64,000 bases of DNA from Chloromonas sp. AAM2 (taxonomy: Eukaryota > Chlorophyta > Chlorophyceae > Chlamydomonadales > Chlamydomonadaceae), in the NCBI GenBank assembly GCA_004335635.1, contig QAXH01002258.1, positions 1 through 64,000 of the forward strand, given 5' to 3'. The notes beneath the pieces were generated by a model that saw nothing but the letters and a program-made list of their open reading frames with translations, was not told the origin of the DNA and searched no databases. The first letter of the stretch is position 1; every line of letters begins with the position of its first letter. Positions 1 to 64,000 of this stretch are shown here, piece by piece. Both the position numbers and the translations under genes were made by a program.

Positions 1-26
1 GCCCCAATGATCACAACACGATATGA

Positions 27-1641
<1,615 letters not shown>

Positions 1642-1697
1642 CAGTGCTGACTCAGTTTGAGCAGAGATGACCATAGTACCTTGAGGAGTGATCACCG

Positions 1698-1776
1698 CCA
1701 GGTGTGTCGCAATCCCCTTCACTTACAAGAAGGGATTGTACAGGTTGGACGGGTTGAAGTCCCTCCCCTCATGTGA
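1698..1776 (-). repeat. SINE-like interspersed repeat, inverted copy
   Basis: CCAGGTGTGTCGCAATCCCC, then GGTTGGACGGGTTGAAGTCC and CTCCCCTC, the reverse complement of the family. It lies in the 3' flank of the AAA-like gene. Confidence 0.65.
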
Positions 1777-1954
1777 GACGCAAGATGCACTTGCCTTGAA
1801 CTACTTTGTCAACCCCAAGCTGAAGTTTTGAAGACAGGCAGTTGGATCACCCGTCACCATGCCCGGCCACATCGCCTATCTTAATCATCGAAAGGGACGA
1901 GTGTAAGCTAGCGACAGCAGGGTAGTGGTGCTTGGTCGACCAGCAGCAAGCCTT

Positions 1955-1959
1955 TGTAA
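1955..1959 (+). terminator. TGTAA poly(A) signal candidate for the AAA-like gene
   Basis: TGTAA, the usual chlorophyte poly(A) signal, lies 314 nt after the stop of the upstream plus-strand gene. A second copy is at 1902-1906. Only the motif is seen; its use is inferred. Confidence 0.4.
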
Positions 1960-1973
1960 CTAGCGACAAAGAA

Positions 1974-1978
1974 TTACA
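1974..1978 (-). terminator. TGTAA poly(A) signal candidate for Y3IP1
   Basis: TTACA on the plus strand (TGTAA on the minus strand) lies 19 nt below the Y3IP1 stop. It implies a very short 3' UTR that ends next to the opposing gene's signal. Confidence 0.45.
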
Positions 1979-1996
1979 GTTAATAGTGTGAGCTGC

Positions 1997-4479
1997 TCAT
2001 TTCAACGAGCTGAAGAAAAGGATAGCCACAGTGACCACCACGATCATCACAGGGATGGCGCTGATGCCGTAGAGTGTGGTGTAGCCCACCCAGTCGGGCA
2101 GCATGTCCATGAGGTTCTGCGGCTTCTCGCCGGACCGCACGTCCCGGCCCATGATGTAGGGCCGCACCACAGTATCACCTGTGTGCCACAAAGCCAACAG
2201 CCTCCCTGACTTCGCCTGGTAACCTTGTACTGCTACAGCGAGTACAACAGATGTCAAGCATAGGAGAATGAAACACTGGTGATGAGATACCCAACCTGCC
2301 GCTGTGTACTGGTTGGCCTGCTGGTAAATGTGTTGAAAGGAGAGGCAAGCTGCAGATGTCCACGATCTGAGCCTTCCCGTTGTGCCTGCACGGATACAGA
2401 TCTGCCTTAGGCCCTGCCCCATTGAATGCCAGGCTCTGTGTTTTCCCGTTAGAAGCCTCCAGTCAGCCGGTCCCATTCTCCCCAGTCTTCTTCACTGTCA
2501 ATTCGTCCAGTCTGCAGTCTCACTCACCCCCTTGCAGGGCCTGGTAGTCGGACTGAGAGATCGCCTCTTCTTTCTTGGCCGGTGCGCCGCTCACTGTCTT
2601 GTCGCCCTTGACGGGAGTGTCCAGGAATGGCCACTGGCCCACCTCCTCGTACAGACACCTGTATACACACACACAGACACATATACACACATGCGCATGA
2701 GAGTGTGTGTACCATAGATTGCTCCTGCCATTCTCACGCCCTCACACGTCGCAGTCCCATTCGCCTGGTCATCTGATATCTCGACCACGCCCATTACAGG
2801 TACTCAACATATCCTCGTCCTGAGCCCTGGCTGCACTGGCACTGGTTGCCTTGGCGGCATGTCGCAGTCATGGGGTTGGTCAATAAGCTCATGTTTGTGG
2901 CCAGACCAGAAGCCCTGCCATTCTCCAGCGCGCTGACACCAACTCAGGTGCCCTCCCACTGAGTCACGTCCCACTCCGTTGTCCGGACCAAAGACCTGCA
3001 AACTCTAGAGCTCAGACCTTAGCCGTTGAGGGCCACCCTGACAGTGACGTCTGCCTCTCAGTGCCCTGCCCTGCCGTGGCCTGCACTCCTTCCCGTTCCT
3101 CACTTGAGTGCAATCCTGTCCTTGGGCACCCGTCCCTCCGCCACCTCCAGCAGGGCCACGGCCATCTCGTCGCGCGACACGCCCCGGTCATCCTCAATGC
3201 CTTGCATGCGGCGCTCCTGGCATGGGCAACACGTGTGTGTAGCAGGAGCAGGATTTCAGGTCTGTATGGCTAGCTTGAAACACCCTGTTGCTGTGCACAT
3301 TACATCCGCTTGTCCTATGTCAAGTTGGAACTCCCTGCTGTGCGCGACTCATGCGCATAATTAGATTCCAAAACAGTTTGACATGTTTGAACAGTGAGCA
3401 TTAGTCCAAAGTTAAGTCGAGCTCCACCAATCATTCAGAGTTTGCATGCTTGATTTGCAAAACACTTCAAAAACCACTTTAACAGTTCGGGCAGAGTGGG
3501 AGCAGCATGTGCAGTTTCCCAGCCAATTACGGACAGCAGTGATGAAATCGGTTGATGACCATGGTGCTGTCTTGCTTCCGTCCTATCAAAGGTGGCATCC
3601 CTCGCCAGTTATTGTCGTGCTGGGGCGCCAGAAAATGCTGCCTATGTATAAAATCTGAGACCTTCCCGAAGCTCGAAGTATCTCACAACCGGCCATGTAG
3701 CTTCTGTACCTTTGTTCTTGGGTCCTCAATGCTGACCACTAGCTTGACCTCGTTGATGCTCATGTCACGTGTAGCCTTGAGCGTGCGTAGTACTTCAAAG
3801 ATTTCACGGCAATAAGTGCGCGCCATCTGGGGAAGGGCAAAGTGGGAAGAGCAATCTTGCTCTTAAAGCGTAGTTACGTGCTGGGCAAGGATAACAGTAG
3901 ACGACCCACTGATACCATGACAAAACACGGCCCGCCCCCGTTTAACTGACCTCTTCCGTCACCACATCAGCCCCAATGATTTTGTCGGGGTCCACGGTAC
4001 GTGCAAACGCAGCTGCATGTGCATGGGCATCCATGGCATGAGTGACTATCAAGTTGCTCTGGCCCAGCTGCTGAAAAGACTGTGCCTGCCTCATGGGTGC
4101 TTGAACCCACCACCACTCTCAAGCTCAGCTTGCCGCTTCATGAATGCATCCACCGCACTGTCAATGTCCACCTCTTGTGCCCTGCGAACAAATGTTCATG
4201 CGTGGCGTGGGCGAAGCAAGCGAGGCAGCATCACAATGCAACTACACTGCCGCTGAAGGCCCGCATGCAGCACTCGCAGGCCATGAAAAGATCGCTGCGA
4301 GCCACTTTTGCGCCGTTTCTGCTGATTTACCTGCACACCGGCCTTCTTCTCCGTTGCGAGCATGAGTTTTTGAATGCAGCCAAACCATTGGGCAAGCGGC
4401 AAGGTCTGACGTGCTGATGAAGATGCGAGGGTCCAAGCCCAGCTGCTCGCCTCCCGAGGACAGAACTGCTGGTGGCCAT
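1997..4479 (-). CDS. Y3IP1: Ycf3-interacting protein 1 (photosystem I assembly factor), chloroplast-targeted
   Basis: Seven minus-strand exons fit in phase: 4331-4479, 4114-4181, 3951-4012, 3710-3826, 3104-3216, 2528-2658 and 1997-2178. The product is about 273 residues, close to the length I recall for plant Y3IP1. Y3IP1 works with Ycf3 in assembling photosystem I in the thylakoid membrane. Exon 1 starts MATSSSVLGRRAAG, Ser/Arg-rich with hardly any acid, as in chloroplast transit peptides. The core has NEVKLVVSIEDPR, the ERR..GIEDDRGVSRDE block and VAEGRVPKDRIAL, then WPFLD. The C-terminus has one membrane segment, GYTTLYGISAIPVMIVVVTV, ending ILFFSSLK, like the plant tail ending in Y..SLQ. 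The donor of exon 2 could instead be 3 nt further on (4111). The start shares a 355-bp gap with the divergent GEX1-like gene. The name rests on remembered family motifs. Confidence 0.8.
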
Positions 4480-4834
4480 GATTGACAGATGACTGCGAAG
4501 TAATAACTCACTGGGTGAAGGGCTTTCCACATCGCTGCCTTCTCAAAAGTGTGATGGCGGTTTCTTTTGGCATTAAGGCAGAATGAACGAAGACGAGCCG
4601 AGCGTATGCTGTAATGGCTTTGTTCATATCCATTAGACATGTGTCCGCAGCCTTTCGCGGAAAACCTGGTTGATCATGTCCGGTCAACGACGTACAGTGG
4701 CACTTGTCTTGTGGCTTGCTTGCGCGTGCATGCTTGAGGCGAAGAAGTATGAAGCTGCGCCTGCGAGTATTGCAGACGAGGGACGAAGTGCGTAAGCGAC
4801 ACTGGCTGGCTGACGCCGCACCAGTCGGCTCGAC
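4480..4834. promoter_or_regulatory. Divergent promoter interval between Y3IP1 and the GEX1-like gene
   Basis: These 355 bp separate two opposite start codons, so they must hold both 5' UTRs and probably a shared promoter. No clear TATA box or repeat was seen. The true start of the GEX1-like gene is uncertain, so the interval may be larger. Confidence 0.4.
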
Positions 4835-7800
4835 ATGACAGTGACACGACCGGCGCTGTTCTCGGTACACGGTTGCTCACTGATTTTGCACATTTCAGGC
4901 TTGCGCACTGAGCTGAAGGAAGCTGGCAGGGACGAAGGCTTTCTGCACAGACTGTGTGAGTTGGCATTAGGGTCACGAGGTTTGCCTGACAGCTTGAAGC
5001 CCTGCTTGAAGGTTTGCCTGACAGCTGTGCTCTGTTTGACCGCTGCAGTCAACACGGACTGCTATTCATCTGCCGTCAGAAGATTGGACGCGGACTGCAG
5101 GTGCGTGATCATCATCCTGCCCAAGCCAGCCCAGCACTACACTGCACGCTGTGGCCAAAGGTTGACCTATGCCGTGCCAAGTATCAGATGAGTTTTTGAA
5201 AGACTCAACTATGAAGCTTGGTCATAAAATAGCAGACGACTAGCAACATGTGCTGCCTCAAAGCTTTCCCGATTTTGGGCTCACACACCTGTAGCCCTGC
5301 CACATGCACACAGGCGGATGAGCGAAGACCAGAGACAGCGCCTAGCCTATGACCTGGCCCGATGTTTCCTTGCCAGGAGTGGCGCACAGTCCCCGCCTCG
5401 TGCATGCCCTCCTAACAGCCCTACCTCCCAGTGCACAGCAGCACTGGACGACAAGGCCTTCAGCGTTTACACTCAATTCTTCACCAACATTCACTCCGTC
5501 TGTCTCTTTGTGGCAAATCAGGTGTGGCAGCAGATACACGGCCATACAGGCATTTCTGGTCCTTAGAAGTCAAAACATGTGTGCACTTGAATGTGTGGTG
5601 CGACCATGTTCCCCAGTCCTTCTGCGTGCAAGGTGGCCGCCAGGCCACGGCAGAGGCTGCTATGCCAAGGCATCACCCAAACAGCAAATACAAGCTTATG
5701 CACTACGCATTTCAACTTGTAACTCAGTGCATATGGCTGCAGGACTTTTTGCACCAGGCTGAGGAGCTGACATTTGCACTTCATGGTGCCAGCAGTTCAG
5801 CCCTGGCGTCTCTCAATGAGATCAGTGCCAACATCAGCGCACAGCAGCAGGTGAGCACCAACACAGCTGCCAGACAGCACGGGTTGGTTTCTAGTCAGGC
5901 ACCTCAGCATGCCTGTGTGTTTGCTTGCTGGCTCAACTTTGCACAGCTGAAGGCCGCACGACAGAGTGAGAGTGCAGTAGTGTGCAATGCTCAACGAGTG
6001 AGGCAAGATCAAGAGCTCTGTTGTCAGGCACTTGCATTGCACTGGCGCATGCACAAGACCAAGGGTTGAAGAAACATGGAACGGCTTTGGGCCATGAATG
6101 AACGCAAGACGCCGATGTCAGCGTGTGTGTGTATGTGTATGTTTTCATGCTGCAGACGCTTCACTCCCTGGGCGACGGCCTGAGTGCCCTTCATAGCTCC
6201 CAGCAGCGCCTGGCCTCGGATCTCGGTGAGGGACTGCTCCGCCTGCAGGGGCTCGGCGCACAGGCAAACACAGTGGAGGTAGGCGCCGAACAATCTACCA
6301 TGACTCAATGCTGTTGTGACTGTCATGACTGTTGTTGTTATATGACTCGGCATTGCATACATATGTTGATAGGAGAATCTACTTGGTTTGACAGTTACTC
6401 GGTGGCATGTGTAACCTGCTAGCCCTTGCACGTCAAAATCATGTTAGAAGTTATGGCCAAATCGGTGATTATCACCCAGTAGGCTGATCGATCTCTGAAC
6501 CGTCCACCCTTTCAACTTCCATTCCTGCTAGTCAACGCAGGTTCTTCCCTAATGCATATGCGTGCCTAGTACTGCCTGTTTCCAGGTTGCCCTCAATGCG
6601 TCCCTGGGCCTCCAGGCCGCCCTGGCCTCCCGCCAGGCCGTGGCTCTGGGCGCCCTGCAGCAACTCACGCAGCAGGAGGAGAGCAGGGCGGCGGCGGCAG
6701 AGAAGCGATGGCAGGTGAGAGACAAGCGCACGGGAGGGCTCGTGCAAGGATATGTAAGTTCAAGGCCGAACAAAAGCCACGTTAGCCGTGCAAATGCTCA
6801 TGCGCTCAGCCCCCAAGAAAAACACATACCGATAAAGGCTCAAACAACGCAGCCATGCATGTGCAACATGCACCCAAACCAAGTCACTTGAAGTGAGCGA
6901 TTCGTTCATGACTTGCAGCAAGGCAAGCAAATTCTGGCATCCCCACCCAAGGCCCAGCGACCCTACAGTTAAAGTGACCTAGAAACCCTTGCTCTAACCC
7001 CATCTGCCCTTGCTTTACCTGCACCCCTGCCCCAGGCAGCCTCAGCCTTAGCCTCCGCGCTGGAGGCGCGCCAGGCGCGCTATGAGGCCATCCAGTCGAG
7101 TCTGGCCTGTGCCTCCGAGGCGCTAGGCCAGCGGGCCGCTGTGCTGCAGGGCTCCCTAGATACGCTGGGCCTGGCGCAGCAGCGCAGCGAGGCTCTGCTA
7201 GGGTACATTAAGGGAAGGTGAGCGGGGCAGGCGGCTCCGAGTAGGCAGGTGGTGCAAGCGTGCACAGCAGGGAGGAATCTATGTGCTGATTGGTGGAAAC
7301 GGTGCACGTCCACAGGTGTGAGGCTTGCAGTCTAATTGCAACTATCCTAGTTTACGCTGCGGCTTGCAAAAATTACAAGCAAGGCAGCTGCGGCACAGCT
7401 GTCATGGCCGCAGTTCGCACAAGGGGAGCGATCTGGTCGTGTACGCATCTGCAGCGACTGCTCTGTGGCTGGTGGGTGGCCTGCTGCCCCTGCACCAGCA
7501 AGCCGCTGCGCGAGGACTGACGCTGCTGCTGCTGGCCGGCTGCTTTCTGGCGGAGCGCTGGCTGCTGGGGGCGCTACCCGCGCTGGGATGGAGCCTCACA
7601 CCGGATGGACAGGTTGGCGCAGAATGGACGAGGTTGTACAAGTTCAAGCAGCTGTGGGTTGGGTGAGCAGACTTTTGCTGGACATTCACGTTCGGGACAG
7701 GTGTAGCGGTTTATTAAAATGGCGCTGCGTGCATCAAAGGAGTGTAGCTAGTGCTGACACCGGGCAAGCCGTGCAAGTGCATGGGGTTTGCTGCTGTTCT

Positions 7801-8747
7801 GACTATCATGCGAATTGCCGCTGCTGCAGGTGCCCTTTCTAGTCGCCCCTCCCTGGCCCATGTCCTGGCTGGTGCCCCACCAGCCGCTCATCTTCATCAA
7901 CCCTCGGTGGGCGGTGCGCTCATGCTGTGCTGCCCTGGGCTTATTGCTGCTCCTGACCCGTTGGCGGGCTGTGTCACGCCGTCGCCAGGCGGAAACGGAC
8001 GATTTGAAGGCCCTGGTGCGAGCACTGGACTCGCAGTTGCAGATGGTAGCTGCCCAGCAGCTGGCAATCTTACAGCACGTGACAGGATCAAGCCATCAGC
8101 CAGCTGCCGCCACCGTTAAATTACATGCTGTTGGCGCCAGGAACAACCAACAGTTGGAGGAAAGGGGTGCAGTGGCACAGGGCAGAGAGGAGCAGTACTG
8201 GAGACAGCAGCAGCAGCAGCAGCAGCAGCACAGGCTCGCCAGCCGAGCATCGCCTCCTGAAAGCCCTGTTTCAGCCAGACCTATTGCCAGAACATCAGGA
8301 TCTGAACCATACTGGCCAGGCCAGCCCGTTGTGGCGCCAGATAGCGCTCAGCAGGACCCAGTACCAGCGATCATCTGGCATCATGGCGTCCCAACCGCAC
8401 TGCCGCAGACATCCACACTCCAGCCTTTGATGTCCGCACCCACACAGCATCATTTGGCCCCCAGCAGCAGTCCATTTTCACAAGACCTCGTACCTCTGAG
8501 TGGCCTATTAAACCAACAGCAGCAGGCAGGTGGTGCGGTGGCAGATATCAGTGCTACAGACGAGCAAGTCGGGATTGAAATAGACACGAGGCGCGAAGGC
8601 ATGGCCTTAGACATGCAGCAGGTGCCTGCTGTGCCCAGCCCTGCACCAAACCAGGGTGTGCGGGCGAGCCGCAAACGAGTGGCTGGGGCAATGGCAGAGA
8701 GTGAAGGCACCGGCGCCGAACGGCATGGCAAAGCCGGCCGTAGATAA
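4835..8747 (+). CDS. GEX1/Brambleberry/KAR5-family nuclear fusion protein
   Basis: Eight exons in phase: 4835-5100, 5314-5521, 5743-5850, 6156-6278, 6586-6714, 7036-7217, 7414-7612 and 7830-8747, about 710 residues. The family acts in karyogamy, the merging of gamete nuclear envelopes. A hydrophobic signal-like stretch (CLTAVLCLTAA) leads into a Cys-rich ectodomain with conserved pattern: DCYSSAVRRLDADCR, then DQRQRLAYDLARCFLARSG, QCTAALDD and YTQFFTNIHSVCLF. A long helical, coiled-coil-like middle of Ala/Gln/Leu follows (exons 3-6). Then come two closely spaced membrane segments (exon 7) and a third in exon 8 (SCCAALGLLLLLTRW), and a Gln-rich C-terminal tail with a (Q)n run near 8209-8229. 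This order is the GEX1 layout. Uncertain points are the N-terminus (the only in-frame ATG gives about 45 extra residues before the signal) and whether a short exon between 5522 and 5742 is missing. Confidence 0.8.
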
Positions 8748-10398
8748 AATCACAGTCTGACTCAGTCAGGAACGGTCAGGCGGTCCCTTGAAAAGCATGC
8801 TTTTGAGGCATGCAGCCCGAGTCATGTCTGCCAGCAGGAAGGCGGCAAACATTGTTCCGAATCGTTGTAGATTGTTGTGGATTAACCCCAAGTATAAACG
8901 CTCGTTGTGAAATACTGGCATTCATCAACGGACAGAATTCTTTATGCCAAGCAGAATCGTTCTGGGACAATTTACCAAAACACCACTGGCGTTAGTGTGG
9001 CAGCAGTGGACACGGGGACGACCTCAAAGGACTTGGACTGATAGCGCAGAATTCTTTATGATCATGCGCATCGGCTTATTGATCTCGAACCTGTCGGCTT
9101 GCTGCTGATCTTGACATGTATTCCTGCCGTGAACAGCGCACGTGTGTCTACTGCACGTGTAAACAATGTTACTCTGCCCACATGAACACACTTGACTTGT
9201 ACACAGTTAGGTACTGTAAGAGGCCCGCGGCAGCCAGCTCAGCAGCAGCACATCTGGCTTCTGCTTGTAAAACAATGTAGGTGAAATTGATAATTCAAAA
9301 GATGGACAACATCTGATAATGCATGTGGGACTGACCATCAACTCAACTCAGGAGCACACCTAGTAAGGCACGTCTTTGCCCGTAAACGACAGATCCAAGA
9401 CGAGCGTCAACTTGGCATGCTTACAAGAAAAGGGAAAAAGGAGTTTGCCAGTTCTGGGTTGTCCCAGAAGTGGCAATGCACCGTCTACCACAAAACGCGA
9501 TGTTCACCCCGCTGTTCACCCCATGTGCGGTTCACACACAAACACAAACATGTTTTACTGACACACAATGGTCGCTGGCGGTGATACAGACCTATTCACA
9601 CAAACTGTCCCAGAACTGGCAAACTTTTTTTTTAACAACAATCAAAACAGGAGCCAGAAAGTGTTCTTCATATCAGCAACGGTTGTAAAACGAGCGATAC
9701 AAAGGGGTCTCTCCCCATCATCATCAATCAATCAATACTATCAGCAAATATCGTCGCATTGGCCAGCATTTGCCACCTTCTTCTGTCCTTTCTATCCTGA
9801 ATCGCCATGGGCGTAGCACGGGCTACTCCACTAGTGCATCAAGGAAAACCGGGACAGCAAGATGCAAAGGAAGAGGCTTCCTTGATCCATAACGACGTCC
9901 AAATGATCGAGGCGGTGGCAGGCGTATGTAATTGCAAACGTATTGTTTCCTCGCTGACTTCGAAGAATGGCGCCATACAGCCCATGTCAAATCCCAGCCT
10001 GGCTGGTCAAGCTTTCAAGCAATCTACATGACTGCATTCTTAACCGTCGACTGGTCAACAAACATGCCCAACTTCTCTCTCTTCTCCCTCTGTTGTCCGA
10101 TCCTTGCACGTACAGTCGAGAACAAGCAGACGGGGTCAGCTGGCCAGTACAGTGACAGTTCCTATTTCCGACTGGCCCAAGATCCGATCAGTGTTCAGGG
10201 TTGCGTTTGTAAGGGGACTCGCACCCCTTGACTCACCCACGGATTGCAAACAGAGTGCTGTGCACAGGATGCACACAAAGCCCTACAACAAACCAAAAGT
10301 TTCAGAGAAAAAGAGAAAGAATCTGCAGAACCGACCTGATGTCTGCAAGACTGCCAACAACGGACAAGGCAAGCAAGGATTCAAAGTCACGAGCCGAG
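8748..10398. other. Intergenic stretch with MITE copies and no gene
   Basis: No exon chain could be built on either strand. It holds the 3' flank of the GEX1-like gene (TGTAA at 9158-9162 and 9215-9219), a degenerate element piece near 8948-9035 (a GTTCTGGGACAATTTACC end followed by CACTGGCG), and a complete inverted-repeat element listed separately. ORFs around 10104-10616 look like chance reading frames across the rhodanese gene's last exon. Confidence 0.5.
9434..9632. mobile_element. MITE-like element with inverted ends
   Basis: The left end reads GTTTGCCAGTTCTGG (from about 9440) and the right end its reverse complement, CCCAGAACTGGCAAAC (to about 9625), followed by a T-run. The same ends flank the element at 20867-21082. 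There is no internal ORF, so it would be non-autonomous. No clear target-site duplication was found. Confidence 0.6.
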
Positions 10399-12571
10399 CT
10401 ATTGGGCCGCACCCGGTAGCTGCAGCCCAGCAGGCCACCCCTCCAGCCCTGGCTCGTAGTAGTACACCTCTAGGGCCCCGTACACACGTGCCAGCCGCAC
10501 ACACGCCTGCACACAAACGACCAGACGTGAGTCAACAAGGCTACACGTCAACTTGCATGGAGCGACCAAGACAGCACAGCAGGGAACTTCAGTCGTGCTT
10601 CAAACCGCTCCTGTGACACGCACCTTCTCATCCATGACTTTCATTCAAAGCACACCATGCAACCCCAGGCGTCACCTGTGAGCCCCTGTAGTCACCCGTG
10701 TTGAGCACCAGCACGGGCTGTGAGGCCAGCTGCTTGGCACGGTCCCCAGTGAGGGACTGGATGGGGCAGAGGGCCGCGCCCGCCAGAGGCCTGCAAGCGA
10801 CAGGGGGTAGGTATCATGCAGCGGTTTATTGCCTACACTGTCGCACACACTGCTGTTGAACATGCATGCACACTAACAGATCTTGATTGCACATTAACAG
10901 GGGTGACAAATATGGTGTTACGTCCCTGCACACGAAGGCGCAATCAGCTGTTGAACACGCATCCTGCACAGAAGCAACATGAGTGTAAAGAGTGTAGACT
11001 GCAGCCCGTTCCATACATGAAAACGTTTTACAAGCATCTTCTGTGCAGTTGCTCCTCAAGTTGCTTCTCAAACTGTAGTCACAATAGGGGAGGGATGCCA
11101 AACCGTATGTCACGCACAGCTTGGACCCTCATCAACAGTACCGACTCGGTCAGGACAGGACAAGGTGGCATCCGTAGGCTGATCCTGGACACGTGCCCGC
11201 ACCCAACCATCTCCCACCGTTCTGCCGCCTCCTCGGGTCGCCGCACATCCAACACCACCAAGTGAGGTTGGCTGGCCAACAGCGCCCGCAGGTCATCCGG
11301 CCCACCCACATCCTGCACCTCGGCTGAGAGAGGGGGTAGGCCTGCTGGCACACCAGATGCTGCACCTACACTCGCTGTGCCCTCCGCGGCAGCTCCACCT
11401 GCTGCAGCGGAAGGTGCCCCGGTGGCTTGTGGGGCGAGTGCTGTGGGGGCTTGGGTCTCGAATACGTCTAAAGCTGTGGTGGCAAGCAGGCAGTGCAATT
11501 GCAACCTTGATTTGGCAGTGCAACGGGTCAGCAAAGCGATTCTGGCAGTGAGACGGAATCGGAAGCAACTCAGCCATGCATGTTTTGTACCAGACGTGAC
11601 TGCTACACAGACGGTTGTTCTACACAGGCAACATGTCACGCCAGGCCTTTTAAAGAACAGATTCATGCTAGGGTGACCAGTGCCAGTGCATCCTTGGTGT
11701 GTATACGCATCCTTCAGTTAAAAGCCGCCACTCGCCTGTAAAGCCACCGGAAGCCTGCCTCTGCCGGGACCTGCCTTGTCTACATGCAGAGTGGCCAGCA
11801 CTCGCCTACAGGCACGTTCCGTTCATCTGTGCTGTTACCTGCGCCCTATCTCCGCCTGGGCAAGCCTTTCCTATACCTGGAGTACCTGCCAAGCCTCACC
11901 CGCATGTGGTTCTGCCATCCAGGGGTTCTCCAGATCCGCCATGACTTCATCCCATTCCTCGTCATCCTCTTCTTCATCCCCCCCTCGTCGGGCCATCACC
12001 ACACGCACACCCGGAGACTGGGCTGCAATGGAACAGCACGTCAGGAACTGAGCATGCAGGAAAGCAGGCAGGCAGGCAGGTGGCCAGCATGCATGTGGCA
12101 GGCAAGCAGGTGCTGCTGACCTGCTACAAAGTGATAGTTTGGTGTGCATTGTAGATGCGCACAGTCAGTTCAGTGGAGCTGTGCCGGCACACGTGGCACG
12201 GGGTCAAACTGAACCCACCTAGCTCTTGCATGAAGTCTTCCGGCAGCGGAAAGGGTTGCTCCGGTGTTGCGCGGCAGTAGCCCGCCTTACGCATGCTTAA
12301 AACATGACGCGATCGGCAATTTGTCATTGGCACTGACAGGTTTGGGCAATGCCGGAGGGCTTGATTCCCTCCCACTGTGCAACCCGGCTTACGGAGATGC
12401 ATGGTGATGGCTGGCCCGGCTTTTCTTGATCACTTCTTTGATGAGTCTGCCAGGCTTGGCAGGGGGAATGGCAGGGTGTAGATGTGATGTGATGTCAGAG
12501 TGCGACGCGGGCGGGTGCAACGTGGGCGGGTGCAACGTGAGGGTTGATTTGGGGTGATAAAAGAGCATCAT
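10399..12571 (-). CDS. Rhodanese-like domain protein, probably catalytically inactive
   Basis: Six minus-strand exons in phase: 12393-12571, 12219-12295, 11900-12022, 11218-11473, 10676-10790 and 10399-10506, about 285 residues. The N-terminal part is Pro/His/Lys-rich and may be an organelle signal. An acidic stretch (GDEEEDDEEWDE) precedes an Ala/Gly/Pro linker. The rhodanese fold is suggested by LLASQPHLVVLDVRRPEEA, then QPVLVLNTGDYRGSQACVRL and a C-terminal strand and helix ending LEGWPAGLQLPGAAQ. The position where active rhodaneses have the Cys of the C-x4-R loop reads N-T-G-D-Y-R, so sulfurtransfer is unlikely. The donor after RRPEEAAER is a choice between two phase-equal sites (next to 11217 or a few codons later). 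The first exon is the weakest part. Confidence 0.6.
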
Positions 12572-13216
12572 GAGTGATCTCTTGTAGGGAGTAGTGTACA
12601 ACAGCAAGCAGTTACCACAACAGATGGACAATAGGCAGAAGTGGGTATTGTCAGTTTAGCAGTTGAAGCAGGCACGAACTGTGCCTGACCTGCTTGCCAG
12701 CGCATTTATGTTGTCATACAACTTTACTTGCAATCCTAGGTTAAGGGCTGCCGTCTCGATTCAAACCTTGGCCTTTGTCAGAGGACCCAGGGTGGTCGCC
12801 GATGCTGGCCTTCTAGGCAACGTTCACGATTAACAGTAATTGCTGGGCGGGCCTTCAAATCGGAGCTGTCGTCGATTCCTTAAATTTTGAATGATGTCAC
12901 TCTCGCCGGTGGTTCACGCTTGCGGCGAATCCACAAACTTGCGAGCGTGCCACCTTGCGCCTATTCCACCGCTATTCCCTCTTAACTTCTTCTTTTCCGG
13001 TGTTTCTACGCTTGCGGCGGTTGCCAATCGCATTGCGCTGTTGCAGCGCAAGAGCAGAAGCAGAAGCAAAACGCACAACGAGCAGTCCTTCTCTTGCCCA
13101 TCTACATTCCAACAACCACACCAAAGCACATCAGCGTGCGTCGGCGTCTGAAGTTTGAATTCTTGCGCCAGAGACGAACGCATCACTCGCCGGAGGTCTC
13201 GCTCCTGTAATCATCA
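12572..13216. promoter_or_regulatory. Divergent promoter interval, rhodanese-like and SAP genes
   Basis: 645 bp between two opposite start codons with no convincing exon. The right half (about 12900-13150) has pyrimidine-rich tracts and may be the 5' UTR of the SAP gene. Confidence 0.35.
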
Positions 13217-16200
13217 ATGGCAGCCGACGTAGACTGTACCTGGGTGGCAGCCTTGACCGTTCCCGAGCTAAAGAGTTTCCTACAGGGTCGAGACCTGCCA
13301 ATCTGGGGTCTCAAGGCCAATTTGGTCAACCGCGCCACTGCAGCCTTGCAGGAGGAAGAGAAGGCCAAGCAGGTACGATCTGCACGGCAGGGACCATACG
13401 CAGTGACAACGCACGTCGCCGAGGTAGTCACGCTTGATGACAGGGTCCCCAATCGCAGCTGGCCGCATTCACAGCACACATTTCCTGCGGAATTCCTTCG
13501 CACCTATCTTGCAAACCTTGCCTTGTGCAGGCGGCCAGCCTCGCCACTCGTGATGCCAAGAGGCGCGCGAGTGAGTGTTAACGTGGCGATCAGCAGTAAT
13601 GCTGATCTCGAGCAAGGCATTCCGCAGTTTCCGAACCACCCTTGGTTTGCATGCAGTCTCGAGCAGCGCCAGGGAAGACCCTAAGCCTAAGAAGACAGCA
13701 GGTGGCAGCAGAGCGTCTGAGTTGATGCCTGAGTCCTGGTTGGCCCGCTGCGTGGACAAATGGGACCTTGTGGGCCCGCATGACCCGCTGGTAGGGACAC
13801 AGCCCAGCAAAACACAGATTTACATGGTCTCCTGAGCTGCATGCACCAGACATGAGCATCGCTACCTGCCAGCGATCTGCCCATGCACCGTATCCATGGC
13901 TGAACCTTGGTTGGCCTCTTGGGCAGTTGGAAATCAGCAAATTCAAGGCTTGGACTAGCTTTTCCACACTGTCAAGGCATGGCAGATCCTGTGCAGCACA
14001 TCTGACCCGCCCATTGTCGTGAAGTTCTGGTCACCCTGGTTGTGTTTTGTGTTGAAGCATGCTAGGTATGCAGACACTCGGTGTGAAGCTTTTTGTGTGA
14101 AGCTTGCTATCGAGCTTCTTGCTGTTTGTTGCAGGTGACTGAGTCTCAGTGGGAATCTTACTACAAGGAACGGGCCGCACTGGAGTGGTACACAAACGCA
14201 ATCACGGCAGGATGGACGGACTGCCTCAGTGACCCACGTGCCCGCACTGGTCCGCCTCAAGTAAAGAGGCGTAGTCCTGCTTCAGCACCCGCAGTACATA
14301 TGGTGAGTGCGGCTTCTATGAGCACGGTCAACGAGCATTGCTTTGAGTGAAGGTGGCAAGGCAAAGAGATACCAGGCTATTGACTCTCGCCCTGCAACGG
14401 TAGATACCATACGTGCGCCCTTCTATAGCCACCTGGGTGCATCTTCACCATGCTACTGGTTCAGCGCTCTCAGTTCCTGCGTCGATTGTCTGTCTGTCAG
14501 GCTCCTGCCGCTCTCAAGTGGAAGGAGGACTTTGAGCCGCCGGTGACCAGCCTGAATAATTTCTGCCATGAGTTCTACGAGGAGTACACCTACAATCCAT
14601 CTTGGGGCAGTGCCGAATGGGAGGTGGTGAGCGGTATGACCATGGAGTTGCGTCGTGGCATCAAGACCTGCCTGCAGGGCTGCGCAGGGATGCAGGTGGG
14701 CAGCCACACCGAGACTGCAAGTCACAAGAGGGGAGGGATTCCAACCCGTCCAACCTACATGTGAAGGGGATTGCAACACACCAGGACAGCAGTGGTGGTG
14801 GCCAACCCCTTGAGGTGCTATCCTGACCGCATACCTCGGTAGACCTAAAATGGGGCCTGAAAACATTCATCAACATGGTTCACATTCATCAACATTCATC
14901 AACATGGTTCAATGTGCATTGTCTCTCAAGTGTAATGTCTCAACATTATTCGTCTGATTGCATCATCAAAATGGAGGATACAACAAACAAAACGAAGGAT
15001 TTATCAATCGCCTCTACTACAGTCAACTTACCATACATACCATCATACAACTTCTCAGTCGGCAGTCACAGTCGTCAGACAGGTACAAGGCAGCACGATG
15101 GTGGGTGTCCAGCGGGTGTGTGTTGCAGTCGATAGCATAACCGTAAGTGGCCCACCGGCACTGGCTGCCATGATTGAGCAGCAGGGTTGGGTAGGTTCAA
15201 AAAGTGAGAATCTGTTCGCCTTTGGCCTGGTTGTGATAGGAGCAGTTTGATGGTCATGTTTGTGCGCACTTGCACCAGGTCAGACTACCTATCTTCGTGG
15301 ATCAGCCAGAGTGTTGAACAAAGGGAATGGTGTTGAAGTTCTGGCTGTGCAAATGTACACTGCAAGGACCTTGCAATCTGGTTTATCTGCTTGCCTGACG
15401 TTTGGATTCCTGCTATGTGCTGCGCACAAAGAAGCGGCTAACACAACGTGTATGTGTGTGTGACAAATGCGTCAAACATTTTGCTGTTTGTGTCCCAGTT
15501 CTCCCGCATGGCCAGATGAATCAATAAGCTGTCAACGTACTGAAGTGCAGGCTGCAAAGTCCAATGCGTAGCTGAGAAGCATGAGGTTCAAGCAGCTGTT
15601 CATGTTACATGGGTTCAGGACGTGGAAGGAACAGCTCGTCGCCTGGCCAGTGGCATGTTTCTGCTCCACTTCTGGGTCAACGCTGAAGACGAAGAGCCGC
15701 GCACCATTGAAATGACCACACGCCTATACGCACCCAACGCCACAGGCCATGCCTTGGAATTCAAGTAAGGCGACTGGCTAGGGGGTTGCGCTGGCTAAGG
15801 CTTGCCTGGCATACAGCGCCAAGGCCAGTGTTTTGCATGGGGCACGATGGTGGCACAAAGCATTCATCACGGGTGTGTGATGCATACTTCAAACCACAAC
15901 ATCAAGCGCAGTTGTTTGATCACGTGCTATGCAGGTACAGCTACCATCACAGGTACCGCAGCATGTTTGCCGAGTCATTCTCCAACTGTGAAGTCACCTT
16001 CAGGTTTGTGGCTGCCGCTATGAGCCAAGTACTTCAGAAATGCTCAAGGTGTTGTGCAATGCAACGGAATGGCGATTCTGCCAGGTCTGCATTGGGGTTT
16101 TGCACGTGAAGAGACCTCCTGTTGCGTCCTTAGAAGTCAGTGCAAGGTTCTCACTGACTTGCCTGCACCTCACCATCTTGACCGTCCTACATAAAAGCAA

Positions 16201-18204
16201 GCCGCCCTGCAACTGTGTATGGCAGTGTATGGCACTGTTCAGCAAGCATCAGCCAGACAAATCCAGGACGTGGCAGTTGGCCCGTACAGTGTGCAAGGCT
16301 CCACACAGACTGGATGAGCCCCACTCCATCTGCAATCGCACTGCCCTTGAGTACCACATTCCAGGTCACTAAGCACACGATGCATGCTCACTTGCAGGCC
16401 AATCGACTGCACGCAGCCCCTGCAACCTCAAGGGCTCGCCGATCTGGAGCCAATGGTATGTGCCTGGGGAATGGTCTTCTTACCCAGTGTACTAGCCTGT
16501 AATAAGCCTGCTGTAAGACATGTTTAGACACTGGCACATTTTGCTTCTTTTCACAAGAGGGGAGGGATTCCAACCCGTCTGGCTTCTTCGGCACACATAC
16601 AAAACAAATGATATAAGTAAGAGACAAGGGACGCCAATGGACATATGTAAGGAAGCCGGGCGGTCCCAGCCCCCATGAGATGATATAAGAGGTCTAACTG
16701 ACTCATACTGGGCCTGCACAGCCGTATCGCCAACCCGTGTAAGCTGGTGAAAGTCCTTAGACGAAATACAAAAAGCCTTGACGGTACAACGAACCATACC
16801 TTGCACAAGCCTCGACCGCAAAGGTGCCATGACTGCTCACATTCATTGGCCTTGTCCCTTTGCACTCAAGTCGATGTCCATACTACTAGCCCACGCACTC
16901 ATTCTTGACACAGAGGACACAGAACCGTCGTAACCAAGTTGCCTGGTAAACCCTGCCCTGGTTATGTTTTGTGCCTCAGGATCTGTTTGCCATGGACTTG
17001 GAGGACAACGGCCACGAAAAGCGCAGGTTTATGAACAAACAAGTGAGCAACTGTCAACACCTGATCAAGCAAGCCCATGTCCGTGCAGAGCCCGTCAACT
17101 CCTTGGTCGTGGAGTTGCATGTAAGCAATTTGGAGACTCTGGAAAATCAATTGGCTGTTGATGGGTGAGGTACTGGTAGACTGAGGCCACAACCTATCAA
17201 TGAGGTGAATGTGCCAATTTCGTGCTGCCTGTCACAGACTCTCGCGCGCATCGCAAGCTGGCTGCTTGGGCAGCCCAACGTTATCAGCGAGCGCAAGGCC
17301 ATGACGCTTGCTGTTCGTGCATCAGGGCTTGGCCTTTATGAGACGGGTCGTACTACCTATGTCATGCGCGTCACAAGGTGCGGATGCACTGTCCAGGCAC
17401 CTCGCGCACTGGCATCAACTATCCATGCAGAGGCACACTTGCAATGGGCGCAAATATCATGAGCACAAGGAACATGTTGTGTATAATTGCGGTACAATTG
17501 GGTCTTATGCAAATTCAACGGCTTTTGGACCCCTTCGGGTTGGTTCGAAATTTATTATGCATTGAATGATTGTTGATTCAAAATTCATGATCAAGCCTGA
17601 CTCAGCTGAATTGCACCCCGTTTATTACGTATGAATGCCGGGAAGCGCTGACCACATCACGGCCTGCGTGCGCAATTGAAACGTCACAAACGTGCTGGAC
17701 TCGGCAACGCAAACGTCATCAACACGCTCAGTCAGCCTGTTTTTGACCTTTGAATGGCACACTTGTAATGGCCATGAATATCTTGTGTGCAAGGGATTGC
17801 TGTGGGCAGTCGTCCTGGGGTTTTGACGATACCACAAAGGGTCCAAGCACCTGTTGTTTCAGGCTGTAGGGCACGTTGGTGGAGTCCTTGAGCTGTGCTT
17901 GCAATAATGGAAAGCCGTACAGACGCAAGTAGCACTTGCAATGGTGGTACCTGCTGATTGTAAGGAAGGACTTGTCGTTGGCTGCTTGAAGCAGGATAAA
18001 ACGCCTTTGTCTCGTTGCAGGCGCAAGCACAAGCTGGGACCCGGTGAGGACAGCGAGGACCGCAGTGATGACGACGATGAGTCGGACAATGACACGCCAA
18101 GGAGGCCACGAGCCAAAGCTAACACACATGGGCGCGCTCAGAACAAGCCCAAGGGAAAGTATGTCTGGGCATGGGTCCACAAGGGTGCCAAGGCCAGCAG
18201 GTAG
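13217..18204 (+). CDS. SAP-domain nuclear protein of unknown function
   Basis: Eleven exons in phase: 13217-13372, 13531-13570, 13657-13790, 14135-14302, 14501-14626, 15619-15764, 15935-16003, 16398-16455, 16980-17120, 17238-17377 and 18021-18204, about 453 residues. Residues 9-46 form a SAP motif, a helix-turn-helix of about 35 residues that binds A/T-rich DNA. It is seen as VPELKSFLQGRDLPIWGLKA followed by a second helix with NLVNRA. The middle (WESYYKERAALEWYTNAI, FEPPVTSLNNFCHEFYEEY, SGMFLLHFWVNAEDEE) is Trp/Tyr-rich and globular, and I do not recognise it. The tail has an acidic run (SDDDDESDND) and a basic run (PRRPRAKA), ending KYVWAWVHKGAKASR. A nuclear or chromatin role is inferred from the SAP domain only. 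The fourth and fifth introns carry SINE-like copies. Confidence 0.75.
14721..14866 (+). repeat. SINE-like interspersed repeat, long copy
   Basis: It runs from CACAAGAGGGGAGGGATTCC through CCTACATGTGAAGGGGATTG and GACCGCATACCTCGGTAGAC to GGGGCCTGAAAAC. It matches the copy at 19591-19735 over its whole length. It sits in an intron of the SAP gene. Confidence 0.75.
16552..16582 (+). repeat. SINE-like interspersed repeat, short fragment
   Basis: Only the CACAAGAGGGGAGGGATTCC and AACCCGTC end is present, in another intron of the SAP gene. Confidence 0.55.
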
Positions 18205-18432
18205 ACATGATGGCAAGGCCAAGTGGACGGGCCGGAACTGTTGTTGTCCAGTGCATGCGCTGTGGCATTCTTCGTTTTTGGATAGAAATTGGAAAGCGTG
18301 CATTATGGCTGCATGTTGGGTGCGGCCATGGAGCCCGCAGGGTCACGCCTGCAATCAACTGCCACTTTTCAACTTTTGCATGTGTGAGAGATTTTGCATT
18401 TCTTCCTAATCCTGTCCATCACTTCCAAAACA

Positions 18433-18437
18433 TGTAA
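18433..18437 (+). terminator. TGTAA poly(A) signal candidate for the SAP gene
   Basis: TGTAA occurs 229 nt after the stop codon of the SAP-domain gene. Motif only. Confidence 0.35.
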
Positions 18438-19590
18438 GCAGACGTTCTGCAGGCCTTGCAAGTCTGGCTGATTGATTGAGATTTCAATCTGCTGCCACCT
18501 TCGTGACACATCACTACTGAAACAGCGCTGCAAGTCAGTAACCCTCTTGTTCTTACACTGTGTAGCACCATAAGCCTCTTGCCAATCAATTTCTCGACCA
18601 CCTCAGCTTGTGTTTGCACCGCAAGTCATGCTACCCAGATTTGGCAACCTTCTTTTTTTGGGGGGGGGGTATTCATGACGTCCGGTATAAAATACGCTTG
18701 CTTTACTCATGATCGGAAGAGACTTTTTGTGGGCAAGCACCTGATGACAACAACCCTATCCAGCTGAGGACAGCACCTCATGCTGCCTGCTCAATCATCT
18801 CAGCCAAGATGTGAACAAAGTGACACAACCTACAACGGAGTCAGGGACACAATTGACTGGAGGAAGAGCTACCTGTGGTTGATGGAGTGGAATGAGGGCA
18901 TCATTCACAGTGAAGAAAGATTCACAGTTTCAGTGAGGAAAGAAAGATGATTGTTCCACATTTCCAGTGGCATTCAGGGTAAGCAGAGGTTGGTGCCAAT
19001 CTTGTTGGTTGAATATCTGCCTGAGCTAACCAAGGAAGCCAAGCTGTGCAAGCTCACCATCACTGGGGTCGATCAATCCGAGCTAGTAAAGAAAGTCCAG
19101 CTGTGGCAACCTACCGATTAATCATGCTGTCTGCTGCATGCCAATGAACAAGCAAGCCACAGCAGAAAAAAATTACACACAAGTTTTGCAGATCGTTTCG
19201 TGTCCAGTCAGGGCAGTGCATTGTCAGGTGCACCAGTCGACGGCAACACACTGACACTTGTGTCGGAAAAGCCCAGTGAGCCAATAAGCTAACAAATCTG
19301 AGGGGCGCCCTGTATTGGGATCCGAGCCCCGCAACACTGACAAACACATGCCCCTAGGCAGTGCAGCAGAACAAGGGTGGCCCGACAAGCAGGTGGACAG
19401 AAGTGGCACATGCCGATCTACGCCACGCTTCAAAAGTCAGTTGGAATAGCAATCATTGAATGACCATTCTCAACCAGAAGGGCATTGCTGTGTTCATCAG
19501 TGCATGAGTAAGCCATAGTTCCGCCATTTCGCCTCTGCACAACATGAACGTCTCTCATGAGCGTGAGAGCAGCTTGAATTGAAAGAAGGA

Positions 19591-19735
19591 CTCACAAGAG
19601 GGGAGGGATTCTAACCCGTCCCAACCTACATGTGAAGGGGATTGCGACACACCAGGACAGCAGCGGTGGTGGTCACCCCTCGAGGTGCTATCCTGACCGC
19701 ATACCTCGTTAGACCCAAAATGGGGCCTGAAAATG
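19591..19735 (+). repeat. SINE-like interspersed repeat, long copy
   Basis: Near-identical to 14721-14866 with a few substitutions, including the GCTATCCTGACCGCATACCT segment. Confidence 0.75.
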
Positions 19736-20089
19736 TGCATATCTTTCAATGTTCATTGTCGCTCACATAAGGGATGTCAGGATACCTCCGGCCTTGACCC
19801 AGCCTCAACCACAGGACAATCGCTGGGTTCATCAGTGCACGAATAAGCCACATGTCCCCCACTCTGCCTCTGCACACCGCAAGAATCTCTCTTGAGTGTG
19901 AAAACGGCTCAAAACTCAAAGCCATTTGAGGATGATCGACTATCACTGAGTTCAGATTGTCTGTTCTGTTTGCATTGGGCGAGCGCACGGCCTGCTTGCC
20001 ATGCTTTGCGTCCTGGGAAAACACGATAGTAAGAGGTGTGCACCTACAGGCCTGCTACCTGAGCAGATAAATGTCAAATGTCCTGGCAC

Positions 20090-20325
20090 ATGGTTGCAGC
20101 GCCTGGTTCTGTATCGACGGACAAGTTTCCCACATGAATGTCCACTCGACTCGAGCGCTTGACTCACAAATCAGACCACCTGACGACCTTCCAACATCCT
20201 TGCAGATGGTTGCACCTGGCAGGGCCTGAAGCTGTTCTGTCAGACAAGTTTCCTGGATGAATGATCACCAGACTCCAGCATCTGACCCAATCAGAACACC
20301 TGATGACCGTGCGAACTGCTGGTGA
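20090..20325 (+). repeat. Degenerate tandem repeat, about 116-bp unit
   Basis: Two adjacent units start ATGGTTGCA at 20090 and 20206. Both carry GACAAGTTTCC, TGAATG..CA and TCAGA(C/A)CACCTGA(C/T)GACC in the same order. A third partial piece with CAGACCACCTGATGA is at about 20477. Confidence 0.55.
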
Positions 20326-20866
20326 CTCCCATGCGCCTCATTTTCATCCTCTCTGCACTGGGCCACCAGGAGTCTGCCAGGCACACCAACAATCGGCTGT
20401 GGGCTGGTTGTGTAGGTGGCCTGGCCAGTACACAATGGTGACTGCCGCATCTGGTATGGCTGCGCTTGGCTCTCCAGTCAGACCACCTGATGATTGTGAG
20501 AATGTTGTTGCACCTCAGTCAATGTCCCCGCCCGCACACAGATGGAGATGTTGCGATACTTCTTCTGTCATGCACAAGCCACATACATGTGAGCCCCAGC
20601 CCAGCTTGCTCCAAGTGGATCGGACCATTGGTCATCTGCCACAGGTGCAAGTGACTGCCGCAGGCCCTGCTATCCGTGACTGATCCAGGGTGTAGCACCT
20701 GCCCTGAGTGTAGCACCTGCCCTGCTGAGCGTTGCCATAGCAGTCTGGGCTTGTGCATGCCATTGGGTTCAGCAGTACTGAACTATACCACCGCTCAGTA
20801 ACCGAACTAGACGGCCTCATGTAAACATCACGTCAAAACACTACAGCCCCAAGGAAAGTGCAGGGA

Positions 20867-21082
20867 AAAAAAGATGTTTGCCAGTTCTGGGACAATTGTC
20901 AAAAACAACACTGGGACCAGTGTGGTGACAGGGGCACGACCTGTTCTCATCAGTTTGCGCAGCTTCTTGACAGCTCCCCTGTGCCAGCTCCCCTGTGCCA
21001 TCTGCGAGGACTAACCCATCGCACACTGGTTGCAGTGGATCTCCTGGAAACTGTCCCAGAACTGGCAAACATCGTTTTTTAG
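20867..21082. mobile_element. MITE-like element with about 30-bp terminal inverted repeats
   Basis: The left end is A-run + GATGTTTGCCAGTTCTGGGA. The right end is TCCCAGAACTGGCAAACATC + T-run, a near-perfect inverted repeat, with about 150 bp of non-coding interior. It is the best-preserved copy of the family also seen at 9434-9632 and, rearranged, at 38745-39005. Confidence 0.7.
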
Positions 21083-21213
21083 TAGTGTTGCAGTGGCGTA
21101 ATGCTGCTTGGGCTTCACAAGGCAAGAGAAATACACACATCGTCTTCCACATGCAAAGCCGGATTTGACCGTGGTGACAGTCAACTCTGTACTCATAAGG
21201 TGCATCAGAGCTG

Positions 21214-23626
21214 CTAGTACTGTGCTGATGTACGCACAAGCCGCAGTAGAGGCCCAAAGCACCTGGGCTGGCTGGGTGATGCAGTCACAGGAGCGTTGCT
21301 GCCTGTCCTCTTGACAGCCGCTTTAATACGCCTTGCAATCGCCAGGGCGCGGGCTGCCAGCTTGACAGGCTTTATGAGGGCAGCGCTGCTGCGGCCTTGG
21401 TGCGGGGCGGCAGCATCGGAGGCTGCGCTGCTCGCAGGCTGCGTCACCGAGTGCTTGATGGCGCTGTGACCGACGGCTACCACTACGGCATGTGCATCCT
21501 CGGCTGTGAGGGCGGACGAAGGTGCGCCAGTTTCTGGGACGAAGACGTCTGAACCCTGCGGCTGCATGCCATGCTCCCAGACAGCGTTGCCAAACACGAG
21601 CATGCCACTGTCAGACCCGTATGCGGGAGGAGTGGGGGGTCCATCATCTTTGTCCAGGATGTCCGAGCCGCTGGGCAGAGCCACATGTATGCCATCGTCA
21701 CAGCTGTAGGCAGGAGGAGTGGCAGGTCCGTCATCCCTATCCAGACCTTCCAGTCCGCTGAGCTGAAAGCCCTGCTGCCTGGCCAGGTTGACACGAGTGA
21801 GCCGGCTGGGGCAGTCACGGGCTGCCAGGGCTGCGGCTTGTACGCCCTGTGGCTGCATGCCCTGCTGCCAGGCCGCGTTGCCAAACACTAGCAGGCCGCT
21901 GTCACAATCGAATGCAGGGGGACTGGGGGGTCCGTCGTCCCTATCCAGCAGCTCCAGGTCAACGGGCTGAAAGCACGGCTGCCACGCCATGTTACCAAAC
22001 GTGGGCTGGGTGGGGCTGCCATATGCTGGTGGCGTGGAGGGCCCAGTGTCTTGGTACCGATCCAGGCCTGCCTGCTCGAACCGCTCCCACAGTGCTGCCA
22101 TGAATGCGGCTGGATGCCTGCCGTCGTCACCAGCTGCATCACGCTGGCCCACACATGCCAGCCGCAGGTCATCGACCGGCTGAGCTGGTGACTCATCTCG
22201 CAAGGCAGCTGGTGGAGATGCCGGCGCATAATCCTGGTCCAGCCCTTCCACGCCGCTGGGCTGAGCGTACCGCTGCCTGGCTAGGTTATCACGTGTGAGC
22301 TGGTTGTGGCGGCCATAGGCTGGCGACTCATGTTGCAGGACAGGCGGGCTGTTGCTGCCGACACTGCTGTATGCTGATGGGCTGGAGGGGCCAGAGGCTC
22401 CCATGTCGCAGCCCGCGTCTGCCTGCCACGCAGCAATGCGTGCGGCCAGAGCAGCACGCCAAGCACAGCCAGTAACGGCCTGGGCTGAGTATTCGCAAGC
22501 AGGCACCTGGATTGCTGGCTCAGCTGCCAGGCCCTTTGCTGCAACAGCAGGGCGTATGGCTGGCTGCTGTGCCGTAGTGTTGCTGTGCGCTGTAGGGTCC
22601 AGAATGGCGGTCAGAGCTTGGTAGTATGCTGCCCGGCACTGCTGCACAGTGGCGGAGGGTTGGGGCGCTGACAAGTGCAGCTGCAGGCACCAGGATGTGC
22701 ATGTCAAGTCGGTATTGGCTACACATGAGCACCAGGATGCAGTCAAGTGTGGACCATTATGGTGTATGGCATGTGTGCATATGGCCAGTGCCTTCTCATA
22801 TGGTCAGTGCCTTGCTCAAGTACATGTTCCGAGCTTGACTTGTGCGAGTGCTGAAGCAAGAACGCATGGTATACAAGTGGACATCTGAGGCTTGACGTCA
22901 GAAAGACTTGTACACATGTGGTCGCTGCCACGCTGCCAGACCGTACTCCCACCCACCTGCATGCCGCTGTCACATCCGTCTGCCGGGGGAGTGGCCGGGC
23001 CATAATCCCTATCCAGGGCTTCCAGTGGTAGCGCGGCAACAGCAGGGTCGGTGGGTGGCTGCTGTACCTCAGTGCTGCTCCACTGTGTAGGGTTCACAAC
23101 GACCATCAGGCGCTGGAAGCGTGCTGCTCGGCGATGCTGCAGCGTGGCACAGGGCTGAGGCGCAGACAGGTGCACCTGCATGCACCAGGACGTGCACATC
23201 TGCATTGGCTCCACATGAGCAATTCTCGTGCAACACGCCAGGGAGACTTCAGTGTTGACCAGGAATGCGTATGGCCAGTAGCAGGTTCGGCTGCTCAAAC
23301 GTCTGACACAGCTTGATTTTTTTGTCTCCCGCAAGTGCTGAAGCTACATGCTGGTACACATGTTTACGCCTGATGTGCGAGGCGTTGACCTCATCATGCC
23401 ATGATACATGCAGGCTGCCCACCTGCTGACTATCCTGCTGGTCGTCAGGCAGCAGCATGCTGCCGCCGCAGCTGTTGGCTGGCGGAGCGGCTGGCCCATC
23501 ATCTCTGTCCAGCAGCTCCATACCGCTGGGCTGGGCGCACTGGTGGGCGGCCGGGCTAGCCTTGTCGCATTTTGGGCTCTGGCTGTCGGCCTGCGTCAAA
23601 CACGCAGATTGTGCCATGGCGGTCAT
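21214..23626 (-). CDS. Tandem-repeat protein (LDRDDGPxTPPAY repeats), no known family
   Basis: Three minus-strand exons: 23423-23626, about 22900-23175 (3' border not fixed) and 21214-22680, about 650 residues. The product has at least seven copies of a degenerate repeat, core L-D-R-D-D-G-P-x-[ST]-P-P-A-Y. The better copies continue with a D-S-G-x-x-V-F-G-N-x-A-W-Q part and G-M-Q-P-Q-G. Exons 2 and 3 each begin with a second duplicated module (HLSAPQPSATVQQ and HLSAPQPCATLQH, followed by RAA). The C-terminus is basic and helical (ALAIARRIKAAVKR). I recognise no domain. The start was chosen at 23626 because the first repeat (MELLDRDDGP) follows within about 40 residues. The long uninterrupted frame of exon 3 (489 codons) and the protein-level repeat support coding; the function is unknown. 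Confidence 0.6.
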
Positions 23627-24179
23627 TCCTCGAGCGAGGCGAGGCCATGCAAGCAGGCAAAGTGATGCTCAAGCAAGGTGCGGCTTGTCGCAAGGCAATG
23701 TGCGTGTGTGTTGGGCGGAGCGCCTGCCACTGGGGGGCCCAATGCGCGCAGACCCCATAACCCCAACTGCACCTCCACTGAAGGGGCCCTCTTGCAATCA
23801 TTGGCGATGAGAGTAGCATCTACATTGCATTGGGAGCTCCTGCGTTGTCCTCCGGCGCGTGCTGGCCAGTGCGGCAAGCAGTTGACCACCTCCTGAAGCT
23901 TTCCGCGCCACATCTCGCAGATGATATTATGCAGCATTGTGCTGTAACCATTGGCAAAGATAAGTTGATGTGCTCGAGAACACTGGTCCAAGTTACTGCA
24001 TGGCGGGATCCTTGGCGGGAACTTTTGGCCAACCAACAACCACCTTTTGGTTGGGGTCCAAGGTCGCGAGTCTGGGCCTGAGTGCACCGTTCCTCAGCGC
24101 CCCACTGTAGCCAGAGTATTGATGTTGACCAGCGGCAGCTGCTCTCATCTGCTGTTGAGTCTGTGTTTCCCTGAGCAGC
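23627..24179. promoter_or_regulatory. Divergent promoter interval, repeat protein and SET gene
   Basis: 553 bp between opposite start codons. A minus-strand ORF crosses it but lacks family resemblance and a matching splice chain. No defined promoter motif was seen. Confidence 0.35.
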
Positions 24180-27100
24180 ATGACACTGATTTTGGACAGC
24201 AAGCATGTGGCTGTATATGACATGGCGGAGGTTGGAGGTGGCCGAGGGGTGAGTGCATGCTGAATGTGGAGGCAGAGCAACAACAGCAGGCACCCTCATC
24301 CCCACCATCTTTACTGTTGTCAGAGCATCCGCTGCTAGCCCCAGATCACACCCATGCATTGGCAATCCTTGCTCGGGCGAAGAAAAGGAGATCGTAGCTG
24401 TGTTGGGCATTGCATCAGAACCTGATGACGATTGAGGCGCTGAGCTCCTGTGGTTGTACTGCTGCTTAAAATCAAACAAAGCATCCAAGGTTGTCAAGAG
24501 TAGTAGGCACAGGACAAGCGCATGACAACTGGATGACCCTTGCGCTCGCCTGTGGCAACCTGAACGCCCACTTCACTCGGCAGCTGTCGCCAATCCTCCC
24601 CTTCTTTGAATGCTTGCGCTGAGGGCTTGCATGGAGTCGCCAACACTTCATGTGTTTGCATGTTCCAGGTCGTAGCTATCACAGACATACAACCTGGTCA
24701 GGTGGTGCTCAGGGAGGCACCTCTGATCACAGTGCCCGCAGACAAAGCGGATGAGGTAGGCTTGCAGGGGCGGGCCGGATACCATGCGCGGGTATGGGCA
24801 CGTGTCTACAGTGCGGGCGTACGTCAATGGTCAAATAAACATGCAGGGTGCCAGCAAGTGGGGTAGGCGGTGGCTGTTGTGTCTGAATGAAGGAACTGGT
24901 TGGCGCACTGAGTTATGACCAAGGGTTTGTCTGGTATCTGATCAAACACAGGCAGACAGCAGACAGCAGAGTGTTGATTACCCTGTTTGTTGATGTCTGG
25001 TTGCCTTGTTGCTGCCATCAGGAGACGCTGCACATGGCTCTTGCCCGCGCCGTCATGCAACACCCATCTCCAGGCGTGCTGCTTACATCCATGCGTGCCC
25101 TGCATCCCACCACTCTAGATGCTTTGGATCCACATGTGAGGCAGACGGTGACGGAGCAACACGCACAAGATGTAGACACACTGCTGACACCAGCCGCGGC
25201 AGGGCACCATGCAAGCGCTAGCCAGAATTCCATGCAACACGGACAGAGGATGGCAAGCAGCAAACTGGAGTCAGAGTCAGATCAGACACCAGCTGCTGAT
25301 CATCAGAATAGCAGCGCCACTAATCAAGGGCATGGCATCATTCATCATGCAAAGCAGCTACACCACAATTCCTCCACACCAACTTCTGGCGAGGGCAGTG
25401 AAAGCAAACCCTTAATCTGTGGTGTGGTGGGCAAAGCAGAGGACAGCAGTGGCGCTGACATATCAAACGGCAGGCAACAGCACACAGCAGACGGTGTTGG
25501 TGGTAGCAGTGAAGGTGTTGACAATGGCAGCAGCCAGCTATGGACGCGCGAGTCAGTGCTGCGCCTGCTTCTGGTGCTGAGATTCAACGCACACCCTAGT
25601 GGCTTATACATAGGTGAGGCATGTGTGTGGCCAAGGCAAAAGACCTGTCACCACTCTCACAAGGGGGTAGGGACTCCAGCCCGCCCAACCTACATGTGAA
25701 GGGGATTGCGATACACCAGGATAGTAGTGGTGGTGGTCACACCTCCACCTTAGCACACGGCCCCTCACACCTCTTGATTCATGCCAAAGTTGGGCCTTTC
25801 CAGTGCGTGCAGGCACACAACATGATTTTTTTGCTCGTCGCTTGTTCTTGCTATGGATATCAATGCTCCATCACATCGCACGGCCTTGCAAGGCTTGTGT
25901 GGTGTGTTGCATGTGTTTGCATTCGACATGTGCACTTGCCGCACAGGCGCCTGCTACTGCGGCTGCGGGCTTGATTGTCAACAGTGCTTGCATGCTTGCA
26001 TTGCCCAGCAACATGCTCCCTGTGTCTTTCAAGGGGGTTACTAAACACATGCATGTTGCTCGGTTGCTTTGCATGTTTACGCCAGACTCCTGCCAGACTG
26101 CCAACCATTCCTGATCCACTGCTCTCACACTCTCGCCTTGTCTCATGTTTGGTCATATCCTCCTTAGAAATGGCCTTCTGCCACTCACTTTGTTTGAAAC
26201 GGAGGTGTGGAGGTACGCAGCCATGCTCCTGGTAGGCAAGTACAAAACTGTCTTCCCAACGCGGACATCATTCGTTTGTGTTGACACACAAGCGCCTGCT
26301 GCTGCGGTTGTAAGCCGATCATTCAACATGGTTACTTGATGCATCGAAGAGGTTGCACTGGCCAACCAACTTGCTCCCTTGCCTGTGCATCCCTGCAGCC
26401 AGCGAGATGTTCAACCACAGGTGCTGCCCCAACGCTATCAAGCTGGCTGTGGGCGGCGTGTCAGAGGTCAGGGCACTCCGGTGAGCAACAGCAGGGGTCA
26501 GGGTGCAAGCGGTCCAGCTGAGCAGCGGGACGTACGGCCGCAGCACCCACTTCTCACAGGGCATGCGACACCAGTATGTTGCCTGCACTTGGCATGTACA
26601 ATGTTGCTCCACTGGATTAACAGGACATTGAGATACCCACACAACGTTGTGATGCTTGCTGGGACCTGCTTGCCAACATCCTTTCGAGTTTGAGATGCCG
26701 TGGACCGAACAACCCTGTATGGGCGCAGCAGATCACCACATGCGCACCAGATACAAGAATTGCATTGCATGCATTACACTTCTCGGGCCCTGTGCTCTGT
26801 CTGCTGCCCAGGCCGATTCCCTCGGGCACTCAGGTGACCATCAGTTACATCGATCCGCCGCTACAGAGCTATGCACGAAGGTAAGGGAACATTGAGGGAA
26901 CAGGCAGGCAGAGGACATGCGGGACACGAGGTTTGGCACACGCCGCAAGCCGGTGGATGGGGGTAGCCAATCAGGCAACCAGGCGCCTCCCTGGCTGGGA
27001 TGTATCTCAACTCCGTGAGGTGGCCAAGGCAAATGACAATCAGCATCAGCAACAACCAGGAACCAGCACGCCGGCTTGTAGTGTGCATTCACATGATCAA

Positions 27101-30100
27101 TAAGAAATCAGCCAAGTGTTGCAACACCTGCAGCCTGACTTCCCTGTGTATGTTGTATCTTGCAATCAGGGATACAAAACCCCGATGACTTGGGCCAAGG
27201 AGATGACATGTAGAAGCCGCAGCCGGGCTTGCACTCAATGCCAAAGCTAAAGGCCTTGCTTGTCAGGATGGCAGGATGACCGTTGTCCTTATGATTGTCC
27301 CTATGATTGTCTCTATGATTGTTCCTAGCCTGCCTCTACCGCTTGGTTGTCCCTATACTTGTCTATGTGCACAAGCTTCTCATTGCGCTTACGTCTCAGG
27401 TGCGCATTGCTTGAGACCCAGCACTTCTTCCGCCCCTCCGCTGACCAAGGCTATCCGTGGGACATGGAGGCCTGGCACCCGCAGGTGGGTGGGTGGGTGA
27501 TCCGGATGTGCCCCTCCGCACCACGCGGGCTGGGCCACACGGACATATGGCACTTCACTGCACACGAAAGGGTTTTGCATTCAACACTCTGAGCCATCAC
27601 ACGCTGTGTGCATTGCATCGTCCAACAAGTGGAGCACACAAGATGGCATAGGCAGCTGAGCAAGGGTGGGCTCTCTGTGCATGCCGCTTTGCACTACAAG
27701 GAGCACGTAGCCACGCTGATAGGGTGCATGAGTGATCAGAACTTCAGTGCACACGAAAGGGTGTCGCATTAAGTCCTTGACCTACAACACACAGTGAGAT
27801 GACGTGCTTGCAATGTACCATCAAGAGCTGGAACGCCACAAGACATGATCAATGGCACAGAGTTTCCAATCAGCACAGATGGCGTTCGTTAGCGTTTGAT
27901 ACGAACTCCAACACGCAGTGAAAAGCTGTTGTTCTAACAGGTGGCAAGCGAGACATGAGCACTGTTGCAGGTCCAGTCATGCTGGGTCTGCGCATGCGCA
28001 TTTTTCAGGTGTCCTGCGAGCTGAAAGAGCGTCTACATGAGTGTGAGCAGCAGTTGCAAGCGCTTGAGGATCAGTTGGACGCTTTGGAGGGTCGCTCAAC
28101 GGCTGCATGCGCTGCGCTGAACCGCCAGGCAAGAGAATGGGAGGCCGTGGAAGCAAGGGCGGCACGCCAGCGGCGCACGGCCGGGCGGCAATTGAAAGGT
28201 GGGCCGGGGTTCGGTGTTGAGGGGTTGGCTGCGGTGGGCTCATGGCTGTGGTACATGCCATGGATGGGACGTGTGATGCCGGACTTGTCATGGAGAGCAT
28301 TTCGTGGCCAAGCCCACATGACTCGGGCAGGATTGAATGCACGCTTTGTGAATGCCAGTGATCTGCAATTGCAATGCTCAGTTGCCAGCCTGCACGTTCG
28401 CACTGAGTTAGTTTTACCTGTCATCTAAAAGCTGTATCAGTCAGAATCAGTAGCGCTGGATGCCACTCAAAGAACTGCACACCTGTGTCATCTATTGAGG
28501 GTGTCTATGAACTATTCGTGGCTGTGCTCTATCTTGGCTGGTCTTCAGAGGGCGCATGCCGAGGTGGTGAGGACAGTAAGCAACCGGATTCCTTGCCAGC
28601 TGCAGCTACTGGCAACCAAGGAGGCCCCCCACACGTTGGGAACAGCATTGCTGCAGCTTCGATGAGCCTTACTGCCACCACCTTTCTGGACCGGGTTGCT
28701 CAACTGCTGGCGGAAACCTGCAGTGTACGGCGCCAGGCTGCTCAGCTGCTCCATCCCCGCCACGTGGCATTGGCCCGCACTCACGAGCTGATCGTTTCCC
28801 TCTCGTCCGCTCTGCTAGCCGCAGCCTCTAGCATGCCACCACCGAAACCGCAGCGCCTCGCCAGCCTTGCTGCCGCTGCCACCCCTGATGCTGCGGATGC
28901 ACAGCCGGGACAGGAAGCAGCCCCGGCTTCGACGGCTGGGCAGGCAACCGCTGGCGGGCGCAGCAGTTGGTTTCCGCCTGGATTGGATCTGTCATGGGAT
29001 CAGCCAGCCAGCGAGGCAAAGAGTGTGATCACAGAGGAGATGAGTCATGACCCAGCTGACGTGGCCTTGTTGCTGTTGCGTGCATGTGTGGAGCTCAGGC
29101 ACACTCAGGTAGGCGCTATGCACATGGCCGAAGTGCCTCCGTGTTTGTGCACTGAAGCGAATCTGCCTGCTTCCTGGCCCAATCAGTGCACAGGCCTTGT
29201 GAAGACGGCCTGGCTGTATTCATGCACTCCTGTCCTTCATGTTGAATTATTTGGCAGCTGTTGAGTGCTGGCGTGTCTTGCCACAATTGAGTGTTTGCTG
29301 TTTGTGTCGTTATGGTATTGATCTGGCCTAGAATGCAGTGTTACTTTTGCCTTGTTGGATGGTAACAGTTGGTTGCTGCCTTAGTGCTGAGGAGCTCCAT
29401 TGGGATTGCAGGTACTTCTTTGTTCGTTGCGCGCGTGTGTGCTCGTGTGATTGCCATCTGTTCGTCTGATGGAGGCTGTGGAACTCCACACCAGACATTG
29501 ACTTAACCGCTGAGGCACAGCAGTACTTGCAGTGTTGCTGTGACAAACCCACGTGTGTTTTGTGCAGGATCTATATGCTTGCCCTGGGCACTATGACACA
29601 GTGCGCACCCTGCTGGACATGCAGGTGCGGGCGGCAGGGCCAGGGTTGGGAGCCACATGGCACGGAGCACCGCGTCCATTTCCCTTGCATGTAGCAGTCC
29701 ATGCATTTCATGCAGCTGATTTCTTGCGTTCTTCACTGGGTTCTCAGAAAAACCATTGTTGTGGGTTGGAAGAACACTGCATCAGGATTCAGGATACCAC
29801 TTTGGAAGAACAAACATGTATTAGAGAACGGTACCATTCTGGCAGTCTTGAATGTAACCACTGAATCTGTCTGTTACAAGTGACACGAGGGCTTGCAGTG
29901 CAGCGAGCTGGACGTCACATCATCTTCAATGCTTCATGGCACGCCTGGTCACATGCTCGTACCTCTGATTGTGTTGCACAACTCTTCATACCGTGTCTAA
30001 TTGTGTTTCAACCAACTCTTCATACCGTGTCTGCCTATTTTTAGGTATTTTGCAGAACGTCACAGCTCAACATGTTTGCCTGCGCGTGTTTGCAGCAAAC

Positions 30101-30239
30101 CTTGGAGTATCTTCTAGGCATGGCGCCCAAGCGGCTGTATGCTGCCTTTCCTGAGGTGTATGGAACGTTTGCTTCCGCTTCTCGTGCTGCACATGTGCTG
30201 CACAAGGAGCACACCCGCTCAGCAGCCCGGTGGGCCTGA
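24180..30239 (+). CDS. SET-domain (SMYD-like) protein lysine methyltransferase
   Basis: Ten exons in phase: 24180-24248, 24669-24755, 25022-25613, 26399-26480, 26812-26880, 27400-27484, 28009-28198, 28549-29108, 29568-29624 and 30096-30239, about 644 residues. SET domains transfer methyl from S-adenosylmethionine to lysine. The SET start is GGGRGVVAITDIQPGQVVL across the first splice (about residues 19-37). The cofactor motif is NHRCCPNA (about 255-262; the usual form is NHSCxPN), followed by VRALRPIPSGTQVTISYID. A Ser/Gln/His-rich insert of about 120 residues splits the domain (about 25130-25545). The usual Cys-rich post-SET part is not evident after ISYID. Downstream there is a charged coiled-coil (exon 7, ECEQQLQALEDQLDALEG) and an Ala/Leu helical region, perhaps a TPR-like tail as in SMYD proteins. 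No MYND zinc finger was seen. Confidence 0.85.
25656..25745 (+). repeat. SINE-like interspersed repeat, 5' half
   Basis: Left half of the family (AACCTACATGTGAAGGGGAT and ACACCAGGATAGTAGTGGTG), in an intron of the SET gene. Confidence 0.7.
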
Positions 30240-33200
30240 GCTTCCAACCAGCAGAGCCCATAACCTTGGAGGCCAGCCTGGGTACATGGACTAAGCCGTC
30301 ATTGCATCTGTGTGAATGGGTTCATATGGTGTCCTACCGTCAGAATCAGAATATGGTCGTGAGTCGTGAACCCTAGCTCCTTGGCCCTGTTTGGCCTGGG
30401 GGGATGCTGATGGGCAGTGCTGCCTGGAAAAGTGCTCTTGGGTGTGTACGTGTGATTGTCCCCTACCGATGCCTTCCTGCACGCCTAGCCATGGTCCGGC
30501 TATGCTGTTCGTTTTGATGACACCCTCGGGTGGGCGTGCTGGGGCTCTTTACCAATGCTACCTTCCGGTTGGCTATTCCGATGGCAGCCATACACACACC
30601 GGGGAGGCTGCTTCACTTCCATTCGCTGGACAGCCTGGTGGTTATCTATTTAATTACTGCATGACACTGCACTTCAGTGACTGTCAATGCCAGTGGCATC
30701 TGCAGGGTGCACGTCAGATGCTATGCACATACATGCGTGATCTCAGACTGGGTTGCATGCACCTGTGAGCAAGGCTCGTTGGCTGTACCAAGCAACACAT
30801 ATTAAAAGGCATTAAAAGACATTAAAATACATGCCTTACACATGTGCTTGAGCCATGAGGCAGGACCAGCGGCTCTGTAGTCTGGAAGCTGATTGGAAGC
30901 TGGTTGACAGTGAACTGGTTACAGTTGTACTCGTCTTGATGACCGTACCAGTCAACCACAGAAAGGAAAAGGAAAACCTATACATAGTATTTGGAAACGG
31001 ACAGCTGACCATAAAGGAAGCAGAAAACGGTGACGGTGGCTGTGTACCCTGCGTCCCCTCACATCCACTACATCACGCTGTGCATGGCAAACGCACATGG
31101 ACTATTGTAAAGCTCTAGGTTCACACTGACAGATAAAGGTACAGAGTACATGAAAGCCTAGCTGAACCACGGGGTGGCCAGGGCTGCGGCTTTTCTTGAT
31201 GTAAGAAATGACCTGTCAGCTTGGCCTGCAGTTGGTTAGCCTGGTAGCCCATGACCTCGCTCCACGAGATACAGGACACCACATTATGCAAAAGTCAGCT
31301 TGGCATCCTAGACGTTGTGGTGGTGGAAACCTCGACCGAAGAGGGCACGCCGGGCTTGTGAAAGCACAAAATGTAGCCGACGTGGTAGCTAAGATTCCCA
31401 GATTTAGCTTGATGACCGAAGCCATGTGCAGATGCTCACCACTTCATTGTTGTTGGTGTCACATTTCGCCTACAGCCATCACACGTGCTCAGCATCTAGA
31501 AATTGTCTTGTACAAATGTGCACTTATCCCACTGCATTGTCAGCAAAATGTGCACTTGTCCCACTGCATTGTCAGCAATAGTCATGCACTGGTGAAAGAA
31601 CTTGGCAACCGCTTGAAAGTCCTCCTTTTCCACCAACGACCTACCAGACTGGCATGAAAACAACGAGTTGAACCTAATGTCTGGCCTTTCATTAAGCCGT
31701 GCTCTCACACCTAAAAAGCAGGTGGTGCTCATCATCAGGCAGGTTGCATCCATCACTGCATCTCAAGCAAGTCCTCTGGGCGTACAGAAGCCTAGCACGT
31801 CTGCCCGTTTCAACTCTCAAGGCATGATGACTAGGCCTTAAACGGGCAATCGCCATCAATGCCTTTTGATGCGTCCAGGAGCAGGACGAAGGGTGACTGG
31901 TTCAACTAACAGTGTAGAGTCCGTAAGCCCTGGGGCCGCCTGAGCGTGGTGCTGCTCCATGACTGCCCCATACATGCCTGGCCCCATGCGCCACCATGCA
32001 TGCACCTCAGGCCTGGGTAGCTTGACAGACCGGCTCTGTAGGAGGGTCCCGTTCCAGTCCACCTTCCTGTCCTCGAGTAGTTGCTATTGATGAGTGAACC
32101 TATACATGCCTGACACACTGCCGTGTAACTTCACCAAACAGTGGGTGGGATGGTGAAGCATAGTCCATAGGCATCAGAACCAAGCAAAAGCTGCCCGTTC
32201 TGCAGCCAAACAGCCAACAAGTAAAGTGATGGTTGGTAGGTTGGATGCGCGTGGCTGGATGGTTGCGCGCGCCTGGTTGGCGCCTCATCCTCCATTTTGA
32301 TGATACAACTGATACTAACTGGAACACACACACACACACATTGTGGCCAACAGATCGTCATCTAGACAAATAACTGGCCAACTATGGCAACCCACATGCC
32401 CTAACACTCAACAACGTTCTGATGACCACGTTGCGTTTTGTGTTTGTTTCTGACTACCGGTACGTAGCAGCTTGAATACTCTTGAATGGCGGGTTTTGCT
32501 AGGTCCTTCCTTGGAGCGGATGTTACGGTTCGTTACAGACAGTATTTACTAGGCCGCTTGTATAAATTCGGACTGAAAAGCAGGAGTGGGACAGCAAGGA
32601 TGAGGATAGTCATGCACCTACCGACCACTCAATTGCTGTCAGTGTAAATTCAACTGCACCATGATCCATGGATGATGATGGTTATGGTGTCTCAAGTTGT
32701 GGTGTCTCGTATCGGGAGAGACATTGATCACATTGATACGATTTTGCATGAAGTATAGCTGGAAATCCAAATATAGCTAGATCAATCGTTAGCAGATCTA
32801 GCAAATTCAAAGATTATGCGAGAAATCACATCTGAAAGCCCAAGACCCACTGAGTCACTCGCTATTAGCAGCCTCTCCACTGGTTCCAGCGGCGATCCTG
32901 AAAACTGTCTAAGAACTGCCGAACATCTTGTCTGTTTTCTGCAGCATCACAGAGGACAAGTCCTTCCCGTTTGCGACAGATTTGCGTGTATCCTGCCCTG
33001 GTGTTTGTAGCTGCAAGCTGCGTGGGCTTCCAGCAGGTGGTGTCGGTGCTTCTGCTTCGCCTGCTTCGCCTGCGATTATAGTGCCATGTGCTCTATTCAA
33101 AGTTAGAAACCGTACAAATCCGATACTACTCGACCTACCTGGGAGGCTTCCTTAGGTATGTGCAATTCAGCTGTGTGCACCAAATTGCTTCTGCAATACG

Positions 33201-33260
33201 TGGCGGTTATTCTCTTCAAGCTTGAGCTGAGCTGAGGCGCTTGGATTGCGTACTGCTACC
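30240..33260. other. 3-kb intergenic stretch, no gene recognised
   Basis: Short ORFs occur (for example 30391-30768 and 32816-33155), but none chains into exons or resembles a family. The stretch contains a 32-bp tandem duplication (31515-31578), a CA microsatellite (about 32323-32340) and an A/T-rich part (32700-32830). The right end must hold the LCB2 promoter. Confidence 0.45.
31515..31578 (+). repeat. 32-bp tandem duplication
   Basis: AATGTGCACTTATCCCACTG + CATTGTCAGCAA occurs twice in direct succession with one substitution. Confidence 0.8.
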
Positions 33261-36200
33261 ATGGAGAGCGGAATGGTGCCTCCCAGCGAGACCATGGTGC
33301 TCACGCTGTTCATGTCAGTGCTCCTCCATTGCTTACGTACAGTGTCGGGAGCGGAACTGCAGATATCTGTCATTGGCACGCGACTGCCCCGCAGGTTCAC
33401 TGTGTTCTGGTTGCTCGGCAAGGCACGGGACTTGCTCGGACGCCACAAGTTCATGAAGGTAACTGCATTGTAATCAAGTGTCCTGTGGCCTGGACGTGAC
33501 GCCATGATGACCACGGGGTGCGAAGGCCTCAGAGCGCAGGCACACAAAGTCATACATTTGCTGGAAGACAAACGCAGCGATTTTGTCTGCCAGAGATGCG
33601 CTGCCCCACTAAAACTTCAATGGTCCTGCATGCAAGCGCAGCGTCGGCAAACCGTCAAGGGGCGTGCGCCCGCTTTGGACGCCCAGGCAGACTTCTATCA
33701 GCGCCGCGTATTTTCACGCATGAAGGTGAGCGTGAAGGAACGTAGTCTGGCTTATTTGCGTCAAACTGTCGGTTTTGGCTGCTCCGTTAATGCATTGATG
33801 AGCTGGGCGCACCTGGTGCAGCACCAACAACTATCATTGTCTTGCTCGTGTAGGACTGTTGGAACCGACCCATTGCAAGTGCTCCGGATGCTTGGGTGGA
33901 CGTCATAGACCGCACTGACCTCAGTTATACCAGGTGGGCACCACACTTGATTCACGTGGCCCATGGCACAACACTGCATTGGAATGCTTGAATGTGGTCA
34001 GTGGAGTGGTCAGTGAAATGGTATGTGGTCAGGGTACGGCTGAAAAAGCTTGCAATGCATGGAATTAGGATGTGCGCATGGTACTCCTCAATTGTCAGAC
34101 GATTGGCCAGTGATTGCCACTTGACTTCATTTTACCAGCCCGATGCATACGCACCAACAACCTCAGGAATACCGTGTGAGAGCCATAGTGGTAGTGATCA
34201 TTGGCGTGTGATTGCCACTGCCGCATTACTTTGCTTTGCAAACAGTGTCTCAGCCATGACATTGAGCATTCTCATGCTTTTTATTGCTGCAGTGCCGGGT
34301 TCTGTTGTTGCAAAAACATTGACAACATCCCTGGCGGAGGTCAACAGTCCGCATTGTGTGCACGTGTTTCTTTGTTTGTCCTGTGCCGTTGGCAGTGGTA
34401 CAAAGGGCATCGAACTGCTCAAGTCGACCAGACGCTGTCTGAACCTTGGAAGCTATAACTACCTTGGATTTGCTGCTGCGGACGAGTACTGCACGCCACG
34501 GGTTCAGGGCACCATACGCGACATGGGCGTCAGCACATGCAGTCCAAGGCGCACAGCAGGCAAGAGAAGCGGCAAGCAAGTCATGACAGGCTGTGAGCTG
34601 GTGGCTGGGCAACCTAGCGCACAAGGCTCAACGGTCTGCTCTATTGCATATGCCGTGACGTCACGCAATCTTCAAGTTGGCAATAACCAGAATGGCATGC
34701 GAGCTCTGATGCCTGCACCACTTGGACGGGTTGGCATGGGCCATCTCACAACTGGTATGCACAGCAATGCAAGACCAGAGGCAGCACACATTTTGCCACA
34801 TGCCCAGCGTGCATTTTGTGCAATGGGGCTGTTTTTATCACGGGCCTGCGCTTTGCCACTTTGCACGTGCCACCTTCACCGTTGTCCCTCTCATGCGCTT
34901 GGCCAATGCACAGGTACCACGGCCATCCATGAGGAGCTGGAGCAGTTGGTTGCAAAGTTCGTTGGCAAGGAGGCGGCACTGACCTTTGGCATGGGCTTTG
35001 CAACTAACTCAGCAACTCTGCCAGCACTCGTGAGCAAGGTGAGCCATGCTGGCATGCATGCACCTCCGCACACCCACATTGTGTACTATGTCATGAGACT
35101 GCCATGGAACAATGCTCATCACTGTAGACGCGGTTGTCTATGTGGTTGCGACCATATGCCAGTTCACCAGTGTGTGTTACTGTGAACCCCCTGCCTGCAT
35201 GCTTTGTATTCCAGCTACGAAACAATCAACGCGCATGTACCATTGCAAGCACAGTCACTACCGGAACAGCTTTGGCGTAACGCAGGGTAAGGTGTACAGC
35301 CTGCCGACCATTGTAGCTGCAGGATTGCAAGGATCTTGTTGTGCTCATCTTGCGTGTACACGCAGGGGTGTCTGATCTTGAGTGACAAGCTGAACCATAC
35401 TTCCATTGTGGTGGGAGCACGCAGCAGCGGTGCATCAATCAAGGTGTTCAGGCACAACGACCCCAAGCACCTGGAAATGGTGCTGCGGGACTCCATTGCC
35501 AGGGGCCAGCCAAAGACAGGCAGAGCCTGGAAGAAGGTGGGTAGAAACTAGGCCAGGAGCTTACACAGCCTGCAGCTCTCCAGGGCTGTGTGTGGAATGG
35601 GCCATCCTCCGATGCTTGACATCGTTTGTTCTGTGCTAAGACTTATGGCTTGCGGCTTTCAGGTGTTGATTGTGGTCGAGGGAATCTACAGCATGGAGGG
35701 CAACGTGTGTGCTCTCAAGGAGATCGTGGAGGTCAAGAAGCGCTTTGGCGCGCACCTGTTTCTGGACGAGGCACACTCCATCGGGGCCATGGGCGCCACG
35801 GGCCGGGGCGTGTGCGAGCACTGCGGGGTGGACCCGGCGGATGTGGATATCATGATGGGTGAGCGGGCAGGCGGGAAAGTGCTTGTTGAGCTATAGAATA
35901 GGCCAGAGGTGAGAGGGACTGTGGGAAAATGCACCTGCCCACAGGGAACACCAGCACTGATAACATTTCAAGCTATTGCCGGGGCTGGTAGGTGGACGGC
36001 TGCCTATGCTCACAAAGAGCACCAGCACTGATTCCCAGTGGGTTTGCGTCCTTAGCAGGTTTTGCCAGGGCTGGTAAATGGTCGGCTTCAGCTCTGGGCG
36101 GCACAGTGTGGTTGGATGCCAGCTGCGTGTAGCAATGCGCCCTGTGTTCGCCTCTGTGTATACTGGCACCATCGTGTGGCAACGCTGGTCAAGTGAGCAT

Positions 36201-37721
36201 GGTTTTGTTCTAACCACTGGCATGTTTCTAGCACGGTTGCTTGACTGTACTCGTCTTTGACCGGCCCCACACTGCTCGGACTGCAGAATTCCCTTGCATA
36301 CATCCTGCTCCTGCCTGTGTGGCGCAGGGACGTTCACCAAGTCCTTTGGCTCTTGTGGTGGTTACATCGCCGCCTCCCGTGACGTGATCGACTTCCTGCT
36401 GCACCACAGCCCGGCCCACATGTACTCAACTGCCATGTCGCCGGCAGCAGCCCAACAGACCATCTCCGCGCTCAAGCTGCTCAATGGAGATGACGGAACC
36501 AGCAGGGGATTGGAGAAGGTGTGAACGCACTCGCAACCGAGTCTCATGCAAAGTCAGGCTCTCAAGCTTCTATTCATAGCATCCATTGGCATGGCCAGAG
36601 ATGCATCATAGCGTGTGGTCATCAATCGAGGCCATGCCTGGTCCATGCATCATAGAGCGTCATCAGTGATCAAGGCCACACTGTGCCGGGCCGTGCGTGC
36701 GCAAGGCCCAGGCAGCCCTGTGCATGTCCCTCACCCTACCTCCGACACGACAGCGGTTGATTTGATGATAATTACTCTGGCAGGGTAATAACCATTTAGG
36801 CAAGAAAGAGCAATCATGACCTGCTTGTGACCTGATTGCTCAGGTGCGGCAGCTGCACAAGAACGCCAACTTCTTCCGCCGCCGCCTGTTGGACATGGGC
36901 CTGTCTGTGCTGGGTGACTGGGACTCGCCCGTGATGCCTGTGATGATCTACTTCCCGGGCAAGCTGCCGGCCGTGAGCCGCATGTGCCTGGAGCGGTCGG
37001 TGGCCATGGTGGTGGTGGGCTTCCCTGCCACGGAGATGAACCTGGCACGTGCACGCGTGTGCATCAGCGCTTCGCACACGCAGGTGAGGCTGGGGGCAGA
37101 GGGTAAGCAAGCTTAGGCGGCAGACTGACACAATATCAAGGTTGTATTTGCATGAGCCGACATCTTCTCAGCACCTTGTGCCACATTTGACAGGATCGCG
37201 GGAGTGCCCGGCCACTAACACCTGCTCAGCGTGCTTGGCATATTGAGGGTCGGTTCCAGGTGACAGCACATGGTTGGAACAACATGAGTCCAGTTCACCC
37301 GTACAAGTTGTTTGTAGTCAGCACAGGATGCATGGCGTTGCATGCCCAGCTCACCATGTGTGTGTGTGTGTGTGTGTGTGTGGTCATCATCTGTTGTGTG
37401 TGTTTGCAGGAGGACTTGGAGTATGGCTCTGATGTGCTCGATGAGGTCATGTCCGTGTGCATGGCCAAGTACGGCCGCGCCCCAGAACCCCGCGCACACC
37501 CCCAGCTACAGCGTATGATTGAAGTGACGCCCTCCAGGGCCCCTGCGCCTGACAAGCCAAGGTACAAGCGGATGGTGACCAGCCCCAGCCCTCGCCGAGT
37601 GACCACCAACACTTGCCCTGGCTTCACTGGCCGGGATGTGACGTGCAGCTCTGCACACCTGGCAGTTTCGCCTCCCGTGATGCCAGCAGTTGCAGTTGCA
37701 CAGTGCTTCACAGCCCACTGA
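33261..37721 (+). CDS. LCB2: Serine palmitoyltransferase subunit 2 (long-chain base synthesis)
   Basis: Ten exons in phase: 33261-33458, 33642-33725, 33854-33933, 34396-34559, 34914-35038, 35366-35536, 35663-35858, 36328-36518, 36844-37083 and 37410-37721, about 586 residues. With LCB1 it joins serine and palmitoyl-CoA to 3-ketodihydrosphingosine at the ER, the first step of sphingolipid synthesis. This subunit carries the PLP lysine, seen in [19 protein letters not shown] (Lys about 344). Other marks are [64 protein letters not shown] (DEAHS about 309-313) and [15 protein letters not shown] hydrophobic N-terminal segment fits the family's membrane anchor. The C-terminus is extended by about 60-70 Pro/Ser/Arg-rich residues relative to plant LCB2. 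The intron after 34559 starts with GC. Exon 1 might contain one more short intron. Confidence 0.96.
37357..37381 (+). repeat. TG microsatellite in the last LCB2 intron
   Basis: A run of about 12 TG dinucleotides upstream of the final acceptor at 37407-37409. Confidence 0.85.
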
Positions 37722-38744
37722 AAGTCTGCCTGTAGCAGCTGCTGTGCTGCGGCTACCATGCCTCCTTGTGTGTGAATACCTCTGTGCATGGCATGCCAGC
37801 CAGTGATCTGCTGAGAATAATGGGTACTTGTTTGCAGAACCGGACTGCTGACAAGCAGCGAGCTTGCCAGTGGAGAGATTAGCCTATCATTTCCTATGCA
37901 TGGAGCAGCCGCCAGGCTTTGCCATATCCATTGAAATGGTGCATTGCATGATGCAATGCATGCCACTGGTTTGAACTGGAACATTTTGGGCTGTCAGCTT
38001 CCCAGGAAAGCCCTGAGTGCCAAGAATTTCTTCCACCCCATTCAATCCTAGACTTTCGTCGGTCCTCTCCTAAACCTTTGACAGTTGAAGCACGGACCAT
38101 TGCACCACACTTTTGCTACCCGGATACTTGACAGTACTGTCATCGCTTCTTGGTGTTATTTTATCGGTCTTGTGTTGACCTCCATGTGTGTATCCCTAGA
38201 GCTTCTGAAAACAATGACGTTAGTGCTGGTCATCTGCAAGAGAGTTAGTAACACTCACGTTATCATGGCCTTTGAGTGCGATGGAAAGGGAGGACAGGCA
38301 AATTGCTGTCCTGGGATTTGAAACCTTTCGCTTGTCTTCTGCTGATGTGTTTGTTTGTGCACCTTTCCAGCACAGCGTGTTGCTGCTTGGCATTGCTCTC
38401 TTATCATGTAACTGCGTGCACCATTGTAGTCCTGATTATCATCCCGATCACTGCCCGAAGGCATCTGGCCCTAGCGGCCTTTTTGGCTACTCTGGATTGG
38501 TCCACGTGCGGCATACAGATATGGCACGTTGCTCCGCTTGAAAATTTGAACATGGTGCTGCTACTTTCGCAGGCAGTCCGTGTAGTCAGTCAAGTTACAA
38601 GCAGAACTCTAGCGTTTTGACTGCATTGAAATCGAAATACAAGGTTGGGCATTGTCAAGGAGGGACTCCAATCCGTCTAGCATGCACAGGCCATGCGACC
38701 ATGGCCACCTCACATGCCACCTAACATGTCATTGCAAGATGTTT

Positions 38745-39005
38745 GTTTAAAAAACATGCTTGCCAGTTCTCGGACAATTCCTGGGAGTACCACTGGAACC
38801 TGTGTTGTTTTTTTGCACCTCAACCTCACCGCAGACGTTTTGCCTTGGCATTGACATCCCACCGTTTTGTAGTGAGTTTCACCGATTGTCGGCGCAGGTC
38901 TCTCTCTCTTACATCTCCATGTGTCTGTCTGGAAAGGCCAATGTTTGTAATTGCTGTCAAGTGTTTGCCAGTTCTGGGACAATGTGCACTGGCACCAGTG
39001 TTGTG
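38745..39005. mobile_element. Rearranged MITE-like copy, ends in direct orientation
   Basis: CTTGCCAGTTCTCGGACAAT (about 38759) and GTTTGCCAGTTCTGGGACAA (about 38963) are both in plus orientation, each followed by an A-C-x-x-G-T-G-T-T-G-like interior end. This differs from the inverted arrangement in intact copies. Confidence 0.5.
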
Positions 39006-39029
39006 ATGTGATCTGGTGGCTCGGTGCAA

Positions 39030-39247
39030 GGTCGAGCCGGAAGTAGAGGTTCTGTGGCTTACATGTCTGTTTTCAGGCCATTTCTCTGACAAGGTTAGCG
39101 GAAAGGATGACACCTTGGGTGGTGACCGCCACCCTTGTATAAAAATGATCTTCATATGCTTGTTGGACACGCTTGGTGTTCTCGGTTCGTATTAGGGTGT
39201 CTTTTGGCAGTTGCCTATTGGAACATATGTAAGAATCGAGTGTCTCT
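39030..39247 (+). repeat. 220-bp dispersed repeat, copy 1
   Basis: Starts GGTCGAGCCGGAAGTAGAGG and ends AGAATCGAGTGTCTCT. It shares nearly all positions with 48308-48532, including TTTCTCTGACAAGGTTAGCG and CTTGTATAAAAATGA. Confidence 0.8.
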
Positions 39248-40496
39248 AGGCGAGGGACGGCTTCACTTGTGTCAGATGGCATCTGTTTGCCCGCTTTTTG
39301 GCATGGCATTGAAAGGTGTTTCATCTGAGGGCATCATTCGCAAAAATGCTGTGAGCAGTACGTGATGTTGAATCCTCGGTAACACAGAGTTGAGATGAAC
39401 ATGCCCAAATAAACAGCCTCATGCTGTTGCCCAGTCCGCCAGGTCATGCCCTGCTCTCATGTAGCACCCAAGCGTCACAAGGTCACGCAACATCACACAG
39501 ATCCTTTTCTGAGCCACCTCAGACCAGATGCAAACGTAATGGCAGCAGGACGTCCAGTTCAAGGGTCAGACAGCGTACATACCACATACCAGGCAAGCCA
39601 ACGTCACGGCTTTGGGTTCTGAGTATCATGGATGAGTCAGGCAGGTCCATAGCACTGTGTGGAACGTTTCCCAATCCCTGGACACCACTTCATCCACTGC
39701 CTGCAGAGCTCCTGTAGGAAGAGGTCTTGCAGAAGTTACGCAGATCAAGGTGAGCATGCCAGAACACACTTGACAAGCGCATCCAGCGACACCTTGGAAC
39801 GTATCATATTGTTTGACACTTGCTAGTCATCCACGCACTGTAGGCTGCATCCCATGCTGTGCTACATGTCAAATCCCAACCGCTGCTGGTGTTGCTAGGA
39901 TAGCTCTCAGAACTGCTTTACGATTGAAGTGGCAAAACAACAGCAAGCACGACCAGTTGTCGTGAGCTGGTTGCAAACAAAACAGCTTAACCGTCGCCAT
40001 TGTGCAACTGACGTGAGCACTGCACCAAAGGTCACAGCTAAGGCCGCCCGTGGTGCTGGCATACCGTTTACATGGCCAACATGCTTGTCTGCATCTGCCT
40101 GCTGATACACGGGCTAGTAGCAACTGGTAGTGCGTGAAGCTGATCAAATAGATAAAAATACTGACGAAACAAGCACAACCCAGTGGTCGTCGTCTAATCT
40201 GGTCTCGAACCAACCATGACCAGGAAGGCCAGGCTGCGTTGTTTGGGTGTATCAGATCATGCGCGCACTGCTGGCCCACTGCTATGAAAGCGCGCCTTGG
40301 CGCACTCTCAATAATGTATATAAAAAGGTTACCACTTGTCACCCGTGGCTGGTGACCCAGCCATGGCAAGAGCTGACAAGAGCCCATCCGGGCAACCCAG
40401 GTACCATGCCGTGTGCATCCGTCAGTTCCATGTCCATGCTGAGGCTTGTGAAAGCATGCTGACGCCATGTTTTTCAGGCCACTGAAGACGCCCAGC

Positions 40497-43400
40497 CTAC
40501 GCCCTCCTGCCATGCACTGCCGCATGACATGCTGCCACCAGCCCCTCAGGCAAGTCTGACCACTCCGGCACGTTAACCCATGCCCTGCTCTCTTGCACTG
40601 CGGACCCACGCAAATGCAAGGGCTGTGCATCACTGCTGTCCTCAGCTGTCCTTATTGCTGCACCGAGGGCCTCAAGTAGGTCATCAATCGCCCAGCCCTG
40701 GTCGAGTAGGGCAGCATCCCGCAGCAGGGTCAGCAGGCAGCGGGGCGGCAGGCAGGGGCTTCCGGACACGTGGCTGCACAGCGCCTGCCTGCACAGCCGA
40801 TAGCGCAGCAACCCTGGCAAACACCGCAAAACAACTACTGCAGCCTGGCAAAAAAGATTGTGATCGGTTTGTCAAGATAGTAGACTCATGTGTGCAGGAT
40901 ACCTATACCGGAGGGCACAGCCTAGGCAGCAGATAACCATACACATTGTTGGACCGATGGCCAGCGGCAAAGCATACTGTGCGTGCACGCCTAGACATGC
41001 ACTGTGACGTTCATACCTACCCAGACCCCTTGTGCCTACCAGCCTAACCATACTCCAATGCCTACCCCAGTTCTACATGCGCTGTGTCCCTGTACGTGCA
41101 AGGTACCAACGCACCTGCACAGACTGTGCAGCTCATCCATGAGCAGGGCCTGGGAGCAGCGGGCCAGCCGCAGGCACGTACGCAGCCGCACACACACGCC
41201 ACAGCCCTCAAACCCTTCAGACCGGCCATGTGATTGCGGTGCACATGGCAGGTGCCCAACTGTGGGCGGCTGGTACAGATAAAGGCGGCGAGTCAGGGCA
41301 AATGCAACCAATGACCATCCCACAGCAGCGTCTGTCACTTCTGGAAGAGTGACCACCGGCAAACAAGGCTGGTTCATCCTGCTGATAGCATCTTGCTCAT
41401 GCAGGGTTGTGGGGGTTGTTGCTCCATTGCTGTTGGTACCAGCCTTGGAGCCTGTCACAGATTGGTTCTGATTGCTGGTGTCCATTTGCGCATCAGGTTG
41501 CGCTGTGTTCAGTCCATGTGCGTTTGGAGACCCGACGGGCTGCATGCCTTGCAACCAACGAGGCGAGCATGCAGCGCTAATTACATGACCACCCCCTGCC
41601 AGCATGAATAATCTGTGCACACCCAAAAGTGCCACATCTGCCCTAGCACCCACGTGGCAGCATGCAGCATGGTCAGGGCTGCCGGGAGCACCCATGCCAT
41701 GGTGCCCAGGCGGCGCCATGTGGCCAGCATCGCATGCATGGTATAGCCGTGGCTGATCAGCATTACATAGCATATGCTGCATGTGATGGTCCTGGGGCGG
41801 TGCTGGTTCAAGTGCATCGTGCATGCTGTTGGTCTGGGATTGTGGTTGCTGCATGGAGCTGCCCCCATGCTCCCCAGTGGCGACTGTGAGGGGCTGGGAC
41901 TGTGCTGTATGACTGATGACGTGCATGGTGTTTTCAGTAGCATCCGTACCAGCATTTGTGGCGGCTCTGACATGCATTAGAGGAGGCGGCACAGCCAGGA
42001 GGAGGTCACATGCAGGGGGCAGCTGCATACCGGAAGGCAGGCAGGCAGTGTGCAGCCCTCTGTCTCTTGCTGCCATGTCCGCATGCCAATCCGAGGCATG
42101 CATCAGCAGCAACTCCACATGGGGATGTAAAGGGGCCATAGGAGACGAAGAAGCGGGATGAAGTGGAGCCGCTTGCTGCTGGCTGTCTGCTGCTGCTGCA
42201 CTGTTGTTTACGTTGCCAGGCTCGTGTGCGACCCGCACTTCCTGTGCACTACGCCGGCCAGTGCAGCCTGATAAGCCCACAGGCTCAGGTGGCTGGATAG
42301 CGTTGCCCTGCAACCCTGCCTGCACATGCCCACATGCCGCGTCCGCCTGTCCACACACACGCAATAGTGGGCCATCAAATGCAGCCAGCAGCGCGCATGT
42401 GGGCAGAAGCTGTGCAGCAGCTGGCTCCGTGTGCACTAGCGTGAGTGTGTCTCCGGGGTCAGGGTGGGCTGCCTTGGCCAGTGCAGCGAGAGTGGGTAGG
42501 CCAAGGGACTTAGCCAGCCGCACCAGGACTGTTCTATCCACTCGGCTTCCATCAGCTGACAGAGGCCTTTCAAGACGTGTGTGAGGTTCTTGCTCTGCTG
42601 GATCACTGGTTGGGTGTTGTCTTGTGCATGCGCCGGCAATGGTGCATGTTCCGGTGTGCAGCCACTCCAACACCGCTGCGAGCTCATTATGAGGCACACC
42701 TGCCTTGATGTGCACCTGTGCAATCAGCAAAGCACATGCAAACTCGGTTGTAATTGAGCAGTTTACGAAGCATGCATTTTATGTACACCTGTGCACTCAA
42801 CAACTGCCCACGGACAACTAGCCCTAGGTCAGCATACGCTATCACATGCCAAATGACACGCACCTCGGAGGGCCGGCCCGCATGTGAGGTGCTGGCCTGA
42901 GCCTTGGCTCGCAGCACCGGACTGCTGCCCAGCATGCAAGCATGCGCATGCAGCGCTTCGCCATGGGGCATGCGAAACACGACATGGGAGCCGGTAGAGA
43001 CGTCCTCCTGACGCTGGTTCAGTGTGCAGGAGCTGGCGGCAGGGTCGGGGGAGGCAGGGACAGGGATTTCCATCCCCACTTGTCCAAACACCCTGCAGTA
43101 AGCAAGCAACACATTTAAAACTTGGATGCCGACAAGCTGATGAGTCCTGTCCATTTGTGGTCTTGGGCGATCGTCAGTAACCCTCGTGCAATAAAGATCC
43201 ACGCAGCTGGTGATTGGTGGCAAGTGATTGGTTGTAAACCTGCAGCGACCCTTGTAAACTAGTGAAACTCAGGGAAAGAACTGAAACCCGTGTAACGCCT
43301 GACAGCATAGCCAAATCATCTCATGACATGAGGCTCAGTGTCGTAGAGATCTGCATCAGGCCACATGCTGTTGCGCACTGTAGCTGAGGTTTGAGTGCAA

Positions 43401-46400
43401 GTGCAGTCCCCAACCCATGACGCCCACCCGCTCAGAGCAGTGGCCGCCAGACACCCCAGCTCCCGCCGTATCTGATGCGCCATCGCCCACATGAGCGAAG
43501 GCGCGCCCTCCCGAGCACCCATATACCCCTGGCTGGGGTCCGCAGGTGTAGTGCCTGCCTGTGGTGTGCGTTTGTCCGTTTCCTGATGCCTGCTGGCGTG
43601 CAGGGTGCATGGATGCAGGGGGCAGGGCGGGTGCTGGGGTAGAACGGCCAGGGTAGGCTGGCTGGTGGAAGAATAGGGTACGACTGTCTGCCATGCTGTA
43701 CTTGCACTCGGCCTAATGCATGCAAGGCAAGTGCATGTGTTGCTCGTAACGCATGACTTTAGCAGCCCCTGCAGGCTTCTCTTGCAAGGCTTTGATTCTG
43801 CTTGGCGCCCAGAAACGGCTGCCGGTATGTGGAGGCTCCAGGAATCGTCTGTAGTTGGTGATTGGCGTGCCAAGGGTGCCAGACGCAACATGCAGGTCAA
43901 GCTGGTGTGTGCACACATAAGCAAGGCTGCGTTCAGTGTGAGGGCGGGTTCGTGGGATCCCTTGGCGTGAGGCTGCGCACGCTGCCCTGTCTGCCTGACT
44001 GGTGGGCCATCAACGGTCATGCAAGATGAGGCATCCATCTCCAACTGTTCAAGCAGCGCATGAGAGGCGGTCCATGCCAATAACATCGCCTGGCGCATCA
44101 CTGGAGATGGACATTCAGCAGCCTCTGCCCCGTGACCCATGTGACCCTGCTGTGGCTTGCTGCGGGCATGGCCCCGCTGACTTTGGGAAGTTTCTGTATG
44201 GGCTCCCAGTCCATTCTCTGCGACGGCATGACTTGTAATGAACCCCACAATTGATTGCAGGACGTCCAACGAAGGCAGCTGCGAGGGCCCAGGCTGTGTC
44301 ATGCTCTGCACAGCTTCAGCCACGCTGGGCCATGGTGTGCTGTGGTCGATGGCGGGCGGCTCGGGGGCTGATAGTTGGTGGCTGTTGGGCAGGTGCTGGG
44401 TAGCTGCTGTGGGGGCTGTAGCTTGAGGTTCAGCTGCCCGCCGCAGTGCCACCAACAGATCTTCTGGCACTGCTTGTGGAGATGAAAGAATTGAGTACAG
44501 TGCCCGCCGATCTTTGTGTGGCAAATCTGCAGTCAGTGCGCCATGTGATGCACTGCTAGCTGCTGTCCCTCGTTCCGGGCCATACTCGGACAACCAGCAT
44601 GTCTTGCAGTTGGGCAGAGTGGACATTCCCGAGCGCTCGTCGGGTAGCCCCAGGAAGCTGGGTGCCCGTAACTGTGGCTGCAGGCATGACAGCGGCAGGC
44701 GCTTAAAGTCGGTGGGATGAACAGGGTTCCGGAACGGATGCGATCTAAACCAAGTCAGCAGCCAATGAATCATGAGGATGTCTGGGTGTGAGCGGGATGA
44801 CGCCAGCAGCCGCAGCAGGGCACGTTTCACGTCGCTTGCCCGGGAGGAAGCAGTCAGGTAGGAGGCTGCGTGACTGGCAGCTGGGCAGGTGCAGGGGTAC
44901 CGCGGCCGGATGAATACTTCCATGCCAAGTTGTGCACGTGCAAAGGCACCAGGCGATCCATGCTGCTGCTGCTGCTGCTGTGTAGCCGCAGTGGACTTGT
45001 TTGTGGATGGCACGGGCTGCTGGTGAGGAGTGCTTGTACTGTGAACAGTGCCATGACCGCTTGGGATGCCATGAAAGTCCGGATTGATGCCGTAAAGTCC
45101 TTGTTGTGCTGCCATGATTGCCGACATGACATGGACCGGGGCCAGTGGGGACCACCAGCGGGGCGCGGCCACATGCAGCTCATCACGTGAGGCCTCCTGT
45201 CCATGCTGCTGCACGTGGGGCATGTGGTACACGAGTGACTCAGAAACGCCCATCATGACGTGATGCAGAGTGTCCTTTTGCTCTTGAGACCAGCCCATGT
45301 GACTGAGCCTCTGTAATGAAGAATCATGAGGTTCGTGGACATGTCCTGGCTGGGCGGATGTGTCGAAGTCTGCTTGCTGCATGCGGATCTTGTCGGTGCT
45401 GCTTGCACAAGCTGGGCAGCCTGTTGAGGTCCACAATCCGGGGTGGGCCATCATGCACAGTGCATGGCTGCATGCGAGGTGGAGATGCTTCTCGCCATGA
45501 GTGCCGCTCTCGGATGGCGATTGTGCAACCCTGCATTGCAGGCAGAAGGAACTGAAAATGAGAACCACCCCAGATCATTGATAAACACAAAGGTTGAGGA
45601 TCCACAACAGGGCATTGACAAATATAATCAAATGCGAGTGATGGTCTGGTTTGCTGCATGGCTTTCCCCAGCAGTGAGCACCCACCTGGCAATCAGGGCC
45701 TGCATGCTGCGCATCAACTGAATGGTGAGCGATGCATCCCGCTGTGCCTCCGTCCACATGCTTGCTCCCGTGTGATTCAGCAGGCATGTGGTCAGGACTG
45801 CCAGATCCTGCACCCCTGCTGACCCACTGGTGCACCGGTGCACTGCCAGGGACAGCCAGCCAGATAACGCTCGCAACCACCTGCAGCAAGCAGCACGTAC
45901 CAGTCATGTCAATTTGCAGCTTTTGGTAGCCATCGGCCGTGATGCACTGCTCTGCAGTAGAATGGGCAACTCAAGGTCACGGAAGCTGGGAGTGACAAGT
46001 TGGTCATTTCAGGCGTCTCAGGTGCAGGTGGCCCGAGCATCGCAGGTGCAGGTGGCCCAACCGCGAACAAGTATTGCAAGCAGGTCGGAGCCTTAAGCAA
46101 ATAGACGGGCAAGCAGGCAGGCACGCACATGCAACATGTGATCGCACCTCATTGCCCTCCCAGGCTGCATCATGGTGCCCACAACGTCCGGTGAAACGTT
46201 GGCCATGAGGATTTGCAGCCTTAGCAACTGCCCAGCCGCTGTCACCACCTCTGGCGACATCCCATGGGAGACTGGAACCTTTGCTGGCCAGACCGGGCTC
46301 GAAAAAGCCGTTTCGCCTGGGCCACGTGCATGGTCTGTGTCAGGTGACAGCCACGTGTCCAGGGCACAGAGCACGTGCTCGTGTGCAAAGCCCGTCCGCC

Positions 46401-48905
46401 ACTGCGCACTCAAACGCCAGTGCGTCGACTGCAGTAGCAACACGTGAGCCACAGCTGCCACTGCAGGCAGACAAATGAGGTGAAGAGGCACAGTCATGGG
46501 AAACAGTCAGTGTCCCTGCAGGCAGACACAACAGACAGAGGGCAACGCACATCTCCTGTCAGGGGATGGAGGACTGGCATGCATGTTCGTATAGCATGCA
46601 TTATTTGATCAGTCCAGGAGTTCTTACTGATCAAACTCAGAAGCCATCTGAGCTGCAAAAACATTGCAGGCGTGCAGCAGTCCAGGAACGAGTGCTGTAC
46701 AAATCAAAGATGATACTGGTTGGGTTTGTGTTCAGGCCATAAATGCTAGGCTCTCCAAGCCAGTTACGTACGCAACCCATGCTCGTTCCTGCTTGCTTTG
46801 TGCCTGCCGTGCTTATGCCTGCCTCTCTGCACACACCTTGACTGACGCTGTGCTTGTGCCTGCCTCTCTGCACACACCTTGACTGACGCTGTGCTTGTGC
46901 CTGCCTCTCCGCACACACCTTGACTGACGCTGTGCTTGTGCCTGTCTCTCCGCANNNNNNNNNNNNNNNNNNNNNNNNNNNNNNNNNNNNNNNNNNNNNN
47001 NNNNNNNNNNNNNNNNNNNNNNNNNNNNNCTCCGCACACACCTTGACTGACGCTGTGCTTGTGCCTGCCTCTCCGCACACACCTTGACTGACGCTGTGCT
47101 TGTGAGGGTCCAGCAGGGCGCACAGCGCATCTGACGCGCCCTCCTGAGGAATGAGACCTGAAGGGGCGGCAGCTAAGGGCTGCATGACATCATGATGAAT
47201 GCTCAACCCAGCGGTACTTGAATGCAGGACAACTGCCATAACAAGACAACTGTCATGCCCAGGTCGGGCTGGTCACTCAGATGGGTGTCCACCTGGCCAA
47301 CTGCGTCAATACAAGGAATCGCTCTCACTCTGCTTGAATCCATGGCTCCAGGCTACTGCTCATGCCAACACGCACCCGGCAGCACCTTGGCGAGAGTGGC
47401 CAAGGCAGCCACACACGTGCCTGCAGACGCGTCGCACGCTAGTAACGGCCGCACCAGCCGCCTCCACTCCACCTCCATGCCCATAGTGTGCCTGTATGCA
47501 GGGGTCAACTGGTGAACACTGAGGCTTGTCCATGCAACAACACGTCGTGGAAAGCCAGACAAGCTGACAAAAGGTCGCACACGATCCTTCCCAGCCTCTG
47601 CATGTGTATCACCAAAACATTCAACCGATCAGAAAGTCCACCGACCATTGATTGAAGCTGTTACTGTGTTCTCCTGAATAGCAGCTCATGCCGCGTGCCT
47701 GGAGAGGGATTTAAAACCCTACCCACCATCCCTGAGATTTTGCTGCATGAATCGCTCAAAACTTCTGAAGGTTTGTGCCCAGAAATGTCTGAAAAGGTGG
47801 TCGCACACGAGCTGGGTTGGCCAGACAATGTGGACCAGTGTGATTAGTCCTGAAGCACCTAGGCTGCCTGCACACACCTTATCTCGGCCCGGGCTGGGGC
47901 GGGCAGGCCCACCAGCAGCCCTGCCAGTGTGAGCAGCGCCCGGGCCGCCGAAGCACATGCGTCACGTGCGGATGCCTCCCCATGGGACTCAACGCTCCGC
48001 ACGTCCCACCTACGTGCGTATTTGCATGTCCACAAGCAAGTGTTCCAGAGCAGCAGTTGCCATGTGTTACTAGGAGGAAGGGTTTGTCGCCAGGCGTCAT
48101 CTGGGCAAACATGCGTGTATTGCTAGCTGGCAGCAAATGACGACTATAGTTCTCAGGTGTGACCTACATTAGGCGGCATGTGTCTAGTAGCCATAGCCAC
48201 ATGGGCATCATAGTAAAGACCACTGTCGCCAATACCAGACCAGGGGTCAGCACCTTCACTGCTACCAATTGCGATCAGGTCACGCACTCAAGGTACCTCC
48301 GCCTGCCGGTCGAGCCGGAAATAAAGGTTACAGTTCTGAGGCTTACATGTCTGTTTTCAGGCCATTTCTCTGACAAGGTTAGCGGACAGGATGACACCTT
48401 GGGTGATGACCGCCACCCTTGTATAAAAATGACCTTCATATGCTAGTTGGACACGCTTGGTGTTCTCAATTCGAATTAGGTTGTCTTTTGGCAGTTGCCT
48501 AGTTGAAGCATATGTAAGAATCGAGTGTCTCTGGTGATATGCTTCTGGAAGCATATCACGTGACCAGCGTGTTGCAAGCCAACAGGTTGTCTTCCAGCAG
48601 CGACAGGGCATGGTGTTAATGATGGCTCGCCATGAAACGAACTCATTAACAACGAGCCAGTTCTGGCAGCATCTAGGGACATTGAATCAGATTCCAGCCT
48701 AATTATGGGTGCTGAGTAGGTCATGCAGTGGTGTGCAGGCCCTCCGGCCCTCCTTGCCTACTTCCTTCACTCTTCCCTCTGAGGCATACCTTGCACCGAA
48801 CTCCTTGATGCGGGTCTTGAGCGCCTCCTTCTCCTGCCGCAGCTCCTGCTGCCCACTGGCAGGCCTGCTCGGCCTCGACCCTAGGTGGACCCGGGGTAGC
48901 GTCAT
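40497..48905 (-). CDS. Helical-repeat (ARM-like) protein with C-terminal BTB/POZ domains
   Basis: Ten minus-strand exons fit in phase: 48790-48905, 47878-48009, 47386-47491, 47083-47143, 46148-46460, 45686-45880, 43365-45530, 42864-43092, 41107-42715 and 40497-40813, about 1,747 residues. The N-terminal third is rich in helical repeats resembling armadillo folds (ARALLTLAGLLVGLPAPARA, CVAALATLAK, QLLRLQILMA). The large 43365-45530 exon is His/Ser/Pro-rich and low-complexity, with a (Q)6-7 tract. A BTB/POZ domain follows: VVFRMPHGEALHAHACMLGS, then the ELAAVLEWLHTGTC segment and LVRLAKSLGLPTLAALA. A second, divergent BTB-like part may lie near GVHRLFMLAGG to SLVAFALTRRLYLYQP. ARM-like plus two BTB resembles Arabidopsis At1g04390; BTB proteins often recruit substrates to Cul3 ligases. 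The first exon (MTLPRVHLGS, then a coiled-coil ending KEALKTRIKEFGA) is the least certain and might belong to another gene. Confidence 0.62.
46017..46066 (+). repeat. Short direct repeat, two units
   Basis: CAGGTGCAGGTGGCCC occurs twice, spaced by about 22 bp, in an intron of the BTB gene. Confidence 0.6.
46820..47102 (-). repeat. 41-bp minisatellite spanning an exon-intron border (interrupted by gap)
   Basis: The plus-strand unit is CACACCTTGACTGACGCTGT + GCTTGTGCCTGCCTCTCTGC + A, seen in at least five near-identical copies on both sides of the N run. On the gene strand each unit reads ...AGCGTCAGTCAAG|GTGTGTGC, repeating the 3' end of the 47083-47143 exon and its splice donor. The unit length (41) is not a multiple of three. 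Confidence 0.85.
46955..47029. other. Assembly gap (75 N)
   Basis: A run of N inside the minisatellite. The true array length is unknown. It lies in an intron of the BTB gene, so the coding model is not broken by it. Confidence 0.98.
48105..48146 (+). repeat. About 42-bp dispersed repeat, copy 1
   Basis: GTGTATTGCTAGCTGGCAGC + AAATGACGACTA, matched at 59876-59917. Confidence 0.75.
48308..48532 (+). repeat. 220-bp dispersed repeat, copy 2
   Basis: Second copy of the 39030-39247 repeat, here inside the first intron of the BTB gene model. It differs by scattered substitutions and a few short indels. No ORF or inverted ends were seen. Confidence 0.8.
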
Positions 48906-49175
48906 GTCTTCACAAACCTCGCCATGTGATAGCCATGCTGCTGTTCATGTCCTTACAAACCTCAGTGGAACACTATGGGCATTAAACTGATAACTCTTCA
49001 TTCTGAGCGGTTCCATGGATCTAGATAGGGTCTGATGAGTCACTCAGAAGACTTGAGTTGAACTAACTGCAACCTGGCACTAGCCGATTGAGTGTCAGAT
49101 TGGAAAAGAAATCCATCAGCCAGCGGACTGCAGGTGTTGCGAGAGGGTCCTTTCTGTTGGCCGTTGAAGCTGAAA
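48906..49175. promoter_or_regulatory. Divergent promoter interval, BTB gene and thiamin fusion gene
   Basis: 270 bp between opposite start codons, if both starts are right. No CTGAGA-type TPP-riboswitch core was found here. Confidence 0.35.
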
Positions 49176-52100
49176 ATGAGGGGCCGACATGGCTCTACTG
49201 GTTTCGGATTGAGGGGTTGCATACGACAGCGCACAATGGCTGCATGGATGTGTGGGTGCCCCACAGGCGATGGGCTGGCTGCGAAGCTGTGGAAAGCTTC
49301 CGAGGTGACTGGCGGGCGATGGAGACCTGGATACAAACTTAAGCTTTCTGCACCTGCAGTGGCTTGAATCAACATGCTCTGTCATGCAGGTCATCGTATA
49401 TGAGTCACTGCATTCTCCATTCGTGAAATCACTGGCCCAAGGCACACTGCCCAAGTAGGTGGCAAGCCTGCTCAAAATTGCCACCAGTCATGCACAAGAC
49501 AAGGACATTTAGGGATTCCACTTGCCTCACAATACACACCAGTCACGCTTGCTTGAGTTCATCCTTGTGATTCTTCAGGCATTTCACAGCACGGATGGTG
49601 CTTGCGCACAGGCCCTTTCACAAATGTGTGCTGCTTGCACTGCTCACTCAGGTGTGCCTTCCAGCACTACGTGGCTCAAGATGCCTTCTTTCTTCGGGTA
49701 CGTGCCATTCAGAGCAGGCAACAGGGATTACACCTCCTGGACATTCCAATTGCCAGCGAAAACCCAGTGATGCTTGAAGCAAACGCAGCAATAGCTGCTG
49801 GGAAGCGAGGCCACTGATGCCATCTGTTATGTGCTGTGCCACTATTTCCAGCAGCTTCCCTGTGCCCAGTCCTGCAAGTGCTTGGTGCTGCCTGGCCTGC
49901 TCCCACCCTGTCAGCTTGAGTCAGCTACGGCCCTTCAGTGTCTGTTTGTACTCACGTGGTTTGTGTTGGTTTGCATTGGCATGCAGTACTTTGCACGTGC
50001 CTATGCGCTGGCCATGGCCAAATGCGACCCCTCCCACACCAAGCAGGAGACCTTTGATAAGGTAAAGCAGCTCACTGAACAGCACAAGAAACAACATAAG
50101 GCACCAGAATGCTTGCTGCTTCAAACAGCAAGCAGTGCCTTCACCCCTTGAAGCATAGCCAACATCTTGCTGTGCTTAGTAGTACCTCTTACCAAGTGAG
50201 GATGCACACACTAGCAGGTGGAAGCCAGCACCGGAACTTTCGATCATGTTTAGGTGTTCACTGCTTCATGCCAGTCGAGTGTCCTTAAATCAATCGCTCT
50301 GCGTAAGAGCCTGGCTCTTACTTCACAACCCGGCGTCTCTCCTGGCAGCCATTGCAGGGGATGCCAACCGTGAGTTGCTCATCTTGTTGTTGCAAGCCTT
50401 TTGCTGCTGACCGTCTAGCCTGTCCCATCATCTATTGTGAACGCTTGTGAATGTGCATGGTGCAGCTAGCCAGCCTGCTGCGCGGTGTGCATGAGGAGCT
50501 GCGGCTGCATGGCGCGTACGCGGCCGCATGGGGTGTGGACCTGGCAGGGGTGGCGCCCAGCCCGGCCACACGGGCCTACACGGACTGCCTCATGGAGGTG
50601 GCACAGGACAGCTCCATGGTGGGCGGAGCACCAGTGCATACAGTGTATGGATATGGTTTAGATTTAGTACAGTCACTCAAGAATTCGACTGAAGCGATAA
50701 CAGATAGTGGGGTTCAGTCACCAGATGGTTGGAAATGCCATGGCAGGCACTTCACCTTCAGGCATGCAGGAGTGATGCAGAAGTGACGATGTCTCTCACA
50801 GCGTCAAGGTGCAGAGGGCCGGGTCAATGGTGCTAACAAGCAGCAGGCAGGCAAACCGACATTGAAAAATTGCTCTTTTGGGGTTGCACTGGCGAAAAAG
50901 GCGGCAATTGCCAAGAAACTGTGAGGAATGCTTGGACGCTTGCCGAGACGCATCAATTGCCGTACTCCAGCCTGCATTGCTTTTGCAGAGTTTATTGTCG
51001 GGTAGGTTGACTGAGTGTTGGCAGAGTACAGGATGGGCAATTCCTCGCCTTTGTGTGTTCCCTTCAATTACAGGGTGTGGCCGAGGTGCTGTGCGTGATG
51101 ACTCCTTGCTCCCGCCTGTACGGCTTCCTGGGCTGCACATTGGCAGCGGCCTACCCTGATGCTAACCACGAGTATGCGAGCTGGATCAAAACATATAGCA
51201 GTGCAGAGTATAACGTGAGTGTCCGACGGTGCGCTTGTTGCATCAGCCTCTCAAGAACACAGCACCATGTGCCTAAGCTGTCATGAGCGTTCTCATCCAA
51301 TGCATCCTTAGATCTGTTGGCAAGCGTGAACGAGGAGCATCCGCAGCCTGCGTTTGAGCAGACGTCAATGGGTGCCCACATGCTGGAAGTGTATCCACCT
51401 CACATCATTGAAACATGTGTGCATTGCTCTACACTTGTCAGCTGCGCTCTACCTTGTATGCGTATACAGGCCATTCCTGACATGAAAGAGGCGTTACTGG
51501 AGGAAGTAGCTGTGGGCAGCAACGAAGGTGAGAGAAACATCACATAACAGTAGAAACGCCATCAGGGTTTTTCCTGATCCTAGATCTGCGCGATCGCCAA
51601 CAAGCATTGTTGATGCGGCTGCTGGAGCCAGAGATAACACAATATCCAGGATGAGATCGGTGGCGCTCGGCCGGGGTGTTCGGCAAGGGTTGTGCAGGGA
51701 TGCAATCATGCGATGCATCGTGCCACCCTTGCAGCCGGCAGCGTATCGTCGTTATGCCAGGCTTGCCCTCAATGGAGCTTGTCCGTCTCTGTCGCCCACC
51801 GTTAAGGGTAAGCCTATGTATCGCCCACCACATGTCGGCTCCATGCAGTTGATGGCGTCATGGTTGAAAAGCCCAGCAAGGAAGTGGACGGTACATCAAA
51901 TTACCAAAGCACCAGCACGCTTTGGGCAATGCATGTATTAGCAACTCACGAGCTAACCACAGGAGCTTGATACCGGCAGGGTGTGCACAGGGGCGTCACA
52001 ATACAGGCTGTTGCTGCACTATGCCTTCTTTGGTTCGTGCAGGCCGTCTGCTGAGGCTGTATACACGTGCCATGCAGCTGGAGGTTAACTTCTTTTCTGC

Positions 52101-55100
52101 ACAACCTAGCACCCCAACTCCAAGTGAGTCTCAGTGGTGTCGCTGCTTGCCTTACTCTTGTTGGACGCCATCTGTCTGCCTCATGGTTGCTGTGCCCACC
52201 ACACCACAGTGCCTTACAATAAATGTCCAACTTTTTGTGCAGCTGTCTGAGGGCAAAACCACGATGGCTTTGCTCTGAAATGGCATTCGCCTGATGACAG
52301 TGTGTAATGCGTGCCATCCGTGGAAGTGCTGGACAGGGCACCATGCTGCTGCACAGTGATTGCCCAGCTGTTTGTGCTTCCCGAAGTCATGAGGTCGGAA
52401 GATGATGATCCTGCTCTGAAGCAGCATTCGCATTTGAAGGGCATGAAGCCCGGTGGCAGTGTAGCCAGTGGCTGTCTGGTTAGAAATCTGTGTTGTACGT
52501 AACGCTCGTGTGATATCACGTGCTGCTCTCCCTCAGGACCCATCCGAAGTCTTGTGGTGGATTTTGATGACACGTGCACAGAAAAGGACACGGTTTCTCT
52601 ATACTTTGAAGCAGCAGCTGAAGTAGCACAAAGGGTGAGGCATGGAGGGGTGGTGCACGGGGGCATGGCGCCCACCAGCCATTTATGCGGGCAGTGCATG
52701 CATGTACGCACAAGGTTTTCTTGCATTAATCGCACTGTATGCCACACTTCTGGATGACCATGCTCCAACAATGTCAGTTGCTGAGCACCTTTGGGTCGAG
52801 CTCATCCATACATATATTGTATCAGTATTGCACAACGTTTTGACAGGCAGCCAGCAGCATAAGGAACTAAGCTAGCACGTCTGGCAGCAGGTCTATTGAG
52901 CGTTGCCCGAGCCTTGCTGTTGTCTTCTGTTCTCTCTCTCTGCAGTCCAAGGGGCCTGAGGCAGCCCAAGCCCTGCAAGAAACCGCCAAACAGCTGTCAG
53001 CCAACTACTATGCACAGTACACAGCGTTCATGCAGGAGCTGCTGCCTCAAGACAGCAGCAGCACGGGCACAGGTTCAGCCGCTGCCTACGACCCACAGGG
53101 ACTGGCTCAGTTCCTAGACGCGCTGTCGGACTTTGATGCGCGAATGATGCAGCCGGTGCAGGAGTCAGGCATACTATCTGGTGGGTGGTGGGCCCTCTGG
53201 GCTCTGGTGGATGGGCTGGCCGAGGGTGTCGAGAACATGTCATCATGGATGTTCAATTGAACACCACCAAAGAGTGCCTGGCGTGCTGTGTGGGTGCGGG
53301 GTTTGGGTTGGGCGCAGTGGTAGACACAGGGCTGTGTTGGCCTTCTTCGTGCGCACTCACAGCGGACAAATGCCCGCAGCGGACAAAGCACTGTGAAACG
53401 ATCATGGCCTCATGTGTGTAGCAAGAGCAAAATGCCTTGCCTGCTGGTTAGAGCAACCGGTTTTGTGCCGCTGCTCGTGCAGGCCTCGCAGAACGCGACC
53501 TGGTAGCCGCTGCATCCCGGGTGCAGCTGCGCCCCGGGTGCCGCACCGTATTAGAGCGTGCCCTAGCCCTAGGCCTGCCCACACACGTGCTCTCCGTCAA
53601 CTGGTCAACGCAGCTGATACAGCACGCACTGGGTCTGCAGCGGCAGCTCAAGCCAGCACTACCGGCCAGCCTGCAGCTGGGGCAGCAGCGGCCGCCGGTG
53701 CTGGAGCTAATGCAGGGGGGTGCGCAGGTGGCGGCGGAGGTGGCAGCGGGCGAAAACTTGCTGGTGGCGAACCAGCTGGAGATGCAGCAGGTGTGTGCAT
53801 GGGCTGGTGCCTGCACATGGGCATGCGTGCGTGGGACAGTGTCTGCACATGGGCGCGCGTGCGTGGAGTGTGGACATGAGCACATGGTTGCACATATGTG
53901 CTGCCGATAGGTGGAATAAACAGCAGGTGATGCATCAGCTTGACCCCGTGTGCCCTGCATGCCACAGGGTGCGGACGGGCAGGCCGTGTCTACCGGGCGT
54001 GTGCTGAACGCGCTGTCGTGTGCACGCGACAAGGCGTTGGCGTATGCAACACTGGCGGGCGGCGCGCGGGGGATTGGGGCCGCGGCGAGTGTGTATGTGG
54101 GGGACTCCACCACCGACCTGCCGGCATTACTACAGGTGGGGTTACGCGGGAAAACGGTGGCAGTGACAATGTTAGTGGCGGTGGTGATTGTGGGAATAGG
54201 CCAAGGACGCCAAACCAGTGAAGATGCATACTACCCATGTGCAACTCCAACGGCTACTGAACCAACTGACAGCTTGGGACTGTTCACCTTCACTCGTGCG
54301 GTCACAGGTGGGACTGCTTGCCCGGTCGCTGTCGCGCCTGACCACAAATCATATGCTCTGAGTGGTTGCTGCTCTGCTGCAGCCTGTTGCCCTGCCACAG
54401 CCTATCAGTCGCTGCACTTCGCCCTTGCTTGTGCCCCAGGCTGATTACGGTGTTGTGGTGGGCGGCAGCAGCTCCCTGCGCAAAGTGTGCACACGCTACG
54501 GGGTCACACTCAAACCGCTGGCAGCCGCGCCCATGGACGGAGCAACGCCCTCGGGTGCGGCATACTGGGCTCTGAGTGGCTTGCCAGAGCTGCATCATAT
54601 GCCCAACCTTTGCATGGTCTGCTAGCGTTTGCACTCGGTGCATGCAGGCCCCCTGCTGCATTTTTTACTATACCAGCTTGAAAGGAATACTGTGTGTGGC
54701 TCTTGGGTCACGTAAACATGCAGCGCTGTTATTGTTAGCTAGTCAACTTGTGCCTGCGCCTCACATGTGACTGTCATCCTGTCAACCTGCTAATACGGCA
54801 TGTGCTGCATTCCTCAGGTGTTCTATACGAGGCTGCCAGCTGGGCCGAAATAGAGGCATTCCTGTTCGGACCCCGCAGCTACGAGGCCCACCCTTACAAG
54901 GAGCAGATGCTGGCGGTGCGTGCCGCATGGAACCACCCACCCACCTCTGCCACCACCGCAAGCAACACACAACCTACAGCTACATCGTCTACACTGTCCA
55001 CTACTAACGGCCATGCAGCCAACACCCGTGTGAACGGTGGTGATGCAGTGGTGTCCAGCCCGACAGGGGCGGGAGAGCGGGGCGTGGGTGTGTGGGCGGA

Positions 55101-58100
55101 GGGCGGGGCGGCAGGCCGGGCCGGGGCACCGCGTGTGCCCGTTGCGCTGACCATTGCTGGGTCCGACAGTGGCGGTGGTGCGGGCATTCAAGCCGACTTA
55201 AAGGTGTGCAGGGGCGGTCACATCACAATAGGTCTTGATGGGCAGCACAGGAGGCAGGACAGTCAGTCATGGCACGTCTGGAAGTCAGCGGCGGCCTGAT
55301 AGTGGTTGAACAGGTCAATGATAGTTTGTTGATGTCGCCAGTCGTGGGCTGCCCCAGGTTGATCCCGGCGGGTCTGGCTGTGTGTGAAGGCCATTATCTT
55401 GATTGCTTGCTTGATAGGGCACCGCAGCTCAACACATGCATGTGCCCACCTTCTTCTGTGCGCAGGCCATGCAGGCGTGCGGTGTGTTTGGCACCAGTGC
55501 CCTGGCTGCCCTCACCGCTCAGAACACACACGGCGTCCAGGCCGTGCACGTGACACCCCTGGACATGCTGGCAGCACAGGTGAGCGCTTGGGAGGACTGC
55601 TCAAACAACCTGCCAGCCTGTATCGATCAGATTCCCGACTGTCCAGCATCACAGCCACACGCAGTGAACATGCAACAAATACAGCATGATGATGACTGGC
55701 AGAGGGGTCAGCCATTTGGTGTTAGCCAGGTGTCCTGCAGATGTATGCAACAAGCATGTGATGATCATGGGTGACCAGGCTTGAACATGTTGCTGGGTCC
55801 TGTCCTGGACTGCAATGCACCAGGGGGCTGCCTTGCAAGGTGGTTAGAATCATAATGTTTGTGTGCCTGCCCTGCAGGTGGACAGTGTTTTGAGTGACCT
55901 GGGTGTGCATGCGGTCAAGACAGGTATGCTGCCTACCCCTGAAGCCGTGAAGCTCGTCGCGGATAAGGTGGGGCGGCATGAGACTGGGCGGGAATGTCGT
56001 TGAGCCCATGGCACCAGGGTTACCAACTGCTGTGGAGGACTGGGGCACCATGACCTGCTCATTCAGGGCCAAGGCTGGACCAGACTGGTGCCTGCACTGT
56101 CAGTCTGGGATTATTTTTCTTTCTTGTGACTGCTCGGTTCTGCAGAAGGTACAGATAGTTCACGACCACCAGACGTGGAAATTGGAAAAGGTTGCCTGTG
56201 CAGGTGGTCCTTCCCTTGCCATGTCACTGTCTTGTGTGTTCCTACTACACGTTCAGATCCCTCAACTGTTTGAAACGTAGTTGCTGGTACAAAGTCCCTC
56301 CATCCACCCGGGTTTGACACTGCGCACACTGCGCGACATGGGCGTGGATATGGTAGTGGTTCATCCTGGACACGTTGCTGACGCTTACATCAGGCTGACT
56401 CAGGCTTGGAGTGAAGGTCCTGCATTCAGATCATGTCAAAAATCCCATTCTTGTACTTTGTTCCGCCTTGCTTGACAGGTGCGGCAGTATGGCGTCAGTC
56501 GGTTGGTGGTTGACCCAGTGATGGTGTCCACCAGCGGCCACGAGCTGGCTGGGCTGGAGGTGGCGGCGGCGCTGGCCCAGCACCTGCTGCCCCTGGCGCT
56601 GCTGGTCACACCCAATCTGCCGGAGGCAAGCGTACTGCTGGGTGGGTGCGGCAGACAAGACCCGGTGCACCTGACCGGTTGGCAAAAGCCAGGGCACGGA
56701 ATGCTATTGCTATGCGTGTGTGGCTATTTAGAGCTGCTGGACCTTTCAAGCTCAATATGTGTGTCATTGATTTGCACCACGCCTCAACTTCTCCCTTTTT
56801 TGTGATTAAGCACGTTGAGAGGCTGCGCCATTCTGTGAGATTACCAGCACAGTCAGATGATGAAATATTCATTGCGATTCCTGCACCCTGCAAAACTTCC
56901 ATCAATCTGAGAATTCCACACAATTGCTTTTCATCAACCCCTCAAAGATATGCTTTCCATGCCCTGTCCAGGTGGCCGTGAGATCCTGAGTGAGGCTGAC
57001 ATGTGCCAGGCAGCTAAAGACCTGCACGCCAAACTGGGCTGCCAGGCAGTGCTGGTAAAGGGAGGCCACCTGGTGGGCAGCGGCTGCAGGATCCCCACCG
57101 AGATAGGCAGAGACCTGGATTCGACTTCAGGTGATGATGTGGGGTTTTGGAATCAGCACCAGCAGTCCTTTGCAATACGAGTATGATGATGTTGTACATG
57201 AGGCTTGAGCCATCTTCTGTTTGACCTGTCGCACGATACAGATGTACAAGGACACTGATTCACTCATTGATTCACTGACTCACTGACTCACTCACTCACT
57301 CACTGACTCACTCACTCTCACTGACGCACTGACTCACTCACTCACAGGCATCGCCAATAGCCTTCCTGTTGATGCAGTGGTGCACGAGCAAGTGCCACCG
57401 CTACATGCGGGCCTGCAGGCATCAGGCGGGTTGGTGACGGACGTGCTGTTTGATGGCCATGAGCTGCATGTGCTGCGGGCACCCACGCTACCATGCAAGA
57501 ACACGCATGGAACTGGTAGGTTGGTCAAGGCTGGGTTAATTGAAAATGTGTGAGTTGCCGCATGACAAGCAGCCGGAAGAAGCTCTTTGGTGCCTTGACA
57601 GCACAATGTCACAACTCCAAGAGCATGAAAAGGCTGCACTGCACTGAGGGATACCTCAATGTCACAACTCCAAGAGCATGAAAAGACTGCTCTGCACTGA
57701 GGGATACCTCAATGACATGCATGGCAGACGGCCCTACATGCAACCATGCTTCCGCCTGCCCGCACTGTCTGCATGTAGGGTGCACACTGGCGTCTGCTAT
57801 CACATCCTTCCTAGCGCGGGGGCTGCCCGTGCTGCCTGCCGCCATCAAGGGGAGAGAGTACCTATACGACTGCCTCAGGTAACACATGGAAGGAGTACGT
57901 TGGAAATGCAGGCACAGCGCAGAACAGCAACCGACTGTGTTCAGTTTAGCTGTTTGTGGGTCTTGATCAAGCCTCTTCAGACACGTGGTCGGCTTGATTG
58001 TCCGGCTGGAAGCGCAACCACCTCGAGAGCATCCCAGGGATGATGGCATGGTCATTACGGTATCTTATCACATGCGGCAACAGTGTGTATGGTGCACCAT

Positions 58101-59798
58101 GTCACTTGTTTTCACTTTCCTCTGCCCTCCCTTCACACACAAACCCACACCCACTTGTACAGGCACAGCACACACCTTCATATCGGCACCGGCGTGCAGC
58201 GGCCGTTCAACCACGGCTGGCAACTCAACGACTGGCAGCGCAACCACGGCTCTCCCGCGCCGGGTCAGGGCCTAGTGAGCCGCTGGGCGCACGAGGACGT
58301 GCGGAAGGCTATGCTGCTGTACGGGGTGGCGGACTCCGGGCACAATGCAAAGCACGGCCGGACGATGGAGGAGGCCGTTGCAGCGGCGGTGGCGGGCGGC
58401 ACCACCATCATTCAGGTGCGGGAGGGGGTGTGCGTGTCTGCAGTAGGGTTGTGAGTCTCATAGTGTCAAGAACCACAGCTTGACATGTGCATTACGTGGG
58501 AGGCAGGGTGCGGGTGGGTGCAAGCAGCGGTTCATTGTTTAGTTGCCAGGTGCAGCTGTGGCTTTGGCAGTCCGATGGTGGCACTGCGATGGAAATCAGC
58601 AAACAGCAAACAGCAGAGAACACTGGTGTCTGTGCCAGTGGGCTTCTTGTAGCCGGCGTTGTCCACATTGATGAGGCTGTTTTGCCTCTTGCGCTGCTGG
58701 TAAAGATACGTTGTTGGTGCTTGCAGATTCGCGAGAAGGAGTGTGAGGGTGGGCTGTTCCTGGAGCGTGCTGCAGCTGCCCTGAAGGTGGGGCCGGCAAG
58801 AAGCGACGGGGTGCACTGTGCTGTTGGTTGTCCGGCAACACATCTCTTCTGCACAGCAGTAGCCACTTGTAACACAAACCTCGTGGTGCCAGCAGCCCAT
58901 CAACAGCCTGCGCAGGCACAACGCTGGTTAGAAGGCAAAGGGATGCACCTGATCTCGCATTTCCTGGGTGGGACACACTGCACATGTTTTCCACGGTCCT
59001 CCTTCCAACCCCCTCACTTGTTTGACCTCCCAGGTGTGTCGTGCGGCTGGAGTGCCTCTGATCATCAACGACCGCATCGACATCGCACTCGCTCTGGGAC
59101 CGGACGTGGGTGTGCACATCGGTCAGGCGGACATACCTGTGCATTTGGCGCGCGCCCTCCTGGGTCCCGGGCGCATGCTGGGCGTGTCCGTCAAGACGGA
59201 AGATCAGGCCAGGGCTGCGGTGGCGGGTGGGGCGGACTACTGTGGCGTGGGCGCAGGTGAGGCAAGACACAGAGCCGTGATCAGGGAAAGCGGCTTGCTG
59301 TAGAAATGTTTAAACACTGGAGAAATGCTGGGAGCAGCTAGTTTGGCCCCCGATGTCCTTGTCTCATTTCAACCACACTGCCTGCCTGCTCCGACTTAAC
59401 TTTTGGAGAGACACAGCAACTGAAGAGGTGGGCTGAGAGGAATTGGTAAACGACTACACAATACCACTTGTCACGGGGGCACCTGCCCATTCACCAACTG
59501 TATCACAACCAGCACTTCTCCCTCGTGTTGCCTCGCAGTGTATCCCACCACGACTAAGGTCAAGACACGCGTCATTGGCTTGGAGGGCCTGGCTCAGGTT
59601 GCGGCTGCCGCCCACCCCGTACCCATCGTTGCCATAGGTGGCATCAAGCAGCACCACATACCGGGCGTCATGGCCTCTGGCGCAGCGGGTGTGGCAGTGG
59701 TGACTGCCATCTTTGACCAAGAGGACGTCACAGCTGCAGCGCAGACACTGCGCACAGACATCGAAAAGGCCTGCCAGGCAGCGAATACGGCTAGCTAG
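49176..59798 (+). CDS. Four-domain thiamin enzyme: TenA - HAD phosphatase - ThiD - ThiE (TH2-TH1 fusion)
   Basis: Twenty-four exons in one phase: 49176-49304, 49390-49454, 49652-49697, 49987-50061, 50466-50618, 51074-51214, 51470-51527, 52043-52123, 52537-52634, 52946-53180, 53483-53790, 53968-54135, 54440-54575, 54818-55203, 55466-55579, 55878-55967, 56479-56641, 56972-57130, 57348-57515, 57779-57878, 58163-58415, 58727-58786, 59034-59256 and 59539-59798; about 1,222 residues. TenA (about 35-249): [37 protein letters not shown] thiamin-phosphate phosphatase (about 250-600): DFDDTCT at 258, GDSTTD at 508, [11 protein letters not shown]. After a Thr/Ser/Gly linker, ThiD (about 670-957): [37 protein letters not shown]. 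ThiE (about 985-1222): [45 protein letters not shown]. Arabidopsis has TenA-HAD (TH2) and ThiD-ThiE (TH1) as separate proteins. The N-terminus is Arg/Gly-rich and could be an organelle signal. The exon at 54440 may end at 54575 or one codon later. Confidence 0.94.
57253..57346 (+). repeat. CACT/GACT tetranucleotide microsatellite
   Basis: Repeated CACT and GACT units run right up to the acceptor of the 57348 exon of the thiamin gene, replacing the usual polypyrimidine tract. Confidence 0.85.
57608..57713 (+). repeat. 53-bp tandem duplication in an intron of the thiamin gene
   Basis: GTCACAACTCCAAGAGCATG ... GAGGGATACCTCAAT is present at 57608-57660 and again at 57661-57713 with two substitutions. 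Confidence 0.9.
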
Positions 59799-59875
59799 AG
59801 CCTGCACGCTGGTACTCAAGAGTAGTACGCGACTATACTTTTGGCGGCAGACACTGGGGGGAAGCTGTACAGCAG

Positions 59876-59917
59876 GCAAACATGTGTGTATTGCTAGCTG
59901 GCAGCAAATGACGACTA
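59876..59917 (+). repeat. About 42-bp dispersed repeat, copy 2
   Basis: Matches 48105-48146 with one substitution over GCAAACATG(T/C)GTGTATTGCT and the rest of the unit. It lies just after the stop of the thiamin gene. Confidence 0.75.
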
Positions 59918-60035
59918 GAAGTTGTCCAATGTGGGTCTTTGGTTGGTTAATGGTTTGCTGCGAAGAAATGCTAACTCTGCTGCAAAATTGCACGCAAAAC
60001 CGAAACACAACAACCTGGGACTCCCAACCGCAAAC

Positions 60036-60089
60036 GCTCACTCATCTAGTGTTGCTCACTCATCTAGTGTTGCTCACTCATCTAGTGTT
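60036..60089 (+). repeat. 18-bp unit repeated three times
   Basis: GCTCACTCATCTAGTGTT occurs three times without interruption. Confidence 0.95.
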
Positions 60090-60229
60090 GCGACCACACG
60101 TGATCTTATCAAGCCCGTTTCATTGCAGTGTGCCCACAGAGCATACAGCGACAGTCCCTAATTTCCGATCAGCCTGAGCTAGACGGGACATTACACCCCA
60201 TGTTAACCACCAATTCAATATTTTGCCTG

Positions 60230-60287
60230 CGTCGGGACTTGAACAACATGTTGCCTGCGTCGGGACTTACACAACATGTTGCCTGCG
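60230..60287 (+). repeat. 31-bp tandem repeat, about two copies
   Basis: TTGCCTGCGTCGGGACTT followed by (G/A)-A-C-A-A-C-A-T-G occurs twice and begins a third time. Confidence 0.75.
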
Positions 60288-60956
60288 CTCGCCACCCACA
60301 GTGAACACTGGTGGCTGATGTCACCTGGTAACCTGGCGGAGTGATGCTGAGGGCAAGATGGTCACTCCTATGTCTGCCATGCAGACACTTGTTAAGTGGC
60401 TAGCGCTCCCAGTCACCGCTTGCTGGGAATTCAACAGTGACACATAGGCATGGGCATGCTCGCTTCAGGGCGCCATTGTATTAGAATTGCTAGAGGGTTG
60501 GCAGGGCAGCATCTGTCAGGCTACATGGGTGCACGCAGCATCCAGAGTCTGCAGTTGAATGTGTAAGTATGACAGACGCCAGCTGTGTTTTCTGCTCAGG
60601 CACACAAAGGTTCAAGAGAAAGGCGTCTGAGTAATCCAAACTGCATGTGGTCCTTTGCACAGTAGCTGGATACGATGGAAGGTGTTAGCCTTGATGCGCA
60701 GGACGACTGCTATGGCATCACGCAGTCATCATCAACACATTGGCTGCAGTCTCCCCAGAGCTTGCATGTGTTGCTGCGCTGGAACAAAAAAGATGTTTCC
60801 TCGTACTGACTGCACTCAACAGCTCTAAGTTCACTCTCACTGCTCACATTCAGGCAGTGAAGTCCGGCGTCATGCTGTACTTACGTTCAAAAGATGCAAT
60901 GCTACAGCCATTACCAGGTCCTGGACCACCTGGTTACACATTTGCAGGAATGACCA

Positions 60957-61042
60957 AACAGAGGGATTCCAACCCATCCAACCTACATGTGAAGGAGACT
61001 GCGACACACCAGGATAGTAATGGTAGTGGTCACCCCTTGGCC
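60957..61042 (+). repeat. SINE-like interspersed repeat, 5' half
   Basis: AGAGGGATTCCAACCCATCC, then CCAACCTACATGTGAAGGAG and CACACCAGGATAGTAATGGT, downstream of the thiamin gene. Confidence 0.7.
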
Positions 61043-61586
61043 GAGGTGGTCTTACGTGCAGTCAAGTGCAGAGGGAACAGAACGCACTGTGTCAAGCATC
61101 AGAAAACTGCCACAATACCCTGAAATCTGAAACGGTTGATGCAAGCATGGAACAAGTTTACTGTCGCCATCTAAACAAGTCGACACATCTTGCCTAGCTT
61201 TCAGCACGTATATTGAATGAATTGGCCACTGATTATTGCAAGGCTGTTGGGCATGAAACACGAACGTTTTTCAGTCAGTGTGGCCCCAAGGGACAGAATA
61301 ATGTACAAGTACTTCGTAGCATGTCAACAATTCAGCCACAGGTCAGCCAAGCGGCAGTAGTTGGCACACTGAATGGCCTGTTGAGTCAAGATTCAGATAA
61401 TGAGCGGCTAATGCCTATACGTGTCCAGAATGAGCTGCTTAAAACCTGACCAACAGTGGGTCAGGTCAACACTGCACACATTAAGGCACCAGATTGCGAG
61501 CACCCCACGAGAGCGTCTCAGCATTCTCACGAGCGCAAAGCATCAAAGCCACTATAAAATGTATTTGCCTGCACTGCACACTTGGT

Positions 61587-63007
61587 CTAGCAACATGAAA
61601 CAGTCATGGATGAGGCAGGCTGCTCAGCTGGTGCCTTGGGCAGTGCTGCCACCGGGGCCCTCACATCCCGTCCACACGAACTCAGCCTGCGGCTGAGGGC
61701 CATCGTGAGCTTATCCATCGCCTGCTTGTCCACCAGCCCACCCAGTTCCGCCAGCGCCTCCTTCAGCATGGCAGCCAAATGCTCGGTCAACATGACCGGG
61801 TCAAGTTTCTGCCTCTCCGCTGCACCCTTCTGCTCAGCAAGAGCACGCTCCTGGTCAGCAATTGTCCGCGCCTGAATCGACATCTGCACATTCTGAGCCT
61901 GTATCAATGCTTGCTGTGCAGCTACTGCTTGCTCCAGTGAGGCCTGCACGGCAAGTAAACGATGATGCAATATGCGCTCAGATGCAAGCAAGCACGTCCC
62001 AAGTACATCTGACCCGTTGCAGCTGACTGCCAATATAATGAGGCAAGCATAGAATTAGAAACAGTTGGCTGCTGACAATTGCATCCTCCCAAACCCACCT
62101 TGCTCCGCGTTAGGTCCTTGATTTCTTCATCCTTTGCACGAAGTGCGGCAAGCTGAGTAGCCAAATCATCAACGGTGGCTGCCAAGTCAACCTGCTTCTG
62201 TTTCTTGCGCTGCCTGCATGGGTAAAGCACGGGCATCAATCACTGCATCACCACCGAGTAGTGGGCACACATCGTCGTTCACTACACCTGTCACGCTCGG
62301 TATCTCACCTGTATCGCTGCTGCGCCAGGCGATTCAACTGCGTGCAAAGACAAAACACGAACAGGATGACCGCTGCCCAGTGGACTCCTATCTTGAGCAA
62401 CCTGCTGCCATGCACTCCGCACCTCCTGCTGCTTTGCATTGCGCACGCGACGCCTGCGTTTGGGTTTTCCATGGCCTGCGTTTGAATCCTCCTCATCGCT
62501 TCCTTGCGAACCCACTGTCATGTCGGAAAGCGCTGCGGTGGCGCCGGTGCCTCCAGCGCTGGTACAGTGTCCCAGTTGAGGCCTGCGAGAAAAGAATGCG
62601 ATTGTAGGTGCAGAGCGCGGCAGACAAGCGTCACACGCCAAAGAAAGCTGCCACGTACCATGCTTCGTCGTGCTTCGGGACAGCCGGTGCCGCAGGTGCA
62701 CTGAAGGTAGGCGATTGTAGATCAAGGGCTGTACAAGCAAGGTCAAGAAGAAAGTGTTGTCAGATAACATAGAACCTTCTCCGAGGAACCCCTTGCACCA
62801 CGCACGGCCGACCGCCTCACCCGAACCATCTGATGCCTCTTGCTTGAGTGATTCTGTCCCCACCAAGTCTCCAAAGTTTTGCAGGCTTGGCAAGTCCAGC
62901 TGGGGAGAACCAGCGTCTGGGTTCAGGCCCAACAGCTGAACCAAGTCCTGTTCAAACAGATCAGCACTAGCAGCGGGAAACAACGTCGCCAAGGTTGAAT
63001 CCTCCAT
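61587..63007 (-). CDS. bZIP transcription factor
   Basis: Six minus-strand exons in phase: 62799-63007, 62659-62700, 62423-62582, 62309-62337, 62099-62213 and 61587-61943, about 303 residues. The N-terminal part is acidic with Leu (LFEQDLVQLLGLNPD), like an activation region. A basic run KPKRRRRVRNAKQQE precedes the bZIP signature LNRLAQQRYRQRKKQKQ, in which N-x7-R is met (Asn and the Arg of RYR). It runs into a leucine-zipper heptad stretch, VDDLATQLAALRAKDEEI. The Asn-to-Arg contact segment sits on a 29-nt microexon. The C-terminal part is a long Gln/Ala/Leu helix (AAQQALIQAQNVQMSIQ). It would bind DNA as a dimer in the nucleus; target genes are not predictable. Borders of exons 1 and 2 were chosen by phase (donor TG|GTGCAA). 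Confidence 0.8.
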
Positions 63008-63417
63008 GCACAGCCGCTGTAGATCGGACGAACACGACTGGCAAGCCCTGGGATGACGTGATGCAGCCACAGATACCAAGGCGTGTGTCAAACTGTGTAC
63101 CTACGGCTTGTCAAGGTACTTGCCACTCATAAACCCCCAGAAGGCCGCTCTTGAATCCACCGCAAACCCTCAACGGAATGTCAACGGAGCGAGGAAACCG
63201 AAAAAGACCTCAGGGCTAATGACGACAAACTGCAAGAAGCCGACACCCAAGAACTGAGCATTGCTGTGAACGCCAGCAGCAGGCGGCATCATTTTGCGCT
63301 CGTGCACCCGTCGGCAGGGACAAGCAAAACCCTCGGGCCCCTGCAGGGGGGCCCTGTAGAATGGAACAGGACCAACTCTGGTATCCCTTGGGCCTGGTTG
63401 CCCAGCCCATCTTTGTG
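63008..63417. promoter_or_regulatory. Divergent interval between the bZIP gene and the last partial gene
   Basis: About 410 bp between the bZIP start and the first supported exon of the next gene. The start of that gene is not fixed (an ATG at 63361 is in another frame). No defined motif was seen. Confidence 0.3.
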
Positions 63418-64000
63418 TTTGGAGCGAGCAGTACCACCCCGCTTTTTACCAATGTCCCAGCCAAGCAAAGCGCGTGGCAGCCTCGCATGACCCTATGGCG
63501 CACTGGATTCTCAGCTACGATAGCTCTGCACCTGGACGAGATCTTAACTCAATCGAGCGCGAGCGCCTTTACGTGAGTTTCTCTTTGACAGGGTGCCGTC
63601 AGTGCCCCTTCGTCGGCACACTGGTCATTTTCCTGGCATTTCCGGTGCTGGCCTTAATCAATTAGAGGAAAAGAGGAAAGCTGCTTGAATGTTTGCACAG
63701 GAGTGTGGAGAGCCGCGCCGGCTCGCCTGTAGCCCGTGCGAAGGTTGGCAGGCACCCAAGCAATGGCCAGCTCATTGTGGTGGTGACCCAGGTGAGGTTC
63801 ATCTGCAACGTGGCATCAGTGATAACTGGATATCAATGCAACCATGTTCATCTTCAGCCTGCATGCCGTGGCTTCGTGCTCAAGCTCGAGCATGTATGTC
63901 TGCAGGTGGGCAGCCAAGAATGGCCCGAGTCCAGGCCTGTCCCTCACTTGCCCACTCACTCCGTCGATATACAGCACGCACATGCTCTGCAACGCAAGCT
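63418..64000 (+). CDS. Unidentified protein, 5' exons, gene runs off the window
   Basis: Three exons chain in phase: about 63418-63574 (5' border unknown), 63666-63791 and 63906 to beyond 64000. The product includes HDPMAHWILSYDSSAPGRDL, then SIERERLY joined to RKRGKLLECLHRSVESRAGS, and NGQLIVVVTQ joined to VGSQEWPESRPVPHLP. The donors GTGAGT and GTGAGG are strong. I do not recognise the family. An alternative frame from ATG 63361 (WYPLGLVAQPIFVFG) is open through the first exon but does not continue in phase into the second. Confidence 0.45.

Follow-up and report, generated by a model that had tools for sequence, protein, structure and literature searches.

In Chloromonas sp. AAM2, a single open reading frame of 24 exons encodes, in this order, a TenA domain, a HAD phosphatase domain, a ThiD domain, and a ThiE domain in one protein of 1215 amino acids (aa). 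The frame lies at 49176-59798 on the + strand of the window, the stretch of 64,000 nucleotides (nt) that we analyzed. After splicing it measures 3648 nt from ATG 49176 through 59798, or 1215 codons plus TAG, and all 23 introns begin with GT and end with AG. An earlier note on this DNA had stated that the 24 exons keep a single phase; it is the reading frame that is constant, as the introns are in phases 0, 1, and 2. From its domains, this one nuclear gene very probably encodes a multifunctional late-pathway thiamin polypeptide with four activities. The exons are as follows.

49176..49304, + strand: exon 1 (aa 1-43); first in-frame ATG past an upstream stop; alternative start at ATG 49236 (M21)
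49390..49454, + strand: exon 2, TenA; GT-AG; PF03070 at aa 49-241
49652..49697, + strand: exon 3, TenA (Asp75, QDAFFL); gene model, motif
49987..50061, + strand: exon 4, TenA; gene model
50466..50618, + strand: exon 5, TenA; gene model
51074..51214, + strand: exon 6, TenA (Cys168, MTPCSRLY: TenA_C-like); aligned with LLPCYWLY of B. subtilis TenA
51470..51527, + strand: exon 7, TenA; gene model
52043..52123, + strand: exon 8, end of TenA (Glu236); gene model, motif
52537..52634, + strand: exon 9, HAD motif I (VVDFDDTCT); gene model, motif
52946..53180, + strand: exon 10, HAD; gene model
53483..53790, + strand: exon 11, HAD motif II (VLSVNWS); gene model, motif
53968..54135, + strand: exon 12, HAD motifs III (RDK) and IV (GDSTTD); PF12710 at aa 454-517
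54440..54554, + strand: exon 13, HAD; gene model
54818..55203, + strand: exon 14, HAD-ThiD junction, 386 nt (HAD end to 54870, linker 54874-55140, ThiD start 55141-55203); open in frame; linker start conserved with Haematococcus
55466..55579, + strand: exon 15, ThiD (TAQNT); gene model, motif
55878..55967, + strand: exon 16, ThiD (KTGML); gene model, motif
56479..56641, + strand: exon 17, ThiD; gene model
56972..57130, + strand: exon 18, ThiD; gene model
57348..57515, + strand: exon 19, ThiD (NTHGTG); gene model
57779..57878, + strand: exon 20, ThiD (Cys919 of GTGC); gene model, motif
58163..58415, + strand: exon 21, end of ThiD and start of ThiE; gene model, Pfam
58727..58786, + strand: exon 22, ThiE (IREKE); gene model, motif
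59034..59256, + strand: exon 23, ThiE (NDRID, GVSVK); gene model, motif
59539..59798, + strand: exon 24, ThiE (YPTTTK, AIGGI) and stop TAG; TIGR00693 at aa 1003-1199

The single frame, the four domains, and their catalytic motifs bear out the proposal that one polypeptide combines the TH2 pair (TenA and HAD) with the TH1 pair (ThiD and ThiE). Catalytic motifs were found in all four domains, but the positions were picked from the window protein's own motifs, so that finding them there does not test the domains independently. By Pfam, TenA spans aa 49-241, HAD is matched in two pieces (253-398 and 454-517), ThiD from 674, and ThiE 1003-1187. We infer the four activities from family membership. 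ThiD scored 281.2 bits against TIGR00097 (HMP-P kinase; cut-off, 204.95), and ThiE, directly after it, 186.8 bits against TIGR00693 (TMP synthase; cut-off, 145.1). TenA scored 93.3 bits against PF03070 (cut-off, 22); because its 97.7 bits against the salvage equivalog TIGR04306 fell under the cut-off of 130, we assign it to the TenA family, as TenA_C-like only. Cys168 aligns with the TenA active-site Cys, and all 28 aligned rows have Cys at this position. The HAD match is marginal: PF12710 reaches 29.6 bits over the full protein (cut-off, 27), and none of its stretches exceeds the cut-off separately; the superfamily motifs DFDDT, LSVNWS, RDK, and GDSTTD are present. By sequence, the HAD domain had no clear relative in the PDB (best E, 0.008). 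Structure comparisons used models of two relatives, P0001 and P0236 (the latter truncated within HAD), and the matches listed were ThiD/ThiE or TenA chains, with no HAD fold among them. TMP phosphatase activity of the HAD domain is predicted by analogy with plant TH2.

In the alga's own assembly, every match to either half fell inside this gene. The protein search recovered it, while a Pfam TenA search over the whole assembly gave no match, probably because the exons are short. Rfam at gathering scores gave no match across the 64-kb window, and the two TPP riboswitch matches in the assembly (49 of 2441 first-look candidates scored) are not at the fused gene.

Exon 14 contains, as had been noted, the end of HAD, a linker, and the start of ThiD with no stop, the 89-aa linker being open throughout. 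At this base composition, the chance of an open frame is P ~0.03 for the 89-codon linker, ~0.007 for the 128 codons of exon 14, and ~3e-21 for 1215 codons. With that P of ~0.03, an open linker counts for little by itself, and the gene model rests on genomic sequence; both points would suit adjacent TH2 and TH1 genes that only appear joined through a mis-modelled junction exon. We consider this highly improbable. Read-through reaches a stop after 23 codons for intron 13 and after 31 codons for intron 14. The linker start aligns with RSYERHPYREQM..AW of Haematococcus P0011, and aa 576-660 are 38% identical to that protein (E, 2e-9 against 120 relatives, with low-complexity and composition corrections off); the linker is thus conserved in part. 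The same domain order occurs in a single protein in at least 27 of the 120 relatives listed (120 of 198 matches), at least 16 of them from named green algae, e.g., Chlamydomonas, Volvox, Coccomyxa, and Ostreobium. P0068, which appears to be transcript-derived, fuses HAD to ThiD. We infer that the junction is transcribed in Chloromonas sp. AAM2.

An in-frame ATG at 54907, within the linker, suggests another arrangement, in which one locus gives two products: the four-domain enzyme from a full-length mRNA, and a ThiD-ThiE protein started at 54907 through an internal promoter or alternative splicing near intron 13, with the linker serving as plastid transit peptide. By eye, Ser, Thr, Ala, and Gly abound in the linker past this ATG; there is some Arg, and acidic residues are few. 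Such a second product is nevertheless improbable: of the 25 linkers measured, 18 lack a Met and 13 are of ≤30 aa (window included; 28 proteins, 3 without an anchor left out, 2 of the 25 being TenA-less). TGTAA and AATAAA are absent from introns 12 and 13, but this says little because the 600 nt after the stop codon also lack them.

The fusion itself stands, and the check proposed for it, the same domain order in other chlorophytes, was positive: the fusion is not peculiar to this alga but common to many green algae. These counts come from a search that scored the 7992 candidates with the most words in common and took TenA matches of <60 aa as absent. The idea that TenA was lost many times is doubtful. 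TenA was not matched in 31 relatives (28 among the 120 listed and 3 from a second search); by a simple pattern, 26 of these keep the final TenA helix ahead of HAD, and in 16 a Met inside this helix is the first residue. Many therefore look like truncated gene models. It is absent in five: P0025 (C. eustigma), P0036, P0037 (UWO 241), P0043 (Pedinophyceae), and P0128, which begins inside HAD. In annotated genomes such as Chlorella, either a truncated model or a real loss of TenA may apply. Open reading frames that fill their contigs, e.g., P0016 (3537 of 3850 nt), were rejected as proof of transcripts, since genomic DNA poor in introns could give the same picture; two proteins with 85-86% identity to P0016 over residues 219-1178, P0031 and P0032, sit on long contigs.

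Plants synthesize TMP in the plastid but remove its phosphate in the cytosol or mitochondrion, which obliges TMP to cross a membrane. Where the fused enzyme works was judged from its N terminus. Translation may start at M1 (49176), which gives 32 aa before TenA with 5 R/K and 1 D/E, or at M21 (49236, context ACAATGG), which gives 12 aa, near the relatives' median of 13. Among 26 fused proteins (P0006, an odd model, and the truncated P0048 left out; P0033, with no matched ThiE, included; start positions of metagenomic rows unsure), 21 have ≤17 residues before TenA and are, pooled, more acidic than basic; the same length holds for 12 of 16 named algae measured. Free TH1 proteins have a median of 55 residues before ThiD (112 rows, 4 without a ThiD start, the rest mostly land plants and not independent). 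The N termini of fused proteins would thus usually be too short for a transit peptide, and the enzyme probably lacks one and works in the cytosol. Cytosolic synthesis of TMP is likely because the fused proteins usually start at TenA.

It is rather less likely that the N terminus imports the fused enzyme into the plastid or mitochondrion, in which case only one half would have moved relative to plants; such import would bear on where the enzyme works, not on whether it is fused. The basic 32-residue extension from M1 would fit import, as would the ≥20 residues before TenA in 5 of the 26 proteins (Scenedesmus, 31; Haematococcus, 66; P0017, probably Tetraselmis, 94; Ostreobium, 28; Trebouxia, 20). 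The short N termini of the other 21, which taken together are more acidic than basic, argue against it, and a start at M21 matches their pattern. The earlier claim that location must differ from plants thus holds, as an inference, for at least one half. Its description of TH2 as mitochondrial-type is right but incomplete, since TH2 of plants is described as both cytosolic and mitochondrial in the portions consulted of two papers (PMC8331165, PMC11169455).

If the enzyme is cytosolic, HMP-P and thiazole phosphate from the plastid, as in plants, would have to be exported before coupling. In the proposed scheme, the TenA_C-like domain would hydrolyze aminomethylpyrimidine to HMP (salvage), ThiD would phosphorylate HMP to HMP-P and then HMP-PP, ThiE would couple HMP-PP with thiazole phosphate, forming TMP, and HAD would dephosphorylate TMP to thiamin; a separate TPK would convert thiamin to the cofactor. 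The assembly includes one bacterial-looking contig, and hence ThiC, ThiM, and TPK in it are not strict proof for the alga; the Thi4 matches are weak. Channelling between the domains is possible but unproven. In the whole-protein model of P0001 (the relative from C. incerta; pTM, 0.56), confidence is low for the linkers at 572-601 and 897-921, and beads on a string would account for it no worse than a fixed tunnel would.

If one protein carries out both steps in green algae, TMP would have no membrane to cross, and the metabolites in need of transport may instead be HMP-P and thiazole phosphate. As the N termini are usually too short for a plastid signal, green algae may complete vitamin B1 at another site than plants do. 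Salvage and synthesis are also bound together in a single chain, and in Chlamydomonas it should be simple to test where thiamin is completed and whether intermediates pass between domains. Surveys that score TH1 and TH2/TenA as separate green-algal genes may count one protein twice. The TenA-HAD-ThiD-ThiE fusion is not mentioned in the portions consulted of PMC5635689, PMC3476827, PMC9544697, PMC4260697, PMC6731263, PMC8331165, PMC10470507, PMC12633428, and PMC11169455, nor in the titles and abstract beginnings of the thiamin literature searched; an earlier mention elsewhere is possible.

Trees of the two halves (70 rows chosen from the window protein and 237 others, 13 of the 70 left out of the ThiD+ThiE tree) agree on the main groups, and in both the window protein adjoins Haematococcus. 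In the ThiD+ThiE tree with its bacterial root (an outgroup of three rows, one very long), seven same-order metagenomic proteins branch outside the green algae. P0035 and P0048, together with the free TH1 P0232, adjoin the land-plant TH1 clade (92/81), and plant TH1 therefore lies among four-domain proteins. The four-domain enzyme might accordingly be an old state that predates the parting of green algae and land plants, TH1 and TH2 being the halves left after the gene split and the TH1 half possibly having gained a plastid signal, but we regard this as doubtful. Forcing the seven outside proteins with the green algae was not rejected (p-AU, 0.07; subsets, 0.19-0.28; groups named after the tree was seen). 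Deep branches have moderate support (85/76 to 94/80), and some are long. The search for TH2 relatives gave two proteins, from Volvox africanus and Discosporangium, and plant TH2 is absent from the trees.

Plant TH2 (Arabidopsis At5g32470) has TenA followed by a HAD TMP phosphatase. The algal protein shares this order, the HAD motifs, and the Cys in TenA; unlike TH2, which is a separate protein, it runs on into ThiD-ThiE. With plastid TH1 it shares the ThiD-ThiE order, and its identity to land-plant TH1 among the rows checked is 49% (Calypogeia), 47% (Physcomitrium), and 45% (Arabidopsis suecica). Plant TH1, however, is free, mostly with a longer, transit-like N terminus, whereas in the algal chain ThiD begins at about aa 664, behind TenA-HAD, with no plastid transit peptide directly before it. 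The bacterial ThiE-ThiD-TenA fusion (NF007070/PRK09517) puts three of these activities into a single chain, but in another order and without HAD; it accounts for at least 36 of the 120 relatives listed, the named ones all bacteria, and the window protein scores 382.9 bits against NF007070, under the cut-off of 761. Yeast THI20 (HMP/HMP-P kinase and TenA; PDB 3rm5) also joins ThiD and TenA, but there ThiD precedes TenA, and the protein is not known to have HAD or ThiE. The Cafeteria-type proteins (P0059, P0057, P0061) carry all four domains in a single protein, ordered HAD-ThiD-ThiE-TenA, with TenA at the C terminus, unlike the algal fusion.

Rebuilding the gene from the window gave 24 exons with GT-AG introns at 49176-59798 (+), which join into one frame of 1215 codons. 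The earlier note had the coordinates and motifs right; the "single phase" that it described across the exons holds for the reading frame but not for phase. The four-domain fusion is real and conserved.

TenA, aa 49-241 (Pfam)
HAD, in pieces between aa 253 and 517 (Pfam)
ThiD, from aa 674 (Pfam)
ThiE, aa 1003-1187 (Pfam)
54818-55203 (+), exon 14 of the gene model: HAD end, 89-aa linker and ThiD start

By eye, introns 18/19 carry short tandem repeats (57255-57345 and 57600-57715; CACTCACTGA-type, and a ~54-base unit present twice), and an 18-base unit (CTCACTCATCTAGTGTTG) occurs three times in tandem at 60030-60095, ~240 bases past the stop codon.

An open 89-codon linker has a probability of about 0.03 by chance and is not a rare event. 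Nevertheless, two separate genes in place of one fused gene appear unlikely, because the isolated linker hits the Haematococcus protein at 38% identity (E 2e-9, searched against 120 proteins with composition corrections switched off), with near-identical residues directly behind HAD; because read-through into intron 13 or 14 reaches a stop at 23 or 31 codons, respectively; and because P0068, a related protein whose record name we take to be of transcript-assembly style, continues in one chain from the TenA tail across HAD into ThiD.

The full-length protein retrieved 198 relatives among 7992 candidates scored. We mapped the four domains onto the 120 relatives listed, ignoring TenA matches of <60 aa. 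The orders were TenA-HAD-ThiD-ThiE (27), HAD-ThiD-ThiE (28), ThiE-ThiD-TenA (36; those with an organism name are bacteria), ThiE-ThiD (19), ThiD-ThiE (4), HAD-ThiD-ThiE-TenA (3) and others (3). The TenA-HAD-ThiD-ThiE order, which the earlier note suggested looking for in other chlorophytes, occurs in 16 named green algae: Chlamydomonas incerta, Chlamydomonas schloesseri, Gonium, Raphidocelis, Edaphochlamys, Volvox carteri, Volvox reticuliferus, Myrmecia, Pleodorina, Scenedesmus, Haematococcus, Sanguina, Bryopsis, Apatococcus, Coccomyxa and Ostreobium. One further four-domain protein is labeled Tetstr1, presumably Tetraselmis. The four-domain protein is already in databases, as predicted proteins, and the titles of those from named algae are mostly hypothetical or unnamed (one phosphomethylpyrimidine kinase, one TH1); the portions of the literature searched gave no description of the fusion. 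The last TenA helix persists in 26 of the 31 relatives that had no TenA match, so many of these are probably truncated models. Ostreobium quekettii has two differing copies, one with TenA (P0018) and one without a matched TenA (P0223). A 1366-aa model, P0055, adds PF01144, a CoA transferase domain, to HAD-ThiD-ThiE and may be two genes fused by annotation.

Green algae formed a clade both in the ThiD+ThiE tree (36 of 57 rows, support 99/96) and in the TenA+HAD tree (18 of 31 rows, 89/82), with Haematococcus as the window's neighbor in each (83/86 and 81/53). Among the best candidates scored in the own assembly, all 10 TH1-half and all 12 TH2-half matches lie inside this gene. Land-plant TH1 proteins among the matches listed are free, and Cymbomonas has a free protein of TH1 length nested within green algae (ThiD+ThiE tree). 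Seven metagenomic TenA-HAD-ThiD-ThiE proteins branch outside green algae in that tree, where two of them, P0035 and P0048, adjoin land-plant TH1 together with a free TH1, P0232 (92/81); however, a constraint uniting all seven with green algae was not rejected (p-AU 0.07). Given these two results, an ancient four-domain enzyme that split later in the land-plant line is possible.

Judging from the families, TenA would most likely convert aminomethylpyrimidine to HMP, ThiD would convert HMP to HMP-PP, ThiE would form TMP, and HAD would convert TMP to thiamin; TPK would be a separate protein. Intermediates might be channelled from one domain to the next. ThiC, ThiM-family and TPK matches, and weak Thi4 matches, lie elsewhere in the assembly, which includes at least one bacterial-looking contig. 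Seven successive ThiC matches on a 10.5-kb contig (C772:3808-7362) are probably exons of a single gene; no riboswitch was reported there among the 49 of 2441 candidates scored. In the region C1681:7665-10300, a TPP riboswitch (70 bits) adjoins what looks by eye like an intronless bacterial TonB-receptor gene, which would be bacterial sequence within the algal assembly. Another (64.8 bits; C1991:10698-10793) stands directly ahead of a 116-aa ORF beginning MAENLTVAYAVLGVYLLLIGGCG, which had no Pfam match and is perhaps a transporter akin to the SSSF genes with riboswitches that are reported in Chlamydomonas and Volvox (PMC4260697).

Plant TH1 is described in plastids and plant TH2 in the cytosol and/or mitochondria (PMC8331165, PMC11169455). 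The stretch before TenA in 26 fused proteins has a median of 13 residues and is ≤17 residues in 21 of them (12 of 16 named algae measured), and in these short stretches acidic residues outnumber basic ones; Scenedesmus, Haematococcus, Ostreobium, Trebouxia and P0017, probably Tetraselmis, have 20 to 94. In contrast, free TH1 proteins (108 measured, mostly from land plants and not independent) have a median of 55 residues ahead of ThiD, and this stretch is richer in Ser/Thr and basic residues. On this difference we lean toward a mainly cytosolic fused enzyme, with the window protein starting at either M1 (49176) or M21 (49236). Cafeteria roenbergensis and two relatives (P0059, P0057 and P0061), which keep together in both trees, have the same four domains in rotated order (HAD-ThiD-ThiE-TenA). 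The window protein is a new combination of known enzymes, not a new kind of system.
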